Assembly (NCBI GenBank): GCA_003222895.1
Contig: QHXI01000080.1
Location: 1 to 57,173 of the forward strand
Length of the DNA stretch: 57,173 nt
Direction: 5' to 3'
Source: Acidobacteriota bacterium
Lineage (GTDB): Bacteria; Acidobacteriota; Blastocatellia; Pyrinomonadales; Pyrinomonadaceae
Positions 1 through 57,173 of the stretch are shown one piece after another (within the stretch, counting starts at the first letter, position 1; every line of letters begins with the position of its first letter). A program made the translations under genes and the position numbers. The notes under the pieces are model-generated. The model was not told the DNA's origin. It was given only the letters and a program-made list of their open reading frames with translations, and searched no databases.

Positions 1-1
1 T

Positions 2-1291
2 GCAAACTTTAGCTTCAGCAATTGGACCGGCAGTGGCACGGGTTCATTTAGCGGCTCGACTAATCCGGCAGCCGTTACGATGAATGCGCCGATTACCGAA
101 ACCGCCAACTTTACGGCAGCATCGTCGACGGTCCAATTCAGCGCGGCTGGTTTTTCGGTTGGCGAAGGTGCCGGATTTGTGAATATCACGGTCACCCGTT
201 CCGGCAATTCAAGCGGAACCTCGAGCGTCGGCTATGCGACGAGCACCGGCACGGCGAAAGAAGGAAGAAATTATGTTGCCGCCGTTGGCGTAGTGAGTTT
301 CGCCGCAGGTGAGACGAGCAAGACTTTTCCGGTGCTCATCATTGACAATGCATTTATCGACGGAGCGCGCACCGTTAATCTCACGTTGAGCACTCCCAGT
401 GGCGCAACGCTGGGGACGCAAAGTACGGCGGTGCTAACGATCAACGAGAATGATTCTTCAGCGGGAGCTAATCCACTCGACATGCCGCGCTCATTCGTGC
501 AGCTTGATTACTATGACTTCCTGGGCAGATATCCCGATCAGAGCGGCTGGGATTTCTGGACCAACCAAATCACCAACTGCGGTTCGAACGCGCAGTGCAT
601 CGAGGTGCAGCGCATCAATGTATCCGCTTCGTTCTTTCTTTCCATTGAGTTTCAGCAGACCGGCTATCTCGTCGAGCGCTTTTACAAAGCGGCTTACGGT
701 AACGGTACGGCGAATTCGACTTTCGGCGGGAATCATCAACTCGCCGTCCCGATAATTCGCTTTGATGAATTTCTGCGAGATAGCCAGAGAATTGGCCGAG
801 GCGTGGTAGTGCTGGCGCCCGGGTGGGAAACTTTATTGGAAAGCAACAAGCAAGTATATGCAAGCGAATTCGTGCAGACCGCTCGTTTCACTACGGCGTT
901 TCCCACGACTATGACGCCCCCGCAATTTGTAAATCAATTGAACGTTAATGTCGGCAACGTATTGTCGCCGACGGAGATCGCAACGGCCATTAACTTATTT
1001 GCCGGCGCCGGCAATACGACAAATACGGCGGCTCGAGGCCAGGCGGTGCGGCAAATCGCAGAAAGCGGTGCACTCAATAACGCTGAGTTCAATCGCGCTT
1101 TTGTGCTCGCCGAATACTTTGGTTACTTGCGTCGCAACCCGAATGACGCTCCTGAATCGACTCTCGACTACACCGGATACGAGTTCTGGCTGACCAAGCT
1201 GAATCAGTTCAACGGCAATTACATCAATGCCGAGATGGTCAAAGCTTTCCTTTCTTCGACCGAGTATCGACAACGCTTTGGCGCGCCATAG
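2..1291 (+). CDS. Secreted Calx-beta / DUF4214 protein (5' partial)
   Basis: The reading frame is open to the left edge, so the start lies outside the window; the first internal ATG is at 80. The visible N-terminal part (ending near NAPITETANF) resembles the end of a divergent InlB B-repeat-like segment. It is followed by a Calx-beta domain (about residues 40-150 counted from position 2, with YATSTGTAKEGRNYVAA and TVNLTLS strands) and a long C-terminal DUF4214 region starting at FVQLDYYDFLGRYPD. The C-terminus is nearly the same as that of the cytochrome c peroxidase at 9660-12428 (FLSSTEYR-RFG). Calx-beta domains are beta-sandwiches found in adhesins and surface proteins; DUF4214 is common in large exported bacterial proteins. 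Role therefore probably extracellular or cell-surface, but the exact function is unknown. Confidence 0.85.
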   Translation, partial: ANFSFSNWTGSGTGSFSGSTNPAAVTMNAPITETANFTAASSTVQFSAAGFSVGEGAGFVNITVTRSGNSSGTSSVGYATSTGTAKEGRNYVAAVGVVSFAAGETSKTFPVLIIDNAFIDGARTVNLTLSTPSGATLGTQSTAVLTINENDSSAGANPLDMPRSFVQLDYYDFLGRYPDQSGWDFWTNQITNCGSNAQCIEVQRINVSASFFLSIEFQQTGYLVERFYKAAYGNGTANSTFGGNHQLAVPIIRFDEFLRDSQRIGRGVVVLAPGWETLLESNKQVYASEFVQTARFTTAFPTTMTPPQFVNQLNVNVGNVLSPTEIATAINLFAGAGNTTNTAARGQAVRQIAESGALNNAEFNRAFVLAEYFGYLRRNPNDAPESTLDYTGYEFWLTKLNQFNGNYINAEMVKAFLSSTEYRQRFGAP

Positions 1292-1320
1292 CAAAAGCGG
1301 AAACCAACCAGCCATGCCGC

Positions 1321-1343
1321 CGCAAGTTACCAACTTGCGCTAC
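1321..1343. repeat. Dispersed palindrome, copy 1 (CGCAAGTT...AACTTGCG)
   Basis: GCAAGTT and AACTTGC form a perfect 7-bp stem with a 3-nt loop, followed by GCTAC. A second copy differing only in the loop lies at 54384-54406. It follows the stop of the Calx-beta gene and has no T-run, so it is more likely a small dispersed repeat than a terminator. Confidence 0.6.
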
Positions 1344-1386
1344 AAAAAACTGCCATTGAATATCGACCACGGTTCGGCCATAAGGT

Positions 1387-1470
1387 GTCAGAGCGTACGC
1401 GGGCGGTTAATGTTGGCTCAAATAGTGACTGGCAGAGATCAGCCCACCCGCTACCGCAGGCGGTTCTGAC
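1387..1470. repeat. Intergenic repeat-like module bounded by GTCAGA/TCTGAC
   Basis: The segment starts with GTCAGA and ends with TCTGAC (inverted termini), with imperfectly complementary GC-rich interiors (GCGGGCGG near the left, CCACCCGC near the right). It fills the space between the Calx-beta gene and the sigma gene and carries no plausible ORF. Interpretation as a dispersed non-coding element is inference; only one copy is in the window. Confidence 0.35.
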
Positions 1471-1536
1471 TTTTTTGTGTTAATAATCTCCGCGCTGAGG
1501 CGTTTTATGAGCGGGAAGGATAATCAGGAGGAAGCT

Positions 1537-2187
1537 GTGCTGGCCGCCGCAAAACCGCTAATAGCCGTCGAATTTTCGAGTGATTCCAGGAAATCCGCCG
1601 CAAATTCCAACGATTACATCGTGTCAACGCCCCGCGCGCACGACGCGCAGCCGGCTAATGCTGAGCGCGTCGGATGTCTCTTCGAAGAACATCACGATCG
1701 AGTTTTTCGCACGGCTTATCGCGTCACAGGCAGCGCCGCCGACGCGGAAGACGTGCTGCAAACGGTTTTCTTGCGCATCGCGCGTGGGCAGGAAGGCGCC
1801 GATGTGGCCGACAATACTGAAGCATATCTGTCGCGCGCGGCAATCAACGCATCGCTTGATTTGCTTCGATCTCGGAAGCGATCGAAGACTGTCGCGATGG
1901 ACGATGTCGAGGATCGCGCCAGTGTCGCCGAATTTGTTTCACAGCAGAATCCGGAAACGCATCACGAAGATCGCGAGCTGCGAAACTTGATTCGCGAGGC
2001 TGTGGCAAAGTTGGGTGCGACCGCGGGACAGATGTTTGCACTGCGTTACTTTGAAGGCTACGGCAACGCCGAGATCGCAAGCGTCATGAACACGTCACCG
2101 CTGGTGGTGGGTGTGACGTTGCACCGCGCGCGGGCGCGGCTGAGAAAAGAGATTGGAAGATACATGAAGCAGGGAGCCAGGGGTTAG
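1537..2187 (+). CDS. ECF-type RNA polymerase sigma factor
   Basis: A 216-residue sigma-70 family protein of the extracytoplasmic-function class. Region 2 spans about residues 49-115 (FEEHHDRVFRTAYRVTG, then DAEDVLQTVFLRI, the core-binding and -10 recognition helices); region 4 spans about 158-208 (LGATAGQMFALRYFEGY and a helix-turn-helix with VVGVTLHRARARLRKEI). The start chosen is GTG 1537 because AGGAGG sits 5 nt upstream; ATG 1507 and GTG 1477 are in-frame alternatives with weaker sites. The next gene (38 nt downstream) encodes a membrane protein with a zinc-finger-like N-terminus, so the pair looks like a sigma factor with its membrane anti-sigma/FecR partner. Target genes are unknown. 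Confidence 0.92.
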   Translation: MLAAAKPLIAVEFSSDSRKSAANSNDYIVSTPRAHDAQPANAERVGCLFEEHHDRVFRTAYRVTGSAADAEDVLQTVFLRIARGQEGADVADNTEAYLSRAAINASLDLLRSRKRSKTVAMDDVEDRASVAEFVSQQNPETHHEDRELRNLIREAVAKLGATAGQMFALRYFEGYGNAEIASVMNTSPLVVGVTLHRARARLRKEIGRYMKQGARG

Positions 2188-2224
2188 GAGACAGAATTAG
2201 TCGCAATCATTTTTGGAGTGAATC

Positions 2225-4909
2225 ATGAAAAACAAGGAACTCGACAACACTTTGGATCAGGTAACGAACGGAATTCGATCGGAGCGCATCGACGAAACAA
2301 CAGTAAGTGCGGCGAAAGAGCGCGTATCGATGAAGCTGTCTGAAGATGCGCTCAGGATGAGCGCGACCCGCCCGCAAGATGCGGGCGCTCCAATGGGCGC
2401 GGCAATCGAAGGCTGCGCGGATTTTCAATCGCTTATCACAGCGTATCTGGGCGGGAAACTTTCCGCGGCACGTTCGCTTCTGCTGGTCGATCACACGCAT
2501 GAATGCATTCCATGTCGCCGGGCTTTGAAGCAAGCGCGCGAAGCTCGTGTTGCGACTGTGATTCCCGCCGTGCGCAAACGAAATCAGAAAATGCAATATA
2601 GTCTGCGTCCTGTCGTACTGCGTTGGGGGATCGCCGCCGCGCTGGTGATCGGTTTGGGACTGATCGCCTGGCCAATCGTTCAGCGTTACGTTCCTTTCGG
2701 TTCGCTTGAGGCGACGGTGCAGGCCGCCGACGGTCCGCTTTATCTCGTAGCTGATGCAAAAACGCGCGAGCTGAAAGTCGGAGAGAAGATCAGTCGCGGC
2801 GAGGTGATTCGCACTGCGAAGGATGCTCATGCCGTGGTGCGTCTCGGCGATGGCTCGATCATCGAGATGAAGGATCGCTCGGAGTTCTCGCTCAATCAGA
2901 CGATGCGCGGTACGACGATAAATCTCGATCGCGGCAGCGTGATTGTCGAAGCCGCGAAACAGAAGAACCACATGTTCGTGGCCACCGGCGATTCGCTGGT
3001 CTCGGTTACGGGAACAACCTTCGCAGTGAATGCGGGCACGAAAGGCTCGCGCGTCAGCGTGATCGAGGGTGAAGTCAATCTCGACACGAACGGCAACGAC
3101 AAAGTTCTCCGCGCCGGCGAACAAGCGACAACGAACGCCGTCATCGACATTGTTCCGGTCAAAGACGAAGTCGCGTGGAGTCGCAATGCCGCGCGTTACT
3201 CGCAAATGCTGGAAGGCCTCGCTGCGCTGAAAAAAGATCTCAACGCGGTGCAGCAGCCGGGAGTGCGCTATTCGACGCGCTTGCTCGAGATGATGCCGGC
3301 GGACACTGTGCTGTATGCGTCGCTGCCGAATCTCGCAAGTACGATCGTCGAGTCGAATCGGATTATCGAAGAGCGGATTCAGCAGAATCCGGCGCTGCGC
3401 GACTGGTTTGCGAATCGTCAGGGCTCTCGCGGGCCGGGAATGAACCAGGCGATTTCGGCAATCAAAGACTTCGGCGATCAGTTGGGTGATGAGATCGCAG
3501 TCGGCGCCGGCATGAACGATCAAGGCCAGCCGAGCGAGCCCATCCTTTTGGCTCAACTAAAGAATCCGGCCGGCTTCCGTCCGTTTGTCGACAACGAAAT
3601 TCAGAAACTCAGCGCCGGCGGAAAAGCACCGCAGATTCAGTGGATCGACGATCCGAAAGCTGCGCAATCATCAACTAGCCCAACCGACAAACAGCTCTAC
3701 GTCTGGCTTGCGGGCGATGTGCTGGTGGCTTCGCCAAAGCTCGAAGGCTTGCAGACTATCGCGAAAGGCGCGAGCGGATTTTCATCGACGCCGTTCTATG
3801 CGCGCATCGCCGGAGTCTATAACGGCGGCGCTGGGATCGTTCTCGCTGCCGATCTCGAAAAGATCATCGCGCACACGCGCGGCGTGCGACGACTCGCCGT
3901 CGGCGACCAGCACGAACAGGCGCTGAATCAACTTGGCGTCTTCAACATGAAATCATTCGTGCTCGATCAGAAAGACACGGACGGTAAGACTCACACGCGC
4001 GCGGTGCTCGCTTACAATCAGGCCGATCATGGAATCACGTCGTGGCTGGCCCAGCCCGCGCCGATGGGCTCGCTCGAATACATTTCGCCGGATGCGAATC
4101 TCGTCGCCGGCTTCGTCATCAAGAATCCGACTGCGGTTGTCGATGACCTGCTGGCGGTACTGAATAATGTTTGTCCCGATCTGAACAAGCATCTCGATGA
4201 CCTGCAGAAGAACCACGGTTTGAATGTGCGCAACGATTTCGCGGCGCCGCTCGGTGGTGAGTATGCCTTCGCGATCGATGGACCGATTCTGCCGACTCCT
4301 TCGTGGAAATTGATTTTCCAGGTAAACGATCCCGCGCACTTGCAGCAGACTTTTGAGCAGGTCGTCACGGAAATAAATAAGCAGACCGCGATGCAGGGGC
4401 AGAAGGGCTTGGAATGGGACCGCTCTGATTCCGGGGGCCACACGTTCTACACGCTGCGATCGAAGGATTTCGGCGGCCTGGAAGTGAGCTATGTGTTCGC
4501 CAATGGCTATTTCATTGCTGGTCCGACCCGCGCCCTGGTCGACCAAGCGCTGCGCTATCACGATTCCGGCAGCACTTTGATTCATTCGGCGAAGTTCATG
4601 GCAGGATTGCCGGCAGACGGCAACGTGAACTTTTCCGCGCTCGTCTATCACAACCTCGCGCCCATCGTACAGCCGTTAGCTAACCGCATCGGCAATGCAA
4701 ACAGTAGCGAACAAGGAAAAGCGATCGCGGCGATGGCCGCGAACATGGAGCCGACGCTGGCTTATGCATACGCGTTTGGTGATCGAATCGAGGTTGCGGC
4801 CAACACTGAAGGTGGTCCATTCGGTCTGAGTCCCGCGACGCTGTTGGGAATGCCGAACGCGTTTGAACTGCATCACATTCTCGAACAGGGAATGAAACCG
4901 AGTAAGTAA
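2225..4909 (+). CDS. Membrane FecR-domain / DUF3352 protein, putative anti-sigma partner
   Basis: An 894-residue protein in three parts. Residues 60-105 hold an H-x3-C-x2-C motif (H90, C94, C97) as in zinc-binding anti-sigma domains. A single membrane helix follows at about 134-152 (WGIAAALVIGLGLIAW), then a FecR domain at about 165-310 (VKVGEKISRGEVIRT, VRLGDGSIIEMK, VSVIEGEVNL). The rest (about 350-890) is DUF3352-like, a large secreted region with repeated substructures. Placed 37 nt after the ECF sigma gene with a GGAG site before ATG 2225, so co-transcription is likely. Inference: the cytoplasmic N-terminus holds the sigma factor and the exported part senses an envelope signal. The fusion of a zinc-finger-like domain, FecR and DUF3352 in one chain is unusual, and the role of DUF3352 is not established. 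Confidence 0.85.
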   Translation: MKNKELDNTLDQVTNGIRSERIDETTVSAAKERVSMKLSEDALRMSATRPQDAGAPMGAAIEGCADFQSLITAYLGGKLSAARSLLLVDHTHECIPCRRALKQAREARVATVIPAVRKRNQKMQYSLRPVVLRWGIAAALVIGLGLIAWPIVQRYVPFGSLEATVQAADGPLYLVADAKTRELKVGEKISRGEVIRTAKDAHAVVRLGDGSIIEMKDRSEFSLNQTMRGTTINLDRGSVIVEAAKQKNHMFVATGDSLVSVTGTTFAVNAGTKGSRVSVIEGEVNLDTNGNDKVLRAGEQATTNAVIDIVPVKDEVAWSRNAARYSQMLEGLAALKKDLNAVQQPGVRYSTRLLEMMPADTVLYASLPNLASTIVESNRIIEERIQQNPALRDWFANRQGSRGPGMNQAISAIKDFGDQLGDEIAVGAGMNDQGQPSEPILLAQLKNPAGFRPFVDNEIQKLSAGGKAPQIQWIDDPKAAQSSTSPTDKQLYVWLAGDVLVASPKLEGLQTIAKGASGFSSTPFYARIAGVYNGGAGIVLAADLEKIIAHTRGVRRLAVGDQHEQALNQLGVFNMKSFVLDQKDTDGKTHTRAVLAYNQADHGITSWLAQPAPMGSLEYISPDANLVAGFVIKNPTAVVDDLLAVLNNVCPDLNKHLDDLQKNHGLNVRNDFAAPLGGEYAFAIDGPILPTPSWKLIFQVNDPAHLQQTFEQVVTEINKQTAMQGQKGLEWDRSDSGGHTFYTLRSKDFGGLEVSYVFANGYFIAGPTRALVDQALRYHDSGSTLIHSAKFMAGLPADGNVNFSALVYHNLAPIVQPLANRIGNANSSEQGKAIAAMAANMEPTLAYAYAFGDRIEVAANTEGGPFGLSPATLLGMPNAFELHHILEQGMKPSK

Positions 4910-5043
4910 GGGCTGAGTTCGCGTTGAAAGTGAACCGCAGAGGACGCTGAGGAAATCGTAGAGTGGGCTGAATTATCTGCACACCTCTGCCGCGCACTCT
5001 GCAGCTAGTTGAAGTTTCGTGAAACAGAACCCAGGAGGTTCCC

Positions 5044-5307
5044 ATGTACAATCGACAATCTATTAAGGAATCAAAGTCAGCGGCAGATCGAAACCTGTTG
5101 GTCAATGGACTCACCTTGTTAGCTCTGGGATTGTCGATATTATTTCTGAACTCGTGGGATAATCTCATCGTAAGAACAACGGTCGGATTATTCTGGGGAA
5201 CGTTCCTTCTAATCATAAATGGCCCAAGCGTCGTGAAAGCGTTGCGGGCCCTCGCAAAAAAGAATGACACAGCCCGCCGCAGTTACCGATTCTCGCCTGA
5301 ACGATAG
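5044..5307 (+). CDS. Small two-TM membrane protein
   Basis: An 87-residue protein with two hydrophobic segments (about 18-37, [19 protein letters not shown], and 43-62, [17 protein letters not shown]) and basic ends. AGGAGG lies 4-5 nt before ATG 5044, a strong ribosome site. Its 3' end overlaps the start of the ABC ATPase gene by 44 nt in another frame, so it is the likely first gene of the ABC exporter operon. No family recognised; it could be an accessory subunit of the transporter. Confidence 0.75.
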
Positions 5308-6256
5308 CGCCGGTGTCATCAGCCTCGACAATTTATCTGTAAGCTTTGGCGGCCGTCCGATTCTAAAAAGCCTGAACAGCGAACTACGCGGTCGAGCGAT
5401 CGGCTTGCTTGGTCCGAACGGTGCAGGCAAGACCACGCTGATTCATACGCTCCTCGGTTTTCATCCACCCTCTTCCGGTACCGCGCGAATCTTTGGCAGC
5501 GACATCCGCGCCGACGCAAATCAGATCAAAAGATTGATTGGCTACATGCCCGAGCGCGACTCGTTCATTACAAAGATGTCGGGTATTCATTTTGTGCGTT
5601 TCATGGCTGAGCTCTCGGGCTTGCCTCCGGCGAGGGCGCTCGAGCGCGCGCACGAATCGCTCTTCTTCGTCGGCCTCGGCGAAGCGCGTTATCGAAACGT
5701 CGACACGTTTTCGCTCGGCATGAAGCAGTTGGCGAAACTCGCCCAGGCGATCGTGCACGGACCAAAACTAATTTTTCTGGATGAGCCGACAAATGGTCTC
5801 GATCCGCCGGCGCGCCAGCGAATGATCAAAATGATTCGTGAGATTCGCGACAGCGGCCAGGCGAACATCGTTCTGTCTTCGCACCTACTGCGCGACGTCG
5901 AAGAGTGCTGCGAAGAGATTGTGATTTTGAAAGAAGGCCGGCTGGTTGTTTATTGCAACCTGGAAGAAGAGCGCAAAGCAAACAAGAAATTCTTAATGCT
6001 GGAGACGCGTGGCGAATTGCAAACGTTCGTCCAAGGCGTCAGCAGAATGGGGGCCGAGTGCGCCGTGACCAGCGATCATCGGCTGCGAATTATTCTGCAA
6101 GACGGAAACGAGATTCGCGATCTTTATCGGCTGGCGGCGGACTCGCAGGTGCAGATTCGCCGGCTGGCTTACAAACGAGATTCGCTCGAAGACATTTTCC
6201 TGAAGGCGATGGAGAACCAAAATGTTTCGGAAGCCGCGCCAGTTTTGATGAAGTAA
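5264..6256 (+). CDS. ABC transporter ATP-binding protein
   Basis: A 330-residue ABC ATPase. Walker A is GPNGAGKTT (residues 50-58), the signature region is [13 protein letters not shown], and Walker B is [12 protein letters not shown], followed by the H-loop region ([11 protein letters not shown]). The C-terminal ~90 residues form the accessory region typical of ABC-2 type exporter ATPases. It pairs with the permease at 6372-7202 and is followed by a second ATPase/permease pair, so the operon encodes one heteromeric exporter or two related ones. Energises transport of an unknown substrate at the cytoplasmic membrane. The start overlaps the upstream small gene. Confidence 0.93.
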
Positions 6257-6272
6257 TTGAATTGATGTTTCT

Positions 6273-6357
6273 CCCTCTCCCTTTGGGAGAGGGCTGGGGT
6301 GAGGGTTTGTGGCGGCAACTTAGGCCCTCACCCTAACCCTCTCCCAAAGGGAGAGGG
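6273..6357. repeat. Long inverted repeat (CCCTCTCCC...) inside the ABC operon
   Basis: Two 33-bp arms (6273-6305 and 6325-6357) match as inverted complements with two mismatches, separated by 19 nt. Each arm itself contains a smaller palindrome (CCCTCTCCC TTT GGGAGAGGG). The element fills almost the whole gap between the ATPase stop and the permease start. Sequences of this type are known as dispersed intergenic repeats in many bacterial genomes; an mRNA hairpin here could modulate relative expression of the two subunits. Confidence 0.85.
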
Positions 6358-6371
6358 AACAGAGAACGAAC

Positions 6372-7202
6372 ATGGCAGTTCTTGAACGCAGCTACAAGAG
6401 ATATGAAGGCGCTTTGTCGCCCGAATGGAGCCGTTTCCTGATCATTCCGCGACACGCAGTGCGAAACATCTTTCGCTCAAAACTCTTCACCGGCTTCTAC
6501 GCGTTGTCATTCGTTTGGCCGCTAGTGTGCGCGATTCTGATTTATCTGCATCACAACGCTGAGGCGCTCTCAATCATGAAGCTGAACGTGCTTGATGTGC
6601 TACCGATCGATGCGTCTTTCTTCCAGGCATTTGTCGCCGTGCAAGCCACAGTTGGATTCTTTCTCGCAATGTTGGTCGGTCCGCAACAAGTCTCGCGTGA
6701 TTTAACGAACAACGGGTTGCCGCTCTACCTTTGCCGGCCATTCAGTCGTAGCGAATACGTCGTTGGCAAGATGTCCATCGTGATCATTTTGCTTTCGACG
6801 ATCACGTGGGTTCCGGGATTGATTCTGTTCCTGCTGCAAAGTTATCTCGAAGGCTGGGCCTGGTTCTCGGACAACCTTCCGATTGCCAGCGCGATATTTC
6901 TCGGCAGTCTAGTCTGGATTCTTTTGCTCGCGTTCGCCACGATCGTGAATCAGATGATCGAAACGCATTGGGGAAACCTTATCAGTCTGAATGCCCTGAT
7001 CCAAAACGTCTGGGCCGGACTCTTTGGCACGTTTGTACGACAAGTGGGGCAGGTAACGGAGATGCGTCGCGGCGTAGTCGTTCGCGAGGCGCTCTTGACC
7101 GAACCACCGCTGTGGGCGTCGTGGTTTATGCTGTTTTTGATTTGCGCGTTTTGTTTATGGCTGCTGTCGCGCAAAGTGAAGGCATATGAAGTCGTGAAAT
7201 AA
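6372..7202 (+). CDS. ABC-2 type transporter permease
   Basis: A 276-residue integral membrane protein with about six hydrophobic segments (for example LFTGFYALSFVWPLVCAILI, a VAVQATVGFFLAMLVG segment, IVIILLSTITWVPGLILFLL, and a C-terminal WFMLFLICAFCLWLLS). The pattern of a cytoplasmic N-terminus and a first helix followed by a loop with VGPQQVSRDL and LPLYLCRPFSRSEYVVGK is typical of ABC-2 permeases. It sits between two ABC ATPase genes and is most likely the partner of the preceding one. The upstream inverted repeat supplies the sequence before its ATG; no clear Shine-Dalgarno is seen beyond GAGAG. Confidence 0.88.
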   Translation: MAVLERSYKRYEGALSPEWSRFLIIPRHAVRNIFRSKLFTGFYALSFVWPLVCAILIYLHHNAEALSIMKLNVLDVLPIDASFFQAFVAVQATVGFFLAMLVGPQQVSRDLTNNGLPLYLCRPFSRSEYVVGKMSIVIILLSTITWVPGLILFLLQSYLEGWAWFSDNLPIASAIFLGSLVWILLLAFATIVNQMIETHWGNLISLNALIQNVWAGLFGTFVRQVGQVTEMRRGVVVREALLTEPPLWASWFMLFLICAFCLWLLSRKVKAYEVVK

Positions 7203-7239
7203 AGTTTCGATTTCCTATTGCGAAGTTCGAAATAGGATG

Positions 7240-7306
7240 TTTAGAAGCGGGCGTTGCCCGCCGGATGTACAACCAAAGAGATTGGCGGGCAACGCCCACC
7301 TCTAAA
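7240..7306. repeat. Inverted repeat (GGGCGTTGCCCGCC) abutting a start codon
   Basis: Arms at 7240-7262 and 7284-7306 pair with two mismatches around a 21-nt loop. The left arm also contains the self-complementary GGGCGTTGCCCG. The right arm ends 2 nt before the ATG at 7309, so the element occupies the whole leader of the second ATPase gene and leaves no separate Shine-Dalgarno sequence. A different repeat family from the one at 6273-6357. Confidence 0.8.
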
Positions 7307-7308
7307 AG

Positions 7309-8250
7309 ATGAGGAATCCAAGCGAAACAATAATCTTCGATAACGTCTCGAAATTTTACGGCGAGATTCTCGGCGTGAATCGAGTCAGTCTGGAAATTCC
7401 TTCAGGCATCACGAGTCTCGTCGGGCCGAACGGAGCAGGGAAGACGACCCTGATGAACTTGATGACCGGGTTGCTGCGGCCGACGCGCGGAAAGCTCACC
7501 GTGCTCGGCATTCCTACCGATCGGCCCGAACTCCTGTTCCGCAAACTCGGCTATTGTTCGCAATTCGATTCGTTCCCGCGCGGACTGACGGGCCGCGAGT
7601 TCATCAATTCGTTCCTTATGGTTTCGGGATTTACGCGACGACAAGCTGGCGATTTGACGGTGAAGGCTTTGGAGCGAGTCGAACTGTTGCCTGCGGCCGA
7701 TCGAAAGATCGGCGCGTACAGCAAAGGCATGCGGCAGCGCGTGCGGCTCGCGCAATCGATCGCGCATCAACCGTCTGTCTTGATTTTGGATGAGCCGCTG
7801 AACGGACTGGATCCGATGGTGCGCGCCGAAACAATTGCTTTGTTCAAACAGTTCGCCGCCGACGGACTGCACTTGATTATTTCGAGTCATATCCTGCACG
7901 AAGTCGACATGATGTCCGATCGCGTGGTGCTGCTGAACAATGGTTACGTCGTTGCGGAAGGCGCGATTCATGGCGTGCGTGACGAGATGGATGTCGAGCA
8001 TCCGGCCCAAATTCTAATTCGCTGCGATCAGCCTTCAGTTCTGGCGTCGCGCATTTTTCAGCACAGCGATATCGTCGAGGCGCGCGTGCATGACGATCGG
8101 CAAGGCTTGTTCGTTAAGACGCGCAGCCCGGATCAGTTTTATCTTTCGCTGAATGAAGTCGTAGCGCAGGGCCAGATTACGGTCGAGTCGATCGCCCCGG
8201 TCGATGACGATCTGAGCGCGGTTTATGAATATCTGATCGGCGCGCAATGA
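7309..8250 (+). CDS. ABC transporter ATP-binding protein
   Basis: A 313-residue ABC ATPase. Walker [10 protein letters not shown] (about residues 38-46), signature [13 protein letters not shown], Walker [14 protein letters not shown], then the H-loop ([12 protein letters not shown]). The C-terminal region is that of exporter-type ATPases. Second ATPase of the operon; it is followed after 10 nt by another permease gene. Start ATG 7309 lies directly behind a hairpin repeat, so translation may depend on coupling or on an open repeat structure. Substrate unknown. Confidence 0.93.
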
Positions 8251-8260
8251 GCGTGATGTT

Positions 8261-9118
8261 ATGAGTGCAAACGCAGAAACCGTTCAATCGCGAATCGAAA
8301 TCAAAGACGCATCATTCTCGCTGTGGCTGCGTCAAGTCGGTGCGATTTTGCGGCTGGAGCTGAAGAAGAATTTCTTTAGTAGGCGTTCGGTGTTGGTTTA
8401 CCTTTTGGCGCTAATGCCGATTGGTTTGCTGACATTGGTTGAGATAATCAATCCGCCGGGACGGACCTCGCAGCAGTTCCTCAGCATCTATTCGATTTTT
8501 TACAACGCGATGATTTTGCGCACTGTGGTCTTTTTTGGCTGCGCCTGGATCTTCATGAATCTGTTTCGCGGCGAAATCGTCGATCGTAGTCTGCATTATT
8601 ACTTTCTCTCGGCAGTTCGTCGTGAAGTGTTGGTCGCCGGCAAGTACATCTCCGGCTTGTTGACTTCGATCGTGCTGTTCACCACCGTCACCGTCGTTTG
8701 CATGCTCCTGGTTTTCTTTTCACATTACTATGCAGAGAGTTCGCGACTGTTTCTTGATGGGCCCGGGATGAACCATCTGTTCTGGTATCTGACGATCACC
8801 GTGCTGGCGTGCATTGGGTATGGCGCATTCTTTCTGGTGGTGGGATTGTTCTTTCGCAATCCAATCATTCCCGCCCTGGTGCTCTACGGTTGGGAGTGGA
8901 TCAACTTTTTGCTGCCACCGCTGCTTAAAAAGATCAGCGTGATTCACTATCTAAATTCACTCGTCCCGGTTCCGCTATCAGAGGGCCCATTCGCCGTAGT
9001 CGCTGAGCCAACACCAGCGTGGATTTCAATTCCCGGATTGATTATTGTCACCGCGCTGGTGCTGTTCGCCGCAGGCACGAGGATAAGACGAATGGAAGTC
9101 AGGTATGGGAGTGACTGA
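8261..9118 (+). CDS. ABC-2 type transporter permease
   Basis: A 285-residue membrane protein. After a cytoplasmic N-terminal stretch it shows about six hydrophobic segments (SVLVYLLALMPIGLLTLVEI, TVVFFGCAWIFMNLF, IVLFTTVTVVCMLLVFF, LTITVLACIGYGAFFLVVGL, a segment at NPIIPALVLYGWEWINFLL, and PGLIIVTALVLFAAGT). FRGEIVDRSLHYYFLSAVRRE matches the cytoplasmic coupling region of ABC-2 permeases. Last gene of the exporter operon, 10 nt after its ATPase. Start ATG 8261; no strong ribosome site, consistent with translational coupling. Confidence 0.88.
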   Translation: MSANAETVQSRIEIKDASFSLWLRQVGAILRLELKKNFFSRRSVLVYLLALMPIGLLTLVEIINPPGRTSQQFLSIYSIFYNAMILRTVVFFGCAWIFMNLFRGEIVDRSLHYYFLSAVRREVLVAGKYISGLLTSIVLFTTVTVVCMLLVFFSHYYAESSRLFLDGPGMNHLFWYLTITVLACIGYGAFFLVVGLFFRNPIIPALVLYGWEWINFLLPPLLKKISVIHYLNSLVPVPLSEGPFAVVAEPTPAWISIPGLIIVTALVLFAAGTRIRRMEVRYGSD

Positions 9119-9132
9119 GTGTGATTTTATTT

Positions 9133-9161
9133 TTGACGGTCGCGCGCCCAACGATTATAGT
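9133..9161 (+). promoter_or_regulatory. Sigma-70-like promoter of the antitoxin gene, leaderless geometry
   Basis: TTGACG (9133-9138), a 17-nt spacer and TATAGT (9156-9161). The -10 element ends 6 nt before ATG 9168, so transcription would begin at or next to the A of the start codon and the mRNA would be leaderless. This is the best -35/-10 pair I found in the window. It also argues that the antitoxin starts at 9168 and not at the upstream in-frame ATG 9105. Confidence 0.7.
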
Positions 9162-9167
9162 TCAGCT

Positions 9168-9395
9168 ATGATCTCGACTACTGAAATCAGAAAATTAACT
9201 AATGAGGTTGAAGGCCTGAAGCGTGAAGTTGGTCGGCTTCGGTCCATGCTAATAAGCGTCGTCGGCGAGGATCGCGAAGGCGCATATCGGGCGTCAATCG
9301 TCAGAGAGCTTCTTGAAGCTGCCAGCGAGAATCCATCCCATGACTACACCGGCCCCGGCTCATTGCTTGCTCAACTGAAACACACAAAACGATGA
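9168..9395 (+). CDS. Antitoxin-like protein of a RelE-type module
   Basis: A 75-residue acidic/helical protein: an N-terminal heptad-like helix (IRKLTNEVEGLKREVGRLRS) and a C-terminal region (EDREGAYRASIVRELLEAA, then GSLLAQL) of the type found in antitoxins paired with RelE/ParE toxins. Its stop codon overlaps the ATG of the following toxin reading frame by 4 nt (ATGA, 9392-9395), the standard toxin-antitoxin layout. A promoter with leaderless geometry precedes ATG 9168; an upstream ATG 9105 is in frame but overlaps the permease gene. The partner toxin is inactivated, so this may be an orphan. The assignment rests mainly on gene order and the recognisable toxin remnant. Confidence 0.7.
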   Translation: MISTTEIRKLTNEVEGLKREVGRLRSMLISVVGEDREGAYRASIVRELLEAASENPSHDYTGPGSLLAQLKHTKR

Positions 9396-9653
9396 AAATC
9401 GTCTATAGCGACGCTTTTTTGAAAAGCGCTGCTAAGCTTCCGCTGAATAAATAGAAAAAACTCGATCAATTGCTGACAATGTGCGCTGAGAACCCATTCG
9501 ATCCGCGACTTCACACCAAGCGGCTGGTCGGCTCTCTGCACGGTTTTCTCTCGTTCCGGGATAACACGAGATTGGCGGGCACTATTCCAATTCAACAACG
9601 CCGACACAATTCAGATGCTGCGAGTCGCGCATCGCAAGGACATCTACAGATAG
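9392..9653 (+). pseudogene. RelE/ParE-family toxin, inactivated (nonsense + frameshift)
   Basis: Repaired by eye, the region encodes an 86-residue RelE-like mRNA interferase fold: MKIVYSDAFLKSAAKLP at the start, a middle DPRLHTKRLVGSLHGF, then a conserved core near ITRDWRALFQF, and the C-terminal MLRVAHRKDIYR that closes many RelE/StbE toxins. Two lesions are visible. Codon 21 is TAG (9452-9454), one base from CAG. An extra G in the GGG run at 9558-9560 shifts the frame just before the ITRDWR motif. The gene starts inside the antitoxin stop (4-nt overlap). Two independent lesions make a sequencing error unlikely as the whole explanation. The toxin is inferred to be non-functional. Confidence 0.8.
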
Positions 9654-9659
9654 CTCTCT

Positions 9660-12428
9660 TCACGGCCCAAACCGCCTTCGATACTCAGTCGAGGACAGGA
9701 ACGCTTTCACCATTTCCGCCTGAATGTAATTTCCATTGAAGCTATTCAGCTTGTTCAGCCAGAAGTTATAGCCCTGAAAATCGAGCGTCGCTTCGGGCGC
9801 GTCGTTGGGATTCCTCCGCAAGTAACCGAAGTACTGCATCAAGACAAAGGCGCGATTGAATTCCTGCTGCGCGAGCGTTGAGTTCTCAGCCACGCGACGA
9901 AGTGCGCGCGCGCGCGCCGCAACATCAGCCGTGGTCGTCCCACCGCCGAACTCGTTAATCGCCGCAGTTCGATCAGCACTCGTTGGCGTTACACCGCCAT
10001 TGGCGCACAACGTGTCGACAAACGCGGCGGGCGACAACGAGGTTGGGAATGCCGAAGTAAACTGCGGTCTCTGAACAAATGCACTGGCGTAAGCCTGCTT
10101 ATTATTTTCCAACACAGTTTGCCAGCCGGTCTGATTCACAATCACTCCCTGTCCGAGTTGCTGATCGTCGGCCAGGAAATCGCTGAAACGTACGGGAACC
10201 GGCGTACCCGCCAAATTTCCGAACGCCGATTTGTGGAAGCGATACACCAGGTAGCCGCTCTCTTGAAATTCAATCGAAAGGAAGAATGACACCGAGGTGT
10301 TGATGCGCATGACTTCAGCGCATCCCGCGTTCGTACCACACTGCGAGATTTGATTCATCCAGAAACTTAAGCCGGAAGAGTCGGGCTCGCGATTGAGAAA
10401 GTCGCGATAATGTTGGACCACGAAAGTATCGGTCTGATCGATCTCGTTGGTCGTAATTCCACTCGTGTCGCCAAAGACTGTGAAGCGAAACGCCGGGGCT
10501 GCGGCCACGCCACCCGCCGCGTTTGAATCTCTGACATACCAGCGACCAAAGAATGTCTGGCCCACCAAAGCGGAGTTCGCCGGCACCAACATGCTCACCG
10601 AGCCAAACCCTTGGCCGGCGCCGCTGCCGGACATCTGCAAGCTGATGCGCGCGAACGATGCCGTCGCTGGGATTGCTGGGCCAGCCCCCGGGTCGTTGCT
10701 GTCGATGACCAGCACGGCTGACGCGCCTCCCAGTGCATTGGTCACGCCGACAGTGAAATTCGGATTGCCGACGAGCGCGGGCTCGATCGCTGTTGCTTGT
10801 GGAGTATTACCACCCGCGCCTTGCGTGCCGGCTCCCGTAATTGTCGGCACGCGATTCGATTCGCTGTAAAGCGTCGGCCGATCGAAAGGAGCCGTCGCTG
10901 CCAGTACGCGCGGATCAGTCAGAGCATTCCGCAGGAACGCGACGAGATCGGATTGCTGCTGCGGAGACAGACCGAGTGGTCGAATCAAATTGTGATTGAT
11001 GTTTGGCGCGTCAAAGTCGCCACCGCGATTGTAGAAAGCGACGACGTCTTCGAGTGCGGCTAAGCGTCCGTTATGAAAGTATGGCCCGCGCAGTCCGACG
11101 TTGCGCAAGCTCGGCGTGCGGAACTCGCCGATGTTATTCGTGTTGCCCGTCACCTGGAATCGACCGGTGTCTTCCGTCTGTGGGCGAACGCCGATGTTGT
11201 GAAATGCGTTGTCGCTGAACAGACTGCCCGCGTGACAGACGTTGCAGCCCCTCGTATTAAAGATTCCCTGGCCGCGTGTTTCGGCCGCACCGAGCGGAGT
11301 GATTTGTTGCACGCTCAGATCGAAGGGAGTTTGATCTGAATAAAGAGTTCGTTCGAACGTGGCAATCGCTTCCGCGATGCGGACAGGCGTCACGTCTGAG
11401 GTTCCGAACGCTTCCTGAAATAATTCCGGATAGGATCGACCGCTGATCCAGTTTCGCAATCCTGCCGGCACCGAAGGCGACAACGCTAACGGTTGCGAAT
11501 TGGCGACGCGGGAAGCGACATCCACCCAGGTTCGATTCGCATTCGCCATTTCCGCCGAACTCACCGGTGGGCCAAGTACCTGACTTTCCAGCGCCGCGCC
11601 ATTTTGAAGTACAGCTGCGCCGCCGATTGGATCGCTGAAAGTCCCACTCGCTCTTCCATCCCAGAACAGCACGGGCGAGAATCCCGCATCGATGTACGAG
11701 CGTGATTTGCGACCAGTGACTTGCTCGTGAAAACCGTAGACGGAGGACAGACTGTACGTTCCGTCAGCGTTGTTGCTGATCACTCCCGGCGACGCGAACA
11801 CGTCATCAGCAGTATTGAAGACGCCGTCGGCGCCGGGGTTCCTGGCTCGCGTGCTGCCGACGATGGCCCGCGAATCCGATCCGCCGTTCGCCGCAAAGTG
11901 ACAAGTGCCGCAAGCCACGGTGCGCGTGGAAGACAACTGTTCGTCCCAGAACAACGCCTTACCAAGATATGCCTTGGCTGCCGTCACCGGATTGCCGGCA
12001 GGCTGAGGCGGAGGATTCAGCGGCGGCACTGGTCCATTGATGACGCCGTTCGCGCGCACGCCGGAGTCGGAAGCGCTGAAAGAACTGAAGACGCTGCCAT
12101 TTTCCGCGCGCACCCAGTAGAAAAACGTTTGGCCCACGGCGGCCGTGGTATCGAAGAGGGTCGCGTCAGCCGTCGTGCCGATTGCGGCCGCCGTCGATGA
12201 GTCGTTGGTTGTATTGCGAAAGACTCGATACAGCGTCGCGCCGCGAATCGCATCCCAGTTGATGCCGATCTTTGTTGAGTAAACGCTGTCGGACGCGCTC
12301 ACGTTCGTGGGCGCCGAGAGCGAACCTGCCTGGCCGGTGGCTGTGAAACCCGGAAGTAAACGATGCGCGACTAATGAGACTGAAACCATTAAGAGCGCGA
12401 AAATAATCGACAGCTTGATCGTACGCAC
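9660..12428 (-). CDS. Di-heme cytochrome c peroxidase (MauG/CcpA family) with FN3 and DUF4214 domains
   Basis: A 922-residue exported protein. Signal peptide at 1-34; fibronectin type III-like domain about 36-125; cytochrome c peroxidase domain about 145-510 with two c-type heme sites, CGTCH (173-177) and CNVCH (395-399), plus LRNVGLRGPYFHNGR after the second heme. Residues about 525-655 form a beta-rich linker domain, and about 665-920 is DUF4214, closely similar to the protein at 2-1291. The family reduces H2O2 with electrons from small carriers, or oxidises protein cofactors, in the periplasm. GTG start with GGAG 6 nt upstream. The normal enzyme is about 330-350 residues, so this is a large multidomain version, possibly surface anchored. 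It converges with the dead toxin gene, 6 nt apart. Confidence 0.9.
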   Translation of the reverse strand: MRTIKLSIIFALLMVSVSLVAHRLLPGFTATGQAGSLSAPTNVSASDSVYSTKIGINWDAIRGATLYRVFRNTTNDSSTAAAIGTTADATLFDTTAAVGQTFFYWVRAENGSVFSSFSASDSGVRANGVINGPVPPLNPPPQPAGNPVTAAKAYLGKALFWDEQLSSTRTVACGTCHFAANGGSDSRAIVGSTRARNPGADGVFNTADDVFASPGVISNNADGTYSLSSVYGFHEQVTGRKSRSYIDAGFSPVLFWDGRASGTFSDPIGGAAVLQNGAALESQVLGPPVSSAEMANANRTWVDVASRVANSQPLALSPSVPAGLRNWISGRSYPELFQEAFGTSDVTPVRIAEAIATFERTLYSDQTPFDLSVQQITPLGAAETRGQGIFNTRGCNVCHAGSLFSDNAFHNIGVRPQTEDTGRFQVTGNTNNIGEFRTPSLRNVGLRGPYFHNGRLAALEDVVAFYNRGGDFDAPNINHNLIRPLGLSPQQQSDLVAFLRNALTDPRVLAATAPFDRPTLYSESNRVPTITGAGTQGAGGNTPQATAIEPALVGNPNFTVGVTNALGGASAVLVIDSNDPGAGPAIPATASFARISLQMSGSGAGQGFGSVSMLVPANSALVGQTFFGRWYVRDSNAAGGVAAAPAFRFTVFGDTSGITTNEIDQTDTFVVQHYRDFLNREPDSSGLSFWMNQISQCGTNAGCAEVMRINTSVSFFLSIEFQESGYLVYRFHKSAFGNLAGTPVPVRFSDFLADDQQLGQGVIVNQTGWQTVLENNKQAYASAFVQRPQFTSAFPTSLSPAAFVDTLCANGGVTPTSADRTAAINEFGGGTTTADVAARARALRRVAENSTLAQQEFNRAFVLMQYFGYLRRNPNDAPEATLDFQGYNFWLNKLNSFNGNYIQAEMVKAFLSSTEYRRRFGP

Positions 12429-12654
12429 GGTAGCTCCTTCCTTTTTTGTCCGAGGAAGATCGGGAACCTTGACTAAACAATCTGCTGAGGCAAATGAACC
12501 AAAGATCTTGACGGTTCGTATTTCAGTTTATTAGTCGCGGGCGGCAGCGAATCATATGACCAGGATCGTCCGCGCCCGCGCCAGAATTGTTTTCGAGGTT
12601 TCGGTATTCTGATATGCTCATCCGCATTGAAGCCCTTCGCACGAGGTTCCACCC

Positions 12655-15111
12655 ATGAAAGCCATTCATTCTCCTAACACACTTCGCGTTTATCGTTTTT
12701 TCGCAGTGGTAATTGCGCTAACCCTGTTTGCCGCGCCGTTGCGCGCGCAGCAACCGGCTCAGCCCGCGCGCACCGCTGCGCCGCGCCAAGCCGAAGCCGA
12801 ACCGGCGTTCGATTCATTGCTGGCGACGGATGCTTACAAGCTTTATGGCGAAGTGAGAAATGTAGGAATGCTTATGAGCAGCGGCGGAGCCGGCGAGATT
12901 GTCGACCCGATCATCAAGCTTGCCGATCCCGGACCGCAGTTCAAATCCATAGTCAATTTCCTGAAGAAGAATTCGGAAACCCTTGGCTCGTCGCGGTTGA
13001 TGTTTGCAGGTTGGCCTGCGCGCACCGACGTTCCCATGTTCTTTGTCGCCATCGAGTTTCCGACGAATGAAGAGGCAAACAAATTTGCGCCGAAGCTGGA
13101 AACTTTCTTGCCGACCATCCTGCCGCCTGTGCCAGATGCGACTCCCGAGAATTCATCTTCAAACGCCCAGAGTCAAAAGCCATCGCCTAAAGCGACACCA
13201 GCAAATACGTTATCGCCGCAGCAACCGCCAGCGGAACATTTGCCATTCGTGATCACGCACCGCGGCAATCTCGTTTTCATTACCGACAAATCGTTCAAGT
13301 TCGAAAAGCTTCATCCGGCGTCGGGCAAAGCTCTCTTTCAGGATCCGAATTTTCGCGTTGCCCGCGATCAGTTTGCGAGCGAGTCGATTTTTCTTTTCAT
13401 GAACGTGGAATTGGAAGATAAGACGATTTCTAAGCCATCACCGACACCCGTCATGAGCGATGCCGAGAAGGAACAAAAGCAACGCGAACAGGAGGAGGAG
13501 TTACGGAAACAGCAGGAAGAATTCAGAGCTTCGATGGAAGCTGAAAACAACCGTCGCGAACAGCAGAAGATCGCGAATGGCAATGCGCAGCAATCGGCCG
13601 TCCTGGTGATAGGCTCGCCCACGCCCACACCACACAAGGAAGAGCAGGTGCAGCGCATCGCGACGTCGCAGATAGGTTCGCTGCTCGACGCGATTGGATA
13701 CGGCGAGCCGCAATATCCCGAGGCGGTTGGGTTCGCCCTTTCGCTCGATGGTAACGAATATATTCTGCGGGCAATCCTCGTGGATAAGCCTGACGCGAAG
13801 AAGGTGCTCATCCCGTTTATCCCACAATTGCAATCCGGTCCGCCGATCACCGCTGATGCCGCGTCTGTGCTGCCCGACGACACGGATGTTTTGGTGAGTG
13901 CTTCGATTGATTTGACGCAAACCTACGAAGGCATGCGCAAAGAGGCAGAGATCAGAGCGAAAAACCCACCCCCGAAAACTCTTTATACGGTTTATAACAA
14001 CGGGGCGCTTAATACTGTGGCGATGGAAACGCCAGAGACCCAGCCTGATGTCTTTACCCAATTCGAAAAGAAAGCGGGCTTCAAAATAAAGGACGATCTA
14101 TTGTCGGTGCTCGGAAACGAGATTGCCCTCGCGGGTTCACTCAAAACCTTGCAGAGCTTTGGCGGAATGAACTTAGGCATGCCGGCATCGTCAAAGAAAC
14201 CTGCCGACTCACCCGCGAACACAGATGATGCGAAAAAACCGGAATCGACATTGCCGATTCTGTTAATCGAAATCAAAGATCGCGACGCAGTTCGGAAATT
14301 AATGCCGCATGTGCTTGAAGGCCTCGGCATCGGTGAAGCGAATTTGCTGGCCCAAACTGAAAAGCGCGAAGATACCGAAATGGTTAATTACGCGGGCATT
14401 TTTGCGTATGCATTCGTCGGAAATTTCGTCGTGATTTCGGACGCGCCTACGGTGCGCCGGGTAATCGATGCGAACGTGAATCATCAGACCCTTTCCAGCA
14501 GCACTGTGTTTCGAAACTCGCGCCGCTGGCAATCGCGAGGCACGCTGGGACAAATTTATGTTTCGCCCGCGTTGATGGAGGGTTATCAGAACGAAGTGCG
14601 CAAGCAATCCGTAAACATGGATGCGACGCTGCGAGATTTTCTGTTGGGCCTCAATCCCAATTCGGAAGCGATCACCTATGCCGTGTCGAACGAAGGATTG
14701 GCAACTCAACACGAATTACATCTACCGAAGAATTTGATCCTGGCGATGGTCGCGGGAATGTCTTCCGCAACCAAGAACCCGCCTCCGGAAACAAACGAGA
14801 TGATTGCGATTAGCATGTTGCAGTATTTGCCGAACGCGGAATCTCAATATAAAGATGGAGCGGGCAAGGGGAGCTATGGTTCGCTCGACAAACTGATCGA
14901 AGCCCAACTCTTTCCAGACAGAGCCAGAGACCAGTACGGTTACAATTTCGAGATCACTGTGACTGGCGATACGTTCGAAGCTGTTGCCACGCCGCGCGAA
15001 TACGGCAAGACAGGAAAGCGCTCGTTCTTTGTCGATAAGAGCGGGGTCGTGCGCGGCGACGATCATGGTGGCGCGCCGGCAACGGTCGCGGATAAGCCAG
15101 TGCAGCAATAA
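12655..15111 (+). CDS. Secreted DUF3352-like protein
   Basis: An 818-residue protein with a signal peptide (YRFFAVVIALTLFAAPLRAQ, cleavage near residue 32) and Pro/Gln/Ala-rich stretches. It holds a short charged, coiled-coil segment (about residues 270-310, EKEQKQREQEEELRKQQEE) and alpha/beta regions resembling the DUF3352 part of the protein at 2225-4909 (compare IKDDLLSVLGNEIALAGSL with VRNDFAAPLGGEYAFAIDG). No catalytic motif is seen. GAGG lies 8 nt before ATG 12655. It is divergent from the cytochrome c peroxidase with about 225 nt between, so the two may share a regulatory region. Function unknown; probably periplasmic. Confidence 0.75.
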   Translation: MKAIHSPNTLRVYRFFAVVIALTLFAAPLRAQQPAQPARTAAPRQAEAEPAFDSLLATDAYKLYGEVRNVGMLMSSGGAGEIVDPIIKLADPGPQFKSIVNFLKKNSETLGSSRLMFAGWPARTDVPMFFVAIEFPTNEEANKFAPKLETFLPTILPPVPDATPENSSSNAQSQKPSPKATPANTLSPQQPPAEHLPFVITHRGNLVFITDKSFKFEKLHPASGKALFQDPNFRVARDQFASESIFLFMNVELEDKTISKPSPTPVMSDAEKEQKQREQEEELRKQQEEFRASMEAENNRREQQKIANGNAQQSAVLVIGSPTPTPHKEEQVQRIATSQIGSLLDAIGYGEPQYPEAVGFALSLDGNEYILRAILVDKPDAKKVLIPFIPQLQSGPPITADAASVLPDDTDVLVSASIDLTQTYEGMRKEAEIRAKNPPPKTLYTVYNNGALNTVAMETPETQPDVFTQFEKKAGFKIKDDLLSVLGNEIALAGSLKTLQSFGGMNLGMPASSKKPADSPANTDDAKKPESTLPILLIEIKDRDAVRKLMPHVLEGLGIGEANLLAQTEKREDTEMVNYAGIFAYAFVGNFVVISDAPTVRRVIDANVNHQTLSSSTVFRNSRRWQSRGTLGQIYVSPALMEGYQNEVRKQSVNMDATLRDFLLGLNPNSEAITYAVSNEGLATQHELHLPKNLILAMVAGMSSATKNPPPETNEMIAISMLQYLPNAESQYKDGAGKGSYGSLDKLIEAQLFPDRARDQYGYNFEITVTGDTFEAVATPREYGKTGKRSFFVDKSGVVRGDDHGGAPATVADKPVQQ

Positions 15112-15112
15112 C

Positions 15113-15224
15113 TCATCCGCAGATTTCGCAGATTACACAGATTAGAAATGATCGGCACAAAGAGGAATACGCACTGAAGAGTTCTACTGATTATTTCTAT
15201 TTTATCTGTGTAATCTGTGGATGA
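15113..15224. repeat. Dispersed hairpin repeat, CACAGATT family (copy 1)
   Basis: Left arm 15113-15149 and right arm 15193-15224 are imperfect inverted copies (right arm contains ATCTGTGTAATCTGTGG). The element spans the gap between two convergent genes and stops 2 nt short of the stop codon of the HprK-like gene. Other copies: 22463, 27306, 33467, 37728 and 51546. Confidence 0.85.
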
Positions 15225-15226
15225 CT

Positions 15227-16039
15227 CTATGTCAGGATCAATTCCACAATCTCACTCGCTTCACCACGCACGCCTTTAACGATTCTTGCTGACTCCAAAG
15301 CTTTAGGTAGGACACTCAGCGCAAGCTCAGGTTGCGACCGTGCGGACACCGTATGCGCGAGCAGCTCAAGCACGCCCTTGCCGCGCGTCAATTTTCGGGG
15401 GCGCCAACGCGCACCTGCCTTGAATCCGGTTGAGATAACTAAATCGATCGGCAGAGGTTTCGATCCGACCTGCGCGCCGAATTCTTCTGCGCGAATCTTC
15501 GTTGCGCGCGCCGTCTCGCTCATGCGAATACCCAGCGGCCGCGCGTAAGGGTGCACGCGGCCTCGCTCATCCAGGACCGCGTATTCATCCGAATAGTAAG
15601 TCGCGCCGGCGCGAATCAGATGTTCGACCAGCGTTGTCTTGCCGGAATAACTCGCGCCCGGAATCAGAATCGCGCGGCCATTCCAACCGACGACGCCAGC
15701 ATGAACAAAGACTCGGCGCGTGGCGTATTCCGCAACCGTCAACTGCACATGTGATTCAAATTCGTCGAGCAGGTTGTCAAAGCTTTGCGAGCGCGAGAAC
15801 CGCAGCAGATTCCAGTAGCCCAGATTGAATCGGCGAACTTTGCCATTCGAATTTGTCGGGAAGCCAGTCAGCGAATACAGATGATCGACTCGATGGGCAG
15901 ACGAAGACTGTGAGCCTGGCGGTAAACGCGCAATCAGTTCGCGCAGGATCGCGGCGTCGTTCACGCGCACACCGACGCGAACTCCGTAAGCCGTGAATGA
16001 CATTCCATCCGCCCAGCCCAGGCGGTCGAGTTTCGCCAT
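15227..16039 (-). CDS. HPr kinase-like P-loop protein
   Basis: A 270-residue protein with a P-loop GASYSGKTT (residues 128-136) in the setting AILIPGASYSGKTTLVEHLI, followed by YYSDEYAVLDERGRVHPYA, which corresponds to the HprK/PEP-carboxykinase-like kinase core. The N-terminal ~115 residues are not the usual HprK N-terminal domain. Such stand-alone HprK-like proteins occur beside diverse genes in Acidobacteriota and other phyla; targets are mostly unknown. It lies 32 nt downstream of the S9 peptidase on the same strand, so the two are probably co-transcribed. No PTS genes are visible. Confidence 0.8.
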   Translation of the reverse strand: MAKLDRLGWADGMSFTAYGVRVGVRVNDAAILRELIARLPPGSQSSSAHRVDHLYSLTGFPTNSNGKVRRFNLGYWNLLRFSRSQSFDNLLDEFESHVQLTVAEYATRRVFVHAGVVGWNGRAILIPGASYSGKTTLVEHLIRAGATYYSDEYAVLDERGRVHPYARPLGIRMSETARATKIRAEEFGAQVGSKPLPIDLVISTGFKAGARWRPRKLTRGKGVLELLAHTVSARSQPELALSVLPKALESARIVKGVRGEASEIVELILT

Positions 16040-16071
16040 TCAACTCGAAGGGGTGCGATAACGGGGAATCA

Positions 16072-18006
16072 TCAGAGATTTTCTATTTCTACCGGCTCAA
16101 CCTGATCCGCCAGTTCAAATCCAAATACGCGCGAATAAAAATACATCTCGCCGTCGAGTGAACGCTTGATGTTTTCCGCGCGGCGGAATCCGTGCTGCTC
16201 GCCTTCGAATGCGACATACGCGACGGGCAAACCTTTCTTGCGCAGCGCATCAACCATCATTTCAGCTTGATTCGGCGGCACGACTTTGTCTTCCAAACCC
16301 TGAAAGAAAATTACCGGACACGATAAGCTGTCGGTGAAATGAACCGGCGAGCGCGCGATGTAGAGATCGCGCCGCCCGGGATACGGGCCGATCAAGTTGT
16401 CAGAATACTTCGATTCGAACTTGTGCGTATCCAGCTCGAGCGCTTCGAGATCGCTAACGCCGTAGTAGCTGGCGCCGGCTTTGAAATAGTCACGAAACGT
16501 CAGGGCGCACAGCGTCGTATATCCGCCGGCGCTGCCGCCATCGATCATCGATCGATCCTGATCGACATCGCCGCGCTGCGCCAGGAACTTCGCGCCATTA
16601 ATGCAATCGTCGACATCGATAATGCCCCAGGTACCGTTGAGCCGTTCGCGATACGCGCGGCCGTAGCCGGTGCTCCCGCCATAATTCACGTCGAGAATAG
16701 CGACGCCACGACTGGTCCAATACTGAATCGTGAGTATGAGCATCGCGACCGTGGCCGATGTCGGTCCGCCGTGACTCTTGACCAACAGCAGGGGCCGTTC
16801 GTCTGCTGGGCCAGCGAAATCGCGGTTCTTGGGCGGGTAGTAGAATCCGTGAGCGGTCAGACCGTCCTCAGTCGGGAATTCGATCGGTGTTGGTTCAGAG
16901 ATATAGCCCGGATCAATTTTGAGTTTGTTGTTTTCTTGAAGCTTGGTTGTTTCACCTGTCGCCAAATCCATCTGAATGATTGCCAAAGACTCTTTCAGCG
17001 ATCCGGCGCGAAGCAGCGCGCGATTCTTCGACGCGCGTACAAAAGAAATCTCTGTGTAAGACGTTTCGATTCGTTGGAAAGTTCTTTCGCGCGTGTCGAT
17101 CGTTCCTAACGACCAAATTCCTTTCTCGACGAACGCACACACTATTCGATCCGCAGATTCGAATGCGTATGTTGATAATCCGAACACCCACTGTGGGGCG
17201 CCGAACTCAGCTTCCATTTGATGAAGACATTCAACTGACTCGCCGTTTGAACGATAAATGTTCCACCAGCCCGTGCGATCCGAAACGAAGTGCAAGACGT
17301 TGTCGGGCGACCACTCTGGTTGAAAGATCGATTCGCGTCGTCCACCAGCGATTAACTGTGGATGGACATTCGATCCGTCGGCGGCAATCTCGACGCCCCA
17401 AAGCTCGCACCCATCCCAGGGCATATTCGGATGATTCCAGGTCAACCAGGCCAGGCGAGATCCGTCCGGACTCAACCGTGGCGAAGAGAAAAAATCATTG
17501 CCCCGGGCGATAGTCTTTGTGGTTCCATCCGTCAGTGAAATCGCAACGAGGGAATTCTCGGCCTGCTGATCGCTCTGCCGGTGATCTTCGCGAATCGCGA
17601 TGAGGCGATCACGCGGTGCGTCGACGATCGCTTCTGCGTATCGCACGCGATCCTCAGAGCATTCTTTGGTGACAAGTTCAGGCTTTGCATCGCCGATTTG
17701 CCGATAAATCTGCTGGTCGCTGAAATTTGAAAAGTAAACCGTTCCATCATGAACGACGTAATCGCCACCACCATACTCGTGCACGCGGGTGCGCGCGTTG
17801 AATTCCGGCGGATTGATATCGGTTCGTTTTCCGTCAGGCGTTTGGCGCACGATGACTTGCCGGCCTTTCTCGGACGGGCGCATTTCGATCCAATAAATAT
17901 CTTCGCCGTCGAGGCGCGGCTGGCTAAGACCAATTGTCTCGCTCACGATCAGATCAGAGGTGATAGGCGATTTCCACGAACCGTAGCGAGCGGTTTTGAC
18001 AGTCAT
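16072..18006 (-). CDS. S9 family peptidase (prolyl oligopeptidase / acylaminoacyl peptidase type)
   Basis: A 644-residue protein with an N-terminal beta-propeller region (repeated segments such as [14 protein letters not shown] and [17 protein letters not shown]) and a C-terminal alpha/beta hydrolase domain. Visible catalytic elements are the Ser motif [10 protein letters not shown], the Asp region [14 protein letters not shown] and the His motif EGEQHGFRR. It cleaves short peptides, usually after Pro or from acylated N-termini. No signal peptide is evident with the start ATG 18006 ([14 protein letters not shown]), so it is probably cytoplasmic; the frame is open to 18090 but those extra residues look non-native. 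Probably one operon with the downstream HprK-like gene. Confidence 0.9.
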
Positions 18007-18129
18007 CAATTGTTCTCTCGTTGGAATGATTGGAAAAACTGAAGACGGATTATCGCTGGAAATCGAGAAAGTGCAAAGAGTCAGCACCACCTGCGGCAGC
18101 GGGGGATTGGCGTTTCAGGCGAATCCATG

Positions 18130-18170
18130 CTGCCCGATAGAACAACCGGCTGCCCGATAGGAACAACCGA
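18130..18170. repeat. 21-bp tandem duplication
   Basis: CTGCCCGATAG-AACAACCG (18130-18149) is followed at once by CTGCCCGATAGGAACAACCG, with one inserted G. It lies in the divergent region between the S9 peptidase and the gamma-glutamyltransferase operon. Could be a duplicated binding site or simple slippage. Confidence 0.6.
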
Positions 18171-18202
18171 TTGCTGCCAAAGTTGTTCTGACAAAAAGCA
18201 AA

Positions 18203-18230
18203 GGCGCCGACCTCCCCCAAAGTCGGCGCC
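18203..18230 (+). promoter_or_regulatory. Leader hairpin GGCGCCGAC...GTCGGCGCC
   Basis: A perfect 9-bp GC-rich stem (18203-18211 with 18222-18230) around a C-rich 10-nt loop, followed by CTTTACCCTT. The T-run is too weak for a convincing terminator. It lies about 38 nt before a short ORF with a strong ribosome site, so it may be a 5' leader or attenuator structure. Function not determined. Confidence 0.45.
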
Positions 18231-18267
18231 CTTTACCCTTCAGTCTCAGTTCTCACAAGGAGAATCA

Positions 18268-18327
18268 ATGAATGAACGCATACTAAAGACTCTTCGGCGG
18301 CTAAGGGTTGCGAAAACATTGCGATGA
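18268..18327 (+). CDS. Possible 19-aa basic leader peptide
   Basis: ATG 18268 is preceded by AAGGAG with a 5-nt spacer, one of the best ribosome sites in the window. The ORF gives a 19-residue, Arg/Lys/Leu-rich peptide (MNERILKTLRRLRVAKTLR). A second ORF (18332-18400, 22 residues, MKTKSAPFGSSMVFIDSVAQ...) begins 4 nt after its stop. Both lie upstream of the gamma-glutamyltransferase. They could be leader peptides or relics; coding status rests on the ribosome site alone. Confidence 0.35.
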   Translation: MNERILKTLRRLRVAKTLR

Positions 18328-18441
18328 GATTATGAAAACCAAGTCGGCACCTTTTGGATCTTCGATGGTTTTCATTGACTCAGTTGCTCAAGCAGTCTAA
18401 AACTCTTTGGCGAAGTCAGCTGAATGCGAGGAATCGATAGC

Positions 18442-20340
18442 ATGAAAACTCGACGCACGCTCGTCTCTTTTGTTTCCGCGGCTATTGTGCTGGCGGTGCT
18501 TGTTACTAACATGCAGATTTCAAACGCCGATACCTTTCGACCCGTCGTGCGCGGCCGGCGCGGAGTCGTAGCTGGCGGCCAACCGCTTTCGGTTGAGGCG
18601 GGCATGCGCATCCTCCAGCACGGCGGAAATGCGGTTGATGCCGGCGTTGCGACAATTCTCGCTGCCTCAGTGATTGAGTTCTCTCATTTTTCGTTCGGCG
18701 GCGAAGTGCCAATTCTGATCAAGTTGAAAAGCCGAGGCGTAGCCGTGATCGAAGGCATGGGCACGGCGCCTGCTAAGGCCACGCGTGAATTTTTTGTGAA
18801 CCGGGCAAAGGAACGTGGGGCCGGCACGGCCGCAACTGCGCCTGATTCAGGAGCAACGCAACGCGCCGAAACCGAGAGCACGACTTACCCGGAAGCGAAA
18901 TCCGGATTAATTCCATCAACCGGGCCGTTAGCCGCGACTGTGCCGGCTGTTCTCGATGCGTGTGTGACCGCGTTGGATAAATTCGGCACGAAATCGCTGG
19001 CTGAAGTAATGCAGCCGGCGATCGAACTTGCTGATGGATTTCCCATCGATGAGCTGCGCGTTAACTACATCACAACGCGCGCGCCGATCTTCTCGCAATG
19101 GCCGGATGCAAAACGGATCTTTCTGCCGAATGGTCAAGTGCCGAAAGTTGGCGATGTGTTTGTGCAGTCCGATCTGGCTCGAACGCTACGCGCAATCGTG
19201 GCCGCAGAAAAGCAGAACGCGCGACGCGGTCGTCATGCTGGGCTGATGGCTGCGCGCGACTATTTCTATCGTGGGCCGGTCGGGAAACGGATCGGCGATT
19301 ACATGCAGACGCACGGAGGTTTGCTTGCGGCCGCAGACTTGGCAGGCTGGCGCGCGACCGTTGGCGCTCCGACGAAGACGAATTATCACGGTTACGAAAT
19401 TTACAAAACAGGTTTCTGGGCGCAAGGGCCGATGATGCTCGAGACGCTGAACCTGCTTGAAGGTTACGATTTGAAGAAAATGGGCCAGAACTCGCCTGAA
19501 TACATTCATACCGTGACTGAAGCATTAAAGCTCAGCTTCGCAGATCGCGATCGTTTCTACGCCGATCCGAATTTCGTCAAGATTCCCACCGAACAGTTGC
19601 TATCGAAAGACTACGCCTCGATGCGTCGTCGATTGATCGATCGGCAGCGCGCTTCTTTGGATCAGCGTCCAGGCGATCCGGCGAACATGAAACCGTTGCT
19701 GGCTGCGGCGACGACGATTTCATACAACGCGGAGCCTGTTCCCGAAATTCTCAAAGCCAACGACACAACCTGCGTCAACATCGTCGACAAAGATGGCAAC
19801 ATGTTCAGCGCGACGCCGAGCGGCGCGTGGTTGCCGGCAGTGGTTGCCGGCGATACCGGTGTGCTGATAGGCCAACGTCTGCAATCGGCACTGACCGATC
19901 CAAACAGCCCGAATGTCGTCGCGCCGGGCAAGCGTCCGCGCATTACTTTGACGCCGACATTGGTTTTGAAAGATGGTCAGCCGTTCATGGTTTTGAGCAC
20001 GCCCGGCGGCGACAATCAGGATCAGGCTCTGCTGCAAGTGATGCTTAACATCATTGAGTTCGGCATGAATCCACAGGAAGCCGTGGAAGCTCCGCGTTTC
20101 GATACACAACACTATGTCAGCTCGTTCGACAATCATGAATTTCTTCCCGGCGCTCTCAATGTTGAATCGCGAATTCCCGCCGACGTAATCAGTCAACTGA
20201 CCGCGCGCGGTCACAAGATCAAAATTCAAACGGCGTGGGGCACCGGCTCATCACCGACCGTAATCATCTACGATGCGAGGAGCGGCGTAATTTCCGGGGG
20301 CGCCGATCCGCGTCGAGGCCGGTACGCGCTTGCCTGGTAA
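18442..20340 (+). CDS. ggt: Gamma-glutamyltransferase (glutathione hydrolase)
   Basis: A 632-residue exported enzyme. Signal peptide at 1-30 (TLVSFVSAAIVLAVLVTNM). The N-terminal part has the family motifs VVAGGQPLSVEAGMRILQHG and GGNAVDAGVA. The autocleavage/nucleophile site is the first Thr of NDTTCVNIVDKDGN, where most family members have TTH; the Gly-rich STPGGDNQDQALLQV and QEAVEAPRF near the C-terminus are also typical. It transfers or hydrolyses the gamma-glutamyl group of glutathione and gamma-glutamyl peptides in the periplasm. ATG 18442 was chosen because GCGAGG lies 9 nt upstream; ATG 18424 is an alternative. It is followed by a VOC protein (20 nt) and an OPT transporter (17 nt), which suggests an operon for peptide salvage. 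Confidence 0.93.
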   Translation: MKTRRTLVSFVSAAIVLAVLVTNMQISNADTFRPVVRGRRGVVAGGQPLSVEAGMRILQHGGNAVDAGVATILAASVIEFSHFSFGGEVPILIKLKSRGVAVIEGMGTAPAKATREFFVNRAKERGAGTAATAPDSGATQRAETESTTYPEAKSGLIPSTGPLAATVPAVLDACVTALDKFGTKSLAEVMQPAIELADGFPIDELRVNYITTRAPIFSQWPDAKRIFLPNGQVPKVGDVFVQSDLARTLRAIVAAEKQNARRGRHAGLMAARDYFYRGPVGKRIGDYMQTHGGLLAAADLAGWRATVGAPTKTNYHGYEIYKTGFWAQGPMMLETLNLLEGYDLKKMGQNSPEYIHTVTEALKLSFADRDRFYADPNFVKIPTEQLLSKDYASMRRRLIDRQRASLDQRPGDPANMKPLLAAATTISYNAEPVPEILKANDTTCVNIVDKDGNMFSATPSGAWLPAVVAGDTGVLIGQRLQSALTDPNSPNVVAPGKRPRITLTPTLVLKDGQPFMVLSTPGGDNQDQALLQVMLNIIEFGMNPQEAVEAPRFDTQHYVSSFDNHEFLPGALNVESRIPADVISQLTARGHKIKIQTAWGTGSSPTVIIYDARSGVISGGADPRRGRYALAW

Positions 20341-20360
20341 ATTGAAAGAGGAACAATCAA

Positions 20361-20717
20361 ATGATCAACGGCGCACACGTAATTGTCTACAGCAAAGACG
20401 CGGAAGCGGACCGCGCGTTCTTCAAAGAAGTGCTCGGCTTTCATTCAGTTGACGCGGGACATGGTTGGTTGATCTTCGCCCTGCCGCCGGCCGAAGTCGC
20501 TTGTCATCCCGCCGATGAAAACGATCGGCACGAGCTTTACCTGATGTGCGAAGATTTGAAGACAATCATGTCAGCCCTCGATGCCAAGGGCATTCACTGT
20601 TCGGAAGTTCAAGAGCCGCCGTGGGGATCGTTAACCATGATTACGCTGCCTGGCGGCGGCCAACTCGGCCTTTATCAACCCAAACATCCAACCGCAGCGG
20701 GCCTGAAGTCGTCATAA
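20361..20717 (+). CDS. VOC family protein (glyoxalase/bleomycin-resistance fold)
   Basis: A 118-residue single-domain protein of the vicinal oxygen chelate superfamily: a first beta-alpha-beta unit (GAHVIVYSKDAEADRAFFKEVLG) and a second (HELYLMCEDLKTIMSALDAKG), with the closing PGGGQLGLYQPKHP. Possible metal ligands are His4, Glu near ELYLM and the C-terminal region, but I cannot assign them firmly. AGAGGA precedes the ATG. Lies between the gamma-glutamyltransferase and the OPT transporter, so it may act on a glutathione-derived or thiol conjugate; that link is inference. Confidence 0.85.
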   Translation: MINGAHVIVYSKDAEADRAFFKEVLGFHSVDAGHGWLIFALPPAEVACHPADENDRHELYLMCEDLKTIMSALDAKGIHCSEVQEPPWGSLTMITLPGGGQLGLYQPKHPTAAGLKSS

Positions 20718-20734
20718 TCGATCAGGAGTAATCA

Positions 20735-22453
20735 ATGGCAGCGAACATCGCTTCAAAGACGCCGGAGCTAACCGCGCGCTCGATCATCATCGGATTGATC
20801 GTCGCGCTGATCATTGGCAGCGCGTATCCCTACTGCGTTTTGAAATTAGGATTCGGCCCGAACCTTTCGGTTGTGTCGGCGTTTTTCGGATTCATGGCGC
20901 TGGTGCCGTTGGTGTTTGCGTTGCGATTGACCGATACAAACGCGCGCGAAAACAATATCGTGCAAACGATGGGCACGAGCGCCGGGCAGACTGCTTTCAT
21001 GGCCGTGCTGCTCGCCGCTTTCGACATGCTGAACGCGAAAGGCGTACTCAACCCTCCGATTTATCTCAACACGTTGCAGATTTTCTGCTGGCTTTGCAGC
21101 GCGAGTTTGCTCGGTATTCTTTTGGCCGTGCCGATGCGCCGTCATTACATCGACGAAGAAAACCTGACCTACGCCGATGGGTTGGCTGCCGGCGAGACGA
21201 TCAAGGTCCTGCACGAAGGCCGCGAGTCCGGCGCGGCGCGTGCTCCGCTAATGGCGCTTGGCATCGGTACGATCCTGTCGGGCGCGCTGATGATGATTAC
21301 AACCTTCTTCAAGTGGGTCAGAGACACCTGGTTCATTCCCGGCAAGGAAGTCATGAACATCGGCTTCAACATCAGCTTGTTGAGTTTCGGATCAGGATTG
21401 CTGGTTGGTTTCCGCATCTGTCTGGCGATGGCGATCGGCACGGCGATCAGTTGGTTCATTCTGCCGCGCTATCTCTTCGCGCACGGAATGATCACCGCGC
21501 TGACTTATGCGGCGACACTGCGTTGGGTGATGTGGCCGGCAACTGGATTGATGGTTGCGGGCGGATTGACGTCGCTGGTGCTGAAATGGAATTTGATCGT
21601 CAAGACGTTTCGCGGATTACGGGGAAGTAAGACAGCGAGCAATGATTTTCCGATGCAGTACGTCGTAATTGGATCGATCTTCATGGCGATCGTGATTTGC
21701 CTGATTCAATACTTCAGCATGGGCATTCCGGTTTATCTCTCGTTCATCGCGATTGTTTTGTCGCTGCCATTAATGCTGGTCGGCTTGCGCGTGCTTGGTG
21801 AAACGAATTGGGGACCTATCAGCGCGATGTCGAACATGATGCAGGCGGTCTTTGCCTTCATCTCTCCCGGTAATGTGCCGGTCAACATGTCGTCGAGCGG
21901 GTTGACCGGAACGATTGCCGTAACTTCTGAAGCCTTGATGCAAGACTTCAAAGCCGGTCAGCTCTTGAAATCGAACCCGCGCAACCTGACGATTGCGCAA
22001 TTGATCGCCGCACCGGTCGGATCGATCGCGACCGCAATCGTCTATCCCGTCTTGAGAAACAAATTCGGCATCGGCGCGAACGGTTTGTCTTCGCCAATCA
22101 GCGTCAAGTGGGCGAGCTTTGCCGAGTTGTTAACCAAAGGATTCAACGCTCTTCCTCGCGGATGTTTGGTCGGATTGATAATTGGAATCGCAGTTGGAAT
22201 TTTGCTGACGTTGCTGGCGGAAAAGTGGGGAGAGTATGTTCCTTCGCCGTCGGCGATGGGCATCGGCATGCTGATTACTGCCGCGGTCCTGTTGACTTTC
22301 ATCCTCGGCGGCGTCGCGCAGCTAATCTGGGCGAAGGTGCATCCCGCGAGCGAAAAAGCCTATCGCATTCCACTGGCGTCGGGATTGATCTGCGGCGAAG
22401 CAATCGTCGCGGTCGTGCTGGCGGTCATGGCAGCGGTTGGCGTGAATTTTTGA
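20735..22453 (+). CDS. OPT family oligopeptide transporter
   Basis: A 572-residue integral membrane protein with about 13-15 hydrophobic segments. N-terminal ELTARSIIIGLIVALIIGSA followed by YPYCVLKLGFGPNLSVVSAF and NNIVQTMGTSAGQTAF are hallmark OPT motifs; later NMMQAVFAFISPGN and the AGQLLKSNPRNL loop also fit. OPT carriers import small peptides, glutathione or metal chelates with protons. AGGAG lies 5 nt before the ATG. Last gene of the gamma-glutamyltransferase operon, consistent with uptake of the Cys-Gly or other peptides released outside the cell. Confidence 0.92.
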   Translation: MAANIASKTPELTARSIIIGLIVALIIGSAYPYCVLKLGFGPNLSVVSAFFGFMALVPLVFALRLTDTNARENNIVQTMGTSAGQTAFMAVLLAAFDMLNAKGVLNPPIYLNTLQIFCWLCSASLLGILLAVPMRRHYIDEENLTYADGLAAGETIKVLHEGRESGAARAPLMALGIGTILSGALMMITTFFKWVRDTWFIPGKEVMNIGFNISLLSFGSGLLVGFRICLAMAIGTAISWFILPRYLFAHGMITALTYAATLRWVMWPATGLMVAGGLTSLVLKWNLIVKTFRGLRGSKTASNDFPMQYVVIGSIFMAIVICLIQYFSMGIPVYLSFIAIVLSLPLMLVGLRVLGETNWGPISAMSNMMQAVFAFISPGNVPVNMSSSGLTGTIAVTSEALMQDFKAGQLLKSNPRNLTIAQLIAAPVGSIATAIVYPVLRNKFGIGANGLSSPISVKWASFAELLTKGFNALPRGCLVGLIIGIAVGILLTLLAEKWGEYVPSPSAMGIGMLITAAVLLTFILGGVAQLIWAKVHPASEKAYRIPLASGLICGEAIVAVVLAVMAAVGVNF

Positions 22454-22462
22454 AAAAGCCTC

Positions 22463-22609
22463 AGCCACAAATTTACACGGATTACCACAGATAAAAGCAG
22501 TTACAGAAACTATAGCGCGACCGTCTCTGCGGGCATAAGAGGAAGAGAGGCAGAAACAGATCTCATGGTGCTCTTTTCAATCTGTGTGAATCTGTGTTTA
22601 TCTGTGGCT
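22463..22609. repeat. Dispersed hairpin repeat, CACAGATT family (copy 2)
   Basis: Left arm 22463-22500 (AGCCACAAATTTACACGG...) and right arm 22578-22609 (ending TTATCTGTGGCT) pair imperfectly around a 77-nt centre. The left arm starts 10 nt after the OPT stop; the right arm ends 4 nt before the start codon at 22614, which leaves that gene without a Shine-Dalgarno sequence. Confidence 0.85.
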
Positions 22610-22613
22610 ACTT

Positions 22614-23051
22614 ATGAATTGGCGTGACAACATTCTCACAAGCAGCGATCAAATCCGCGATCTCCTTTCGGAAACAAAAACGATTGCCGTACTCGGCATC
22701 AAGACTGAACTTCAATCCGGTCAACCCGCGTTCTACGTTCCGAAGTACATGCAGAATGCCGGGTACAAAATTATTCCGGTGCCCGTTTACTATCCCGACG
22801 TCACAGAGATTCTCGGCGAAACAGTTTATCGAAAACTGTCCGACATTGCTGACGATGTCGACATGGTAAACGTCTTTCGCCGTCCGCAAGACATTCCGCC
22901 GCATACCAATGACATCCTCGCGAGCAAACCAAAATCCGTCTGGATGCAGTTAGGGATCTATCACGATGAAGTTGCCGAACAACTCGCGCAAGCCGGAATC
23001 AAAGTCGTGCAGAATCGCTGCCTGATGGTCGATCATAGGCGGCTCTCCTGA
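22614..23051 (+). CDS. CoA-binding domain protein (YccU-like)
   Basis: A 145-residue Rossmann-fold protein of the CoA_binding_2 family. Motifs: KTIAVLGIKTELQSGQPAFYVPKYMQNAGYK in the nucleotide-binding half, then YRKLSDIADDVDMVNVFR and KSVWMQLGIYHDEVAEQLAQ, and the conserved end KVVQNRCLMVDHRRL. It binds CoA in the cytoplasm and may regulate acyl-CoA or protein acylation; physiology is poorly known. Normal length for the family. No ribosome site; a repeat arm abuts its ATG. Confidence 0.88.
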   Translation: MNWRDNILTSSDQIRDLLSETKTIAVLGIKTELQSGQPAFYVPKYMQNAGYKIIPVPVYYPDVTEILGETVYRKLSDIADDVDMVNVFRRPQDIPPHTNDILASKPKSVWMQLGIYHDEVAEQLAQAGIKVVQNRCLMVDHRRLS

Positions 23052-23126
23052 TCGCCAGTGCACCCAATGAAAATACTTAAGCGCCGCGCGGGTGCAATCA
23101 ACGCGATCTCCGCATAGAATCCACGT

Positions 23127-24281
23127 GTGAATCGCGAACCAACCTATCACGCCGCGCATTCCGTGGCCGCAGCTGTCGAAGAGCATTTTGCTCGGCACCT
23201 CGCGGAAGCGCGCGCGCGTGGTGAGCGAGAGCTGGCACATCCTCCGACGGCGCGCGCAATCCAAACAATTATCGATGCGACTTTCTGGGCCAGCTTTCGG
23301 CCTGAAGAAGGCCGCTTTCCAAAAATCTCGCTCGCATTTCTTCCGCCCGACCGGGCGCGCCAGTCGCTAATGTTCGAACAGCGTCTACCTTTGACGACGC
23401 AGGTGCTGACAAAGCTCGCGCCCGCAGTCGAGCGGCCGGGAATTCATCTCGGCGTTTGGCATAACGACGAAACGACGAGCGATGAGCTTTACGTTTGGGG
23501 AGCGACGCGCACAATTCCCAGTCTGGGATTTGTGCTCGAAGACATCGAACCCGGTCTCTTGGTGATCAAGCACCGGCGCATCGGTGGCTTTGGCAAATAT
23601 GCGAACGTCGCCGTGCTCAAGGGCGAGCAGGTCAAGATCATCGACGAGCAGGGCGCCAGTCTTCCGGACTGTCCGGATCTTTTGAAGTCGCTGCGCGCCT
23701 TCACGACGCCCGCAACCTGGCAGACCTCGGTGAACGGCCTGGTCCAACTCGCTGCTTCGATGCGCTCGCATGGGCATGGAGGTACGCTGCTGGTGATCCC
23801 AGATGGATCTGAGCAATGGAGCGAATCGATCGTGCATCCAATTCTCTATTCCGTGGCGCCGCCTTTCTCGAAACTCGCCAACTTGATTAAGACGAAAGCC
23901 GATCGCGCCGGTGAGAACGAATGGGAAGCGTCATTACGCAACGCGGTCGATACGGTCGCCGGACTGACAGCGGTGGACGGCGCAACTGTGATTACGGAAA
24001 CTTACAGAGTCGTAGCGTTCGGCGCCAAGATAAAACGCGCGGCCGGTAAGCAATCGGTTGAGCAGATGGTCCTGACTGAACCCGTCATCGGCAACCAGGC
24101 CGAGGTGGTTCCTCCCGTGCAGCACGGCGGGACGCGCCACCTCTCCGCCGCGCAATTCATTCACGATCAGCGAGACGCACTCGCGCTGGTGGCTTCGCAG
24201 GACGGCCGCTTCACGGTTTTCGCCTGGTCGCCGTGCGAGCAGATGGTCCATGCCCACCGCGTCGACGTGTTGTTGATGTAG
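23127..24281 (+). CDS. Diadenylate-cyclase-like (DAC fold) protein with N-terminal sensor domain
   Basis: A 384-residue protein. The C-terminal half resembles the DisA_N diadenylate cyclase domain: GGTLLVIPDG (218-227), LTAVDGATVIT (DGA at 284-286, the cyclic-di-AMP synthase signature), and GGTRHLSAAQ (GTRH at 335-338), followed by RDALALVASQDGRFTVFAW. In catalytic DACs the second motif is RHR; here the second Arg is Leu, so activity is uncertain. The N-terminal half (20-190, with PKISLAFLPP, LYVWGATRTIPSLGFVLE and GLLVIKHR) resembles the DACNV-type sensor domain that is found fused to DAC domains. GTG start at 23127. If active, it makes a cyclic dinucleotide in response to a ligand. It has no obvious operon partners apart from the upstream CoA-binding gene. 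Confidence 0.75.
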   Translation: MNREPTYHAAHSVAAAVEEHFARHLAEARARGERELAHPPTARAIQTIIDATFWASFRPEEGRFPKISLAFLPPDRARQSLMFEQRLPLTTQVLTKLAPAVERPGIHLGVWHNDETTSDELYVWGATRTIPSLGFVLEDIEPGLLVIKHRRIGGFGKYANVAVLKGEQVKIIDEQGASLPDCPDLLKSLRAFTTPATWQTSVNGLVQLAASMRSHGHGGTLLVIPDGSEQWSESIVHPILYSVAPPFSKLANLIKTKADRAGENEWEASLRNAVDTVAGLTAVDGATVITETYRVVAFGAKIKRAAGKQSVEQMVLTEPVIGNQAEVVPPVQHGGTRHLSAAQFIHDQRDALALVASQDGRFTVFAWSPCEQMVHAHRVDVLLM

Positions 24282-24389
24282 TGGAAAGAAATCAGTTTCG
24301 ATGAAAGCCATGGGCCGTTTTCCAAAGAAAATCATTGGCGATTCGCGACGGCACGATATCGGCAGATTAGTCCTCCATTTCTTGTGCGC

Positions 24390-24395
24390 TATAAT
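24390..24395 (+). promoter_or_regulatory. TATAAT -10 element, leaderless geometry
   Basis: Perfect TATAAT ending 6 nt before ATG 24402; the -35 region is poor (TTAGTC, 17-nt spacer). The same -10-to-ATG distance is found for the antitoxin at 9168, so both genes may be translated from leaderless mRNAs. Confidence 0.45.
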
Positions 24396-24401
24396 CATTC
24401 C

Positions 24402-24554
24402 ATGAATAAGCGTGCGAAAAAACGACTAGTGGAAGCTATAAGGAAAGATAAGTTGGAACGAGCCAAGCCGAGTCAAAATCCAACCCCTACTTCAACCAGG
24501 GACTCGAAACAGCAAACCGGCTTTCTTCCGCGTCCCGATAAGAAAAGAGGCTAG
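24402..24554 (+). CDS. Small basic protein, unknown
   Basis: A 50-residue, strongly basic ORF (MNKRAKKRLVEAIRKDKLER, then a Ser/Thr/Pro-rich middle and a KKRG end). Not recognised. It has a consensus -10 element directly upstream and a Lys/Arg-rich N-terminus that could bind nucleic acid. First of four short or unknown ORFs (24402-25691) between the DAC-like gene and ettA. The high charge and lack of hydrophobic core leave coding status moderate. Confidence 0.45.
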   Translation: MNKRAKKRLVEAIRKDKLERAKPSQNPTPTSTRDSKQQTGFLPRPDKKRG

Positions 24555-24633
24555 CTTTCCGGGCTGTGGGCACACGCGTGCTAAACCTTGATATGAAGCA
24601 GTCTTCGGATGATAATCACGGCGGAGTTCAAGT

Positions 24634-24789
24634 ATGAAGAACAAGTATCAGGTCGTCCCGCAGGCCACAGCAACGAAAAAACCGGCGAAGGCGGAAATCT
24701 CAGATGCCGAATTCCGCCGCCGGTTAAAGAACATTTCTGAATGGAGAAAGAAGCGCCTTGCCCAGCTTCGCCCCAAAGATTCGCGTTGA
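24634..24789 (+). CDS. Small basic protein upstream of the unknown 24758 gene
   Basis: A 51-residue ORF starting MKNKYQVVPQATATKKPAKA with a helical charged C-terminus (AEFRRRLKNISEWRKKRLAQ). No family recognised. It overlaps the next ORF by 32 nt in a different frame, a layout often seen for coupled small gene pairs such as antitoxin/toxin-like units, although neither partner shows a known toxin fold. A GGCGG sequence lies upstream of ATG 24634. Confidence 0.5.
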   Translation: MKNKYQVVPQATATKKPAKAEISDAEFRRRLKNISEWRKKRLAQLRPKDSR

Positions 24790-25102
24790 AGTGTACGTCC
24801 CTATTCGTTACGAGCCCGCCTACCAGGAGACGCTGACCTGGCTCATCGAAGAATTCACTGAACTGCGCGGCGGCTGCACCGTCAACGAAAATGTCGGCGG
24901 CTACTATTTCTCCCAAGACAATGAAGTCATCGATGATCGTGTAAGCATCGTCTACAGCGATTTCCCGATGAATTGGGAAAAGCTAGCCGACCGAAGCGAA
25001 GCGCTTGACTATTGCGCCACCCTACAAGGCTTCTTACTTGAGAATCTCTGGGAAGAAGAGATTCTGATCGCGGCCTATGCGGTTTCGCATACCAAACAAT
25101 GA
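24758..25102 (+). CDS. Uncharacterised 114-aa acidic protein
   Basis: TTG start at 24758 (MPSFAPKIRVEVYVPI). Residues 8-20 form a beta strand followed by an amphipathic helix (AYQETLTWLIEEFTELRGG), then GYYFSQDNEVIDDRVSIVYSD and a C-terminal helix (NLWEEEILIAAYAVSHTKQ). The alternating beta/alpha pattern suggests a compact ferredoxin-like fold. No motif allows a functional call. Overlaps the 51-aa ORF upstream, which suggests translational coupling. TTG start should be verified. Confidence 0.65.
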   Translation: MPSFAPKIRVEVYVPIRYEPAYQETLTWLIEEFTELRGGCTVNENVGGYYFSQDNEVIDDRVSIVYSDFPMNWEKLADRSEALDYCATLQGFLLENLWEEEILIAAYAVSHTKQ

Positions 25103-25133
25103 CATTGCGAGGGCAAATAACTGAGATAAAGAG

Positions 25134-25691
25134 TTGGAGACGAAGTTCAAAGTTGATGTTGGTGATGTGATGAGAATTCCGGGCCTACGAAGGCCTTGGG
25201 GTGGATTCCCGCCATTCTTAACGCCCGTGTTTTTCCATAAGGAGGTTCTAGTGCGATATTTCTATGATCCTCGCTATTTGTGCGAGTTTCATAGCGAAAC
25301 CTATGGAACCATACGCGCAAGGGAATTCGACTTTGCATTTGGCATCAATCCGAATGGCAAAGTTGTTGCTTGGCTTGGCGATCTAGAAAAGCTACCGGCG
25401 TCCGAGCAGCAATACTTGCTCTCAGAGAACACAGAATCGGACGGAAACATAACTTCGGAATTCTATGATGCTCAGATCAATTGCATCTTCACCTCGCCGA
25501 TTAGGGAAATAGAGATCATTTTGCTCAAGACAAAGGTTAGTGAGATCTTTCAGGACAGATTTGGTTTCGCCCTTTTTCTTCATGCGCCTCTTTGCGATAC
25601 TCGACGACTTAAATCATGTCCACTGAACCAAACAAAATTATCTATTCAATGGTCGGCGTCAGTAAGTTCTATGACAAAAAGCCGGTCTTGA
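25134..25691 (+). CDS. Uncharacterised protein, probably 3'-truncated
   Basis: A 185-residue ORF (TTG 25134; ATG 25170 is an alternative). Its interior looks like a real protein ([60 protein letters not shown]). The last ~35 residues look non-native and read 76 nt into ettA in another frame. Inference: a larger gene lost its 3' part when it came to lie against ettA. Base composition is more AT-rich than in the neighbours. No function assigned. Confidence 0.5.
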
Positions 25692-27298
25692 AAGACATCT
25701 ATCTCTCTTATTTTTACGGCGCCAAAATTGGCGTCATCGGTCTCAACGGCTCGGGCAAATCGTCTCTGCTGCGCATTCTTGCGGGCGCTGACAAAGATTT
25801 TCTTGGCGAGACGGTGATTTCGCCCGGCTTCACCGTGGGCTATCTCGAGCAGGAACCATTGATTGACGACGCGCGCACGGTGCGCGAAGTCGTGCAGGAA
25901 GCCGTCAAAGAAACCGTCGAGCTATTAAAAGAATTTGATGAGATCAATGCGAAGTTCGGCGAGGAGTTATCCGAGGAGAACATGGACAAACTTCTGGCCC
26001 GGCAGGGTGAAGTACAAGAGAAGTTAGATCACCTCGACGCCTGGGATCTCGATTCCCGTCTGGAGATGGCGATGGATGCGCTGCGCTGTCCGCCGCCTGA
26101 GACACCGGTGAAGATCTTGTCGGGTGGCGAAAGAAGGCGCGTCGCGCTTTGCCGGCTGCTGTTACAAAAACCCGACATCCTTTTATTGGACGAACCTACT
26201 AACCATCTTGACGCTGAATCGGTCGCCTGGCTCGAACATCATTTGCAGAACTACGCCGGCACGATCATCGCGGTGACGCATGACAGATATTTTCTCGACA
26301 ACGTCGCGGGTTGGATTCTTGAGTTGGATCGCGGCGCCGGAATTCCGTGGAAAGGGAACTACACAAGTTGGCTCGAACAGAAACAGGAACGCCTGCGACG
26401 CGAAGAAAAATCCGAGAGTGAAAGACAGAAGACTTTGCAGCGCGAGCTGGAGTGGATTCGGATGTCGCCAAAGGCGCGGCACGCCAAAGGCCAGGCGCGC
26501 GTCAATGCCTACGAAGCGCTGTTGCAGGAGCGAGCAGACAAGCGCCGCGAGGATTTGGAGATTCCGATTCCGCGGGGACCGCGTCTCGGCGACGTGGTGA
26601 TTGAAGCTGATGAAGTAAGCAAAGGCTATGGCGACAACCTTCTCGTCGAAAAGATGACGTTCAAACTGCCGCGTGGCGGAATCGTCGGCGTGATTGGGCC
26701 GAACGGCGCCGGCAAAACGACGCTGTTTCGCATGATCACTGGCCAGGAAGAACCTGATAGCGGTGAGATCAAAGTCGGCGAGACGGTGCAGCTGGCTTAC
26801 GTCGACCAAAGCCGCACGCTCGATCCAAACAAGTCGATCTGGGAAGAGATCTCAGAGGGAGCCGACGTGCTTAAGTTGGGAAATCGGGAAGTGAACTCGC
26901 GCGCTTATGTCGGGCGCTTCAATTTTTCCGGCTCGGACCAGCAGAAGAAAGTTTCGATGCTTTCGGGCGGCGAGCGCAACCGGGTTCACCTTGCAAAGAT
27001 ATTGAAGGAAGGAGCGAATGTGCTGCTGCTGGACGAGCCGACCAACGATCTTGATGTGAATACCCTGCGCGCTTTGGAAGAAGCGCTCGAGAACTTCGCG
27101 GGTTGTGCGGTGGTCATCTCGCACGATCGCTGGTTTCTCGATCGCATCGCGACGCACATGCTGGCATTCGAAGGCGACAGCAAGGTCGTCTGGTTCGAAG
27201 GAAATTATTCGGACTATGAAGAAGATCGAAAAGCCCGTTTGGGAGCGGAAGCAGAGACACCGCACCGAATTAAGTATCGTCAGTTAACTCGAACATGA
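25616..27298 (+). CDS. ettA: ABC-F protein, energy-dependent translational throttle EttA type
   Basis: A 560-residue soluble protein with two ABC domains and no membrane segments. N-terminal motif [17 protein letters not shown] and Walker [10 protein letters not shown] in the first domain, signature [15 protein letters not shown] and Walker [21 protein letters not shown]; then the linker (arm) and second Walker [23 protein letters not shown] and [15 protein letters not shown]. The length and the [16 protein letters not shown] linker match EttA. EttA binds the ribosomal E site and gates the first elongation steps according to ATP/ADP level. No Shine-Dalgarno is seen before ATG 25616. The upstream ORF runs into its 5' end. 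Confidence 0.93.
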
Positions 27299-27305
27299 CT
27301 CAATC

Positions 27306-27403
27306 AGCCACAGATGAACGGGATAAAAACAGATCAGGACAAACCATCTGGGCAAGCGTTCCTTGTCGGATCAATCTGTGTTCATCTGTGTAAATCTGTG
27401 GCT
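27306..27403. repeat. Dispersed hairpin repeat, CACAGATT family (copy 3)
   Basis: Left arm from 27306 (AGCCACAGATGAAC) and right arm to 27403 (ATCTGTGTAAATCTGTGGCT) surround a short centre. The right end overlaps the stop codon (27402-27404) of the minus-strand gene, so the repeat encodes that gene's end. Confidence 0.85.
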
Positions 27404-27665
27404 AAGAATTCGCTTCGTCTTCGGCCATCTGATCATTGATGGATTTTAGCGCGCGCTCGAGCACGGTGCGGTGTGATGGATTCGTGGCCGCGGTCAGTTG
27501 AGTCATGATACGCGAGCGCGAAACTCGCAGCGATTCAAACTTGCCGCTGCGGATGCGCTCCTCAGGAGTCGAGGTGTTGTTGAACGCTCGAGCGTCAGCT
27601 AATGCGTGTTGCCGTTCGAATGTCTCTTCCATCTGCCCAGCCAAAGCGTCGCCATCCCATGCCAT
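27402..27665 (-). CDS. Uncharacterised 87-aa helical protein
   Basis: A small acidic, probably helical protein (MAWDGDALAGQMEETFERQ, then EERIRSGKFESLRVSRSRIM, ERALKSINDQMAEDEAN). ATG 27665 is preferred over the in-frame GTG 27674 because GAGGTG lies 6 nt upstream. No family recognised. It is convergent with ettA; its stop lies inside a hairpin repeat. Confidence 0.6.
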   Translation of the reverse strand: MAWDGDALAGQMEETFERQHALADARAFNNTSTPEERIRSGKFESLRVSRSRIMTQLTAATNPSHRTVLERALKSINDQMAEDEANS

Positions 27666-27793
27666 ATTCTTCACCTCGTTGAATTAATGTCTCTATCCTA
27701 GCACTCATTTCGTTATTACGCGCTGTGGCGTTCCGAGAGCAATTGTTTTGCGGTATTCTCGTCGCGGCTGACGTAAGGTTTCTAGAGCTACAA

Positions 27794-28399
27794 ATGATGA
27801 ATTTACGTGAATGGTTCGGAGGAATCGACATTTATTTGTTTGATCTCCTTTTGAAGGGCCACATCACTTCCGAAATGAAATTGCTGGACGCGGGCTGTGG
27901 TGGCGGCCGCAACCTCACGTACTTTTTCAAAACCGGCTTTGATGTATCCGGCGTCGATCAGTCTCCGGCTGCAATTGCCGAAATTCGCTCGCTGGCTGGC
28001 GCGATGGCGCCTAGTCTTCCCGTTGAAAACTTTCGCATAGAAGCGGTTGAGAAAATGTCCTTCGGCGATTCAAACTTTGACGTGGTATTGAGCAGCGCAG
28101 TCCTGCACTTTGCCCGCGATGAAAATAACTGGAGCCAAATGGTGCGCGAAATGTGGAGAGTCCTGAAGCCCGGCGGAATTTTTTTCGCGCGCCTGGCTTC
28201 AACGGTCGGCATTGACGGAATCAAACTAATCGAAGGCCGGCGCTATCACTTGCCGGACGGGAGCGAACGCTTTCTAGTCGATGAGGAAATGCTTTTGCGG
28301 GAAACAGAATCAATCGGCGGCCAATGGCTTGAGCCATTCAAGACCGTGGTGGTCCAGCACCAACGCGCGATGTCGAATTGGATCCTGAGAAAGCTTTGA
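27794..28399 (+). CDS. Class I SAM-dependent methyltransferase
   Basis: A 201-residue Rossmann-fold methyltransferase. Motif I is MKLLDAGCGGGRNLTYF (SAM binding), then DVSGVDQSPAAI (acidic residue for the ribose), a motif near FDVVLSSAVLHFARD and MWRVLKPGGIFFARL. This matches small Methyltransf_11-type enzymes; the substrate cannot be inferred. The frame is open to 27725, but ATG 27794 (with ATG 27797 next to it) fits the fold start better. Stand-alone gene. Confidence 0.85.
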   Translation: MMNLREWFGGIDIYLFDLLLKGHITSEMKLLDAGCGGGRNLTYFFKTGFDVSGVDQSPAAIAEIRSLAGAMAPSLPVENFRIEAVEKMSFGDSNFDVVLSSAVLHFARDENNWSQMVREMWRVLKPGGIFFARLASTVGIDGIKLIEGRRYHLPDGSERFLVDEEMLLRETESIGGQWLEPFKTVVVQHQRAMSNWILRKL

Positions 28400-28743
28400 A
28401 TGCCGGTCAACTAATTACAAGTTAGCAACTCGCTGATGAAGGGCGGCCAGCCAATTCTCCGTACAGTGGAAAAGATTCCGTCGGGGTCGGGCATCGCATG
28501 TAGGCTAACACGCCGTCATGTAATGATTTTGGCAACCGGGGACTGCCGTCCGCTGCGCGGGCTTGCGTTCTATTTTGATTCCGAACCTGGGGTTCCGCTT
28601 CGCTTCACTCCAGGCTCTATGCTTTCGCTTGCTGCGCAGGCTGAGCGCTGCGGATGCCCCCCACGACAACCCGACCGCCACAAAAACCAAGACAAATCTC
28701 CTCGACTTGAGTATGATGTGCGCGCCTTCGCCCTCGGAAAGTT
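28400..28743. repeat. Gene-free stretch with a GC-rich repeat-like module
   Basis: No convincing gene. The part about 28540-28690 reads like a decayed dispersed module: alternating 'CTTGCG'/'CGCTGCG' blocks around CCTGGGGTTCCGCTTCGC and CAGGCTCTATGCTTTCGC, ending CTGCGGATGCCCCCC. Apparent ORFs here are low-complexity and Cys/Arg-rich. Only one copy is in the window, so repeat status is inference. Confidence 0.4.
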
Positions 28744-28980
28744 ATGAAGGTCTCGTCTCACGCATTAATCCTTCCGGCGCTCGTGCTCAGCGTCGCTTGT
28801 CTGTCGCAGCGCGCGAACTCGCAGGCCAAGACTGAAAGCAAAACCGCCGACGCCGCTGTATCAGGCAAAGTAACCATCAAAGGCAAACCTGCGGCTGGGA
28901 TCGTCGTCGGCATGCGCATGAGCCGTCCGGCGCGTTTGTCGTTGCTGATTCTGCGAACAGTCCGCAGGGCCAATCGGTAA
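28744..28980 (+). pseudogene. 5' fragment of a broken carboxypeptidase-regulatory-domain gene
   Basis: Starts with a good signal peptide (MKVSSHALILPALVLSVACL) and enters a regulatory-like beta-sandwich (AVSGKVTIKGKPAAGIVVGM), then loses the family pattern near 28922. From 28923 the next frame reads in register as PSGAFVVADSANSPQGQ and joins 29010-30302. Comparison with the paralogue at 30305 suggests that some 30-40 residues and one or two bases are missing, so an out-of-frame internal deletion has split the gene in two. Confidence 0.65.
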
Positions 28981-29009
28981 TTATCAATGAAAGTGAAAAC
29001 GTCGACGGG

Positions 29010-30302
29010 ATGAATTTCGATCTGGTGCCCGGCGGCGTAATCACCGGAAAAGTTACGAACAGTGAAGGCCATCCGCTGATTGAAGAGCGCGTCACCCTCA
29101 TGCCGGCGGATGAAAGCAATCAGCGCCGATCGCTTTCCATTAGCGGAATGACCACTGACGATCGCGGTGTGTATCGCCTCTTCGGAGTTCCGGCTGGACG
29201 CTACAAAGTGTCTGTCGGAGACCCGCGCTTTCGCGGCATGAACCGTCGTAAGGTTGCGGTGCAGACTTTCTATCCCGATGCCACTGACGTCGCGAAGGCG
29301 GGCGTCATCAACGTCGAAGAAGGATCCGAAGCAAATAAGATCGACATCACTGTCGGCGAAGCACCGCAAGGTTATTCGGTAACGGGTCGAGTTGTCGATG
29401 GAGACAGTGCCGCGCCCGTCGCTAACGTCTCCATACAATTGACCACGATTGAAATTATCGACGCCAACAACACGCGCCGCTCCAGCGAATACATTGACGT
29501 GAGGTCGGACGCGCAAGGCCAGTTCCGGCTGCCGAACATTCGCCCGGGGAAATATGAACTGACGATTTATCCGCCCGAGGATTCGGATGTCCGCGCTGAG
29601 GCGCCCGTGAAGTTCGACGTCTTCGATCAGGATGTCAGCGGTCTCATCGTCAGGACGACACACGGCGCGACCCTGACGGGTACGGTTGTCTTCGAAGGCA
29701 GCAAGAACAATCCTGTTCAAATACCTGCGCAAATGTGGATTATGGTTTACACGCGCAATGAAGGAAATCCGGGTATTAGCTCAGGCAGGACCGCGCGCGT
29801 GAAGCCGGATGGAACTTTCTTCGCAGGCGGACTGAGCGCGGGGATTGCGAACCTGAACGTCGAGAGTCCTATGCCCAACAGAGGATTCACCCTGGCTCGA
29901 ATCGAACGCGACGGCGTCGTGCAAACAAACGGAATTCAGATTCAGAACGGCGAACACGTGAGCGGCGTGCGACTCGTGATGACGTTCAGCAACGGAAGCA
30001 TCCGCGGCGTCGTCCGCGTCGAAAACGGAACGTTGCCACCGGCCGCGCGCATGATGGTTCAACTCATGAAAGCGGGCGAGCAGATGCCATTACCGCGCGG
30101 GGCCGAAGTTGACGGCCGCGGCCATTTCTTAATTGAAGCCTTGCCTCCCGGAAGTTACGAATTGCGCGTGATTGCTTACGCGCCGGAATGGCAACAGCAA
30201 CGGCGGCCGCCGATATCCGCAAAGCAGATCGTGACTGTAAACGAAGGCGCGGCCACGGACGTTACGATGACGCTCGACCTAACGGCGCCTCCAAATCAAT
30301 AA
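29010..30302 (+). CDS. 3' portion of a carboxypeptidase-regulatory-domain protein
   Basis: A 430-residue ORF holding several carboxypeptidase regulatory-like (CarboxypepD_reg/transthyretin-like) beta-sandwich repeats: GGVITGKVTNSEGHPLIEER, DDRGVYRLFGVPAGRYKVSV, YSVTGRVVDGDSAAPVANVS, and later GSIRGVVRVENGTLPPAARM. It continues, in another frame, the signal-peptide fragment at 28744-28980. On its own it has no signal peptide, so the present product would stay in the cytoplasm if made at all. It precedes a paralogue by 2 nt (30305), so the pair is a tandem duplication. Most likely a pseudogene in progress, or a sequencing artefact. Confidence 0.65.
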   Translation: MNFDLVPGGVITGKVTNSEGHPLIEERVTLMPADESNQRRSLSISGMTTDDRGVYRLFGVPAGRYKVSVGDPRFRGMNRRKVAVQTFYPDATDVAKAGVINVEEGSEANKIDITVGEAPQGYSVTGRVVDGDSAAPVANVSIQLTTIEIIDANNTRRSSEYIDVRSDAQGQFRLPNIRPGKYELTIYPPEDSDVRAEAPVKFDVFDQDVSGLIVRTTHGATLTGTVVFEGSKNNPVQIPAQMWIMVYTRNEGNPGISSGRTARVKPDGTFFAGGLSAGIANLNVESPMPNRGFTLARIERDGVVQTNGIQIQNGEHVSGVRLVMTFSNGSIRGVVRVENGTLPPAARMMVQLMKAGEQMPLPRGAEVDGRGHFLIEALPPGSYELRVIAYAPEWQQQRRPPISAKQIVTVNEGAATDVTMTLDLTAPPNQ

Positions 30303-30304
30303 CA

Positions 30305-32065
30305 ATGAAACGTTTGTTTCTTTCATTTAGTTGTGCCGCGATCGCGCTGAGCTTTCTCGCTGTCAGCGCAGTGGCTCAACCTCAAGCTGATGAAACAAGC
30401 AACGACAGCGCGAAGGGATCGATCAATGGCCGCGTTGTCGATCAGAATGGTCAGCCGCTTGCGAATGCGATGGTGAGCGTGCGCGGCTACGGCAATACGC
30501 AGCGCGGTGGCACGGCGGCGACGGATCGCGAAGGAAATTTTAAGGTAGATGGACTCGATCCCTTTGCTTATATCGTGACGGCCACGCTGCCGACTTACAT
30601 CGCCACGCCACGCGATCCTGACGCCACTCCGCTCGGATTCTTTCGCGTCGGTGATACAACCAGAATCGAATTGATGAAGGGCGGCGTGATTACCGGCAGC
30701 GTAAAGAGAGCTAATGGCGATCCGGTGGTATCAGTAACCGTCCGCGCTTACATGATTCGAGACAACAAAGGGCAGCCGCCGCGTTACGGTATTCCGATGC
30801 GCGCGCGTCAGACAGACGATCGTGGCGTCTACAGAATTTACGGTTTGGTGCCCGGCAGCTACATCGTCTCAGCGGGCGGTCTGGGTAACGTCAACGGTTA
30901 TTCGATCGACCAGTACGGCAGCGATGTGCCGACTTACGCCCCGTCTTCACCGCGCGACGCAGCGACTGAAGTTTCGGTGGGCAGCGGTGAAGAGCTGGCA
31001 AACGTCGACATTCGCTATCGTGAAGAACTCGGTCACACAGTGAGCGGCGTTGCCAGCTCCGCAGTGGCGACGGATCAACCGAACGGTTTCAATCTCACGC
31101 TGACATCGACCCTCAACGGAACATCACAAGCCAATTACACCTTCTTTCAGCCGCCGCAAGCACGTGGCTTCGCGTTCTCTGGAGTGCCCGATGGCGAATA
31201 CGATGTCGTGGCTCAACAATATTCACCCGCGGGTGGCTGGATCGTTTCAGAGCCGCGCCACATTCAAGTCAGAGGCGCGGATATAACCGGGTTGGAGTTG
31301 ATTGCGAAGGCACTCGCATCAATCGCGGGAAGCATCATGCTGGAAGAATCAAAACTTCCCGAATGCGCAGGCAAGCGCCGGCCGCTGCTGAGCGAAACCG
31401 TTATCGGTCCATGGCACAATGAAAAGACGGTGCCGAAAGATCAACCGCCGTTTCTCTACGGTATGGGTGGGCCGACGGTGCCCGACAAGGATGGAAGTTT
31501 TGTGTTACGCAATCTCGCGCCGGCTCAATATCGATTCAATGTGCGACCGTTGGCGAAGTACTGGTACTTGAAATCTATCACCTGGCCCAGCGGTACGGCC
31601 GCAGCTTCGCCGAAAAGTCCCGCGCCTGATCGTCCGCGCGATGCTGCGCGCAACTGGACGAACATACGCACGAGCGAGCGCTGGACGGGTTTGACGGTCA
31701 CGTTTGCCGAAGGCGCAGGATCGATGCGCGGACAAATCGACCCGGGGGAAGGAAAGAAGTCGTCAGGGCGAGTGTTTGTTTACCTCTCGCCCGCAGAGCC
31801 GGACAAGGCCGAAGACATTGTCCGCTATTTTGTTTCGTTGGCCGCCGAAGATGGAAGCTTCGCATTGACGAACTTGCCGCCCGGACGTTACTGGGTGACT
31901 GGTGCGGCCGCGGGCGACAGCGATTCAAACATGATGTCGAAGTTGCGACTCCCCGATGAAACAGAACTGCGTGCGAAACTGCGCCGCGACGGCGAAGCGG
32001 CAAAACTTCAAATCGAATTCAAGCCCTGCCAGAACGTCTCGGATTATCATTTGGGTTTCAAGTGA
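30305..32065 (+). CDS. Secreted carboxypeptidase-regulatory-domain protein
   Basis: A 586-residue exported protein with a signal peptide (LFLSFSCAAIALSFLAVSAVAQ) and repeated carboxypeptidase regulatory-like domains: GSINGRVVDQNGQPLANAMV, then DREGNFKVDGLDPFAYIVTA, GGVITGSVKRANGDPVVSVT, DDRGVYRIYGLVPGSYIVSA and a C-terminal unit DGSFALTNLPPGRYWVTGA. Such beta-sandwich chains occur in Acidobacteriota surface or periplasmic proteins and in the N-termini of TonB receptors. Start ATG 30305 is 2 nt after the previous stop; the upstream in-frame extension to 30188 belongs to that gene. Function unknown, likely structural or glycan binding. Confidence 0.82.
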   Translation: MKRLFLSFSCAAIALSFLAVSAVAQPQADETSNDSAKGSINGRVVDQNGQPLANAMVSVRGYGNTQRGGTAATDREGNFKVDGLDPFAYIVTATLPTYIATPRDPDATPLGFFRVGDTTRIELMKGGVITGSVKRANGDPVVSVTVRAYMIRDNKGQPPRYGIPMRARQTDDRGVYRIYGLVPGSYIVSAGGLGNVNGYSIDQYGSDVPTYAPSSPRDAATEVSVGSGEELANVDIRYREELGHTVSGVASSAVATDQPNGFNLTLTSTLNGTSQANYTFFQPPQARGFAFSGVPDGEYDVVAQQYSPAGGWIVSEPRHIQVRGADITGLELIAKALASIAGSIMLEESKLPECAGKRRPLLSETVIGPWHNEKTVPKDQPPFLYGMGGPTVPDKDGSFVLRNLAPAQYRFNVRPLAKYWYLKSITWPSGTAAASPKSPAPDRPRDAARNWTNIRTSERWTGLTVTFAEGAGSMRGQIDPGEGKKSSGRVFVYLSPAEPDKAEDIVRYFVSLAAEDGSFALTNLPPGRYWVTGAAAGDSDSNMMSKLRLPDETELRAKLRRDGEAAKLQIEFKPCQNVSDYHLGFK

Positions 32066-32191
32066 TCCGTGTTTGCTGAGCAATCCATTTCGCTTCTTCG
32101 CGTTCTTGATCTATAAACATCTCCGCGCTCGAGGGCGCGCAATCGATTTCGACCAAAGGTGTCACTGATGATTGATGAGTTCATGCGTGTC

Positions 32192-32261
32192 CGCTCCTAC
32201 AAGGAGCGATGGTGATGTTTGGGATTGAAGCTCTATAAACATTGAGCACCTAACGGTGCTC
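32192..32261. repeat. Paired hairpin repeat, CGCTCCT...AGGAGCG type
   Basis: Hairpin 1: CGCTCCT/AGGAGCG (32192-32198, 32202-32208). Hairpin 2: GAGCACC/GGTGCTC (32244-32250, 32255-32261). They are separated by CTATAAACATT, and a related array lies at 56884-56967 (with TATAAATATCTCGCC). Hairpin 2 overlaps the ribosome site region of the hydrolase gene at 32274. Confidence 0.65.
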
Positions 32262-32273
32262 AGAGGTCAACCG

Positions 32274-33038
32274 ATGTTCGTATTACGCAGTACCAATATG
32301 AAGTTTCTATTTTCGATCTTCATCCTGACGTTGTTGGGAGCGTCGACCGCATCGGCCAAAGACGACATCACTAAAGAGTTGATGACGTCGAATGGCAAGA
32401 CGCGAGCTTACTACTTGTATGTGCCGTCAACGATCAAAACCGAATCGCCCGCGCCGCTGATTCTGATGTTGCATGGATCGGGCCGAGTCGGTTTGTCGCT
32501 GGCAGAGAAGTGGAAGGATCTGGCGAAGAAAGAAAACTTTATCATTGCGGGCCCCGATTCGAGCAACTCGCAAGGTTGGGGAATGCCGCAGGACGGACCG
32601 GACTTTCTGCGCGATTTGGTCGAGGAACTCAAAAAGAAATATCCGATCAATCCACGCCGGATTTATCTGTTCTGCCATTCTGCCGGGGCAATCTTTGCGC
32701 TCGAAATCTCTCTGATGGAATCGGAATACTTTGCGGCCACGGCGGTTCACGCGGGTGCATTGCCGCCGGACGATCGCGATCTGATCCAGATGGCCAAGCG
32801 GAAAATTCCCATGTTCATTCAAGTGGGTGACAGCGATCAGAGTTTTCCTTTGAAAGCAGTAAGGGCCACCCGCGATCTCCTGAATCAGAATGGATTTTCG
32901 GTTGAGGTGACTGAAATACCGAAACACGATCATTGGTACTATGAGCTGGCGCCGAAAATTAATCTGGCGGCCTGGGACTTTCTGAAGAAGTATGAACTAA
33001 ATCAAGATCCGGTTTATCGAACATTCCACTTCAACTAA
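32274..33038 (+). CDS. Alpha/beta hydrolase, PHB depolymerase/LpqC-like
   Basis: A 254-residue exported hydrolase: signal peptide (FLFSIFILTLLGASTASA), then TRAYYLYVPSTI and LILMLHGSGR (oxyanion-hole region), the nucleophile elbow LFCHSAGAIFALE, an Asp region FIQVGDSDQSFPL and the His in KHDHWYYE. This is the layout of esterase/depolymerase-like proteins that cleave polyesters or acyl esters outside the cell. Start ATG 32274 has AGAGG 7 nt upstream; ATG 32298 gives the bare signal peptide. A perfect hairpin (32244-32261) borders the ribosome site and could hinder translation. Confidence 0.8.
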   Translation: MFVLRSTNMKFLFSIFILTLLGASTASAKDDITKELMTSNGKTRAYYLYVPSTIKTESPAPLILMLHGSGRVGLSLAEKWKDLAKKENFIIAGPDSSNSQGWGMPQDGPDFLRDLVEELKKKYPINPRRIYLFCHSAGAIFALEISLMESEYFAATAVHAGALPPDDRDLIQMAKRKIPMFIQVGDSDQSFPLKAVRATRDLLNQNGFSVEVTEIPKHDHWYYELAPKINLAAWDFLKKYELNQDPVYRTFHFN

Positions 33039-33064
33039 CGCCTGCGCGACAGAAAAGAGGCTAA

Positions 33065-33466
33065 ATGGCCGAAGCTAAAACAAAACCAACTAAACAGAGC
33101 GTGGCAGACTTTATCAGCAAGTTGCCGGACGTGCAGACTCGCACTGATTGCACCGTCATCGCGCAGATGATGGAAGACGCCACGAAAGAGAAAGGCGTGA
33201 TGTGGGGCATGAGCATAGCGGGCTTCGGCGCCACGACCATCAAGTATGCAGGCGGCAGGGAGGCGGACTGGCCGTTAATGGCCTTCTCGCCGCGCAAACA
33301 GAATCTCACGCTCTACGGCATGGCGGGTGAAGACGATGAGTTGCTCTCGAAACTTGGAAAACACACCGTGGGCAAAGGCTGCTTGTACGTCAAGTGTCTC
33401 GCTGATGTGGACCTGCCGACGCTCAAGAAATTGATCAAGGCTTCGGTGAAACGAAAGAAGAAATAG
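33065..33466 (+). CDS. DUF1801 family protein
   Basis: A 133-residue small protein of the DUF1801/YdhG-like family: KQSVADFISKLPDVQTRTDC, an amphipathic helix with MEDATKEKG, then MSIAGFGATTIKYAGGREAD, MAFSPRKQNLTLYGM and the conserved C-terminus GCLYVKCLADVDLPTLKKLI. A cytoplasmic fold of unknown role. AGAGG precedes the ATG. Short lone gene, followed by a hairpin repeat that begins at its stop codon. Confidence 0.85.
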   Translation: MAEAKTKPTKQSVADFISKLPDVQTRTDCTVIAQMMEDATKEKGVMWGMSIAGFGATTIKYAGGREADWPLMAFSPRKQNLTLYGMAGEDDELLSKLGKHTVGKGCLYVKCLADVDLPTLKKLIKASVKRKKK

Positions 33467-33572
33467 TCCACAGATTACACAGAAGGATTACACAGAAGAA
33501 GGATACATTCGCGTTATGTAGTTCGCCTTCCGGTTTGATGTTTTGAATTCTATCTGTGAAATCTGTGGATGA
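33467..33572. repeat. Dispersed hairpin repeat, CACAGATT family (copy 4)
   Basis: Left arm begins at 33467, right behind the stop of the DUF1801 gene (TCCACAGATTACACAG, duplicated), and the right arm (ATCTGTGAAATCTGTGGATGA, ending 33572) ends 1 nt before the start codon at 33574. Confidence 0.85.
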
Positions 33573-33573
33573 A

Positions 33574-33951
33574 ATGAGTTCGAGGCGCTTTCCAAAACAG
33601 ATTATCGACGCAGTCCGCGACGCCAAGATCCTCGGCATACGCGCCGGTACCAAACGGCATCGCGTAATCGGCATCTGGGCCGTTGTAGTCGAAGGACGCG
33701 TGTTCGTGCGCTCGTACACTTTGAAGCCGCGAAGCTGGTATCGCGCGTTCCTCGATGAGCCACGCGGAATGATCGAAGTGAATGGGAAGGAAATCAAAGT
33801 GCGGCCCGTTTTCACGCGCAGCGAGCGCTTGAAGAAGTTGGTCGATCGCGCGTACGCGGAAAAGTTTCCAACGCCGGGCTCACGCGTGTTCGTCGAAGGG
33901 TTCAAGGAAGAGAAGCGGCGAGATACGACGACCGAGTTGGTTCCGCTTTAG
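33574..33951 (+). CDS. DUF2255 family protein
   Basis: A 125-residue protein of the DUF2255 family: RRFPKQIIDAVRDAKILGI, HRVIGIWAVVVEGRVFVRS, AFLDEPRGMIEVNGKEIKV and FTRSERLKKLVDRAYAEKF. These proteins have a split barrel-like look (nitroreductase-like FMN-binding folds have been proposed for the family, not certain). Start ATG 33574 sits directly against the repeat; the in-frame extension to 33556 lies within the repeat. No operon partner is obvious. Confidence 0.8.
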   Translation: MSSRRFPKQIIDAVRDAKILGIRAGTKRHRVIGIWAVVVEGRVFVRSYTLKPRSWYRAFLDEPRGMIEVNGKEIKVRPVFTRSERLKKLVDRAYAEKFPTPGSRVFVEGFKEEKRRDTTTELVPL

Positions 33952-33978
33952 AAGGCAAAGAGTCTGTGATCACTTATC

Positions 33979-35238
33979 ATGAGCAAAACAAACCAAAGCG
34001 CCGTCAAGCCGGCGCACTCCAAAAAAGAGAATCCGGTGCGCGAAGGATTTCGCACAATCACACCCTATCTGGTGGTTGACGACGTGCACGCTGAAGTTGA
34101 ATTTCTGACCCGGGCTTTTGGCGCTGAAGGACAGGTTTATGGACTCGGGACGCAGGGCGGGTTTCACGGCGAATACAAGATCGGCGAATCGATGATCATG
34201 GTCGGCGGAGGCGGCAAGGGTTCGGCCTGGAAGGGCAATGCGTTTCCCGGTTCGATGCATTTGTACGTCGAAGATGTCGACGCGACCTACGATCGCGCGC
34301 TGCAAGCCGGCGCGACCTCGCTCTATGCTCCAAGGGAGCAACCGTTTGGCGATCGCGATTGTGGCATTCAGGACGCCGGCGGCAACCAGTGGTTTCTGGG
34401 CACACGCTTGGGCGGCGCTCATGTGCCGGAAGGTGCGCACAACTTGATGGCTCATCTGCGTCCTAAAGGCGCACCGCGAATGATCGATTTTCTTAAGCAG
34501 GCGTTCGGTGCCCAAGAAGTATTGGTACATCGATCTCCGGATGGCGTGATTCATTACGCGCGTATGAGCATTGGCGATGCCGTTATTGAAATGGGCGAGG
34601 CGCACGGTCAATGGCAACCGATGCCGGCCGTGTTCATGATGTACGTCGATGATGTCGATGAGTCATATGAACGAGCAATCAAGGCTGAAGGTGCCCTGGC
34701 GAAGGATCCGCCGAAGTTGCAACCGCATGGCGCGCGCGTCGGCTCGATCACAGACCCGTTTGATAACGTTTGGTATATCGCTTCGCAGATGAAGTCGATG
34801 GAAGAAGAATCGACAGAACCAGAAAGGAAACCTATGGGCGCGCCGAAACTGTTTCGCATCGCTTTGCAGGTGGGAGATCTCGGAAAGGCCGGCGAGTTCT
34901 ATTCCAAGCTACTAGACGATCCGGGGATTCCGATCCCGCGCGGCTCGCGGCATTACTTCAATTGCGGGCCAGTGATTCTTGCGCTCGTTGACGTTGCGAA
35001 AGGCGGGGGCGAGAAACCGCAGCCAACACCGGACTATGTTTATTTCGCAGTGGAGAATCTCGAAGAAGTTTTTGAGAGAGCCAAAGCGCTGAATTGTCTA
35101 GCGAAAGATCGCTATCACGATCAGGAGGCCGGTCAAATTGTTAAGCGTCCGTGGGGCGAAGTTTCGTTCTACATCGAAGATCCGTGGGGCAATGGTTTGT
35201 GCTTTGTCGACGAGACGACGCTGTTTACGGGGAAGTAA
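33979..35238 (+). CDS. Three-domain VOC (glyoxalase-like) protein
   Basis: A 419-residue protein with three tandem VOC domains: about 23-145 (ITPYLVVDDVHAEVEFLTRA, then VEDVDATYDRALQAG), about 150-272 (FLKQAFGAQEVLVHRSPDG, MYVDDVDESYERAIKAEG) and about 285-415 (RIALQVGDLGKAGEFYSKLL, YFAVENLEEVFERAKALNC). Domain 1 and 2 are PhnB-like and similar to the single-domain gene at 35404; domain 3 is a different VOC subtype (metal-centre-type, GEVSFYIEDPWGNGLCFVDE). It looks like a fusion of paralogues. Family members are often dioxygenases, thiol transferases or isomerases, but no clear ligand can be named. No ribosome site is obvious before ATG 33979. Confidence 0.87.
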   Translation: MSKTNQSAVKPAHSKKENPVREGFRTITPYLVVDDVHAEVEFLTRAFGAEGQVYGLGTQGGFHGEYKIGESMIMVGGGGKGSAWKGNAFPGSMHLYVEDVDATYDRALQAGATSLYAPREQPFGDRDCGIQDAGGNQWFLGTRLGGAHVPEGAHNLMAHLRPKGAPRMIDFLKQAFGAQEVLVHRSPDGVIHYARMSIGDAVIEMGEAHGQWQPMPAVFMMYVDDVDESYERAIKAEGALAKDPPKLQPHGARVGSITDPFDNVWYIASQMKSMEEESTEPERKPMGAPKLFRIALQVGDLGKAGEFYSKLLDDPGIPIPRGSRHYFNCGPVILALVDVAKGGGEKPQPTPDYVYFAVENLEEVFERAKALNCLAKDRYHDQEAGQIVKRPWGEVSFYIEDPWGNGLCFVDETTLFTGK

Positions 35239-35257
35239 TTCGTGGCTTAGCGCGTAT

Positions 35258-35339
35258 TCTTTGCGGCTTTGCGCCTTGGCATGAAACGCTGCGGGCAACA
35301 GCGATCCATCAAGGACCAAGACGCAGAGTCACAAAGGGA
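35258..35339. repeat. Dispersed hairpin repeat, GACGCAGAG family (copy 1)
   Basis: Left arm TCTTTGCGGCTTTGCGCC (35258-35280) pairs imperfectly with right arm ACCAAGACGCAGAGTCACAA (35315-35339). Lies between two VOC genes. A related sequence lies at 48365-48430. Confidence 0.7.
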
Positions 35340-35403
35340 GTCAGGATTCTTTGTGGTGAAAGACTGCTTTCAGATTTTCAAGATTAAGTAAGGAGAACGA
35401 GTC

Positions 35404-35880
35404 ATGCCAGTCAAACCAATTCCAGAAGGCTACCATTCAGTTACGCCGTATCTGATTGTCCGAGGTGGCGCCGAAGCGATTGACTTCTACCAGAAGGCTT
35501 TTGGCGCGACAGAACTTTTTCGCTTTCCCACTCCGGACGGAAAGATCGGCCACGCGGAAATCAAGATCGGTGATTCGCCGATTATGCTCGCCGATGAATT
35601 CGCCGAGATGGGCCACAAAGGTCCGCAGTTGCTGGGCGGATCGCCTGTCAGCATTATGATCTATGTCGAGGATGTCGATACGATCTTCAATCAAGCCGTT
35701 ACCGCTGGCGCGACGGTCAAAGAAGCATTGCAGGACAAGTTCTATGGTGATCGCATCGGCACGGTGACGGATCCTTTTGGCCATGTCTGGCACGTCGCGA
35801 CGCACAAGGAAGACGTCTCGATGGAAGAAATGCAGGAGCGAATGAAAGCGCACACGGCTTCAGCTTCGGCCAGTGAATAA
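35404..35880 (+). CDS. VOC family protein (PhnB-like)
   Basis: A 158-residue protein with one PhnB-type VOC domain: YHSVTPYLIVRGGAEAIDFY, FGATELFRFPTPDGKIGHAE, IYVEDVDTIFNQAVTAGATV and TDPFGHVWHVATHKEDVS. The domain resembles domains 1 and 2 of the upstream three-domain protein, so the two are probably tandem duplicates. AAGGAG lies 8 nt before ATG 35404. Function is not predictable beyond the fold. Confidence 0.88.
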   Translation: MPVKPIPEGYHSVTPYLIVRGGAEAIDFYQKAFGATELFRFPTPDGKIGHAEIKIGDSPIMLADEFAEMGHKGPQLLGGSPVSIMIYVEDVDTIFNQAVTAGATVKEALQDKFYGDRIGTVTDPFGHVWHVATHKEDVSMEEMQERMKAHTASASASE

Positions 35881-35939
35881 TGACTTTGCGCGACACGCTT
35901 TGACGATGTTAGAGTCTGTCGCGCGAGGTCATAACCCTA

Positions 35940-36530
35940 ATGAAGCAAAGAACAATCTGCGCCGCGGTGCTGCTCACGGCGTTGTTTTCCTGCCTGGCGT
36001 GCGCCAACAAAGGCTCCACCGCCATCGCTAATCAACAAACGAGTTCCACGCAAGGCGCGGCTGGCGAACTTCACCTTAAAGCTCCTGACGGCTGGGTGAC
36101 TGAAACGCCTTCGTCTTCGATGCGTGTCGGTCAATATAAACTTCCTAAAGCTGAGGGAGATAAGGAAGACGCATCACTCGTCGTTTATTATTTCGGCGCG
36201 ACGCAAGGCGGCAGCCCTCAAGCCAATATCGATCGATGGATCGGCCAGATCCAACAGCCCGATGGCGGCGATTCGAAGGCCAAAGCAAAGACTGAGACGA
36301 TGACCGTCAACGGCCTAAAAGTGACGACGGTCGACGTGACGGGACTCTATACGGCGGAGATGGCGCCGGGAAGCAAGACGTTCCACAACGACGCAAATTA
36401 TCGCCTGCGCGCTGCCGTGATTGAGACGCCGAAGGGAAATTATTTTGTGAAGCTGGCTGGACCAGACAAGACGGTGGCGCGTTGGGATCAATCTTACAAC
36501 GACTTTTTGAAGTCGGTTGAGTTCAAATAA
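35940..36530 (+). CDS. Putative lipoprotein, unknown
   Basis: A 196-residue exported protein. Type-II signal candidate at MKQRTICAAVLLTALFSCLAC (lipobox Cys about 18 or 21), then Gly/Ser linker and a domain with LKAPDGWVTETPSSSMRVGQ, SLVVYYFGATQGGSPQANID and ETPKGNYFVKLAGPDKTVAR. No characterised family recognised, but the ending with DKTVARWDQSYNDFLKSVEF resembles PsbP-like/DUF folds of lipoproteins. It precedes the class II aldolase by 6 nt, so the genes are probably co-transcribed. Confidence 0.7.
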   Translation: MKQRTICAAVLLTALFSCLACANKGSTAIANQQTSSTQGAAGELHLKAPDGWVTETPSSSMRVGQYKLPKAEGDKEDASLVVYYFGATQGGSPQANIDRWIGQIQQPDGGDSKAKAKTETMTVNGLKVTTVDVTGLYTAEMAPGSKTFHNDANYRLRAAVIETPKGNYFVKLAGPDKTVARWDQSYNDFLKSVEFK

Positions 36531-36536
36531 ACTCAC

Positions 36537-37307
36537 ATGACACCACCCCCCAAAACGATAACCATTCCCGATCAAGTTTCTGATGCTGAATGGCAGACGC
36601 GCGTCGATCTCGCCGCTGCTTATCGCCTCGTTGCGCTCTATGGTTGGGACGATCTGATTTTCACCCACATCTCAGCGCGCGTTCCTGGAGAGGAGCATCA
36701 CTTTCTGCTGAATCCTTACGGGATGATGTTCGATGAAGTGACGGCGTCGAGTCTGGTGAAGATCGATCTCGACGGAAACAAGGTGATGGACTCGCCCTAC
36801 TTTATCAACCCCGCCGGTTTTACGATTCACAGTGCGGTACATGCGGCGCGTGAAGATGCTCTCTGCGTGATGCACCTGCATACTAGCTACGGAATTGCAG
36901 TGTCGGCGCAGAAGAACGGTTTGCTGCCGCTTTCGCAACAAGCGATGTTTGCGTTGTCGTCGTTGGCGTATCACGATTACGAAGGCCTCGCGCTCGATGA
37001 AAAAGAAAAGCCGCGACTGGTCGCGGATTTTGGCGAAAAGAAATTCTTAATTCTGCGTAATCATGGATTGCTGGCCGTTGGGCGCAACGCCGCGGAGGCG
37101 TTTCTGGGAATGTTCCTTTTGGAGCGTGCTTGCCAGATTCAAATTCTCGCACAGTCAGGCGGTGGAGAATTGTCACCGATTCCAAAAGAGATCGTCGGTC
37201 GCGTTGCCTCGCAGATGAGCGCCGTCATGATGGGTCAAGGCGCGGCGCTAACTTGGCCAGGACTTCTGCGAAAGCTTGATCGGATCGATTCTTCATATCG
37301 CAACTAA
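36537..37307 (+). CDS. Class II aldolase/adducin family protein
   Basis: A 256-residue protein of the class II aldolase family. Metal-binding His residues are visible in VMHLHTSYG (H113, H115) and LILRNHGLLAVG (H176); the substrate region is near ISARVPGEEHHFLLNP and IHSAVHAARED. Members cleave or epimerise phosphorylated sugars with Zn2+; here the family member is of the animal-adducin-like type with DIH/ASSLVKIDLDG. Substrate unknown. It starts 6 nt after the lipoprotein gene; 49 nt downstream lies a frameshifted DUF5655 gene. Confidence 0.87.
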   Translation: MTPPPKTITIPDQVSDAEWQTRVDLAAAYRLVALYGWDDLIFTHISARVPGEEHHFLLNPYGMMFDEVTASSLVKIDLDGNKVMDSPYFINPAGFTIHSAVHAAREDALCVMHLHTSYGIAVSAQKNGLLPLSQQAMFALSSLAYHDYEGLALDEKEKPRLVADFGEKKFLILRNHGLLAVGRNAAEAFLGMFLLERACQIQILAQSGGGELSPIPKEIVGRVASQMSAVMMGQGAALTWPGLLRKLDRIDSSYRN

Positions 37308-37356
37308 CAAGTTACCGAATTACAAAACAGTAAGATCAACCTTGGAGCAGGTCTTG

Positions 37357-37711
37357 ATGAAACCAAACGGATTTACCGTGAAATCGCATTTCGACGGCAA
37401 GGACGCAGTCACCAAGACGGTGTATCAGCAGTTACTGAAAGGGCGTGAAGAAATTCGGACGGGTCATCGAAGATCCGAAAAAGACTTCCATTCATCTCGT
37501 CAACAAAACCGCCTTTGCCGGCGTGGCCACGCGTAACAAAGCGATTGTCTTGACCATCAAGAGCGATCGCGAGCTGTCAAGTCCTCGCTTTCACAAATCA
37601 GAACAAACTTCGGCCCGCCGGTTTCACCATGAAGTGAAACTGACTTCGATTGCAGAGGTCGATGCGGAATTATTGGATTGGCTAAAAGCTGCCTATGAAT
37701 TGAGTTCGTAA
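37357..37711 (+). pseudogene. DUF5655 domain gene with single-base frameshift
   Basis: ATG 37357 (with GGAG upstream) begins a protein MKPNGFTVKSHFDGKDAV that reaches YQQLLKG at 37443; the continuing frame is nonsense. Shifting by one base at 37444 (an extra C in GGGCGTGAAG) resumes VKKFGRVIEDPKKTSIHLVN, then FAGVATRNKAIVLTIKSD, SPRFHKSEQTSARRFHHEV and DAELLDWLKAAYELSS, which is the DUF5655 domain. Fused, it would be about 117 residues. A sequencing or assembly error is possible; a single indel without other lesions supports neither option strongly. Confidence 0.75.
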
Positions 37712-37727
37712 CCAGTTGACAAAATCT

Positions 37728-37803
37728 GCCACAGATACACACTGATCGACACAGATATAAAAATCTCTCTTCTTATCTGCGTCGATCCGTGTTTATCTGT
37801 GGC
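37728..37803. repeat. Dispersed hairpin repeat, CACAGATT family (copy 5)
   Basis: Arms 37728-37763 (GCCACAGATACACACTGATC) and 37772-37803 (ending TTATCTGTGGC) with a short loop. Lies between the DUF5655 remnant and the stop codon of the giant coiled-coil gene, ending 4 nt before that stop. Confidence 0.8.
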
Positions 37804-37807
37804 GAAT

Positions 37808-40800
37808 TTACGCAACTTCGCGGGTTTGATTACTCAAAGTGTAAATCGCTTCCATCACCGCAGCGTGAACTTCTTCAGGCAAAACATCGCGCGACGCAAG
37901 ACTGCGCAGGTTCGGCAGCACCTGTTGTTGATTGCTCAGAGACAAAAGCTTGACCGCAGTTAAGCGCACTTCCTTGTTCGGATGTTTTGCGATCGCCTGC
38001 ATCAACGGCTGGACCTCGCCGGCTTTCGCCATCAAGAACAGAATCGAAAACGCGTCGTAAGTTCGGTCGCGACCCTCACCGCTCAAACTGTTGATTGCAT
38101 TGGCGGCGAGACCCGATCCGGCGATCGCCGATCCAATTTTGCGTCGTCGCTCAGGCGAAGCTTCGCGCAAGGCGCGGGTGAACGATGCCGCGAGATCCGG
38201 CGCGAGCGAATAGAGAGCGCGCGCTGCGGCGTTACGAACTTCGACGCTGGGATCGTCAAAAGATTTGGTGATGAGCGCGAACGAGTCTTCGCCGCCTGCG
38301 TCGGCAAGATCGACCAGCGCGGCTGCGCGATCGGAAGACTGAGAGCTTTGCAGGCGCTCGGCGATGTCCGCGGGAATCGCGGGGCCTTCGCTGCGGACAA
38401 AGTCATTCTCGCGTGGCAGCGCAACGACGGGAATGGGATCGAGTTCCACGCTAACCAAATCAGCAGTCGTGTCGGCCGAGATGAATTCAGGTTCAGCCTT
38501 GCGTGGCGGCGTCTTCTTCGCGTGATCGAGATCGATGGTGAGCCATGGTTCGTCCATAGATTCCGCATCGACCAACTCGATCGATTTCGCCTCAGCCGTG
38601 AGTTCGAAGAGTTCATCGACCGGCGGCTGATCGTGAAACGATTCGAGTTGCTGCTTGAGTTGTCGATGACGCGCAGCGCGCTCTTCGGCTTCTCTTTGCG
38701 CTTTCTCAAGGCCGGTTTCGAGTTGTCGCAGCAGCTGCGCCTCTTCGTCGGTTTTGCGCTGTGCTTGCGCTTCGACCTGACGCACCGCTTCCGCATGACC
38801 GGGCAAACGCGATTCGGCGTCCTGAAGCCGGTGCAGCGTTTCGGTCTCAAGCCGGCGCAACTCTTCGATTTCGGCGATCATCTCTTCTTCCTTCGTCGCC
38901 AATTCCTTCACGCGCGCGCGCGCCGATTGACGCGCATCTTCCTGCTCGAGACGACGCGCTTCGGCAAGTTGAAGGCGTCTGATCTGTTCTTCTTCGGCTT
39001 CACGCAATGCTTCGATCTCAGCCTTCAGTTGACTTTCTTTTTCAGTGCGCCGTTGGGTACTGACGTGCGAGCCGTTACGCGTCTCTTCAAGCGCGCGCAA
39101 ACGCGCTTCGGCATCTTCGACGCGCTTCATATAGTCTTCTTTGTCTTTGAGCGTGCTATCGAATTCGATTTCGATCTGCGCGGCGCGCTCGGCGTTCTGT
39201 TGCGCTTCGGTCTCAGCCAGATAACACTTCTTCACCTGTTCGGCCAGGTGGGTTTGAATTTCATCAATACGCTTGATCTGCTCTTCTTCCTGCTCGTGCA
39301 GCACGCTGATCGTCAGCTTGAGTTGCTGCTCTTGTTCCGCGCGCTCCTGCGCTTCGGCTTCGGCGCGGCGGCGAGCTTCTTCCATCTGCGGAATGCGTTC
39401 CTTGATTTCTTCGATACGTGTCAGCGTTTCCTGCTCGACACGACTCAGAGCATCAAGCTCTTCGCGCAGCCGCTGCTCTTTCTCTTCCTGCAGTTTCGCC
39501 TGCGAAAGTGCGAGTTGGTGCGTCTTTCTTTGCTCCGCAAAAATCGCTTCGATGGCCACGATTCGCTTCAGCAGATCGCGTTCTTGCTGGTGCAGCGAGT
39601 CCGTTTCCGCTTTGATTGATTGCTCGTGCTGGTCCAGCCTCGCAACTTCAGCAGCCCGTTCCTGCTGAGCTTGTTCTGCCGCCGCGAGTTGCACCCGCGC
39701 ACCTTCGAGACGGGAAATCTCTTCCGGCTCCACCTTCCTCACCGCTTCCATTTGGGCGTTGAGCCGTCGTTCGTCTTCCGCGCGTTTCTGCGCTTCGCGT
39801 TCGAGTTGCGCGTTGGTCGCTTCTAACTCAGCGACGCGTCGCTGTTGTTGCTCAGCGGCAGCGGCGGCCTCTGCCTGCGATCGCTGATGCGCTTCCTCTT
39901 GCATCGCGAGCACGGAACGTGTCTCATCGATCAACCGAAGCTGGTTCTGTTCCGCAGCTTTGAGTTCTTCGACCTGCTGACGAAGCGTTTCCGCTTCGTG
40001 CTGATGGCGTTGCAACTCGGCTTCGGACTGGGTGCGCGCGTTGTGAAATTCACTGATGCGCTGTGCTTCAGCCTGAATGCGCGATTGCAGTTCGGCTTCG
40101 GCAGCCCGATGCGCTGCTTCCTGTTCGCGCAGGCGAGCTTCAGCTTCCCCGATTTGCTTGGCGCGCTCTTCTTCCTGTTTGTAGAGCGCCTCGATGTCGG
40201 CGTTGATCGTCGTTTCTCTCTGAGTCAACTGCTGAAGCTGAACACCGACGCGCTCAATGTTCTCTTGCTTAAGTTGGATCGAAGCTTCAGTCGCACCTAT
40301 TCGCTTTGCGAGGTCCGTATCCGCGCCGGCAAGATGTTCAAGTTCGCTCGCGAGGCGGGCGTGTTCTTCTGAAAGCGTTTGCAGTCGCGCGTCTGATGCT
40401 TCCTTGGTTTCCCGCTGACCATTGACGGCTCTCTCAGTTTCAGCAATTTCTTTCGCGCGCTCTTCGAGTTCAGTGCGAAGCGAATCCAATGCAGAAGTAA
40501 GCGCCGTCTGCTGCTCACTGAGCTGCTGAACCTGCGTTTTTCCTCGCTCGAGTTCGGAATGCGTCGAAGCTATTCGAGCTTGAGCCTCGGCAATCTGTTG
40601 AGAAAGATTGGTTTCGGACGAGATGAGTTGATCCAGTTCGGCCGCGAGGTTTTGCTGTTGCTCGGTCAAGGCCAGGAGTTGCGCGTCGCGCTTCTGCCTG
40701 GCTTCCTGTTGAGTATCGATTGTAGCTTCGGCTTCGGCAATCTTCTTGACTTGTTCGTGCTCGCCGGCGCGCAGATTATCAATTGCCGAAGCGAGCGACT

Positions 40801-42379
40801 GAAGTTTTTCCGCCCGCTGTTGGTTCGCAGCCTCTGCAGCCGCGCGCTGGGTCACCAATTCAGCGATGCGAGTTTCTTCGTTCTTGGCGCGCAAGTCGGC
40901 TTCGATGCTGGCCTTTAAGTGAATTTGTTCGGCGACCCGCAAGCGGTCTTCAGTTTTAGCGATTCGCGAGCGCAATTCCTGCTCGCCTTGATGCAGCGCT
41001 TCGATCGAATTATTTAATTCCCGTTCCTTACCGCTTAGCTCGGCAACTTTCGCAGCAGCCACGCCGTGCGCTTCCTGTTGAGAGACGAGCAGAGCTTCAA
41101 TTTCTACAACGCGTTGCTGTTGCGCAGCTTCGCCTGCGCGCAATAGCTCGATTTCAGCCTTGATTCTGGTTTCTTCTTCCGCGAGGCGAGCAGCGGTCTG
41201 CTCAACTTTCAATCGCGCTTCGTTCAATTCCGCGACGCGCACATCAGCCTGCCGAATTTTTTCGACTTCAGCCTGACCCTCGGTTTCGAGTCTCGCAATT
41301 TGCGATTCCAACTCGGCGGCGCGTTGCGTTTCTTCATGAAGTCTCGCTTCCGCCGCTCTTTGAGATTCCGTCAGCGCTTCAATGTTTCGTTCGGCTTCGG
41401 CGATGCGCGCGAGCTGTAGCTCTTCGGCCTGCTTCAGTTCTTTGGTTTCGAGTTTTAACTGCTGTTCTTTTTTCGCTTGCTCTTGCGCCGCGCCTTCGGC
41501 GCGATGGCGTGCTTCAAGTTGTGAAAGCAATCGAGCTTCAGTCGCCACAACGACGTCGAGTTGATCCTGTTCGGCGTTCTTTAAGCGTTGGATTTCTTCC
41601 GCGAGCCACTGCGCGCGTTCGGAGTGTTGTCTGGCATCGCTTTGTAGCCTTCGACAAATACTTTCCTGCTTGCCAATATTATTCTGGATGTGCTCAATGC
41701 GCTTCAGTTCTTCCTGCTCGGCTGTGCGCAGTACATTGAGCGTTGCGGAAAGTTCGCGCGCCGTCAGCGCTCTTTGTTGGGAAGCCGCCTGGGCATCTTC
41801 GCGCAGCGTTTGGAGCTCGACGAGCCGAGCTTCTTCTTCGCGCGCGCGTTGTTCGGTTTCGGCTTGAAGCTGACGTCGCGATTCTTCGAAGCCCTTTCGC
41901 TTAGCTTCCTCTTCAGCTTTTCTTCGCGCGGCCTGAACTTCGACGCGCCGGCGTTCGAGTTCGGCTTCCGCGTTCCTTAGTTCCTCTTCTTCTCTCCGAA
42001 ATTCGTCGACGTTGATGAACGATGCGTCGTAGGCGCGCGGAGCGGTTCTGCGTTCTAGCTGCGCCTCCAAATCGGAGGGCGGTTCAAATGCGATGACGTT
42101 GTCCGGTTTTGTTGGTGCTGCGTTCTTCACGAGCTTTGGTTTCTTTAGGGTGATGTCTTTCGAAGTTTGAACCGGAGTTTCTTTGATGAAGGCTCGACGA
42201 GCCTGCGCGAGGTTTTCAAGATTGCCGCTGGCGAGCGCAGCCAACAACCGATCCGCGATCATGCGTTGATTCGCAGAGTCATTTGGATCAATCCCGCGCG
42301 CGTCTCCGTTACGACCGCTGGGCGCGTCCTTGATCGGTTTGTCTTCTGAGTTTGTGGATCCCGAAGAGGAGTGGTCCAT
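37808..42379 (-). CDS. Giant coiled-coil protein with C-terminal HEAT repeats
   Basis: A 1523-residue protein without signal peptide or membrane segment. Residues 1-125 are a variable, polar N-terminus (DHSSSGSTNSEDKPIKD, then LKKPKLVKNAAPTKPDN). From about 125 to about 1290 it is a near-continuous heptad-repeat coiled coil, rich in Glu, Arg, Gln and Ala and with recurring units such as LEARHRAEGAAQEQ and RAEAEAQERAEQEQQLKL. A C-terminal domain (about 1335-1523) has HEAT-repeat-like helices (DRAAALVDLADAGGEDSFAL, DPSVEVRNAAARALYSLAPD, KEVRLTAVKLLSLSNQQQVL). By layout it could be a cytoplasmic scaffold or filament; the function is unknown. Start ATG 42379 has GGTGA 6 nt upstream. Long ORFs on the opposite strand here are mirror effects of the repeats. 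Confidence 0.83.
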   Translation of the reverse strand: MDHSSSGSTNSEDKPIKDAPSGRNGDARGIDPNDSANQRMIADRLLAALASGNLENLAQARRAFIKETPVQTSKDITLKKPKLVKNAAPTKPDNVIAFEPPSDLEAQLERRTAPRAYDASFINVDEFRREEEELRNAEAELERRRVEVQAARRKAEEEAKRKGFEESRRQLQAETEQRAREEEARLVELQTLREDAQAASQQRALTARELSATLNVLRTAEQEELKRIEHIQNNIGKQESICRRLQSDARQHSERAQWLAEEIQRLKNAEQDQLDVVVATEARLLSQLEARHRAEGAAQEQAKKEQQLKLETKELKQAEELQLARIAEAERNIEALTESQRAAEARLHEETQRAAELESQIARLETEGQAEVEKIRQADVRVAELNEARLKVEQTAARLAEEETRIKAEIELLRAGEAAQQQRVVEIEALLVSQQEAHGVAAAKVAELSGKERELNNSIEALHQGEQELRSRIAKTEDRLRVAEQIHLKASIEADLRAKNEETRIAELVTQRAAAEAANQQRAEKLQSLASAIDNLRAGEHEQVKKIAEAEATIDTQQEARQKRDAQLLALTEQQQNLAAELDQLISSETNLSQQIAEAQARIASTHSELERGKTQVQQLSEQQTALTSALDSLRTELEERAKEIAETERAVNGQRETKEASDARLQTLSEEHARLASELEHLAGADTDLAKRIGATEASIQLKQENIERVGVQLQQLTQRETTINADIEALYKQEEERAKQIGEAEARLREQEAAHRAAEAELQSRIQAEAQRISEFHNARTQSEAELQRHQHEAETLRQQVEELKAAEQNQLRLIDETRSVLAMQEEAHQRSQAEAAAAAEQQQRRVAELEATNAQLEREAQKRAEDERRLNAQMEAVRKVEPEEISRLEGARVQLAAAEQAQQERAAEVARLDQHEQSIKAETDSLHQQERDLLKRIVAIEAIFAEQRKTHQLALSQAKLQEEKEQRLREELDALSRVEQETLTRIEEIKERIPQMEEARRRAEAEAQERAEQEQQLKLTISVLHEQEEEQIKRIDEIQTHLAEQVKKCYLAETEAQQNAERAAQIEIEFDSTLKDKEDYMKRVEDAEARLRALEETRNGSHVSTQRRTEKESQLKAEIEALREAEEEQIRRLQLAEARRLEQEDARQSARARVKELATKEEEMIAEIEELRRLETETLHRLQDAESRLPGHAEAVRQVEAQAQRKTDEEAQLLRQLETGLEKAQREAEERAARHRQLKQQLESFHDQPPVDELFELTAEAKSIELVDAESMDEPWLTIDLDHAKKTPPRKAEPEFISADTTADLVSVELDPIPVVALPRENDFVRSEGPAIPADIAERLQSSQSSDRAAALVDLADAGGEDSFALITKSFDDPSVEVRNAAARALYSLAPDLAASFTRALREASPERRRKIGSAIAGSGLAANAINSLSGEGRDRTYDAFSILFLMAKAGEVQPLMQAIAKHPNKEVRLTAVKLLSLSNQQQVLPNLRSLASRDVLPEEVHAAVMEAIYTLSNQTREVA

Positions 42380-42624
42380 ATCGATTCACCAGTTCCAGTG
42401 ATAGAGGCTCTGGAGGACAGCCTTGTCTGGGGCCAATGCTGAGACAATGCTGCCTTTGCTTTTCGTACGCGTCAGAAATTCATCAAGGCGATTTTACGAC
42501 TTTGATGTTCACCGTGGCGAGGGGGACGATCAGTTCGTCCGAAGCAGCCGACTCAGACGCTGCATCTGAGCCTTTCCGATTCTCGCAAATCCGAGGGTTT
42601 CAGGTCAATAGTTCTGTTTACGAG

Positions 42625-45612
42625 CTAAAAACTAAAGCGAATTTGCGCTTCTATCAGCCGATTGAAGGGAGCTGAGCCACCGCCGCCGCGTCCGCCGAAG
42701 CCTGCAAAACCCCCAGCGCTGCTGTTCGGGATGCCGAACGAAGGTGAACTGAGATTGCCGACAGGGGATCTATAGTTCACATGATTTAGGATGTTCTGAA
42801 AATTTATTCCCACCGTCAGATTGTAACGTTTGTTGCCCTCGGCTCCGCCAAATCCGCCGCCACCACCACCGCCGCGACCGCCGCCACCCCCAGCACCACC
42901 TCCGCCGCGGGCCATAGCTCCACCGAAGCCGCCCCGAGGTCCACCGCCGCCGCCTCGCTGGCCATCGCGATTTCCCTGATCACCCTGTCCACGGTTTTGT
43001 GAGGTCGCCTTCCGCTCGCTGCCAAAACCAAACGTCTTGCTCACGCGCAGATTCGAAATGATCGAGCCGGGACCTTGTCCGTAGTTGCGCGGAATTATCA
43101 CTGCGCCTGGAACGGGGTTCGTATCGAAGGCGCCAAACTTTGTGACGACGACGCCGGGTCTGGTTAAGTCCGTTGCGAATGCCGGGCGATCCGTAAACAG
43201 AATGTCGCCATTCAAGTCTCTGCCGATCGTAATGTTGAAGGGCGTTCCAGACGAAATGACCAGCAGCGGGCTGAAGCTAATTCCCCAGGGCGCTCTTAAG
43301 GCGCCGTACAAAGTAAAGCGATGCCGCACGTCAGTTGACGCGCGTCCATATTCATCGGCGAAGTCATACGGGTTCGCGGCAAAAGTCCCGGAGCCGTCGG
43401 TATCGCTCATCGCTTTGCCAAACGCATAATTCGCATTGAAGTTTATCTTCCGATTGAGCGCGCCGCCGAAGGTGACAATCAAAAGGTTCTGATTAAAGAC
43501 GCCGCTCGAGTCGTACTCGAAAAAGTTGTTTACGCCGAGCGGGCGCGTGCCGCTCCCCGGCAAGTTGGGAATGAAAGTGCCGGGCAAAGGAGCATTGACT
43601 GCGCGGGCGCGCAGCATGTGAACCGTCCGCGTGCGGCTGAACGTCACGCTGGTTCTAAAGTTATGCGGCAGGGCGTGTTCGACACTGACGATGGACTGCA
43701 TCGAGTACGGCGCCTGAATATCATTAGCCAGCGAGTAGATCGAAATCGGCGTCTTGAACGCCTGCAAGACCGCCAGGCTCGGCACAATCGGATAGCTATT
43801 CAGCACCGCGGGATTCGTAACCACGTATTGCTGCTGATTGACTCCGTTATTGCGAATTGCGTTAAGCGTCAGATTCTCGCTGATGCGATCGTAAAAAACT
43901 CCAAAACCGGCGCGGATGGTTGTACTACTCGGATGTTTCTGACTCCAGTCCGGCGCCCAGGCGATTCCCACCCGAGGCGCTAAATTCAGATTGCTACTGA
44001 TATTGCTTTGATTTTCGTAACGCAGTCCCGCGCTGATCGTCAGGTTGGGACGAAATTTCCAGTCGTCTTGCGCAAAACCACCGAAATCGAATTGCTTAAC
44101 ATCAGCCAGCGGAGTTCCGACGCTAATCGAGAACTGAGTCGCACCGCCGCCAGCAGCGCGAATTTGCGCGGCACTCAGGCTCTGTTGCAAACCTTGCTGC
44201 GTTATCTGATATGCCTGGATACTGGTTAGACCATTAGGATTGGCCAGGTTGCGCGTTCCCGAAAAAGTCCACGTGCCGCCGAAATTCTGCGGCGAGATGT
44301 TGGAAACGTTGACAGTGCGCGCTCGCGCTCCGAACTTCACCGAATGATTGCCCAACGCCAGCGACGTAATGTTGGTGACTTCAAAGCGATTCTGTTTATT
44401 CGAAGCCAATCCGATCTGTGAGCCGCCGCCGGTAAACGCTTCCTGAACATTAGTGGTGGGAATTGAGTTATCAGCCGTGTCGCCGTTGGTTTGATGATTA
44501 AACTGAAAGCGAGTTTCGTTAACGGTCTTCTTATTTATGATGGCGGTTTCGGTTAGCCGGATCGTTTGTTGAGTGCTGAAGTTGCGGTATTTCCGTGATG
44601 CGAGAGAATAACCACCGACGCCGGTAATCGCCGTCGAGTGTTCATACTCATAACGAGCCACGAGGGTGTTCTTAAAATTGATTTGATAATCGAGGCGGGG
44701 GCTAAATGTTGTGCGACGCGTAGGCGTGGCGACCGTAGCCGCGAATGGCACGATGTTGAAATTTGAATCGAGCACGATTGCATTAATAACGGCGTCGTCG
44801 TTTACATCACGTTTCTCTAAATCAATAAAGAATGAAGCCTTCTTCCTGGTAATCGGACCGCTCATGTTGCCGCTAAACTGACGTGACATGTACGGAGCGC
44901 GCGTTACGGCAAACGGATTCCGGGAATTCAGAGCTTGATTGTTAAAGTTGAATGAGACCTGTCCGCGAAATCGATCGGTGCCGGGCTTGGTGAAAATTTC
45001 GATTCTTCCCAATCCCGGTCGATCGTATTCGGCCGAGAACGGATTTGCATTGATGCGAATCTCGCGAATCGAGGCCAACGGCGGCAAGCGCCCGCCACTG
45101 AAACCATCGATATAAATCTGTCCGCCGTTTGGACCGGCCGCTGGGCCGGCGAGAGCTTGCAACGCAGCCGCAAGGTCATCCGGATCGTCTGGGAGCGATT
45201 CTAGATCGGTGCCTTTCAAAACGATCGCCCCGACATTGTTCTCGGGATCGGTATTGACGCCTGTGCTGTCGGCTGAGACCGTGACCTTCTGTTGCTCGAT
45301 CGTGACTTTCAACACAACGGACAACGGTTTTGTGCTCGCGGAAATATCGACATCAGTGCCCTGGTAGTTTGCAAATCCCTGCGCGGCCACTCGAACCGTG
45401 TACTTGCCTGGGGCCAGGCCCGTAAAGCCAAAAGCGCCTTCGCCGTTCGTCGTTGCGGTCTTCGTCGCCCCACCCGCATCGATAGCCGTTACCGTCGCGC
45501 CGACGATCACGCCGCCAAACTCATCTGAGATCTGACCTTTCAATATGCCGGACGCGCGCTGTGCAAGCACTGCGGTCGCACAAAGCAGAAGGACTATTAA
45601 AGAACGTTTCAT
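42625..45612 (-). CDS. TonB-dependent receptor (Oar-like) with regulatory domain and Gly-rich tract
   Basis: A 995-residue outer-membrane protein. Signal peptide 1-18 (SLIVLLLCATAVLAQ); carboxypeptidase-regulatory domain about 23-105 (GILKGQISDEFGGVIVGATV); plug domain about 115-200 (LESLPDDPDDLAAALQALAG, IYIDGFSGGRLPPLASIREI, VGRIEIFTKPGTDRF-like); then a long beta-barrel with aromatic-rich strands, a Gly-rich low-complexity segment near the C-terminus, and the final RLIEAQIRFSF. Receptors of this layout take up large substrates (peptides, glycans, chelates) with TonB energy. ATG 45612 with AGGA 8 nt upstream gives a proper signal peptide; the open frame above it overlaps the substrate-binding gene and is not used. 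Downstream lies the giant coiled-coil gene. Confidence 0.92.
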   Translation of the reverse strand: MKRSLIVLLLCATAVLAQRASGILKGQISDEFGGVIVGATVTAIDAGGATKTATTNGEGAFGFTGLAPGKYTVRVAAQGFANYQGTDVDISASTKPLSVVLKVTIEQQKVTVSADSTGVNTDPENNVGAIVLKGTDLESLPDDPDDLAAALQALAGPAAGPNGGQIYIDGFSGGRLPPLASIREIRINANPFSAEYDRPGLGRIEIFTKPGTDRFRGQVSFNFNNQALNSRNPFAVTRAPYMSRQFSGNMSGPITRKKASFFIDLEKRDVNDDAVINAIVLDSNFNIVPFAATVATPTRRTTFSPRLDYQINFKNTLVARYEYEHSTAITGVGGYSLASRKYRNFSTQQTIRLTETAIINKKTVNETRFQFNHQTNGDTADNSIPTTNVQEAFTGGGSQIGLASNKQNRFEVTNITSLALGNHSVKFGARARTVNVSNISPQNFGGTWTFSGTRNLANPNGLTSIQAYQITQQGLQQSLSAAQIRAAGGGATQFSISVGTPLADVKQFDFGGFAQDDWKFRPNLTISAGLRYENQSNISSNLNLAPRVGIAWAPDWSQKHPSSTTIRAGFGVFYDRISENLTLNAIRNNGVNQQQYVVTNPAVLNSYPIVPSLAVLQAFKTPISIYSLANDIQAPYSMQSIVSVEHALPHNFRTSVTFSRTRTVHMLRARAVNAPLPGTFIPNLPGSGTRPLGVNNFFEYDSSGVFNQNLLIVTFGGALNRKINFNANYAFGKAMSDTDGSGTFAANPYDFADEYGRASTDVRHRFTLYGALRAPWGISFSPLLVISSGTPFNITIGRDLNGDILFTDRPAFATDLTRPGVVVTKFGAFDTNPVPGAVIIPRNYGQGPGSIISNLRVSKTFGFGSERKATSQNRGQGDQGNRDGQRGGGGGPRGGFGGAMARGGGGAGGGGGRGGGGGGGFGGAEGNKRYNLTVGINFQNILNHVNYRSPVGNLSSPSFGIPNSSAGGFAGFGGRGGGGSAPFNRLIEAQIRFSF

Positions 45613-45684
45613 TCGATTATTCCTGTTATGTTCTAAACAAAACGGCGGAAAGATGCCCTCGGTAGTTAAGACGGAATGCGCGGA

Positions 45685-45726
45685 AGTCTGGTTACATGTG
45701 ACGAGAGTCTGGTTGCAAACGACGAG
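45685..45726 (-). promoter_or_regulatory. 21-bp direct repeat upstream of the TonB receptor
   Basis: AGTCTGGTTACATGTGACGAG (45685-45705) and AGTCTGGTTGCAAACGACGAG (45706-45726) share 16 of 21 positions with no gap. They lie 72-113 nt upstream of the receptor start, between it and the solute-binding gene; two turns of helix apart, as in an operator. Function is inference. Confidence 0.45.
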
Positions 45727-45752
45727 AGTTATACGCGATGAAATAGTTGCAG

Positions 45753-46787
45753 TTATTTTCCTCGGCCGCGAATATTCGTCTCCCAGTAACGCAGCCAATC
45801 GTTGCTTTGTCGTCGCAGCAAATCCCAATCGATGTGCATGCGCGTGAAGGGAACATTCATCCAATCTGGAAGCTGCCTGCGATCGATGTCCGTACGAACC
45901 GGAATGCGATAGTAGTTGCGAGCTGAAGCGGTCAGGCTCTCGTTCGTCGTCACGAATTCATAAAAGCGCTTCGCTTCTTCTTCATGCGGCGCGCCGCGAA
46001 CGATGGCGATACAATCGATTACGACGGGACTCCCACTTGTTGGAATGTTGTAGCCAACCGGCAGATTCTTCTGCTCGCGATAAAGGCGCGCGTCGGGCAT
46101 ATCCCAAAGCGTTATCAAACCTTCCTGCCGCGCCAACTTCTGCATCAACAACGTCCCATCAGCCGTGTACTCGTGAACGTTGGTATCGAGACGTCTTAAC
46201 CAGTCATAACCCTGGTCGGGCGCTTTCGTGTCTTTATAGTAACGCCAGATCATGCCGCCAAAGATTGCCCGCATCGTGTCCGAAGGATTCGGATTGCGAA
46301 TGAGAACTTTGTCGCGCCATTTTGGATCGAGGACGTCGTCCCAATCCCTGGGCGCGTCTTCAGCGTGCACCGCGTCTGAGTTGTAAACGATTACTTCCGG
46401 AGTTTCATAAGTTCCGTACCAGCGATCCTGAGGGTCGCGAGCATAATCCGGAACCTTGTCGGCCCAACTCGGCTTGTACACGGCAAGCAAATTCTCATCG
46501 GCTGCGGTTTGAAAAGTCGTGTGGGCCGCGCCCCACCAAAGATCCGCTTGCGGCCGATTGCGTTCAGCGCGAATCCGCTCGAGCACTTCGCGCGATCCCA
46601 TGTCGAGAAATTGCACATCGACGTCAGGATGAATTTGTTTATAGCGCGCAATGAAATCGCGCAGCATATCCTGACCATGCGGCGTGTAAATTAGGAGTCG
46701 ATGCGGATTCGATTGAGTCGAACGACAGGAGAGCGAAGCCGCGAAGGCCAGACTCAATACGAGAGCTAGGCATTTGGCAAATGACAT
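45753..46787 (-). CDS. Extracellular solute-binding lipoprotein (ABC transporter type, iron/AfuA-like)
   Basis: A 344-residue protein with a signal peptide ending at the lipobox SLSC (Cys21) and a type-2 periplasmic binding protein fold. Its RLLIYTPHGQDMLRDFIARY and PQADLWWGAAHTTFQTAAD match the family of Fe3+/sulfate/thiosulfate-binding proteins (FbpA-like), with WYGTYETPEVIVYNSD, and SGSPVVIDCIAIVRGAPHEE. No ABC permease or ATPase is nearby, so it is orphaned from its transporter. It lies just upstream (on this strand) of a TonB receptor, in the arrangement of an uptake pair. No good ribosome site before ATG 46787; see the overlapping ORF with a strong site. Confidence 0.83.
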   Translation of the reverse strand: MSFAKCLALVLSLAFAASLSCRSTQSNPHRLLIYTPHGQDMLRDFIARYKQIHPDVDVQFLDMGSREVLERIRAERNRPQADLWWGAAHTTFQTAADENLLAVYKPSWADKVPDYARDPQDRWYGTYETPEVIVYNSDAVHAEDAPRDWDDVLDPKWRDKVLIRNPNPSDTMRAIFGGMIWRYYKDTKAPDQGYDWLRRLDTNVHEYTADGTLLMQKLARQEGLITLWDMPDARLYREQKNLPVGYNIPTSGSPVVIDCIAIVRGAPHEEEAKRFYEFVTTNESLTASARNYYRIPVRTDIDRRQLPDWMNVPFTRMHIDWDLLRRQSNDWLRYWETNIRGRGK

Positions 46788-46896
46788 TCGGGTCCGCGAA
46801 ATTCGCTTCCGACATCATAGCAAACTTCGCCACTGCAGGCCGCGCCAGCTCATGTGCAGAAATAGAGAAAGGAGTTGAAGGCAGAACGCCAGCCAT
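46639..46896 (-). other. 85-aa ORF with strong Shine-Dalgarno overlapping the binding-protein start
   Basis: ATG 46896 (minus) has GGAGG 6 nt upstream. The ORF (MAGVLPSTPFSISAHELARP...) runs through the binding-protein start in another frame. It has no recognisable fold, and its first codons sit inside the loop of the hairpin at 46867-46927. It may be a leader or uORF coupling translation into the binding protein gene; equally it may be chance. Confidence 0.3.
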
Positions 46897-46927
46897 GAGA
46901 AGACCTCCGTCACGTTCAACTCCTTTC
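46867..46927 (-). terminator. Hairpin downstream of the Spy-like gene
   Basis: On the minus strand GAAAGGAGTTGAA (46927-46915) pairs perfectly with TTCAACTCCTTTC (46879-46867), loop 35 nt, followed by TCTATTTCT. It starts 6 nt after the Spy-like stop codon. This is a plausible terminator, but the loop is long and the T-tract weak; the left arm also carries a ribosome-site-like AAAGGAG. Confidence 0.5.
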
Positions 46928-46932
46928 GCCGA

Positions 46933-47436
46933 TCAATGATCCAGATTGCCGATTGATCCGAGATTCTCGACGCCACGCAATCGATATTGATTTACGATCA
47001 TCTCTCGTTGTTCGGCTGTGAGCACTTTATAAAAGCTCGCTTTTGCGCGGGCTTTCATCGCGATGATTTCGCCAAGCAATGCCGCCTGCTTAACCGAAAC
47101 GAGATGGATTTTGCTTTCATCCAATTGGCCACGGAAGGCCGCAACGGAAAGCTGAGCGTCCAAATCGTCGAGTTGCTCGAATAACGCCTCGGCGCCTCCC
47201 ATTGTCGCTGTAGCAATCGTTACGATCCGAAACTTCTGGTTCGGCGTCAGTTTCAAGTCTTCAGTAATCGGATCGAAGACGGCCTGGATAAGATCCTCGC
47301 CATCCTGATTTGTTTTCGTCTGCGTCAACTGCTGCGCAGCGTTCGGTTTGATTTGGATGATCACTTGCGCCGCCGCCAGCGCAGCGTTCATTAATACCAG
47401 CGCTGTCGTGACCACAAGTAATTTCGCTGTTTTCAT
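46933..47436 (-). CDS. Spy/CpxP-like periplasmic protein
   Basis: A 167-residue exported protein: signal peptide (LLVVTTALVLMNAALAAAQ), then a helical LTXXQ-like domain with DLKLTPNQKFRIVTIATATM, an acidic linker DDLDAQLSV and the second motif KVLTAEQREMIVNQYRLRG. Spy and CpxP bind unfolded proteins in the periplasm and restrain the Cpx sensor. Lies 27 nt downstream of the beta-barrel gene and clearly co-oriented with it; GGAG 8 nt before ATG 47436. A second Spy-like gene lies at 48588-49094. Confidence 0.82.
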   Translation of the reverse strand: MKTAKLLVVTTALVLMNAALAAAQVIIQIKPNAAQQLTQTKTNQDGEDLIQAVFDPITEDLKLTPNQKFRIVTIATATMGGAEALFEQLDDLDAQLSVAAFRGQLDESKIHLVSVKQAALLGEIIAMKARAKASFYKVLTAEQREMIVNQYRLRGVENLGSIGNLDH

Positions 47437-47463
47437 TTCTTCTTCTCCATCCTTTCGGCGATC

Positions 47464-48087
47464 TCACTTGATCACAATTCCGGTTGAGAATCGAAATCCA
47501 TTCAGTGTGTGATTTGGAATCGTGATTGTGTCGACGGTCCGAGCGCGCAGGAAGATTGGATTGTAGTCCGCCTGGAAAATTCGCCACGCGAATCGATCGT
47601 TCAGCTTGTAATCGACACCGCCGCCGAGATTCAAAGTGAAGCTGGTCTTGTTGTCCGTGAACGTGCTTGCCGTGCTCGCGATCGTCTCGGTGAAACTGCG
47701 GCGTGAGATTCCGGCCAGACCGTGCACGAATGGTGTGAGTCGGCTGCTGCTGGGGAACCTAACCTGCGGGCCGCCAGTGAAGTTGTAAAGAGAGAATTTC
47801 GTTTGACCGCTAGTCGTTCCGAACACGTCGCTGCGCGTATTAAAATTGGCCGAGAAATCTCCGGTAACTCCGAATCGTTTCGTGAAATAACCTGTGCCGG
47901 CCAAATTCAATCCATTCGTTTTGAAGCGATTATCCAGAGTCGTCGTCGTGTTGAGGTCAGTACTGGTGACTCCAGTGTCTACCGTTTCGAATGAATAGCC
48001 TGCGAAAAATTCCGGCTTCTTGTTCTGAGCAAACGAGGTTGCAAACGCAGAGAGAACAATTACGCAGAGAAGAGTAATCCTTTTCAT
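47464..48087 (-). CDS. Outer-membrane beta-barrel protein
   Basis: A 207-residue protein with a signal peptide (ITLLCVIVLSAFATSFAQ) and the aromatic, alternating pattern of an 8-stranded OMP_b-brl/OmpA-like barrel (EFFAGYSFETV, GLNLAGTGYFTKRFGVTGDF, PFVHGLAGISR, GVDYKLNDRFAWRIFQADY, LNGFRFSTGIVIK at the end). It resembles porin-like surface proteins in size and motif. ATG 48087 has AAGGAG 5 nt upstream; the longer ORF to 48177 is not needed. Its gene lies beside the Spy/CpxP-like genes and a Cpx-like system, so it may be a regulon member (inference). Confidence 0.85.
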   Translation of the reverse strand: MKRITLLCVIVLSAFATSFAQNKKPEFFAGYSFETVDTGVTSTDLNTTTTLDNRFKTNGLNLAGTGYFTKRFGVTGDFSANFNTRSDVFGTTSGQTKFSLYNFTGGPQVRFPSSSRLTPFVHGLAGISRRSFTETIASTASTFTDNKTSFTLNLGGGVDYKLNDRFAWRIFQADYNPIFLRARTVDTITIPNHTLNGFRFSTGIVIK

Positions 48088-48170
48088 ACAAACTCCTTTA
48101 GATCGATATGAATAAACGCGGTGACTCGTTGCAGAGCTGTTCGAGTCAACGCCTGGCAACGTCTTGTACA

Positions 48171-48186
48171 CAAGCACCGGTGCTTG
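48171..48186. promoter_or_regulatory. Perfect 16-bp palindrome CAAGCACCGGTGCTTG
   Basis: Perfectly self-complementary, about 84 nt upstream of the beta-barrel gene start on the minus strand. No other copy was seen by eye in the window. It could be a binding site for a dimeric regulator. Confidence 0.4.
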
Positions 48187-48364
48187 CCGATGAAATTCGG
48201 GTGGTTATGACTTATCGATTTCCCGAACTGCTAAGACGCCGGTTTGTAGATCGACGACGCAAAGAGTCAGTGAATCGAATGTGAAGTTTTGTGAAGCGGC
48301 GAAAACGAAGTGGGTTAAAGAGAGGTGTCCCAACTTCAAGTCTTCCTCTGTGCTGGCTCGGCAA

Positions 48365-48430
48365 CCTCCGCGTCTCTGCGGTGAATCTCCGTCCGAAATA
48401 CTCACCGCAGCGACGCAGAGAACGCGGAGG
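48365..48430. repeat. Dispersed hairpin repeat, GACGCAGAG family (copy 2)
   Basis: Left arm CCTCCGCGTCTCTGCGGTGA (48365-48384) pairs with right arm starting TCACCGCAGCGACGCAGAG (48402-48430, with a 9-nt insertion). Related sequences: 35258-35339 and, weakly, 4930-5005. The 48088-48587 gap otherwise holds only promoter-like and hairpin sequence. Confidence 0.75.
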
Positions 48431-48488
48431 GAGCGCAGAGAATTTCAAATTAGGGCACTACTGGTTAATTGAAGATCAGCCGGCGCAA

Positions 48489-48577
48489 AGGGAGGGCGCT
48501 CTCCCCATTTTGATTGCCCTCCCTCTTCGAGCCGGTCTTTCAGCATCCTCAACGTGCCTCTTCGTCGAGGACGCTGA
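48489..48577 (-). terminator. Two hairpins downstream of the second Spy-like gene
   Basis: Reading on the minus strand past the stop at 48588: TCAGCGTCCTC/GAGGATGCTGA (48577-48567 with 48550-48540, one mismatch), then AGGGAGGGC/GCCCTCCCT (48524-48516 with 48497-48489, perfect 9-bp stem) followed by TTTGCGCC. A weak terminator pair; the U-tract is short. Confidence 0.45.
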
Positions 48578-48587
48578 ACCTCGAAAG

Positions 48588-49094
48588 TTAAAAGCGATCG
48601 GGTGGCGGCGGCGGCGGGCCTTGTCGTTCGAACTGTTGACGCCTGGCGGTCAGTTGCGCTTTCTGATCAGCCGTCAAGACGGCCCCGATTAGCGACATCA
48701 TCTTCGCGTGCGAGACCTCTAACTCGATCTGGATCTTCGCGCGCGCTTCAGCTGCCGCTCGCACGGCGGCCTCGTCGAATGTGCCGCTCATCGGATCGGG
48801 TTCGCTCTGATGCAGCGCACGCATCTGATCGAATAACGCCTTGTCGCTCTCGCGAAAGCTGTCCTGAATTGTTTTGATCTGCGCCTTCTGATCGTCGGTG
48901 AGATTCAAATCCCGTCCGAATGGTCCCAAGCCTTCACGCGGTCCTCCGGGCCCTCCCGGCCCACCCCGAAATCCGCCACCGAACGGGCCCGGGGGCGGGC
49001 CTTGCGGTCCCTGTGAAAGCGCAAAAGTCGCCGCGATTAAGAGCACAAAGACCGCCACGCCCGCGATGCTGAGTTTCTTCCAATTTAGTTTCAC
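48588..49094 (-). CDS. Spy/CpxP-like protein, divergent from the Cpx-like system
   Basis: A 168-residue exported protein. Signal peptide (KLSIAGVAVFVLLIAATFALS), a Gly/Pro-rich linker (GPPPGPFGGGFRGGPGGPGG) and a helical domain with two LTXXQ-type motifs: LNLTDDQKAQIKTIQDSF and VLTADQKAQLTARRQQF; the C-terminus is Pro-rich. GTG start with AAGGAG 6 nt upstream. It is divergent from the response regulator/sensor genes at 49334-51575, matching the cpxP/cpxRA arrangement. CpxP-like proteins typically inhibit the sensor and deliver misfolded proteins for degradation. Role here is inferred from family and position. Confidence 0.86.
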   Translation of the reverse strand: MKLNWKKLSIAGVAVFVLLIAATFALSQGPQGPPPGPFGGGFRGGPGGPGGPREGLGPFGRDLNLTDDQKAQIKTIQDSFRESDKALFDQMRALHQSEPDPMSGTFDEAAVRAAAEARAKIQIELEVSHAKMMSLIGAVLTADQKAQLTARRQQFERQGPPPPPPDRF

Positions 49095-49333
49095 GATTTT
49101 CTCCTTCTCGAATCAAATGAATCGATTGATCGCACCGTTTGCGATACTTCTTTGTTCAATTAGTCGCGCATTGGACGCTTGCCGTATGACCGGTGACGTG
49201 AAGAGTTCGTCAAGCGTTCGCAAATTATCCGAAAGTCGGGTGTTCAATACTCCGGCGCGCTTTACAATGAGGAGAGCGCATCTAAGATAGGCAGCAGGCG
49301 AGGCCTCGACCCGACCATCAAGTGAAGTCAACG
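49095..49333. promoter_or_regulatory. Divergent promoter region between the Spy-like gene and the CpxR-like gene
   Basis: A 239-nt divergent intergenic region. The only clear symmetry is ACGCTTG (49175-49181) with CAAGCGT (49211-49217), a perfect 7-bp inverted repeat 29 nt apart. I did not find a GTAAA-N5-GTAAA CpxR box, so the regulator's site remains unknown. Likely autoregulation of the module is inference. Confidence 0.4.
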
Positions 49334-50017
49334 ATGCAACGAATTCTGATAATCGATGACGACATTGAACTCTGTGACCTGGTCACTGAGTATCTCGAGC
49401 CCGAGGGCTATGCCGTCGAATCCGTCAATGAAGGTCATGCAGGCGTTGACCGCGCCTTGACTGGCAATTACGCGCTGGCAGTTCTCGATTACATGTTGCC
49501 CGGTTTGAATGGCTTCGAGGTCTTGCGTCAGATTCGCGCAACTTCACGCTTGCCGGTTGTGATGTTGACGGCGCGCGGCGACGATATGAATCGGATCATC
49601 GGTCTGCAGATTGGAGCCGACGATTATTTGCCTAAGCCATTCAATCCGCTCGAACTGGTCGCGCGAATTAATGCTGTTTTGCGTCGCTCGCAGCCGCAAA
49701 CGGATCAAGAGAAGATCGAAGTCATCTCCATCGGTGATATTGAAATGGACAATCGCACGCGCACCGTTCGGCGCGCAGGCGAATCAATCGAGCTAACAGT
49801 CGTTGAGTATTCGCTGTTGGAAAAGCTGCTCAACGCGCCCGGCCGAATCCTTACTCGGGAAGAGTTGGTAAGAGAAGTTTTGCGTCGCGAGCTGTCGCCT
49901 TTCGATCGCAGTATCGACACGCACGTGAGTAACCTGAGAAAGAAGTTGGGCCATGAAGTGAATGGCGTTGAGCGGATCAAGACCGTTCGCGGCGTCGGGT
50001 ACATCTATGCGAAATAG
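49334..50017 (+). CDS. OmpR-family response regulator, CpxR-like
   Basis: A 227-residue regulator with an N-terminal receiver domain (acidic pocket IDDD at 7-10, phospho-acceptor D52 in VLDYMLPG, T79, K101 in LPKPFNP) and a C-terminal winged-helix domain (about 130-225; EYSLLEKLLNAPGRILTREE, SIDTHVSNLRKKLG, IKTVRGVGYIYAK). The start ATG 49334 is chosen because it is next to the receiver fold (MQRILIIDDD); GTG 49322 is in frame. It is followed by its sensor kinase at 50139 and divergent from a Spy/CpxP-like gene, which argues for a Cpx-like role in envelope stress. Confidence 0.93.
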   Translation: MQRILIIDDDIELCDLVTEYLEPEGYAVESVNEGHAGVDRALTGNYALAVLDYMLPGLNGFEVLRQIRATSRLPVVMLTARGDDMNRIIGLQIGADDYLPKPFNPLELVARINAVLRRSQPQTDQEKIEVISIGDIEMDNRTRTVRRAGESIELTVVEYSLLEKLLNAPGRILTREELVREVLRRELSPFDRSIDTHVSNLRKKLGHEVNGVERIKTVRGVGYIYAK

Positions 50018-50024
50018 TGTGAAG

Positions 50025-50120
50025 TCTGGAGCGCGGGGTGCGGAGTTTTGAAGCGCGGGATAGGATTTCCGATCACCGCTCGGGAACACACCTCTCCAAG
50101 CTCCAGACTCCGCACTCCAG
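50025..50120. repeat. Inverted repeat with GTGCGGAGT arms between regulator and kinase genes
   Basis: Left arm TCTGGAG...GTGCGGAGT (50025-50047) and right arm ACTCCGCACTCCAGA (50106-50120), with extra ACTCC blocks in the right arm. It separates the CpxR-like stop from the kinase start and could weaken or shape the two-gene operon's expression. Confidence 0.65.
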
Positions 50121-50138
50121 AACCTTTAATTAACTAGT

Positions 50139-51575
50139 ATGCGTAGCCTGTTCGTTAGAATTCTTTTGTGGTTTGGGCTCGCGATGATCGCGGCGGCCGT
50201 CACCTCTTTTGTGGTGGGAGTCGTTGCCGAGCGGCAAGCGCGCGACATGGCGCCGCCGCACCTCGTACAGGCGTTAGCTATCTATTCGCAGACTGCAGCC
50301 GACTTGATCGACCGTGATGGTCCCGCGAGTGTCAACGCCTACTTTGATCGCATCGAGCAGATCTCCGGCGTTCATGCTTTTCTGGTCGATGAGAATGGAG
50401 CAGAGATTTCCGGCGAGACCCTGCCGCCAGGATCTCTTGAGTTGGCCCAACGCGCGCGACAAAAGATCGGTTTGGTTAACGATTTGACTCACGAACTTCC
50501 GTTGAACGCGGTGGCGGCGCGATCACCCAAAGGCACGGTATATGTCCTGGTGGCCCAGGATGCAACCTTCAGGCGCGGCTTGTTCTGGCTGCCCGGAAGG
50601 CCGGGTTCGTTTCGCTTCACGGTGATTGCGTTTACGCGGAATCTTTTGCCGATTCTCCTGGTTGGCGGCGTGTTCTGTTATTGGTTGGCGCGATATCTTT
50701 CGACGCCTATCGAAGAGTTGCGCGGCGTGACGCAGGAACTTTCAGATGGCAAGCTGACTGCACGCGTGAACGAAAAGTTGCTGAGGCGACGCGATGAGAT
50801 TGGTCACCTGGGGCGTGACTTTAATGTGATGGCCGGCCGGATTGAATCGCTGGTTGAGGCGCAGCGCAGATTGCTCGGAGACATTTCGCATGAGTTGCGA
50901 TCGCCGCTCGCCCGCCAGGGAGTGGCGTTGGGTTTAGCGCGCCGTCGTGCGGGGGCTGAAGCCAGCAGCGCGCTCGATCGGATTGAGCGCGAAGGCGAAC
51001 GTCTCAACGAAATGATCGGACAGTTGCTGGCATTGTCACGACTCGAGAGCGGCACCGACGGTCTGAAGAACGTGAAGATCGATCTGAACAGCCTGGTTCA
51101 GGACGTTGTCGATGACGCGGATTTTGAAGCGCGCAGCGGCACCCGCTCCGTCAGTTTGGTTAAGGACGAGCCATGTCAGTTGTTCGGCGTGCCTGAGTTA
51201 ATCAGAAGTGCGATCGAAAACGTGGTTCGCAACGCGGTGCGTCACACGGAAAAGGGAACTGCCGTAGTTGTTTCGTTGGTTGCCGAAGCAAACCATGGCG
51301 AACGCTGGGCCACAATTAATGTGCGCGATCACGGCAAAGGCGTTCCCGAAAACTCAATCGCGGAAATCTTCCGGCCGTTCTATCGCGTAGAAGATGCGCG
51401 CGATCGCACGACCGGCGGCACGGGTCTCGGGCTCTCAATCGCCGCGCGCGCTGTGCGACTGCATCGCGGCACGATCAAAGCTTCGAATGCGGAAAACGGC
51501 GGGCTGTTGGTGGAGATTAGGCTGCCGGTGGAAAGTCAATCCGACGATTACACGGATTTCACAGAAAATAATTAG
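50139..51575 (+). CDS. Sensor histidine kinase, CpxA-like
   Basis: A 478-residue membrane kinase. TM1 about 7-29 (RILLWFGLAMIAAAVTSFVVG), periplasmic domain about 30-160, TM2 about 166-186 (TRNLLPILLVGGVFCYWL), HAMP about 187-240 (RYLSTPIEELRGVTQEL), HisKA with the phospho-acceptor His251 in LLGDISHELRSPL, then an ATPase domain (IENVVRNAVRHT, VRDHGKGVPE, TGGTGLGLSIA). It phosphorylates the regulator encoded 121 nt upstream. The last residues (SQSDDYTDFTENN) are encoded by the dispersed repeat that begins at 51546, so the native C-terminus probably ended near LPVE. No ribosome site; a hairpin lies between it and the regulator. Confidence 0.92.
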   Translation: MRSLFVRILLWFGLAMIAAAVTSFVVGVVAERQARDMAPPHLVQALAIYSQTAADLIDRDGPASVNAYFDRIEQISGVHAFLVDENGAEISGETLPPGSLELAQRARQKIGLVNDLTHELPLNAVAARSPKGTVYVLVAQDATFRRGLFWLPGRPGSFRFTVIAFTRNLLPILLVGGVFCYWLARYLSTPIEELRGVTQELSDGKLTARVNEKLLRRRDEIGHLGRDFNVMAGRIESLVEAQRRLLGDISHELRSPLARQGVALGLARRRAGAEASSALDRIEREGERLNEMIGQLLALSRLESGTDGLKNVKIDLNSLVQDVVDDADFEARSGTRSVSLVKDEPCQLFGVPELIRSAIENVVRNAVRHTEKGTAVVVSLVAEANHGERWATINVRDHGKGVPENSIAEIFRPFYRVEDARDRTTGGTGLGLSIAARAVRLHRGTIKASNAENGGLLVEIRLPVESQSDDYTDFTENN

Positions 51576-51710
51576 CCACGAAGAGGCACAAAAGGCACAA
51601 GAAAGGATTCCGCGTTTACTAAAGTAGCTTTGTTCCCGGATCTCATTTGTGCTTTTTGCGCCTTTTTGTGGCTGTCTCTTCTTAATCTGTGAAATCCGCG
51701 TAATCTGTGG
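51546..51710. repeat. Dispersed hairpin repeat, CACAGATT family (copy 6, nested)
   Basis: Outer arms: GATTACACGGATTTCACAG (from 51546) with CTGTGAAATCCGCGTAATC (to 51706). Inner arms: AGCCACGAAGAGGCACAAAAG with CTTTTTGCGCCTTTTTGTGG. The left end is within the kinase gene, the right end 12 nt before the EF-G stop codon, so the element fills the convergent gap. Confidence 0.85.
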
Positions 51711-51722
51711 ACTGGCCTCGTC

Positions 51723-53816
51723 TTAGTCTTCTTCTTCTCCGCGAATCCTTCCCTCATCCTTCGCCTGCTGGACAATCTTTTGTGCGAGCTGACCCGGAAC
51801 CGGATCGTAGTGCGAGAACTGCATGTGAAACGATCCGCGCGCGGCGGTGATCGAGTTCAAGGTCGACTGATAGTTCAGCATTTCGGACATCGGCACCTGC
51901 GCCTTGATCAACTGGTTCTTGCCCCAGGTGTCCATGCCCTGCACGCGTCCGCGGCGCGAATTGAGATCGCCCATGATGTCGCCGCTGCATTCCTGCGGCG
52001 CAGTAATCTCGACATCCATAATTGGTTCGAGCAGCGTCGGTTTCACCTTTTCCATCGCGTTGCGAAAAGCTTTGCGACCTGCCGCGCGAAAACTGTGTTC
52101 GTCAGAATCGACGTTGTGATACGAACCATCGATTAGTTGCACTTTGAAATCGACCAGCGGATAACCGGCGATCGCGCCGTGAGACGCGGCCTCAACAATT
52201 CCTTTTTCAATCGCGGGTCGAAACTGCTGCGGTACTGAACCGCCGAAAATTTTGTCTTCAAACGTAAAGCCACTGCCGCGCGGCAATGGTTCAAAAATAA
52301 CTTTGCAATCGCCAAACTGTCCGCGGCCACCGGTCTGCTTCTTGTGACGCCCCTGGACTTCCGCTCGCTGCGTAATCGTTTCCTTGTAAGGCACCTTAGG
52401 CGGATGCAGCATCACTTCCACGTTGTAACGCTTCTTCAACTTGTCGACGATCGTTTCAACGTGAACCTGGCCTGAGCCGGCGAGCAGAAATTCTTTTGTC
52501 TGCGCGTCGCGGGTGAACGAAAGCGCCGGATCCTCTTCGAGAATCTTGTGAATAGCGACGCTGATCTTCTCTTCGTCCTGTCTTGATTTCGGTTCGATCG
52601 CGAAGGCAATCGCAGCTTCAGGATATTGAACCGGATCATAAACGATCGGGTGGGCCTTGTCGCAGAGCGTGTCGCCGGTCTGCGTCTCTTTCAATTTCAC
52701 GCAGGCGATGATGTCACCGGCATTCGCTTCGGCAACTTTGTCGAGCTGCTTCCCCTGCATCGTGTGCAGCGCGCCCAGTCGTTCCGTAACTCCGCGCGTC
52801 GAGTTGTAGACCGTCGCGTCCGTGCCGATTTTGCCGCTGAAAATTTTGAAGACGTTAATGCGTCCCGCGAAGGGATCGGCGATTGTGCGGAAGCCATAAG
52901 CAGAGAACGATTCACTGCTTGAGTACTTCCGTGATTCCTCTTCGCCCCTCTCATTCTTGCCATGTTCGGCTTCGTGATGAGCGGGATCGGGCGCGAATTC
53001 GACAATATGATCGAGCAGAATCGAAAGTCCGGCCAGGTTCATGGTTGAAACAGCGAACACGGGACATAACTTACTCGCCGCAATCGCTTTCCCAATGTTC
53101 GGCAGCACATCTGAATCGTCGAGCGTGCCCTGATCGAAATACTTTTCCATCAACGCGTCATCAGATTCCGCGACTAACTCGATGATTCGCTCACGAGTCT
53201 TATCGACGACGTCGCGGCCTTCCGCGGGAACCTCAATCTCTTTTGCCTTGCCATGCTCATCGAACTCGTACGCTTTCATGTGCACGACGTCGACGACGCC
53301 CTTGAAGTTCTGTTCTTTGCCAATCGGCAGAGTGAAGGGAACGATCGCTCGTTTGAAAACGTTGTGCGCGCTTTCGAGCGCGATACCAATGTCTGCATGC
53401 TCTTTATCCAGCTTCGTGACCACCATCATGCGGGGCAGCATGAACTCATTGGCATAATTCCAAACCTTTTCCGTTTGCACTTCGACACCTTTGACGCCAT
53501 CAACCACCACGATGCCGCAATCGGCGACCCGGCAAGCCGGCCGCGCGTGCGAAACGAACGCCGCATATCCGGGCGTGTCGATCAGATTGACTTTCGTTTC
53601 TTTGTGTTCGAGGTGGGCGAGCGCGGTGTTGAGCGTAATCTTACGGGCGATTGAATCTTCATCGTGGTCGGTGACGGTCGTGCCCTCGTCGACCTTGCCC
53701 CAGCGGGGCGTGGTGCCTGCGACGTAGAGAAGGGAACTAATCAGTTGCGTCTTCCCTGCGTCGCCGTGTCCAATGACCGCAAGGTTGCGAATGGCTTCGG
53801 TGGCGTAGACTTTCAT
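51723..53816 (-). CDS. fusA: Elongation factor G paralogue
   Basis: A 697-residue translational GTPase with EF-G domain order. G1 is GHGDAGKTQLI (canonical EF-G has AHIDAGKTT), G2 near EGTTVTDHDEDSI, G3 LIDTPGYAAF, G4 VVTKLDKEH where NKxD is usual. Domain II (GRINVFKIFSGKIG), III-V (GSGQVHVETIVDKLKKRYNV; GPLV-like IAGYPLVDFKVQLIDGSYHN; PIMDVEITAPQECSGDIMGD) are complete. The G1 and G4 changes point to an EF-G2/FusA2-type paralogue; some such copies act in translocation, others are ribosome-recycling or regulatory. The main fusA is likely elsewhere. ATG 53816 with AGGA upstream. Confidence 0.9.
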   Translation of the reverse strand: MKVYATEAIRNLAVIGHGDAGKTQLISSLLYVAGTTPRWGKVDEGTTVTDHDEDSIARKITLNTALAHLEHKETKVNLIDTPGYAAFVSHARPACRVADCGIVVVDGVKGVEVQTEKVWNYANEFMLPRMMVVTKLDKEHADIGIALESAHNVFKRAIVPFTLPIGKEQNFKGVVDVVHMKAYEFDEHGKAKEIEVPAEGRDVVDKTRERIIELVAESDDALMEKYFDQGTLDDSDVLPNIGKAIAASKLCPVFAVSTMNLAGLSILLDHIVEFAPDPAHHEAEHGKNERGEEESRKYSSSESFSAYGFRTIADPFAGRINVFKIFSGKIGTDATVYNSTRGVTERLGALHTMQGKQLDKVAEANAGDIIACVKLKETQTGDTLCDKAHPIVYDPVQYPEAAIAFAIEPKSRQDEEKISVAIHKILEEDPALSFTRDAQTKEFLLAGSGQVHVETIVDKLKKRYNVEVMLHPPKVPYKETITQRAEVQGRHKKQTGGRGQFGDCKVIFEPLPRGSGFTFEDKIFGGSVPQQFRPAIEKGIVEAASHGAIAGYPLVDFKVQLIDGSYHNVDSDEHSFRAAGRKAFRNAMEKVKPTLLEPIMDVEITAPQECSGDIMGDLNSRRGRVQGMDTWGKNQLIKAQVPMSEMLNYQSTLNSITAARGSFHMQFSHYDPVPGQLAQKIVQQAKDEGRIRGEEED

Positions 53817-53963
53817 ATGAGCGAATCGGTCCTTTCAGAGATCAAGTTGCCTTTACCTTAAAGCGACAGACATCCTTAGATTCATCTTTGAATGAAACAG
53901 ATGTGACTGCGGATTGAGTGGTAATTTATCCGAGTGCCGATAGTAAAGGCAAATGAGGCTATG

Positions 53964-54380
53964 ATGTCATCCAATCAGATGAAAGACAGTCCTAAAATCG
54001 AAGTCTACACCGACGGCAATTGCAACCTTTGCCGCCGGATGCGGGCACGTGTCGAGCCGCTCGATAGAGATCGTCGGATCGAATGGCTCGATTACAACGA
54101 TCCTGAAATTCTGAAACGCGCCGCGCCGCACACGCGCGAAGCGATGGCCGACGAAATGCACGCGCGCGCGCCCGACGGTCGTTGGGCGAAGGGTTATTTT
54201 GCCTGGATCGAAGTGATTCGCGTACTGCCGCGATGGAAGTGGCTCGTGCCGATCATGTCAGTGTGGCCGTTCACGAAACTTGGACCAATTTTCTATCACT
54301 GGCTGGCATCTCGTCGCTATACCTTGTTCGGCGTGCCGCCCCCGTGCGATGCGAGTGGTGTCTGCCAACTGCACAAGTAG
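53964..54380 (+). CDS. Thiol-disulfide oxidoreductase DCC family protein (DUF393)
   Basis: A 138-residue protein with the DCC motif DGNCNLC close to the N-terminus (KIEVYTDGNCNLCRRMRARV), followed by DRRIEWLDYNDPEILKRAA, and a C-terminal membrane-like stretch (WLVPIMSVWPFTKLGPIFYHW) and a late Cys pair (CDASGVC). The family carries a CxxC-type pair thought to be redox active; biochemical function is unclear. ATG 53964 is preferred because GAGG is 5 nt upstream; GTG 53934 and ATG 53961 are in frame. It is divergent from the EF-G gene. Confidence 0.82.
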   Translation: MSSNQMKDSPKIEVYTDGNCNLCRRMRARVEPLDRDRRIEWLDYNDPEILKRAAPHTREAMADEMHARAPDGRWAKGYFAWIEVIRVLPRWKWLVPIMSVWPFTKLGPIFYHWLASRRYTLFGVPPPCDASGVCQLHK

Positions 54381-54383
54381 TGA

Positions 54384-54406
54384 CGCAAGTTGGCAACTTG
54401 CGCTAC
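54384..54406. repeat. Dispersed palindrome, copy 2 (CGCAAGTT...AACTTGCG)
   Basis: Same 7-bp stem as the copy at 1321-1343 (loop GGC here, ACC there) and the same GCTAC flank, again 3-4 nt after a stop codon. Two copies at the same gene-end position support a true dispersed element. Confidence 0.6.
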
Positions 54407-54487
54407 CTGCGAAACATCTTAAAACCGACCCAGACAAAATAAAATGAATTATAAGCGAGAGCTCCTCGCTGGTTCTGAGGTGTGACT

Positions 54488-55213
54488 ATGTTTAGAAAGA
54501 TTTCTGCATTCTTAATCGCGTCTATTTTAGCGACGCTGAGTCTTGGCGCGTCCTCCATTGCGAGCGCAAAGACTGACAAAGGTGAAGTGCTAAAAGTTCG
54601 CGAGCCGTTGAACATCGCGATACTCGTTCAGGACGATCTTATTTCAAGAGTCGGCAATGAACTCGGCGTGACGCGTGCTTTCATTCGCTCGCTGCCGTCG
54701 GGATCGCGCGTCATGGTTGGCTATATCACTGCGGGAACTTTGCAAGTCCGGCAGCCGTTTACGACTGATTTGAATCTTGCCGCAAAATCGCTGCGTATCC
54801 CGACCGCCAGCACTTCGGCTTCGGCTTACAACCCTTACGTTGAAGTAATCGAAGCGTTAAAGAAGTTCGACTCGAATTGGAGAGGTCACAACGCCGTGTT
54901 GCTGATCTCGGACGGTCTCGATACGTCGCGCGGTTTTGATGTGACAAGCGCCGGGCACACGATTGATATTGATCGCACGATCAAAGAAGCGAACAAACGC
55001 GACGTTGCGATCTTTTCGTTCTATGCGCCGTCAGTCGGTTTGACCAGCCGCAATTACCTGGCCGCGTCTTACGGTCAAAGCTCGCTGAATCGTGTCTCGA
55101 ACGAAACCGGTGGCAAGGCGTTCTTTCAGGGCACGACCGGGTTTGTTACCTTTGATTCGTACTTCAGCAGGTTGCGCCAACAGTTGAATCGCCAGTACGC
55201 AACCGCTTCCTAA
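54488..55213 (+). CDS. Secreted von Willebrand factor A (VWA) domain protein
   Basis: A 241-residue exported protein with a signal peptide (FRKISAFLIASILATLSLGA) and a VWA domain: LNIAILVQDDLISRVGNELG, IRSLPSGSRVMVGYITAG, then YNPYVEVIEALKKFDS, NAVLLISDGLDTSRGF. The MIDAS first motif is degenerate (QDDLIS rather than DxSxS), while the Ser/Thr and LISDGLD motifs are kept, so metal binding is uncertain. VWA domains mediate protein or matrix contacts. ATG 54488 follows GAGG by 7 nt; GTG 54482 is in frame. A hairpin (54454-54470, AGCGAG/CTCGCT) lies just upstream. It ends in a perfect terminator. Confidence 0.83.
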   Translation: MFRKISAFLIASILATLSLGASSIASAKTDKGEVLKVREPLNIAILVQDDLISRVGNELGVTRAFIRSLPSGSRVMVGYITAGTLQVRQPFTTDLNLAAKSLRIPTASTSASAYNPYVEVIEALKKFDSNWRGHNAVLLISDGLDTSRGFDVTSAGHTIDIDRTIKEANKRDVAIFSFYAPSVGLTSRNYLAASYGQSSLNRVSNETGGKAFFQGTTGFVTFDSYFSRLRQQLNRQYATAS

Positions 55214-55243
55214 GTAGAGCAAGATGTGATTTTGCGACATAGG

Positions 55244-55275
55244 CGCCGCGAGAGATCTCTCGCGGCGTTTTTGTT
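55244..55275 (+). terminator. Intrinsic terminator after the VWA gene
   Basis: CGCCGCGAGAGA (55244-55255) and TCTCTCGCGGCG (55256-55267) form a perfect 12-bp stem with essentially no loop, followed by TTTTTGTTT. Strong bidirectional-looking terminator; the best example in the window. Confidence 0.85.
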
Positions 55276-55290
55276 TGGGCTGCTGGAGAA

Positions 55291-56085
55291 ATGGAGAAGC
55301 CGCAGAACCACGTAATGATCGAATTGCCCAACGGCAGTTGGACACAAATCGCCTCTACTGCGATGTACATCGGCGACACGATGGAATTGAGAGCCCGCGA
55401 ACTGGATGGAGATTGTGGAGGTTGGGACACCCACACGGCCGCCGCCCTGATCGGAAGCCAAAATGATCCAGTCGCTACAGTAAACCAAAACAACAATGTT
55501 CTCTCGGCAGTTGATGGCGGTGACGCGGAAGTAGGGGCTTACTGGACTGCGTCAATCTGGTATCCGCTGTATGAATGCTGTGAATTTCAATCGTATGACC
55601 CTGCGCCTACCGTTAGCGTCAAAGTCAAGTATCCAGCGAGTCTTTCTCTATCAATCGGATCGAAGCGGACGCATTCAGGCGGACCAATTACTGATTGTGA
55701 TGGCAACGAGGCAGCGGCATCCCCCACGTATGGTTATTCACATCTTTTAACGTACACACTAAAGGATCGGGATGGGAACACCTTTGCACATTCGGGTTAT
55801 GAAGCGACAGAAGAGGTTTACGCCGTTAGCTGTAATCCCAATACTTGCGGTAATGGTGAAAAAACTATTCCCGTCAATTCCTCAAGTGGAACCTTCTGTG
55901 ATGTGATTGCGTTCTTTACTAATGTTTCCGCTCCGATCTCGGGCGAATATCAAAAGATGAAGCAATTGCTAAACATTACGACCAGTGGTCATCTGTGGGC
56001 CGTGAGAGTGAATTGCATTAATGCGCAGTACGATGACGTTACCATTAGCGATTCTACTGCGAATCCTAATGCCACCTGTCAATGA
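55291..56085 (+). CDS. Cys-rich uncharacterised protein
   Basis: A 264-residue ORF (MEKPQNHVMIELPNGSWTQI...) rich in Cys, Thr and Asn (CGGWD, YECCEFQSYDP, DCDGNEAAAS, SCNPNTCGNGEK, GTFCDVIAF, VNCINAQYDD), with predicted beta-rich Ig-like segments (TVSVKVKYPASLSLSIGS). It has no signal peptide at ATG 55291 and starts only 15-20 nt after a strong terminator, so the 5' end may be truncated or the gene may be an invading fragment. It overlaps the next gene by 4 nt (ATGA), so those two form a translation-coupled pair. No family recognised. Confidence 0.55.
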   Translation: MEKPQNHVMIELPNGSWTQIASTAMYIGDTMELRARELDGDCGGWDTHTAAALIGSQNDPVATVNQNNNVLSAVDGGDAEVGAYWTASIWYPLYECCEFQSYDPAPTVSVKVKYPASLSLSIGSKRTHSGGPITDCDGNEAAASPTYGYSHLLTYTLKDRDGNTFAHSGYEATEEVYAVSCNPNTCGNGEKTIPVNSSSGTFCDVIAFFTNVSAPISGEYQKMKQLLNITTSGHLWAVRVNCINAQYDDVTISDSTANPNATCQ

Positions 56086-56750
56086 CGCATCCAACCATCG
56101 AAAATCGACTCCTGTGGCTTGCCTCGCTCTGTTTGCTTTTATATCCGCTGAGTAGTCAGGGCAACGCGCAATCAGTTGAACAGGCGCTAAAAAAGATAGT
56201 TGAGTCGTTTGAAATGAGCGATACAACATTACCGTTGGCACTTCAACGGTTGGCGGCGAAATACCATTTGCTGGTAGGACTCGAGATTTTGCCGGATTTC
56301 GATGGTGCGGCGAAAAAGACTATTACCGTCAAGGTTCATACCAAAACGGTGCGCGAATTGCTCGACGCGCTGGTGAAAGCTGATTCCCGTTATTTGTGGA
56401 CAACAGTCAATCAGTCTGTGGATGTGTTTCCTGCCACAGGCACCGATCCACTACTCCAGGTTCGACTACCTCGGTTCAGAGCTGAAGGAGTGGATCGGAA
56501 CGAGGCGGTCGACGTGTTGTTGAATTCTCCCGAGATTCAACCTGAACTAACGCGCGCGCTCTTGCGACGAAGAGAAGTCATGAGTCTTCCTGCCGACGCC
56601 CCACGCGTGTTATCCCGATTTTCATTAGACGTGAGCTACGTTACTGTGCGCGAAATTCTCAATCAGATCGTGGCGGCAAGCCATAGTAGTTTTTGGAGCT
56701 TCGTTAGATATGGTCAGCAACGACAATTCTTCTCAGTTAAGGTGCGCTGA
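56082..56750 (+). CDS. Secretin/TonB short N-terminal (STN)-like periplasmic protein
   Basis: A 222-residue exported protein with a signal peptide (LLWLASLCLLLYPLSSQGNA) and a segment like the STN domain (FEMSDTTLPLALQRLAAKYH, VGLEILPDFDGAAKKTITVK, VRELLDALVKADSRYLWTTV) that forms the N-terminus of secretins and TonB receptors. A second, looser unit may follow (LSRFSLDVSYVTVREILNQI). Unlike true secretins the barrel/secretin part is missing. The ATG overlaps the stop of the Cys-rich gene by 4 nt, suggesting that the two act together at the envelope. Function unknown. Confidence 0.65.
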   Translation: MTHPTIENRLLWLASLCLLLYPLSSQGNAQSVEQALKKIVESFEMSDTTLPLALQRLAAKYHLLVGLEILPDFDGAAKKTITVKVHTKTVRELLDALVKADSRYLWTTVNQSVDVFPATGTDPLLQVRLPRFRAEGVDRNEAVDVLLNSPEIQPELTRALLRRREVMSLPADAPRVLSRFSLDVSYVTVREILNQIVAASHSSFWSFVRYGQQRQFFSVKVR

Positions 56751-56883
56751 TCAGGTATCCCAACAAGTATGTTCATCTTGTTTCTATCAAAACAGATATG
56801 AAGAATAGATCTCAATCAATTAGTCGCTCCTGCCCAGAAGCTGCGTCCCGCGGCGTTTTTTGTTTTGGGAAGCGGACAGATCT

Positions 56884-56967
56884 CGCTCCGTTAGGAGCGA
56901 CCTGTGCATTCCGCTCCTAGGAGCTAATTTCACTTTGAATTATAAATATCTCGCCCCTACGAGGCGA
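56884..56967. repeat. Triple hairpin repeat, CGCTCC...GGAGCG type
   Basis: CGCTCC/GGAGCG (56884-56889, 56894-56899), GCTCCTAGGAGC (56913-56924, perfect palindrome) and TCGCC/GGCGA (56951-56955, 56963-56967). Spacers include TATAAATATC, as CTATAAACATT in the related element at 32192-32261. Confidence 0.6.
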
Positions 56968-57173
56968 TGCCCCTACTGCTCGTCAGAGGGTTCCATCCGC
57001 GGCTAGTCCTCGGCAACGGTCGGGCCTTCGGGCACGTCGGGGCACACAAATCTCTGGCGCGCCGCCTATCTCGGTGGTAAATTATGCCGGTCACAACCAG
57101 AAGACCCGGCAACGCTGGTTGCAGTCATGACCGCCGAAAAACCCCGCTATCGCTGCGATGACCCATTCGGACT
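56968..57173. other. Gene-poor right edge with a possible unidentified reading frame
   Basis: From about 57040 the plus strand stays open to the edge in one frame (reads like NLWRAAYLGGKLCRSQPEDP, then VAVMTAEKPRYRCDDPFG), with ATG at 57127 as its first normal start. This could be the 5' end of a gene that continues outside the window, or chance. No tRNA-like fold and no terminator were seen. The region 56751-56883 is likewise empty apart from CCCGCGGCGTTTTTTG near 56850, similar to a terminator tail. Confidence 0.25.

Follow-up and report, generated by a model that had tools for sequence, protein, structure and literature searches.

In E. coli, disturbances of the cell envelope are detected by the Cpx system, which responds with the production of chaperones. 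Here we asked whether such a circuit is also present in the Acidobacteriota, an extensive phylum of soil bacteria on which little work has been done, and how far its outputs can be recognised. Among the open-licence papers listed for this subject, judged by title and the start of the abstract, none describes a Cpx system in this phylum. The DNA analysed, referred to as the window, is a stretch of 57,173 nucleotides. The original prediction placed in it a Cpx-like module of five genes (regulator, kinase, two Spy-like genes and a beta-barrel gene), and the Pfam domains showed all five to be present as claimed. Judging from sequence, the locus very probably represents a Cpx-type envelope-stress two-component circuit. 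The genes of the region are:

42625-45612, minus strand: large CarboxypepD_reg/outer-membrane beta-barrel protein, presumably Oar-like
45753-46787, minus strand: extracellular solute-binding protein, within a segment missing from the nearest relative's locus; membership of the module is doubtful
46933-47436, minus strand: Spy2, a second, divergent LTXXQ protein (LTXXQ E 2.5e-5; 25.3 bits, barely above the cut-off)
47464-48087, minus strand: outer-membrane beta-barrel protein (OMP_b-brl E 1.4e-10; reading frame open to 48177)
48588-49094, minus strand: Spy1, a Spy/CpxP-like LTXXQ protein divergent from the regulator (LTXXQ E 2.2e-15; 57.6 bits, cut-off 24.3)
49334-50017, plus strand: CpxR-like response regulator of the OmpR class (Response_reg and Trans_reg_C; alternative GTG start at 49322)
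50139-51575, plus strand: CpxA-like sensor histidine kinase (HAMP, HisKA, HATPase_c)

Kinase and regulator

The proposed CpxA-like nature of the kinase was borne out by comparisons with named families. Two CpxA models of NCBIfam gave 298.7 bits (NF045900) and 280.9 bits (NF007007), compared to 157 bits for the best other family, and both scores lie below the respective equivalog cut-offs of 800 and 486. NF045900, a Legionella-type CpxA model, covers residues 1-464 of the kinase, the sensor part included. Among 11 E. coli kinases, CpxA was best with 178 bits (40% identity to the K-12 protein in the kinase core), followed by BaeS with 119 bits, while CusS reached 98 bits. The three best matches in the PDB are CpxA sequences (7e-50 and weaker), and the next match is found at 1.8e-25. 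In the more careful of two kinase trees, the set that contains the window's kinase (support 98/96) holds E. coli CpxA and none of the other 10 E. coli kinases. A grouping with BaeS was rejected (p=2e-52), as was a grouping with PhoR (p=0.035). In the other tree, PhoQ is the farthest E. coli kinase by path length. Two of the 20 control kinases (L228 and L244) fell inside the set joining the window and CpxA in both trees, and a set of the window and CpxA held together without these two was not rejected (p=0.31). The tree thus points to a place for the window's kinase within the CpxA clade.

When the periplasmic domain of the kinase was searched alone against Pfam, only a sub-threshold match to HK_sensor (22.0 bits, cut-off 30.5) and no CpxA-specific match was obtained, and the model of this sensor domain (135 residues, alignment of two rows) was poor (pLDDT 53, pTM 0.49). 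Three of seven genomes from the same genus lack such a kinase at 1e-60, and a scan of named genomes returned a single close relative, together with three kinases that are only remotely similar.

The regulator had likewise been called CpxR-like, and CpxR is indeed its nearest counterpart among 13 E. coli regulators (43% identity to the K-12 protein), although the OmpR model of NCBIfam outscores the CpxR model, so that NCBIfam by itself gives no CpxR name. The CpxR equivalog NF008199 scored 200.1 bits, below its curated cut-off of 341, and in BLAST the regulator matched CpxR with 174 bits and OmpR with 168 bits. In the regulator tree, the acidobacterial set takes in E. coli CpxR and excludes the 12 remaining E. 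coli regulators (support 0.987), and the smallest set holding both CpxR and the window's regulator has a support of 0.78. In the recognition-helix region, 13 of 19 residues are common to CpxR, compared to at most 10 for each of the other 12. These results suggest that the regulator belongs to the CpxR clade. A hairpin in the spacer between the regulator and kinase genes (50016-50116) was considered as a genome repeat, which was rejected as its sole match in the genome is itself.

The divergent spy gene and its promoter in relatives

Among 26 E. coli proteins, Spy1 matched CpxP (4e-9) and Spy (9e-7), and these two are also its best solved relatives. The match to Metal_resist stayed sub-threshold (23.0 bits, cut-off 29.2). 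A Gly/Pro-rich stretch precedes the LTXXQ domain, whose fold is backed by sequence only. An LTXXQ-type neighbour proves little by itself, since 5 of the 20 weaker-scoring control kinases also have such a gene in the fetched locus. The recurrence of the cpxP-cpxRA order in relatives, which the original prediction named as evidence that would support it, was upheld by the synteny check. Of the family loci that could be assessed, the window among them, 48 of 69 have a divergent Spy-like gene within 2.5 kb of the regulator; elsewhere in the phylum this applies to 20 of 56. Only five LTXXQ matches at E 0.001 occur in the 4.77 Mb of the window's genome. The core arrangement, with a Spy-like gene divergent from the regulator, is therefore far from chance.

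Besides the window, 70 loci of relatives have a divergent Spy-like gene next to the regulator. An unprompted repeat search in 71 spy/regulator promoters ranked GTAAA-N5-GTAAA first, which is the CpxR box. With at most one mismatch, this box is present in 59 of the 71 regions, compared to 1.05 in shuffles. In the 300 nt upstream of the regulator, it was found in 69 of 75 family loci, 19 of 56 loci in the rest of the phylum and 2 of 17 controls. The recurrence of the box in the promoters of relatives is evidence beyond the argument of the original prediction. The strict word GTAAAGWWWTGTAAA occurs 250 times in 119 genomes, the reversed word 14 times; 64 of the 80 genomes with the kinase contain it and 11 of the 39 without. 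A weight matrix of 22 positions built from the acidobacterial sites was also applied to 112 kb of E. coli loci. The cpxP/cpxR box came just 16th there: all ten defining bases are exact, and its spacer differs. A regulator's DNA word may persist unchanged across very great distance.

Of 30 sites that were read, 19 precede other genes for proteins that by eye look exported or membrane-bound. These include second Spy-like genes, MacB-type permeases, an Oar-like barrel and DUF5666-type proteins. The sites of the strict box word provide a list of candidate targets from which the meaning of envelope stress in Acidobacteriota can be explored. As far as can be read from these genomes, the whole Cpx circuit, binding site included, is readable in this phylum.

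Boxes in the window and the beta-barrel/Spy2 pair

Three candidate sites were found in the window itself:

48278-48299 (core 48281-48295), plus strand: GTGAA-GTTTT-GTGAA, the window's best Cpx box, top rank with the weight matrix
49198-49234, plus strand: eroded array of Cpx half-sites in the spy1/regulator promoter (GTGAA, GTCAA, GCAAA and CGAAA; spacings of 11, 11 and 10 bases)
49260-49265, minus strand: single intact GTAAAG half-site in the spy1/regulator promoter

Allowing up to two mismatches, no box was present in the spy1/regulator promoter of the window itself, and the best matrix score there was 4.68 (rank 18 in the window). The eroded array aligns with the place of better arrays in relatives. 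At the place of the intact half-site, most of the seven relatives shown have GTAAAG or GTCAAG. The box at 48278-48299, on the other hand, scores 17.65 and ranks first over all window positions on both strands, the next score being 11.9. It was also recovered by the genome-wide pattern and is accompanied by a third half-site, GTGAA, at 48270-48274. It lies 191 bp upstream of the start of the beta-barrel gene, which is followed after 27 bp by spy2. Spy2 falls outside 47464-51575, the segment named in the original prediction, and gave a pLDDT of 38.8 when modelled alone; no weight was given to this model or to that of the sensor domain.

The original prediction took both Spy-like genes and the beta-barrel gene to be linked to the kinase. 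In close relatives this holds for Spy1 and fails for the pair: beta-barrel and Spy2 are missing from the otherwise collinear locus of the nearest relative, and in one relative that has the pair (G044) it lies on a different contig from both cpxRA loci. The pair is thus not syntenic with cpxRA, and of the proposed module the core stands, with the pair as a probable Cpx target. The large CarboxypepD_reg/beta-barrel protein is found behind spy1 in the nearest relative and directly divergent from the regulator in certain other loci (L046-L050).

The absence of the pair from the nearest relative and its separate contig in G044 would also be explained if the core were Cpx-like and the pair an unrelated chance neighbour outside Cpx control. 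A further genome, G087, encodes a relative of the beta-barrel with no Spy2 match and no good box upstream, which agrees with this explanation. However, no box in the window outscores the one upstream of the pair, and the only other pair found, that of G044, has a box at a near-equal distance (187 bp) in the same relative orientation. Moreover, other Spy-like genes away from cpxRA are under boxes in relatives (L312, L314, L328 and L315). We consider a chance neighbour rather unlikely, and the pair is probably a Cpx target.

For the Cpx-type circuit, the following scheme can be proposed. As in its family, the kinase in the membrane would sense periplasmic or inner-membrane stress and phosphorylate the regulator. 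The latter would bind direct GTAAA repeats with five-base spacing, as suggested by the motif conserved in relatives and the conserved recognition helix, and activate envelope genes. Spy1 would be a periplasmic protein of the CpxP/Spy type, with unfolded proteins as its ligands and a probable damping effect on the kinase. As the beta-barrel and spy2 genes sit under the strongest box of the window and the spy1/regulator box is eroded, the main output may have moved to this pair. Tentatively, and with somewhat more doubt than confidence, we propose that circuit and DNA word are common to different phyla and that the output was rewired here: the autoregulatory spy1/cpxR box would be decaying, and a movable unit of beta-barrel and Spy-type chaperone with a strong box would serve as a dedicated outer-membrane stress effector. 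The box before the pair is the sole basis for the earlier idea of a specialised version.

Alternative readings and comparison with known systems

One alternative is an OmpR-class system whose partner senses metals. The LTXXQ protein would then detect heavy metals in the way of Metal_resist proteins, presumably of the ZraP or CnrX type, and the circuit would answer metals and not misfolding. The sub-threshold Metal_resist match of Spy1 fits this reading, but the LTXXQ score of this protein is far higher, and the solved proteins closest to it are CpxP and Spy. Also in favour of metal sensing, 4 of 21 proteins behind boxes in relatives match CusF_Ec, a copper-binding family; these proteins also resemble DUF5666, however, and the matches may reflect a resemblance of fold. 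Since the kinase is also closer to CpxA than to CusS and the word found in the promoters is that of Cpx, a metal-responsive circuit appears improbable. A BaeSR- or PhoPQ-like system is highly improbable: BaeS ranks second among the E. coli kinases and E. coli spy is under both BaeR and CpxR, but the BaeS grouping is refuted within the present tree, PhoQ is the most distant E. coli kinase, and both the order of the genes and the box match Cpx.

The Cpx-type locus shares with that of E. coli K-12 (cpxP divergent from cpxR-cpxA, NC_000913) the divergent LTXXQ gene, the order of regulator and kinase, the clades of both proteins and, in the window's relatives, GTAAA-N5-GTAAA in the shared promoter. 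It differs in the sensor domain lacking a CpxA-specific Pfam match, in the eroded divergent box and in the additional pair under a box. Like E. coli Spy, Spy1 has an LTXXQ domain (aligned over 120 residues, 32%); unlike it, Spy1 carries the Gly/Pro-rich stretch, and Spy2 is barely recognisable. E. coli spy, in contrast to spy1, is not beside cpxRA. Homologues of this chaperone are placed in enterobacteria, proteobacteria and some cyanobacteria (PMC8144458).

An Rfam search over 45600-52000 at gathering scores gave no match. According to a 2025 paper, homologues of Cpx occur throughout the alpha-, beta- and gamma-Proteobacteria, mostly with a divergent cpxP (PMC12802237). The Pseudomonas aeruginosa locus, as described there, resembles that of the window in having lineage-specific added genes and the same motif, but the added genes are different and the kinase and regulator genes flank cpxP on opposite sides (PMC12802237).

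Genes of the locus and identity of the kinase and regulator

All five genes of the original prediction, an envelope-stress module resembling cpxP/cpxRA, were found by ORF listing and translation, followed by Pfam. The span proposed for the module (47464-51575) covers four of them, whereas Spy2 falls outside.

49334-50017, plus strand: OmpR-class regulator (ORF, Pfam)
50139-51575, plus strand: HAMP-HisKA-HATPase kinase (ORF, Pfam)
48588-49094, minus strand: Spy1, divergent from regulator and kinase (LTXXQ, 2.2e-15)
47464-48087, minus strand: beta-barrel protein, further down this strand than Spy1 (ORF, Pfam)
46933-47436, minus strand: Spy2 (LTXXQ, 25.3 bits, barely over the cut-off of 24.3)

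Spy1 and Spy2 share 30% identity across 89 residues. Two intergenic inverted repeats (arms 39 and 32 nt) were observed, at 48346-48440, between spy1 and the beta-barrel box, and at 50016-50116, between regulator and kinase; the latter has no further copy elsewhere in the window's genome.

The kinase proved to be CpxA-like, as predicted. Two CpxA models lead in NCBIfam (the Legionella-type model with 298.7 bits over residues 1-464, the second with 280.9), followed by MtrB as the top non-CpxA family (157), and the kinase scores below the curated CpxA equivalog cut-offs. The top three PDB sequences are all named CpxA (best 7e-50; following match 1.8e-25). In BLAST against 11 E. coli kinases, CpxA reached 178 bits (40% over 280 residues) compared to 119 for BaeS. 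We then built a careful tree of 56 rows, comprising 24 randomly drawn relatives (12 from the 80 of the family, 12 from the 60 others), 20 controls and the 11 E. coli kinases. One 28-row set (98/96) contained the window's kinase, 24 relatives, the control kinases L228 and L244 and E. coli CpxA, with the other ten E. coli kinases outside. A fast tree of 172 rows agreed (support 0.879). In topology tests on the 56-row tree, grouping the acidobacterial set with BaeS was rejected (p=2e-52) and grouping it with PhoR was rejected less firmly (p=0.035); the CpxA set without L228 and L244 was not rejected (p=0.31).

For the regulator, NCBIfam scores were indecisive (OmpR 209, CreB 204, MtrA 200, CpxR 200), and the CpxR-like assignment is upheld by BLAST, with CpxR first (174 bits) and OmpR a close second (168), and by the tree (167 rows). 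Here E. coli CpxR sits within the acidobacterial set, with a support of 0.78 for the smallest set holding CpxR and the window's regulator and 0.987 for the set shutting out the other 12 E. coli regulators. When six paralogues from the window's genome were compared along with the 13 E. coli regulators, CpxR had the shortest path length (1.94; next 2.71). CpxR also matches 13 of the 19 residues in the recognition-helix region, compared to at most 10 for the other E. coli regulators.

Synteny and the Cpx box in relatives

In a survey of 119 genomes of the order Pyrinomonadales (at most 13 candidates scored per genome), the kinase was present at E < 1e-60 in 80; at this threshold it was not found in three of the same-genus genomes, which number seven with the window's own. 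The predicted cpxP/cpxRA-like order recurred in relatives. Of 82 non-own kinase matches 80 were retrieved, and a divergent Spy-like gene lay within 2.5 kb of the regulator in 48 of 69 assessable family loci (1 kb or more of sequence ahead of the regulator; window included). Of 396 genomes drawn from the phylum, 99 had a CpxA-model match at 1e-45; we retrieved 60 of the 64 non-family matches with at least 198 bits, and 20 of the 56 assessable loci carried the divergent Spy-like gene. Spy-less loci have other genes in that place, for instance an Oar-like barrel or a nagA-like gene (named by eye). As control kinases, 20 of 38 weaker matches were retrieved; LTXXQ-type genes were found at five of these loci, and a sixth LTXXQ match lies at a locus edge. 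Since the five kinases concerned (L225, L226, L229, L232 and L234) branch close to the CpxA set without belonging to it, the habit of pairing Spy with a kinase may exceed Cpx, and there may be a broader family of two-component systems linked to Spy.

The direct repeat GTAAA-N5-GTAAA is the CpxR motif according to PMC12802237. With at most one mismatch, this box was found in 59 of the spy/regulator regions, which number 71 with the window's own; in 20 dinucleotide shuffles the number of regions with it averaged 1.05 (maximum 3). An unprompted search of every five-base direct repeat with spacers of 4 to 7 also ranked it first (53 loci; top words of three shuffles 5 to 9). In the 300 nt preceding the regulator, 69 of 75 family loci carry the box (expectation 3.2), as do 19 of 56 non-family loci (0.8) and 2 of 17 controls (0.35). 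Family loci without Spy still harbour it in 20 of 24 cases, so the box goes with the regulator and not with Spy; among non-family loci, 10 of the 20 that have Spy and 9 of the 36 Spy-less ones carry it. We counted 250 copies of the stricter word GTAAAGWWWTGTAAA in the 119 genomes versus 14 of the reversed word; the stricter word is present in 64 of 80 kinase-bearing genomes versus 11 of 39 without the kinase (Fisher p=6e-8, uncorrected for kinship).

The window's own sites and the beta-barrel/Spy2 pair

In the window's spy1/regulator promoter no box was found at up to two mismatches. This promoter has half-sites GTGAA, GTCAA, GCAAA and CGAAA where the better arrays of relatives align, and one GTAAAG on the opposite strand. 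When a weight matrix of 60 boxes from other loci was scored over both strands of the whole window, the top rank went to 48278-48299 (17.65; runner-up 11.9), a site 191 bp upstream of the beta-barrel start. Among the relatives' genomes searched, relatives of the beta-barrel and Spy2 are adjacent only in G044 (contig 7), where the top-scoring site (16.51) precedes the beta-barrel by 187 bp and has the same orientation relative to the gene as in the window; the cpxRA loci of G044 are on contigs 28 and 37, unlike the pair. Upstream of a beta-barrel relative in G087 (59%) there is no comparable site. A looser pattern matched four times in the window's genome (reversed control 2) and four times in G044 (control 0); its matches include 48278-48299, the G044 pair site and, on G044 contig 28, the regulator/Oar promoter. 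Another of the four in the window's genome, G000:C14:49197-49211 (L293), adjoins a gene whose beginning resembles that of a sensor, and a regulator paralogue lies roughly 2 kb away.

The nearest relative, locus L038 of an Acidobacteria isolate (kinase 78% identical), has the order Oar-Spy1-regulator-kinase-EF-G as in the window. The predicted linkage thus stood for Spy1, regulator and kinase, but Spy2 and the beta-barrel are missing there. The Oar-Spy1 gap is about 550 bases in L038 versus about 2.98 kb in the window, where it holds a solute-binding protein, Spy2 and the beta-barrel. As these are absent from the collinear locus, the three genes were either inserted in the window's lineage or lost in that of L038. 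No relative of the beta-barrel above 80 bits was found in 141 relatives' loci. The solute-binding protein (45753-46787) most resembles aminoethylphosphonate-binding proteins in NCBIfam, with scores far under their cut-offs, and no transporter gene was recognised beside it by eye.

Because the NCBI equivalog cut-offs are not reached and the window's own promoter lacks the box, we rank the window's system as a variant and not a plain Cpx member. It resembles E. coli Cpx in the kinase and regulator clades and in the box of relatives' promoters, but its sensor domain, taken alone, has no CpxA-specific Pfam match, so the system may respond to a different signal than in E. coli. The genes, clades, synteny, conserved box and box before the beta-barrel/Spy2 pair are established here. 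In the proposed mechanism, the kinase would sense envelope stress and the regulator would bind the Cpx box and activate genes, with Spy1 as putative chaperone and damper and Spy2 and the beta-barrel as a candidate second output. Homologues of Cpx are described from the alpha-, beta- and gamma-Proteobacteria (PMC12802237), and those of Spy from enterobacteria, other proteobacteria and some cyanobacteria (PMC8144458); our searches of open-access literature gave no account of Cpx in Acidobacteriota.

Genes behind strict boxes

Thirty GTAAAGWWWTGTAAA sites were read, one per genome in listing order. Eight are regulator promoters, of which the one at L318 is overlain by a miscalled ORF; 19 precede other genes with exported- or membrane-looking products (judged by eye), two (L319, L324) lie within called ORFs, and at L327 no gene is called. 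Those 19 genes include nine DUF5666-type and four Spy-like genes (L315 overlapped by another ORF); the remainder are two MacB-type permeases, two small exported proteins, one Oar-like barrel and one META protein. Pfam, run on 21 proteins, backed part of these names (4 DUF5666, 3 LTXXQ, 2 MacB_PCD, 1 META, 1 OMP_b-brl_4). At nine loci (L301, L304, L307, L309, L310, L313, L321, L322 and L326) the box lies 44-134 bp before members of one exported-protein family, which are 44-61% identical to that of L301 and in part DUF5666/CusF-like (Pfam). Of the Cpx targets in the order, this family may be the one most conserved. At L312 and L314, from two genomes of one genus, a Spy-like gene under the strict box is divergent from a dxs-like gene (by eye).
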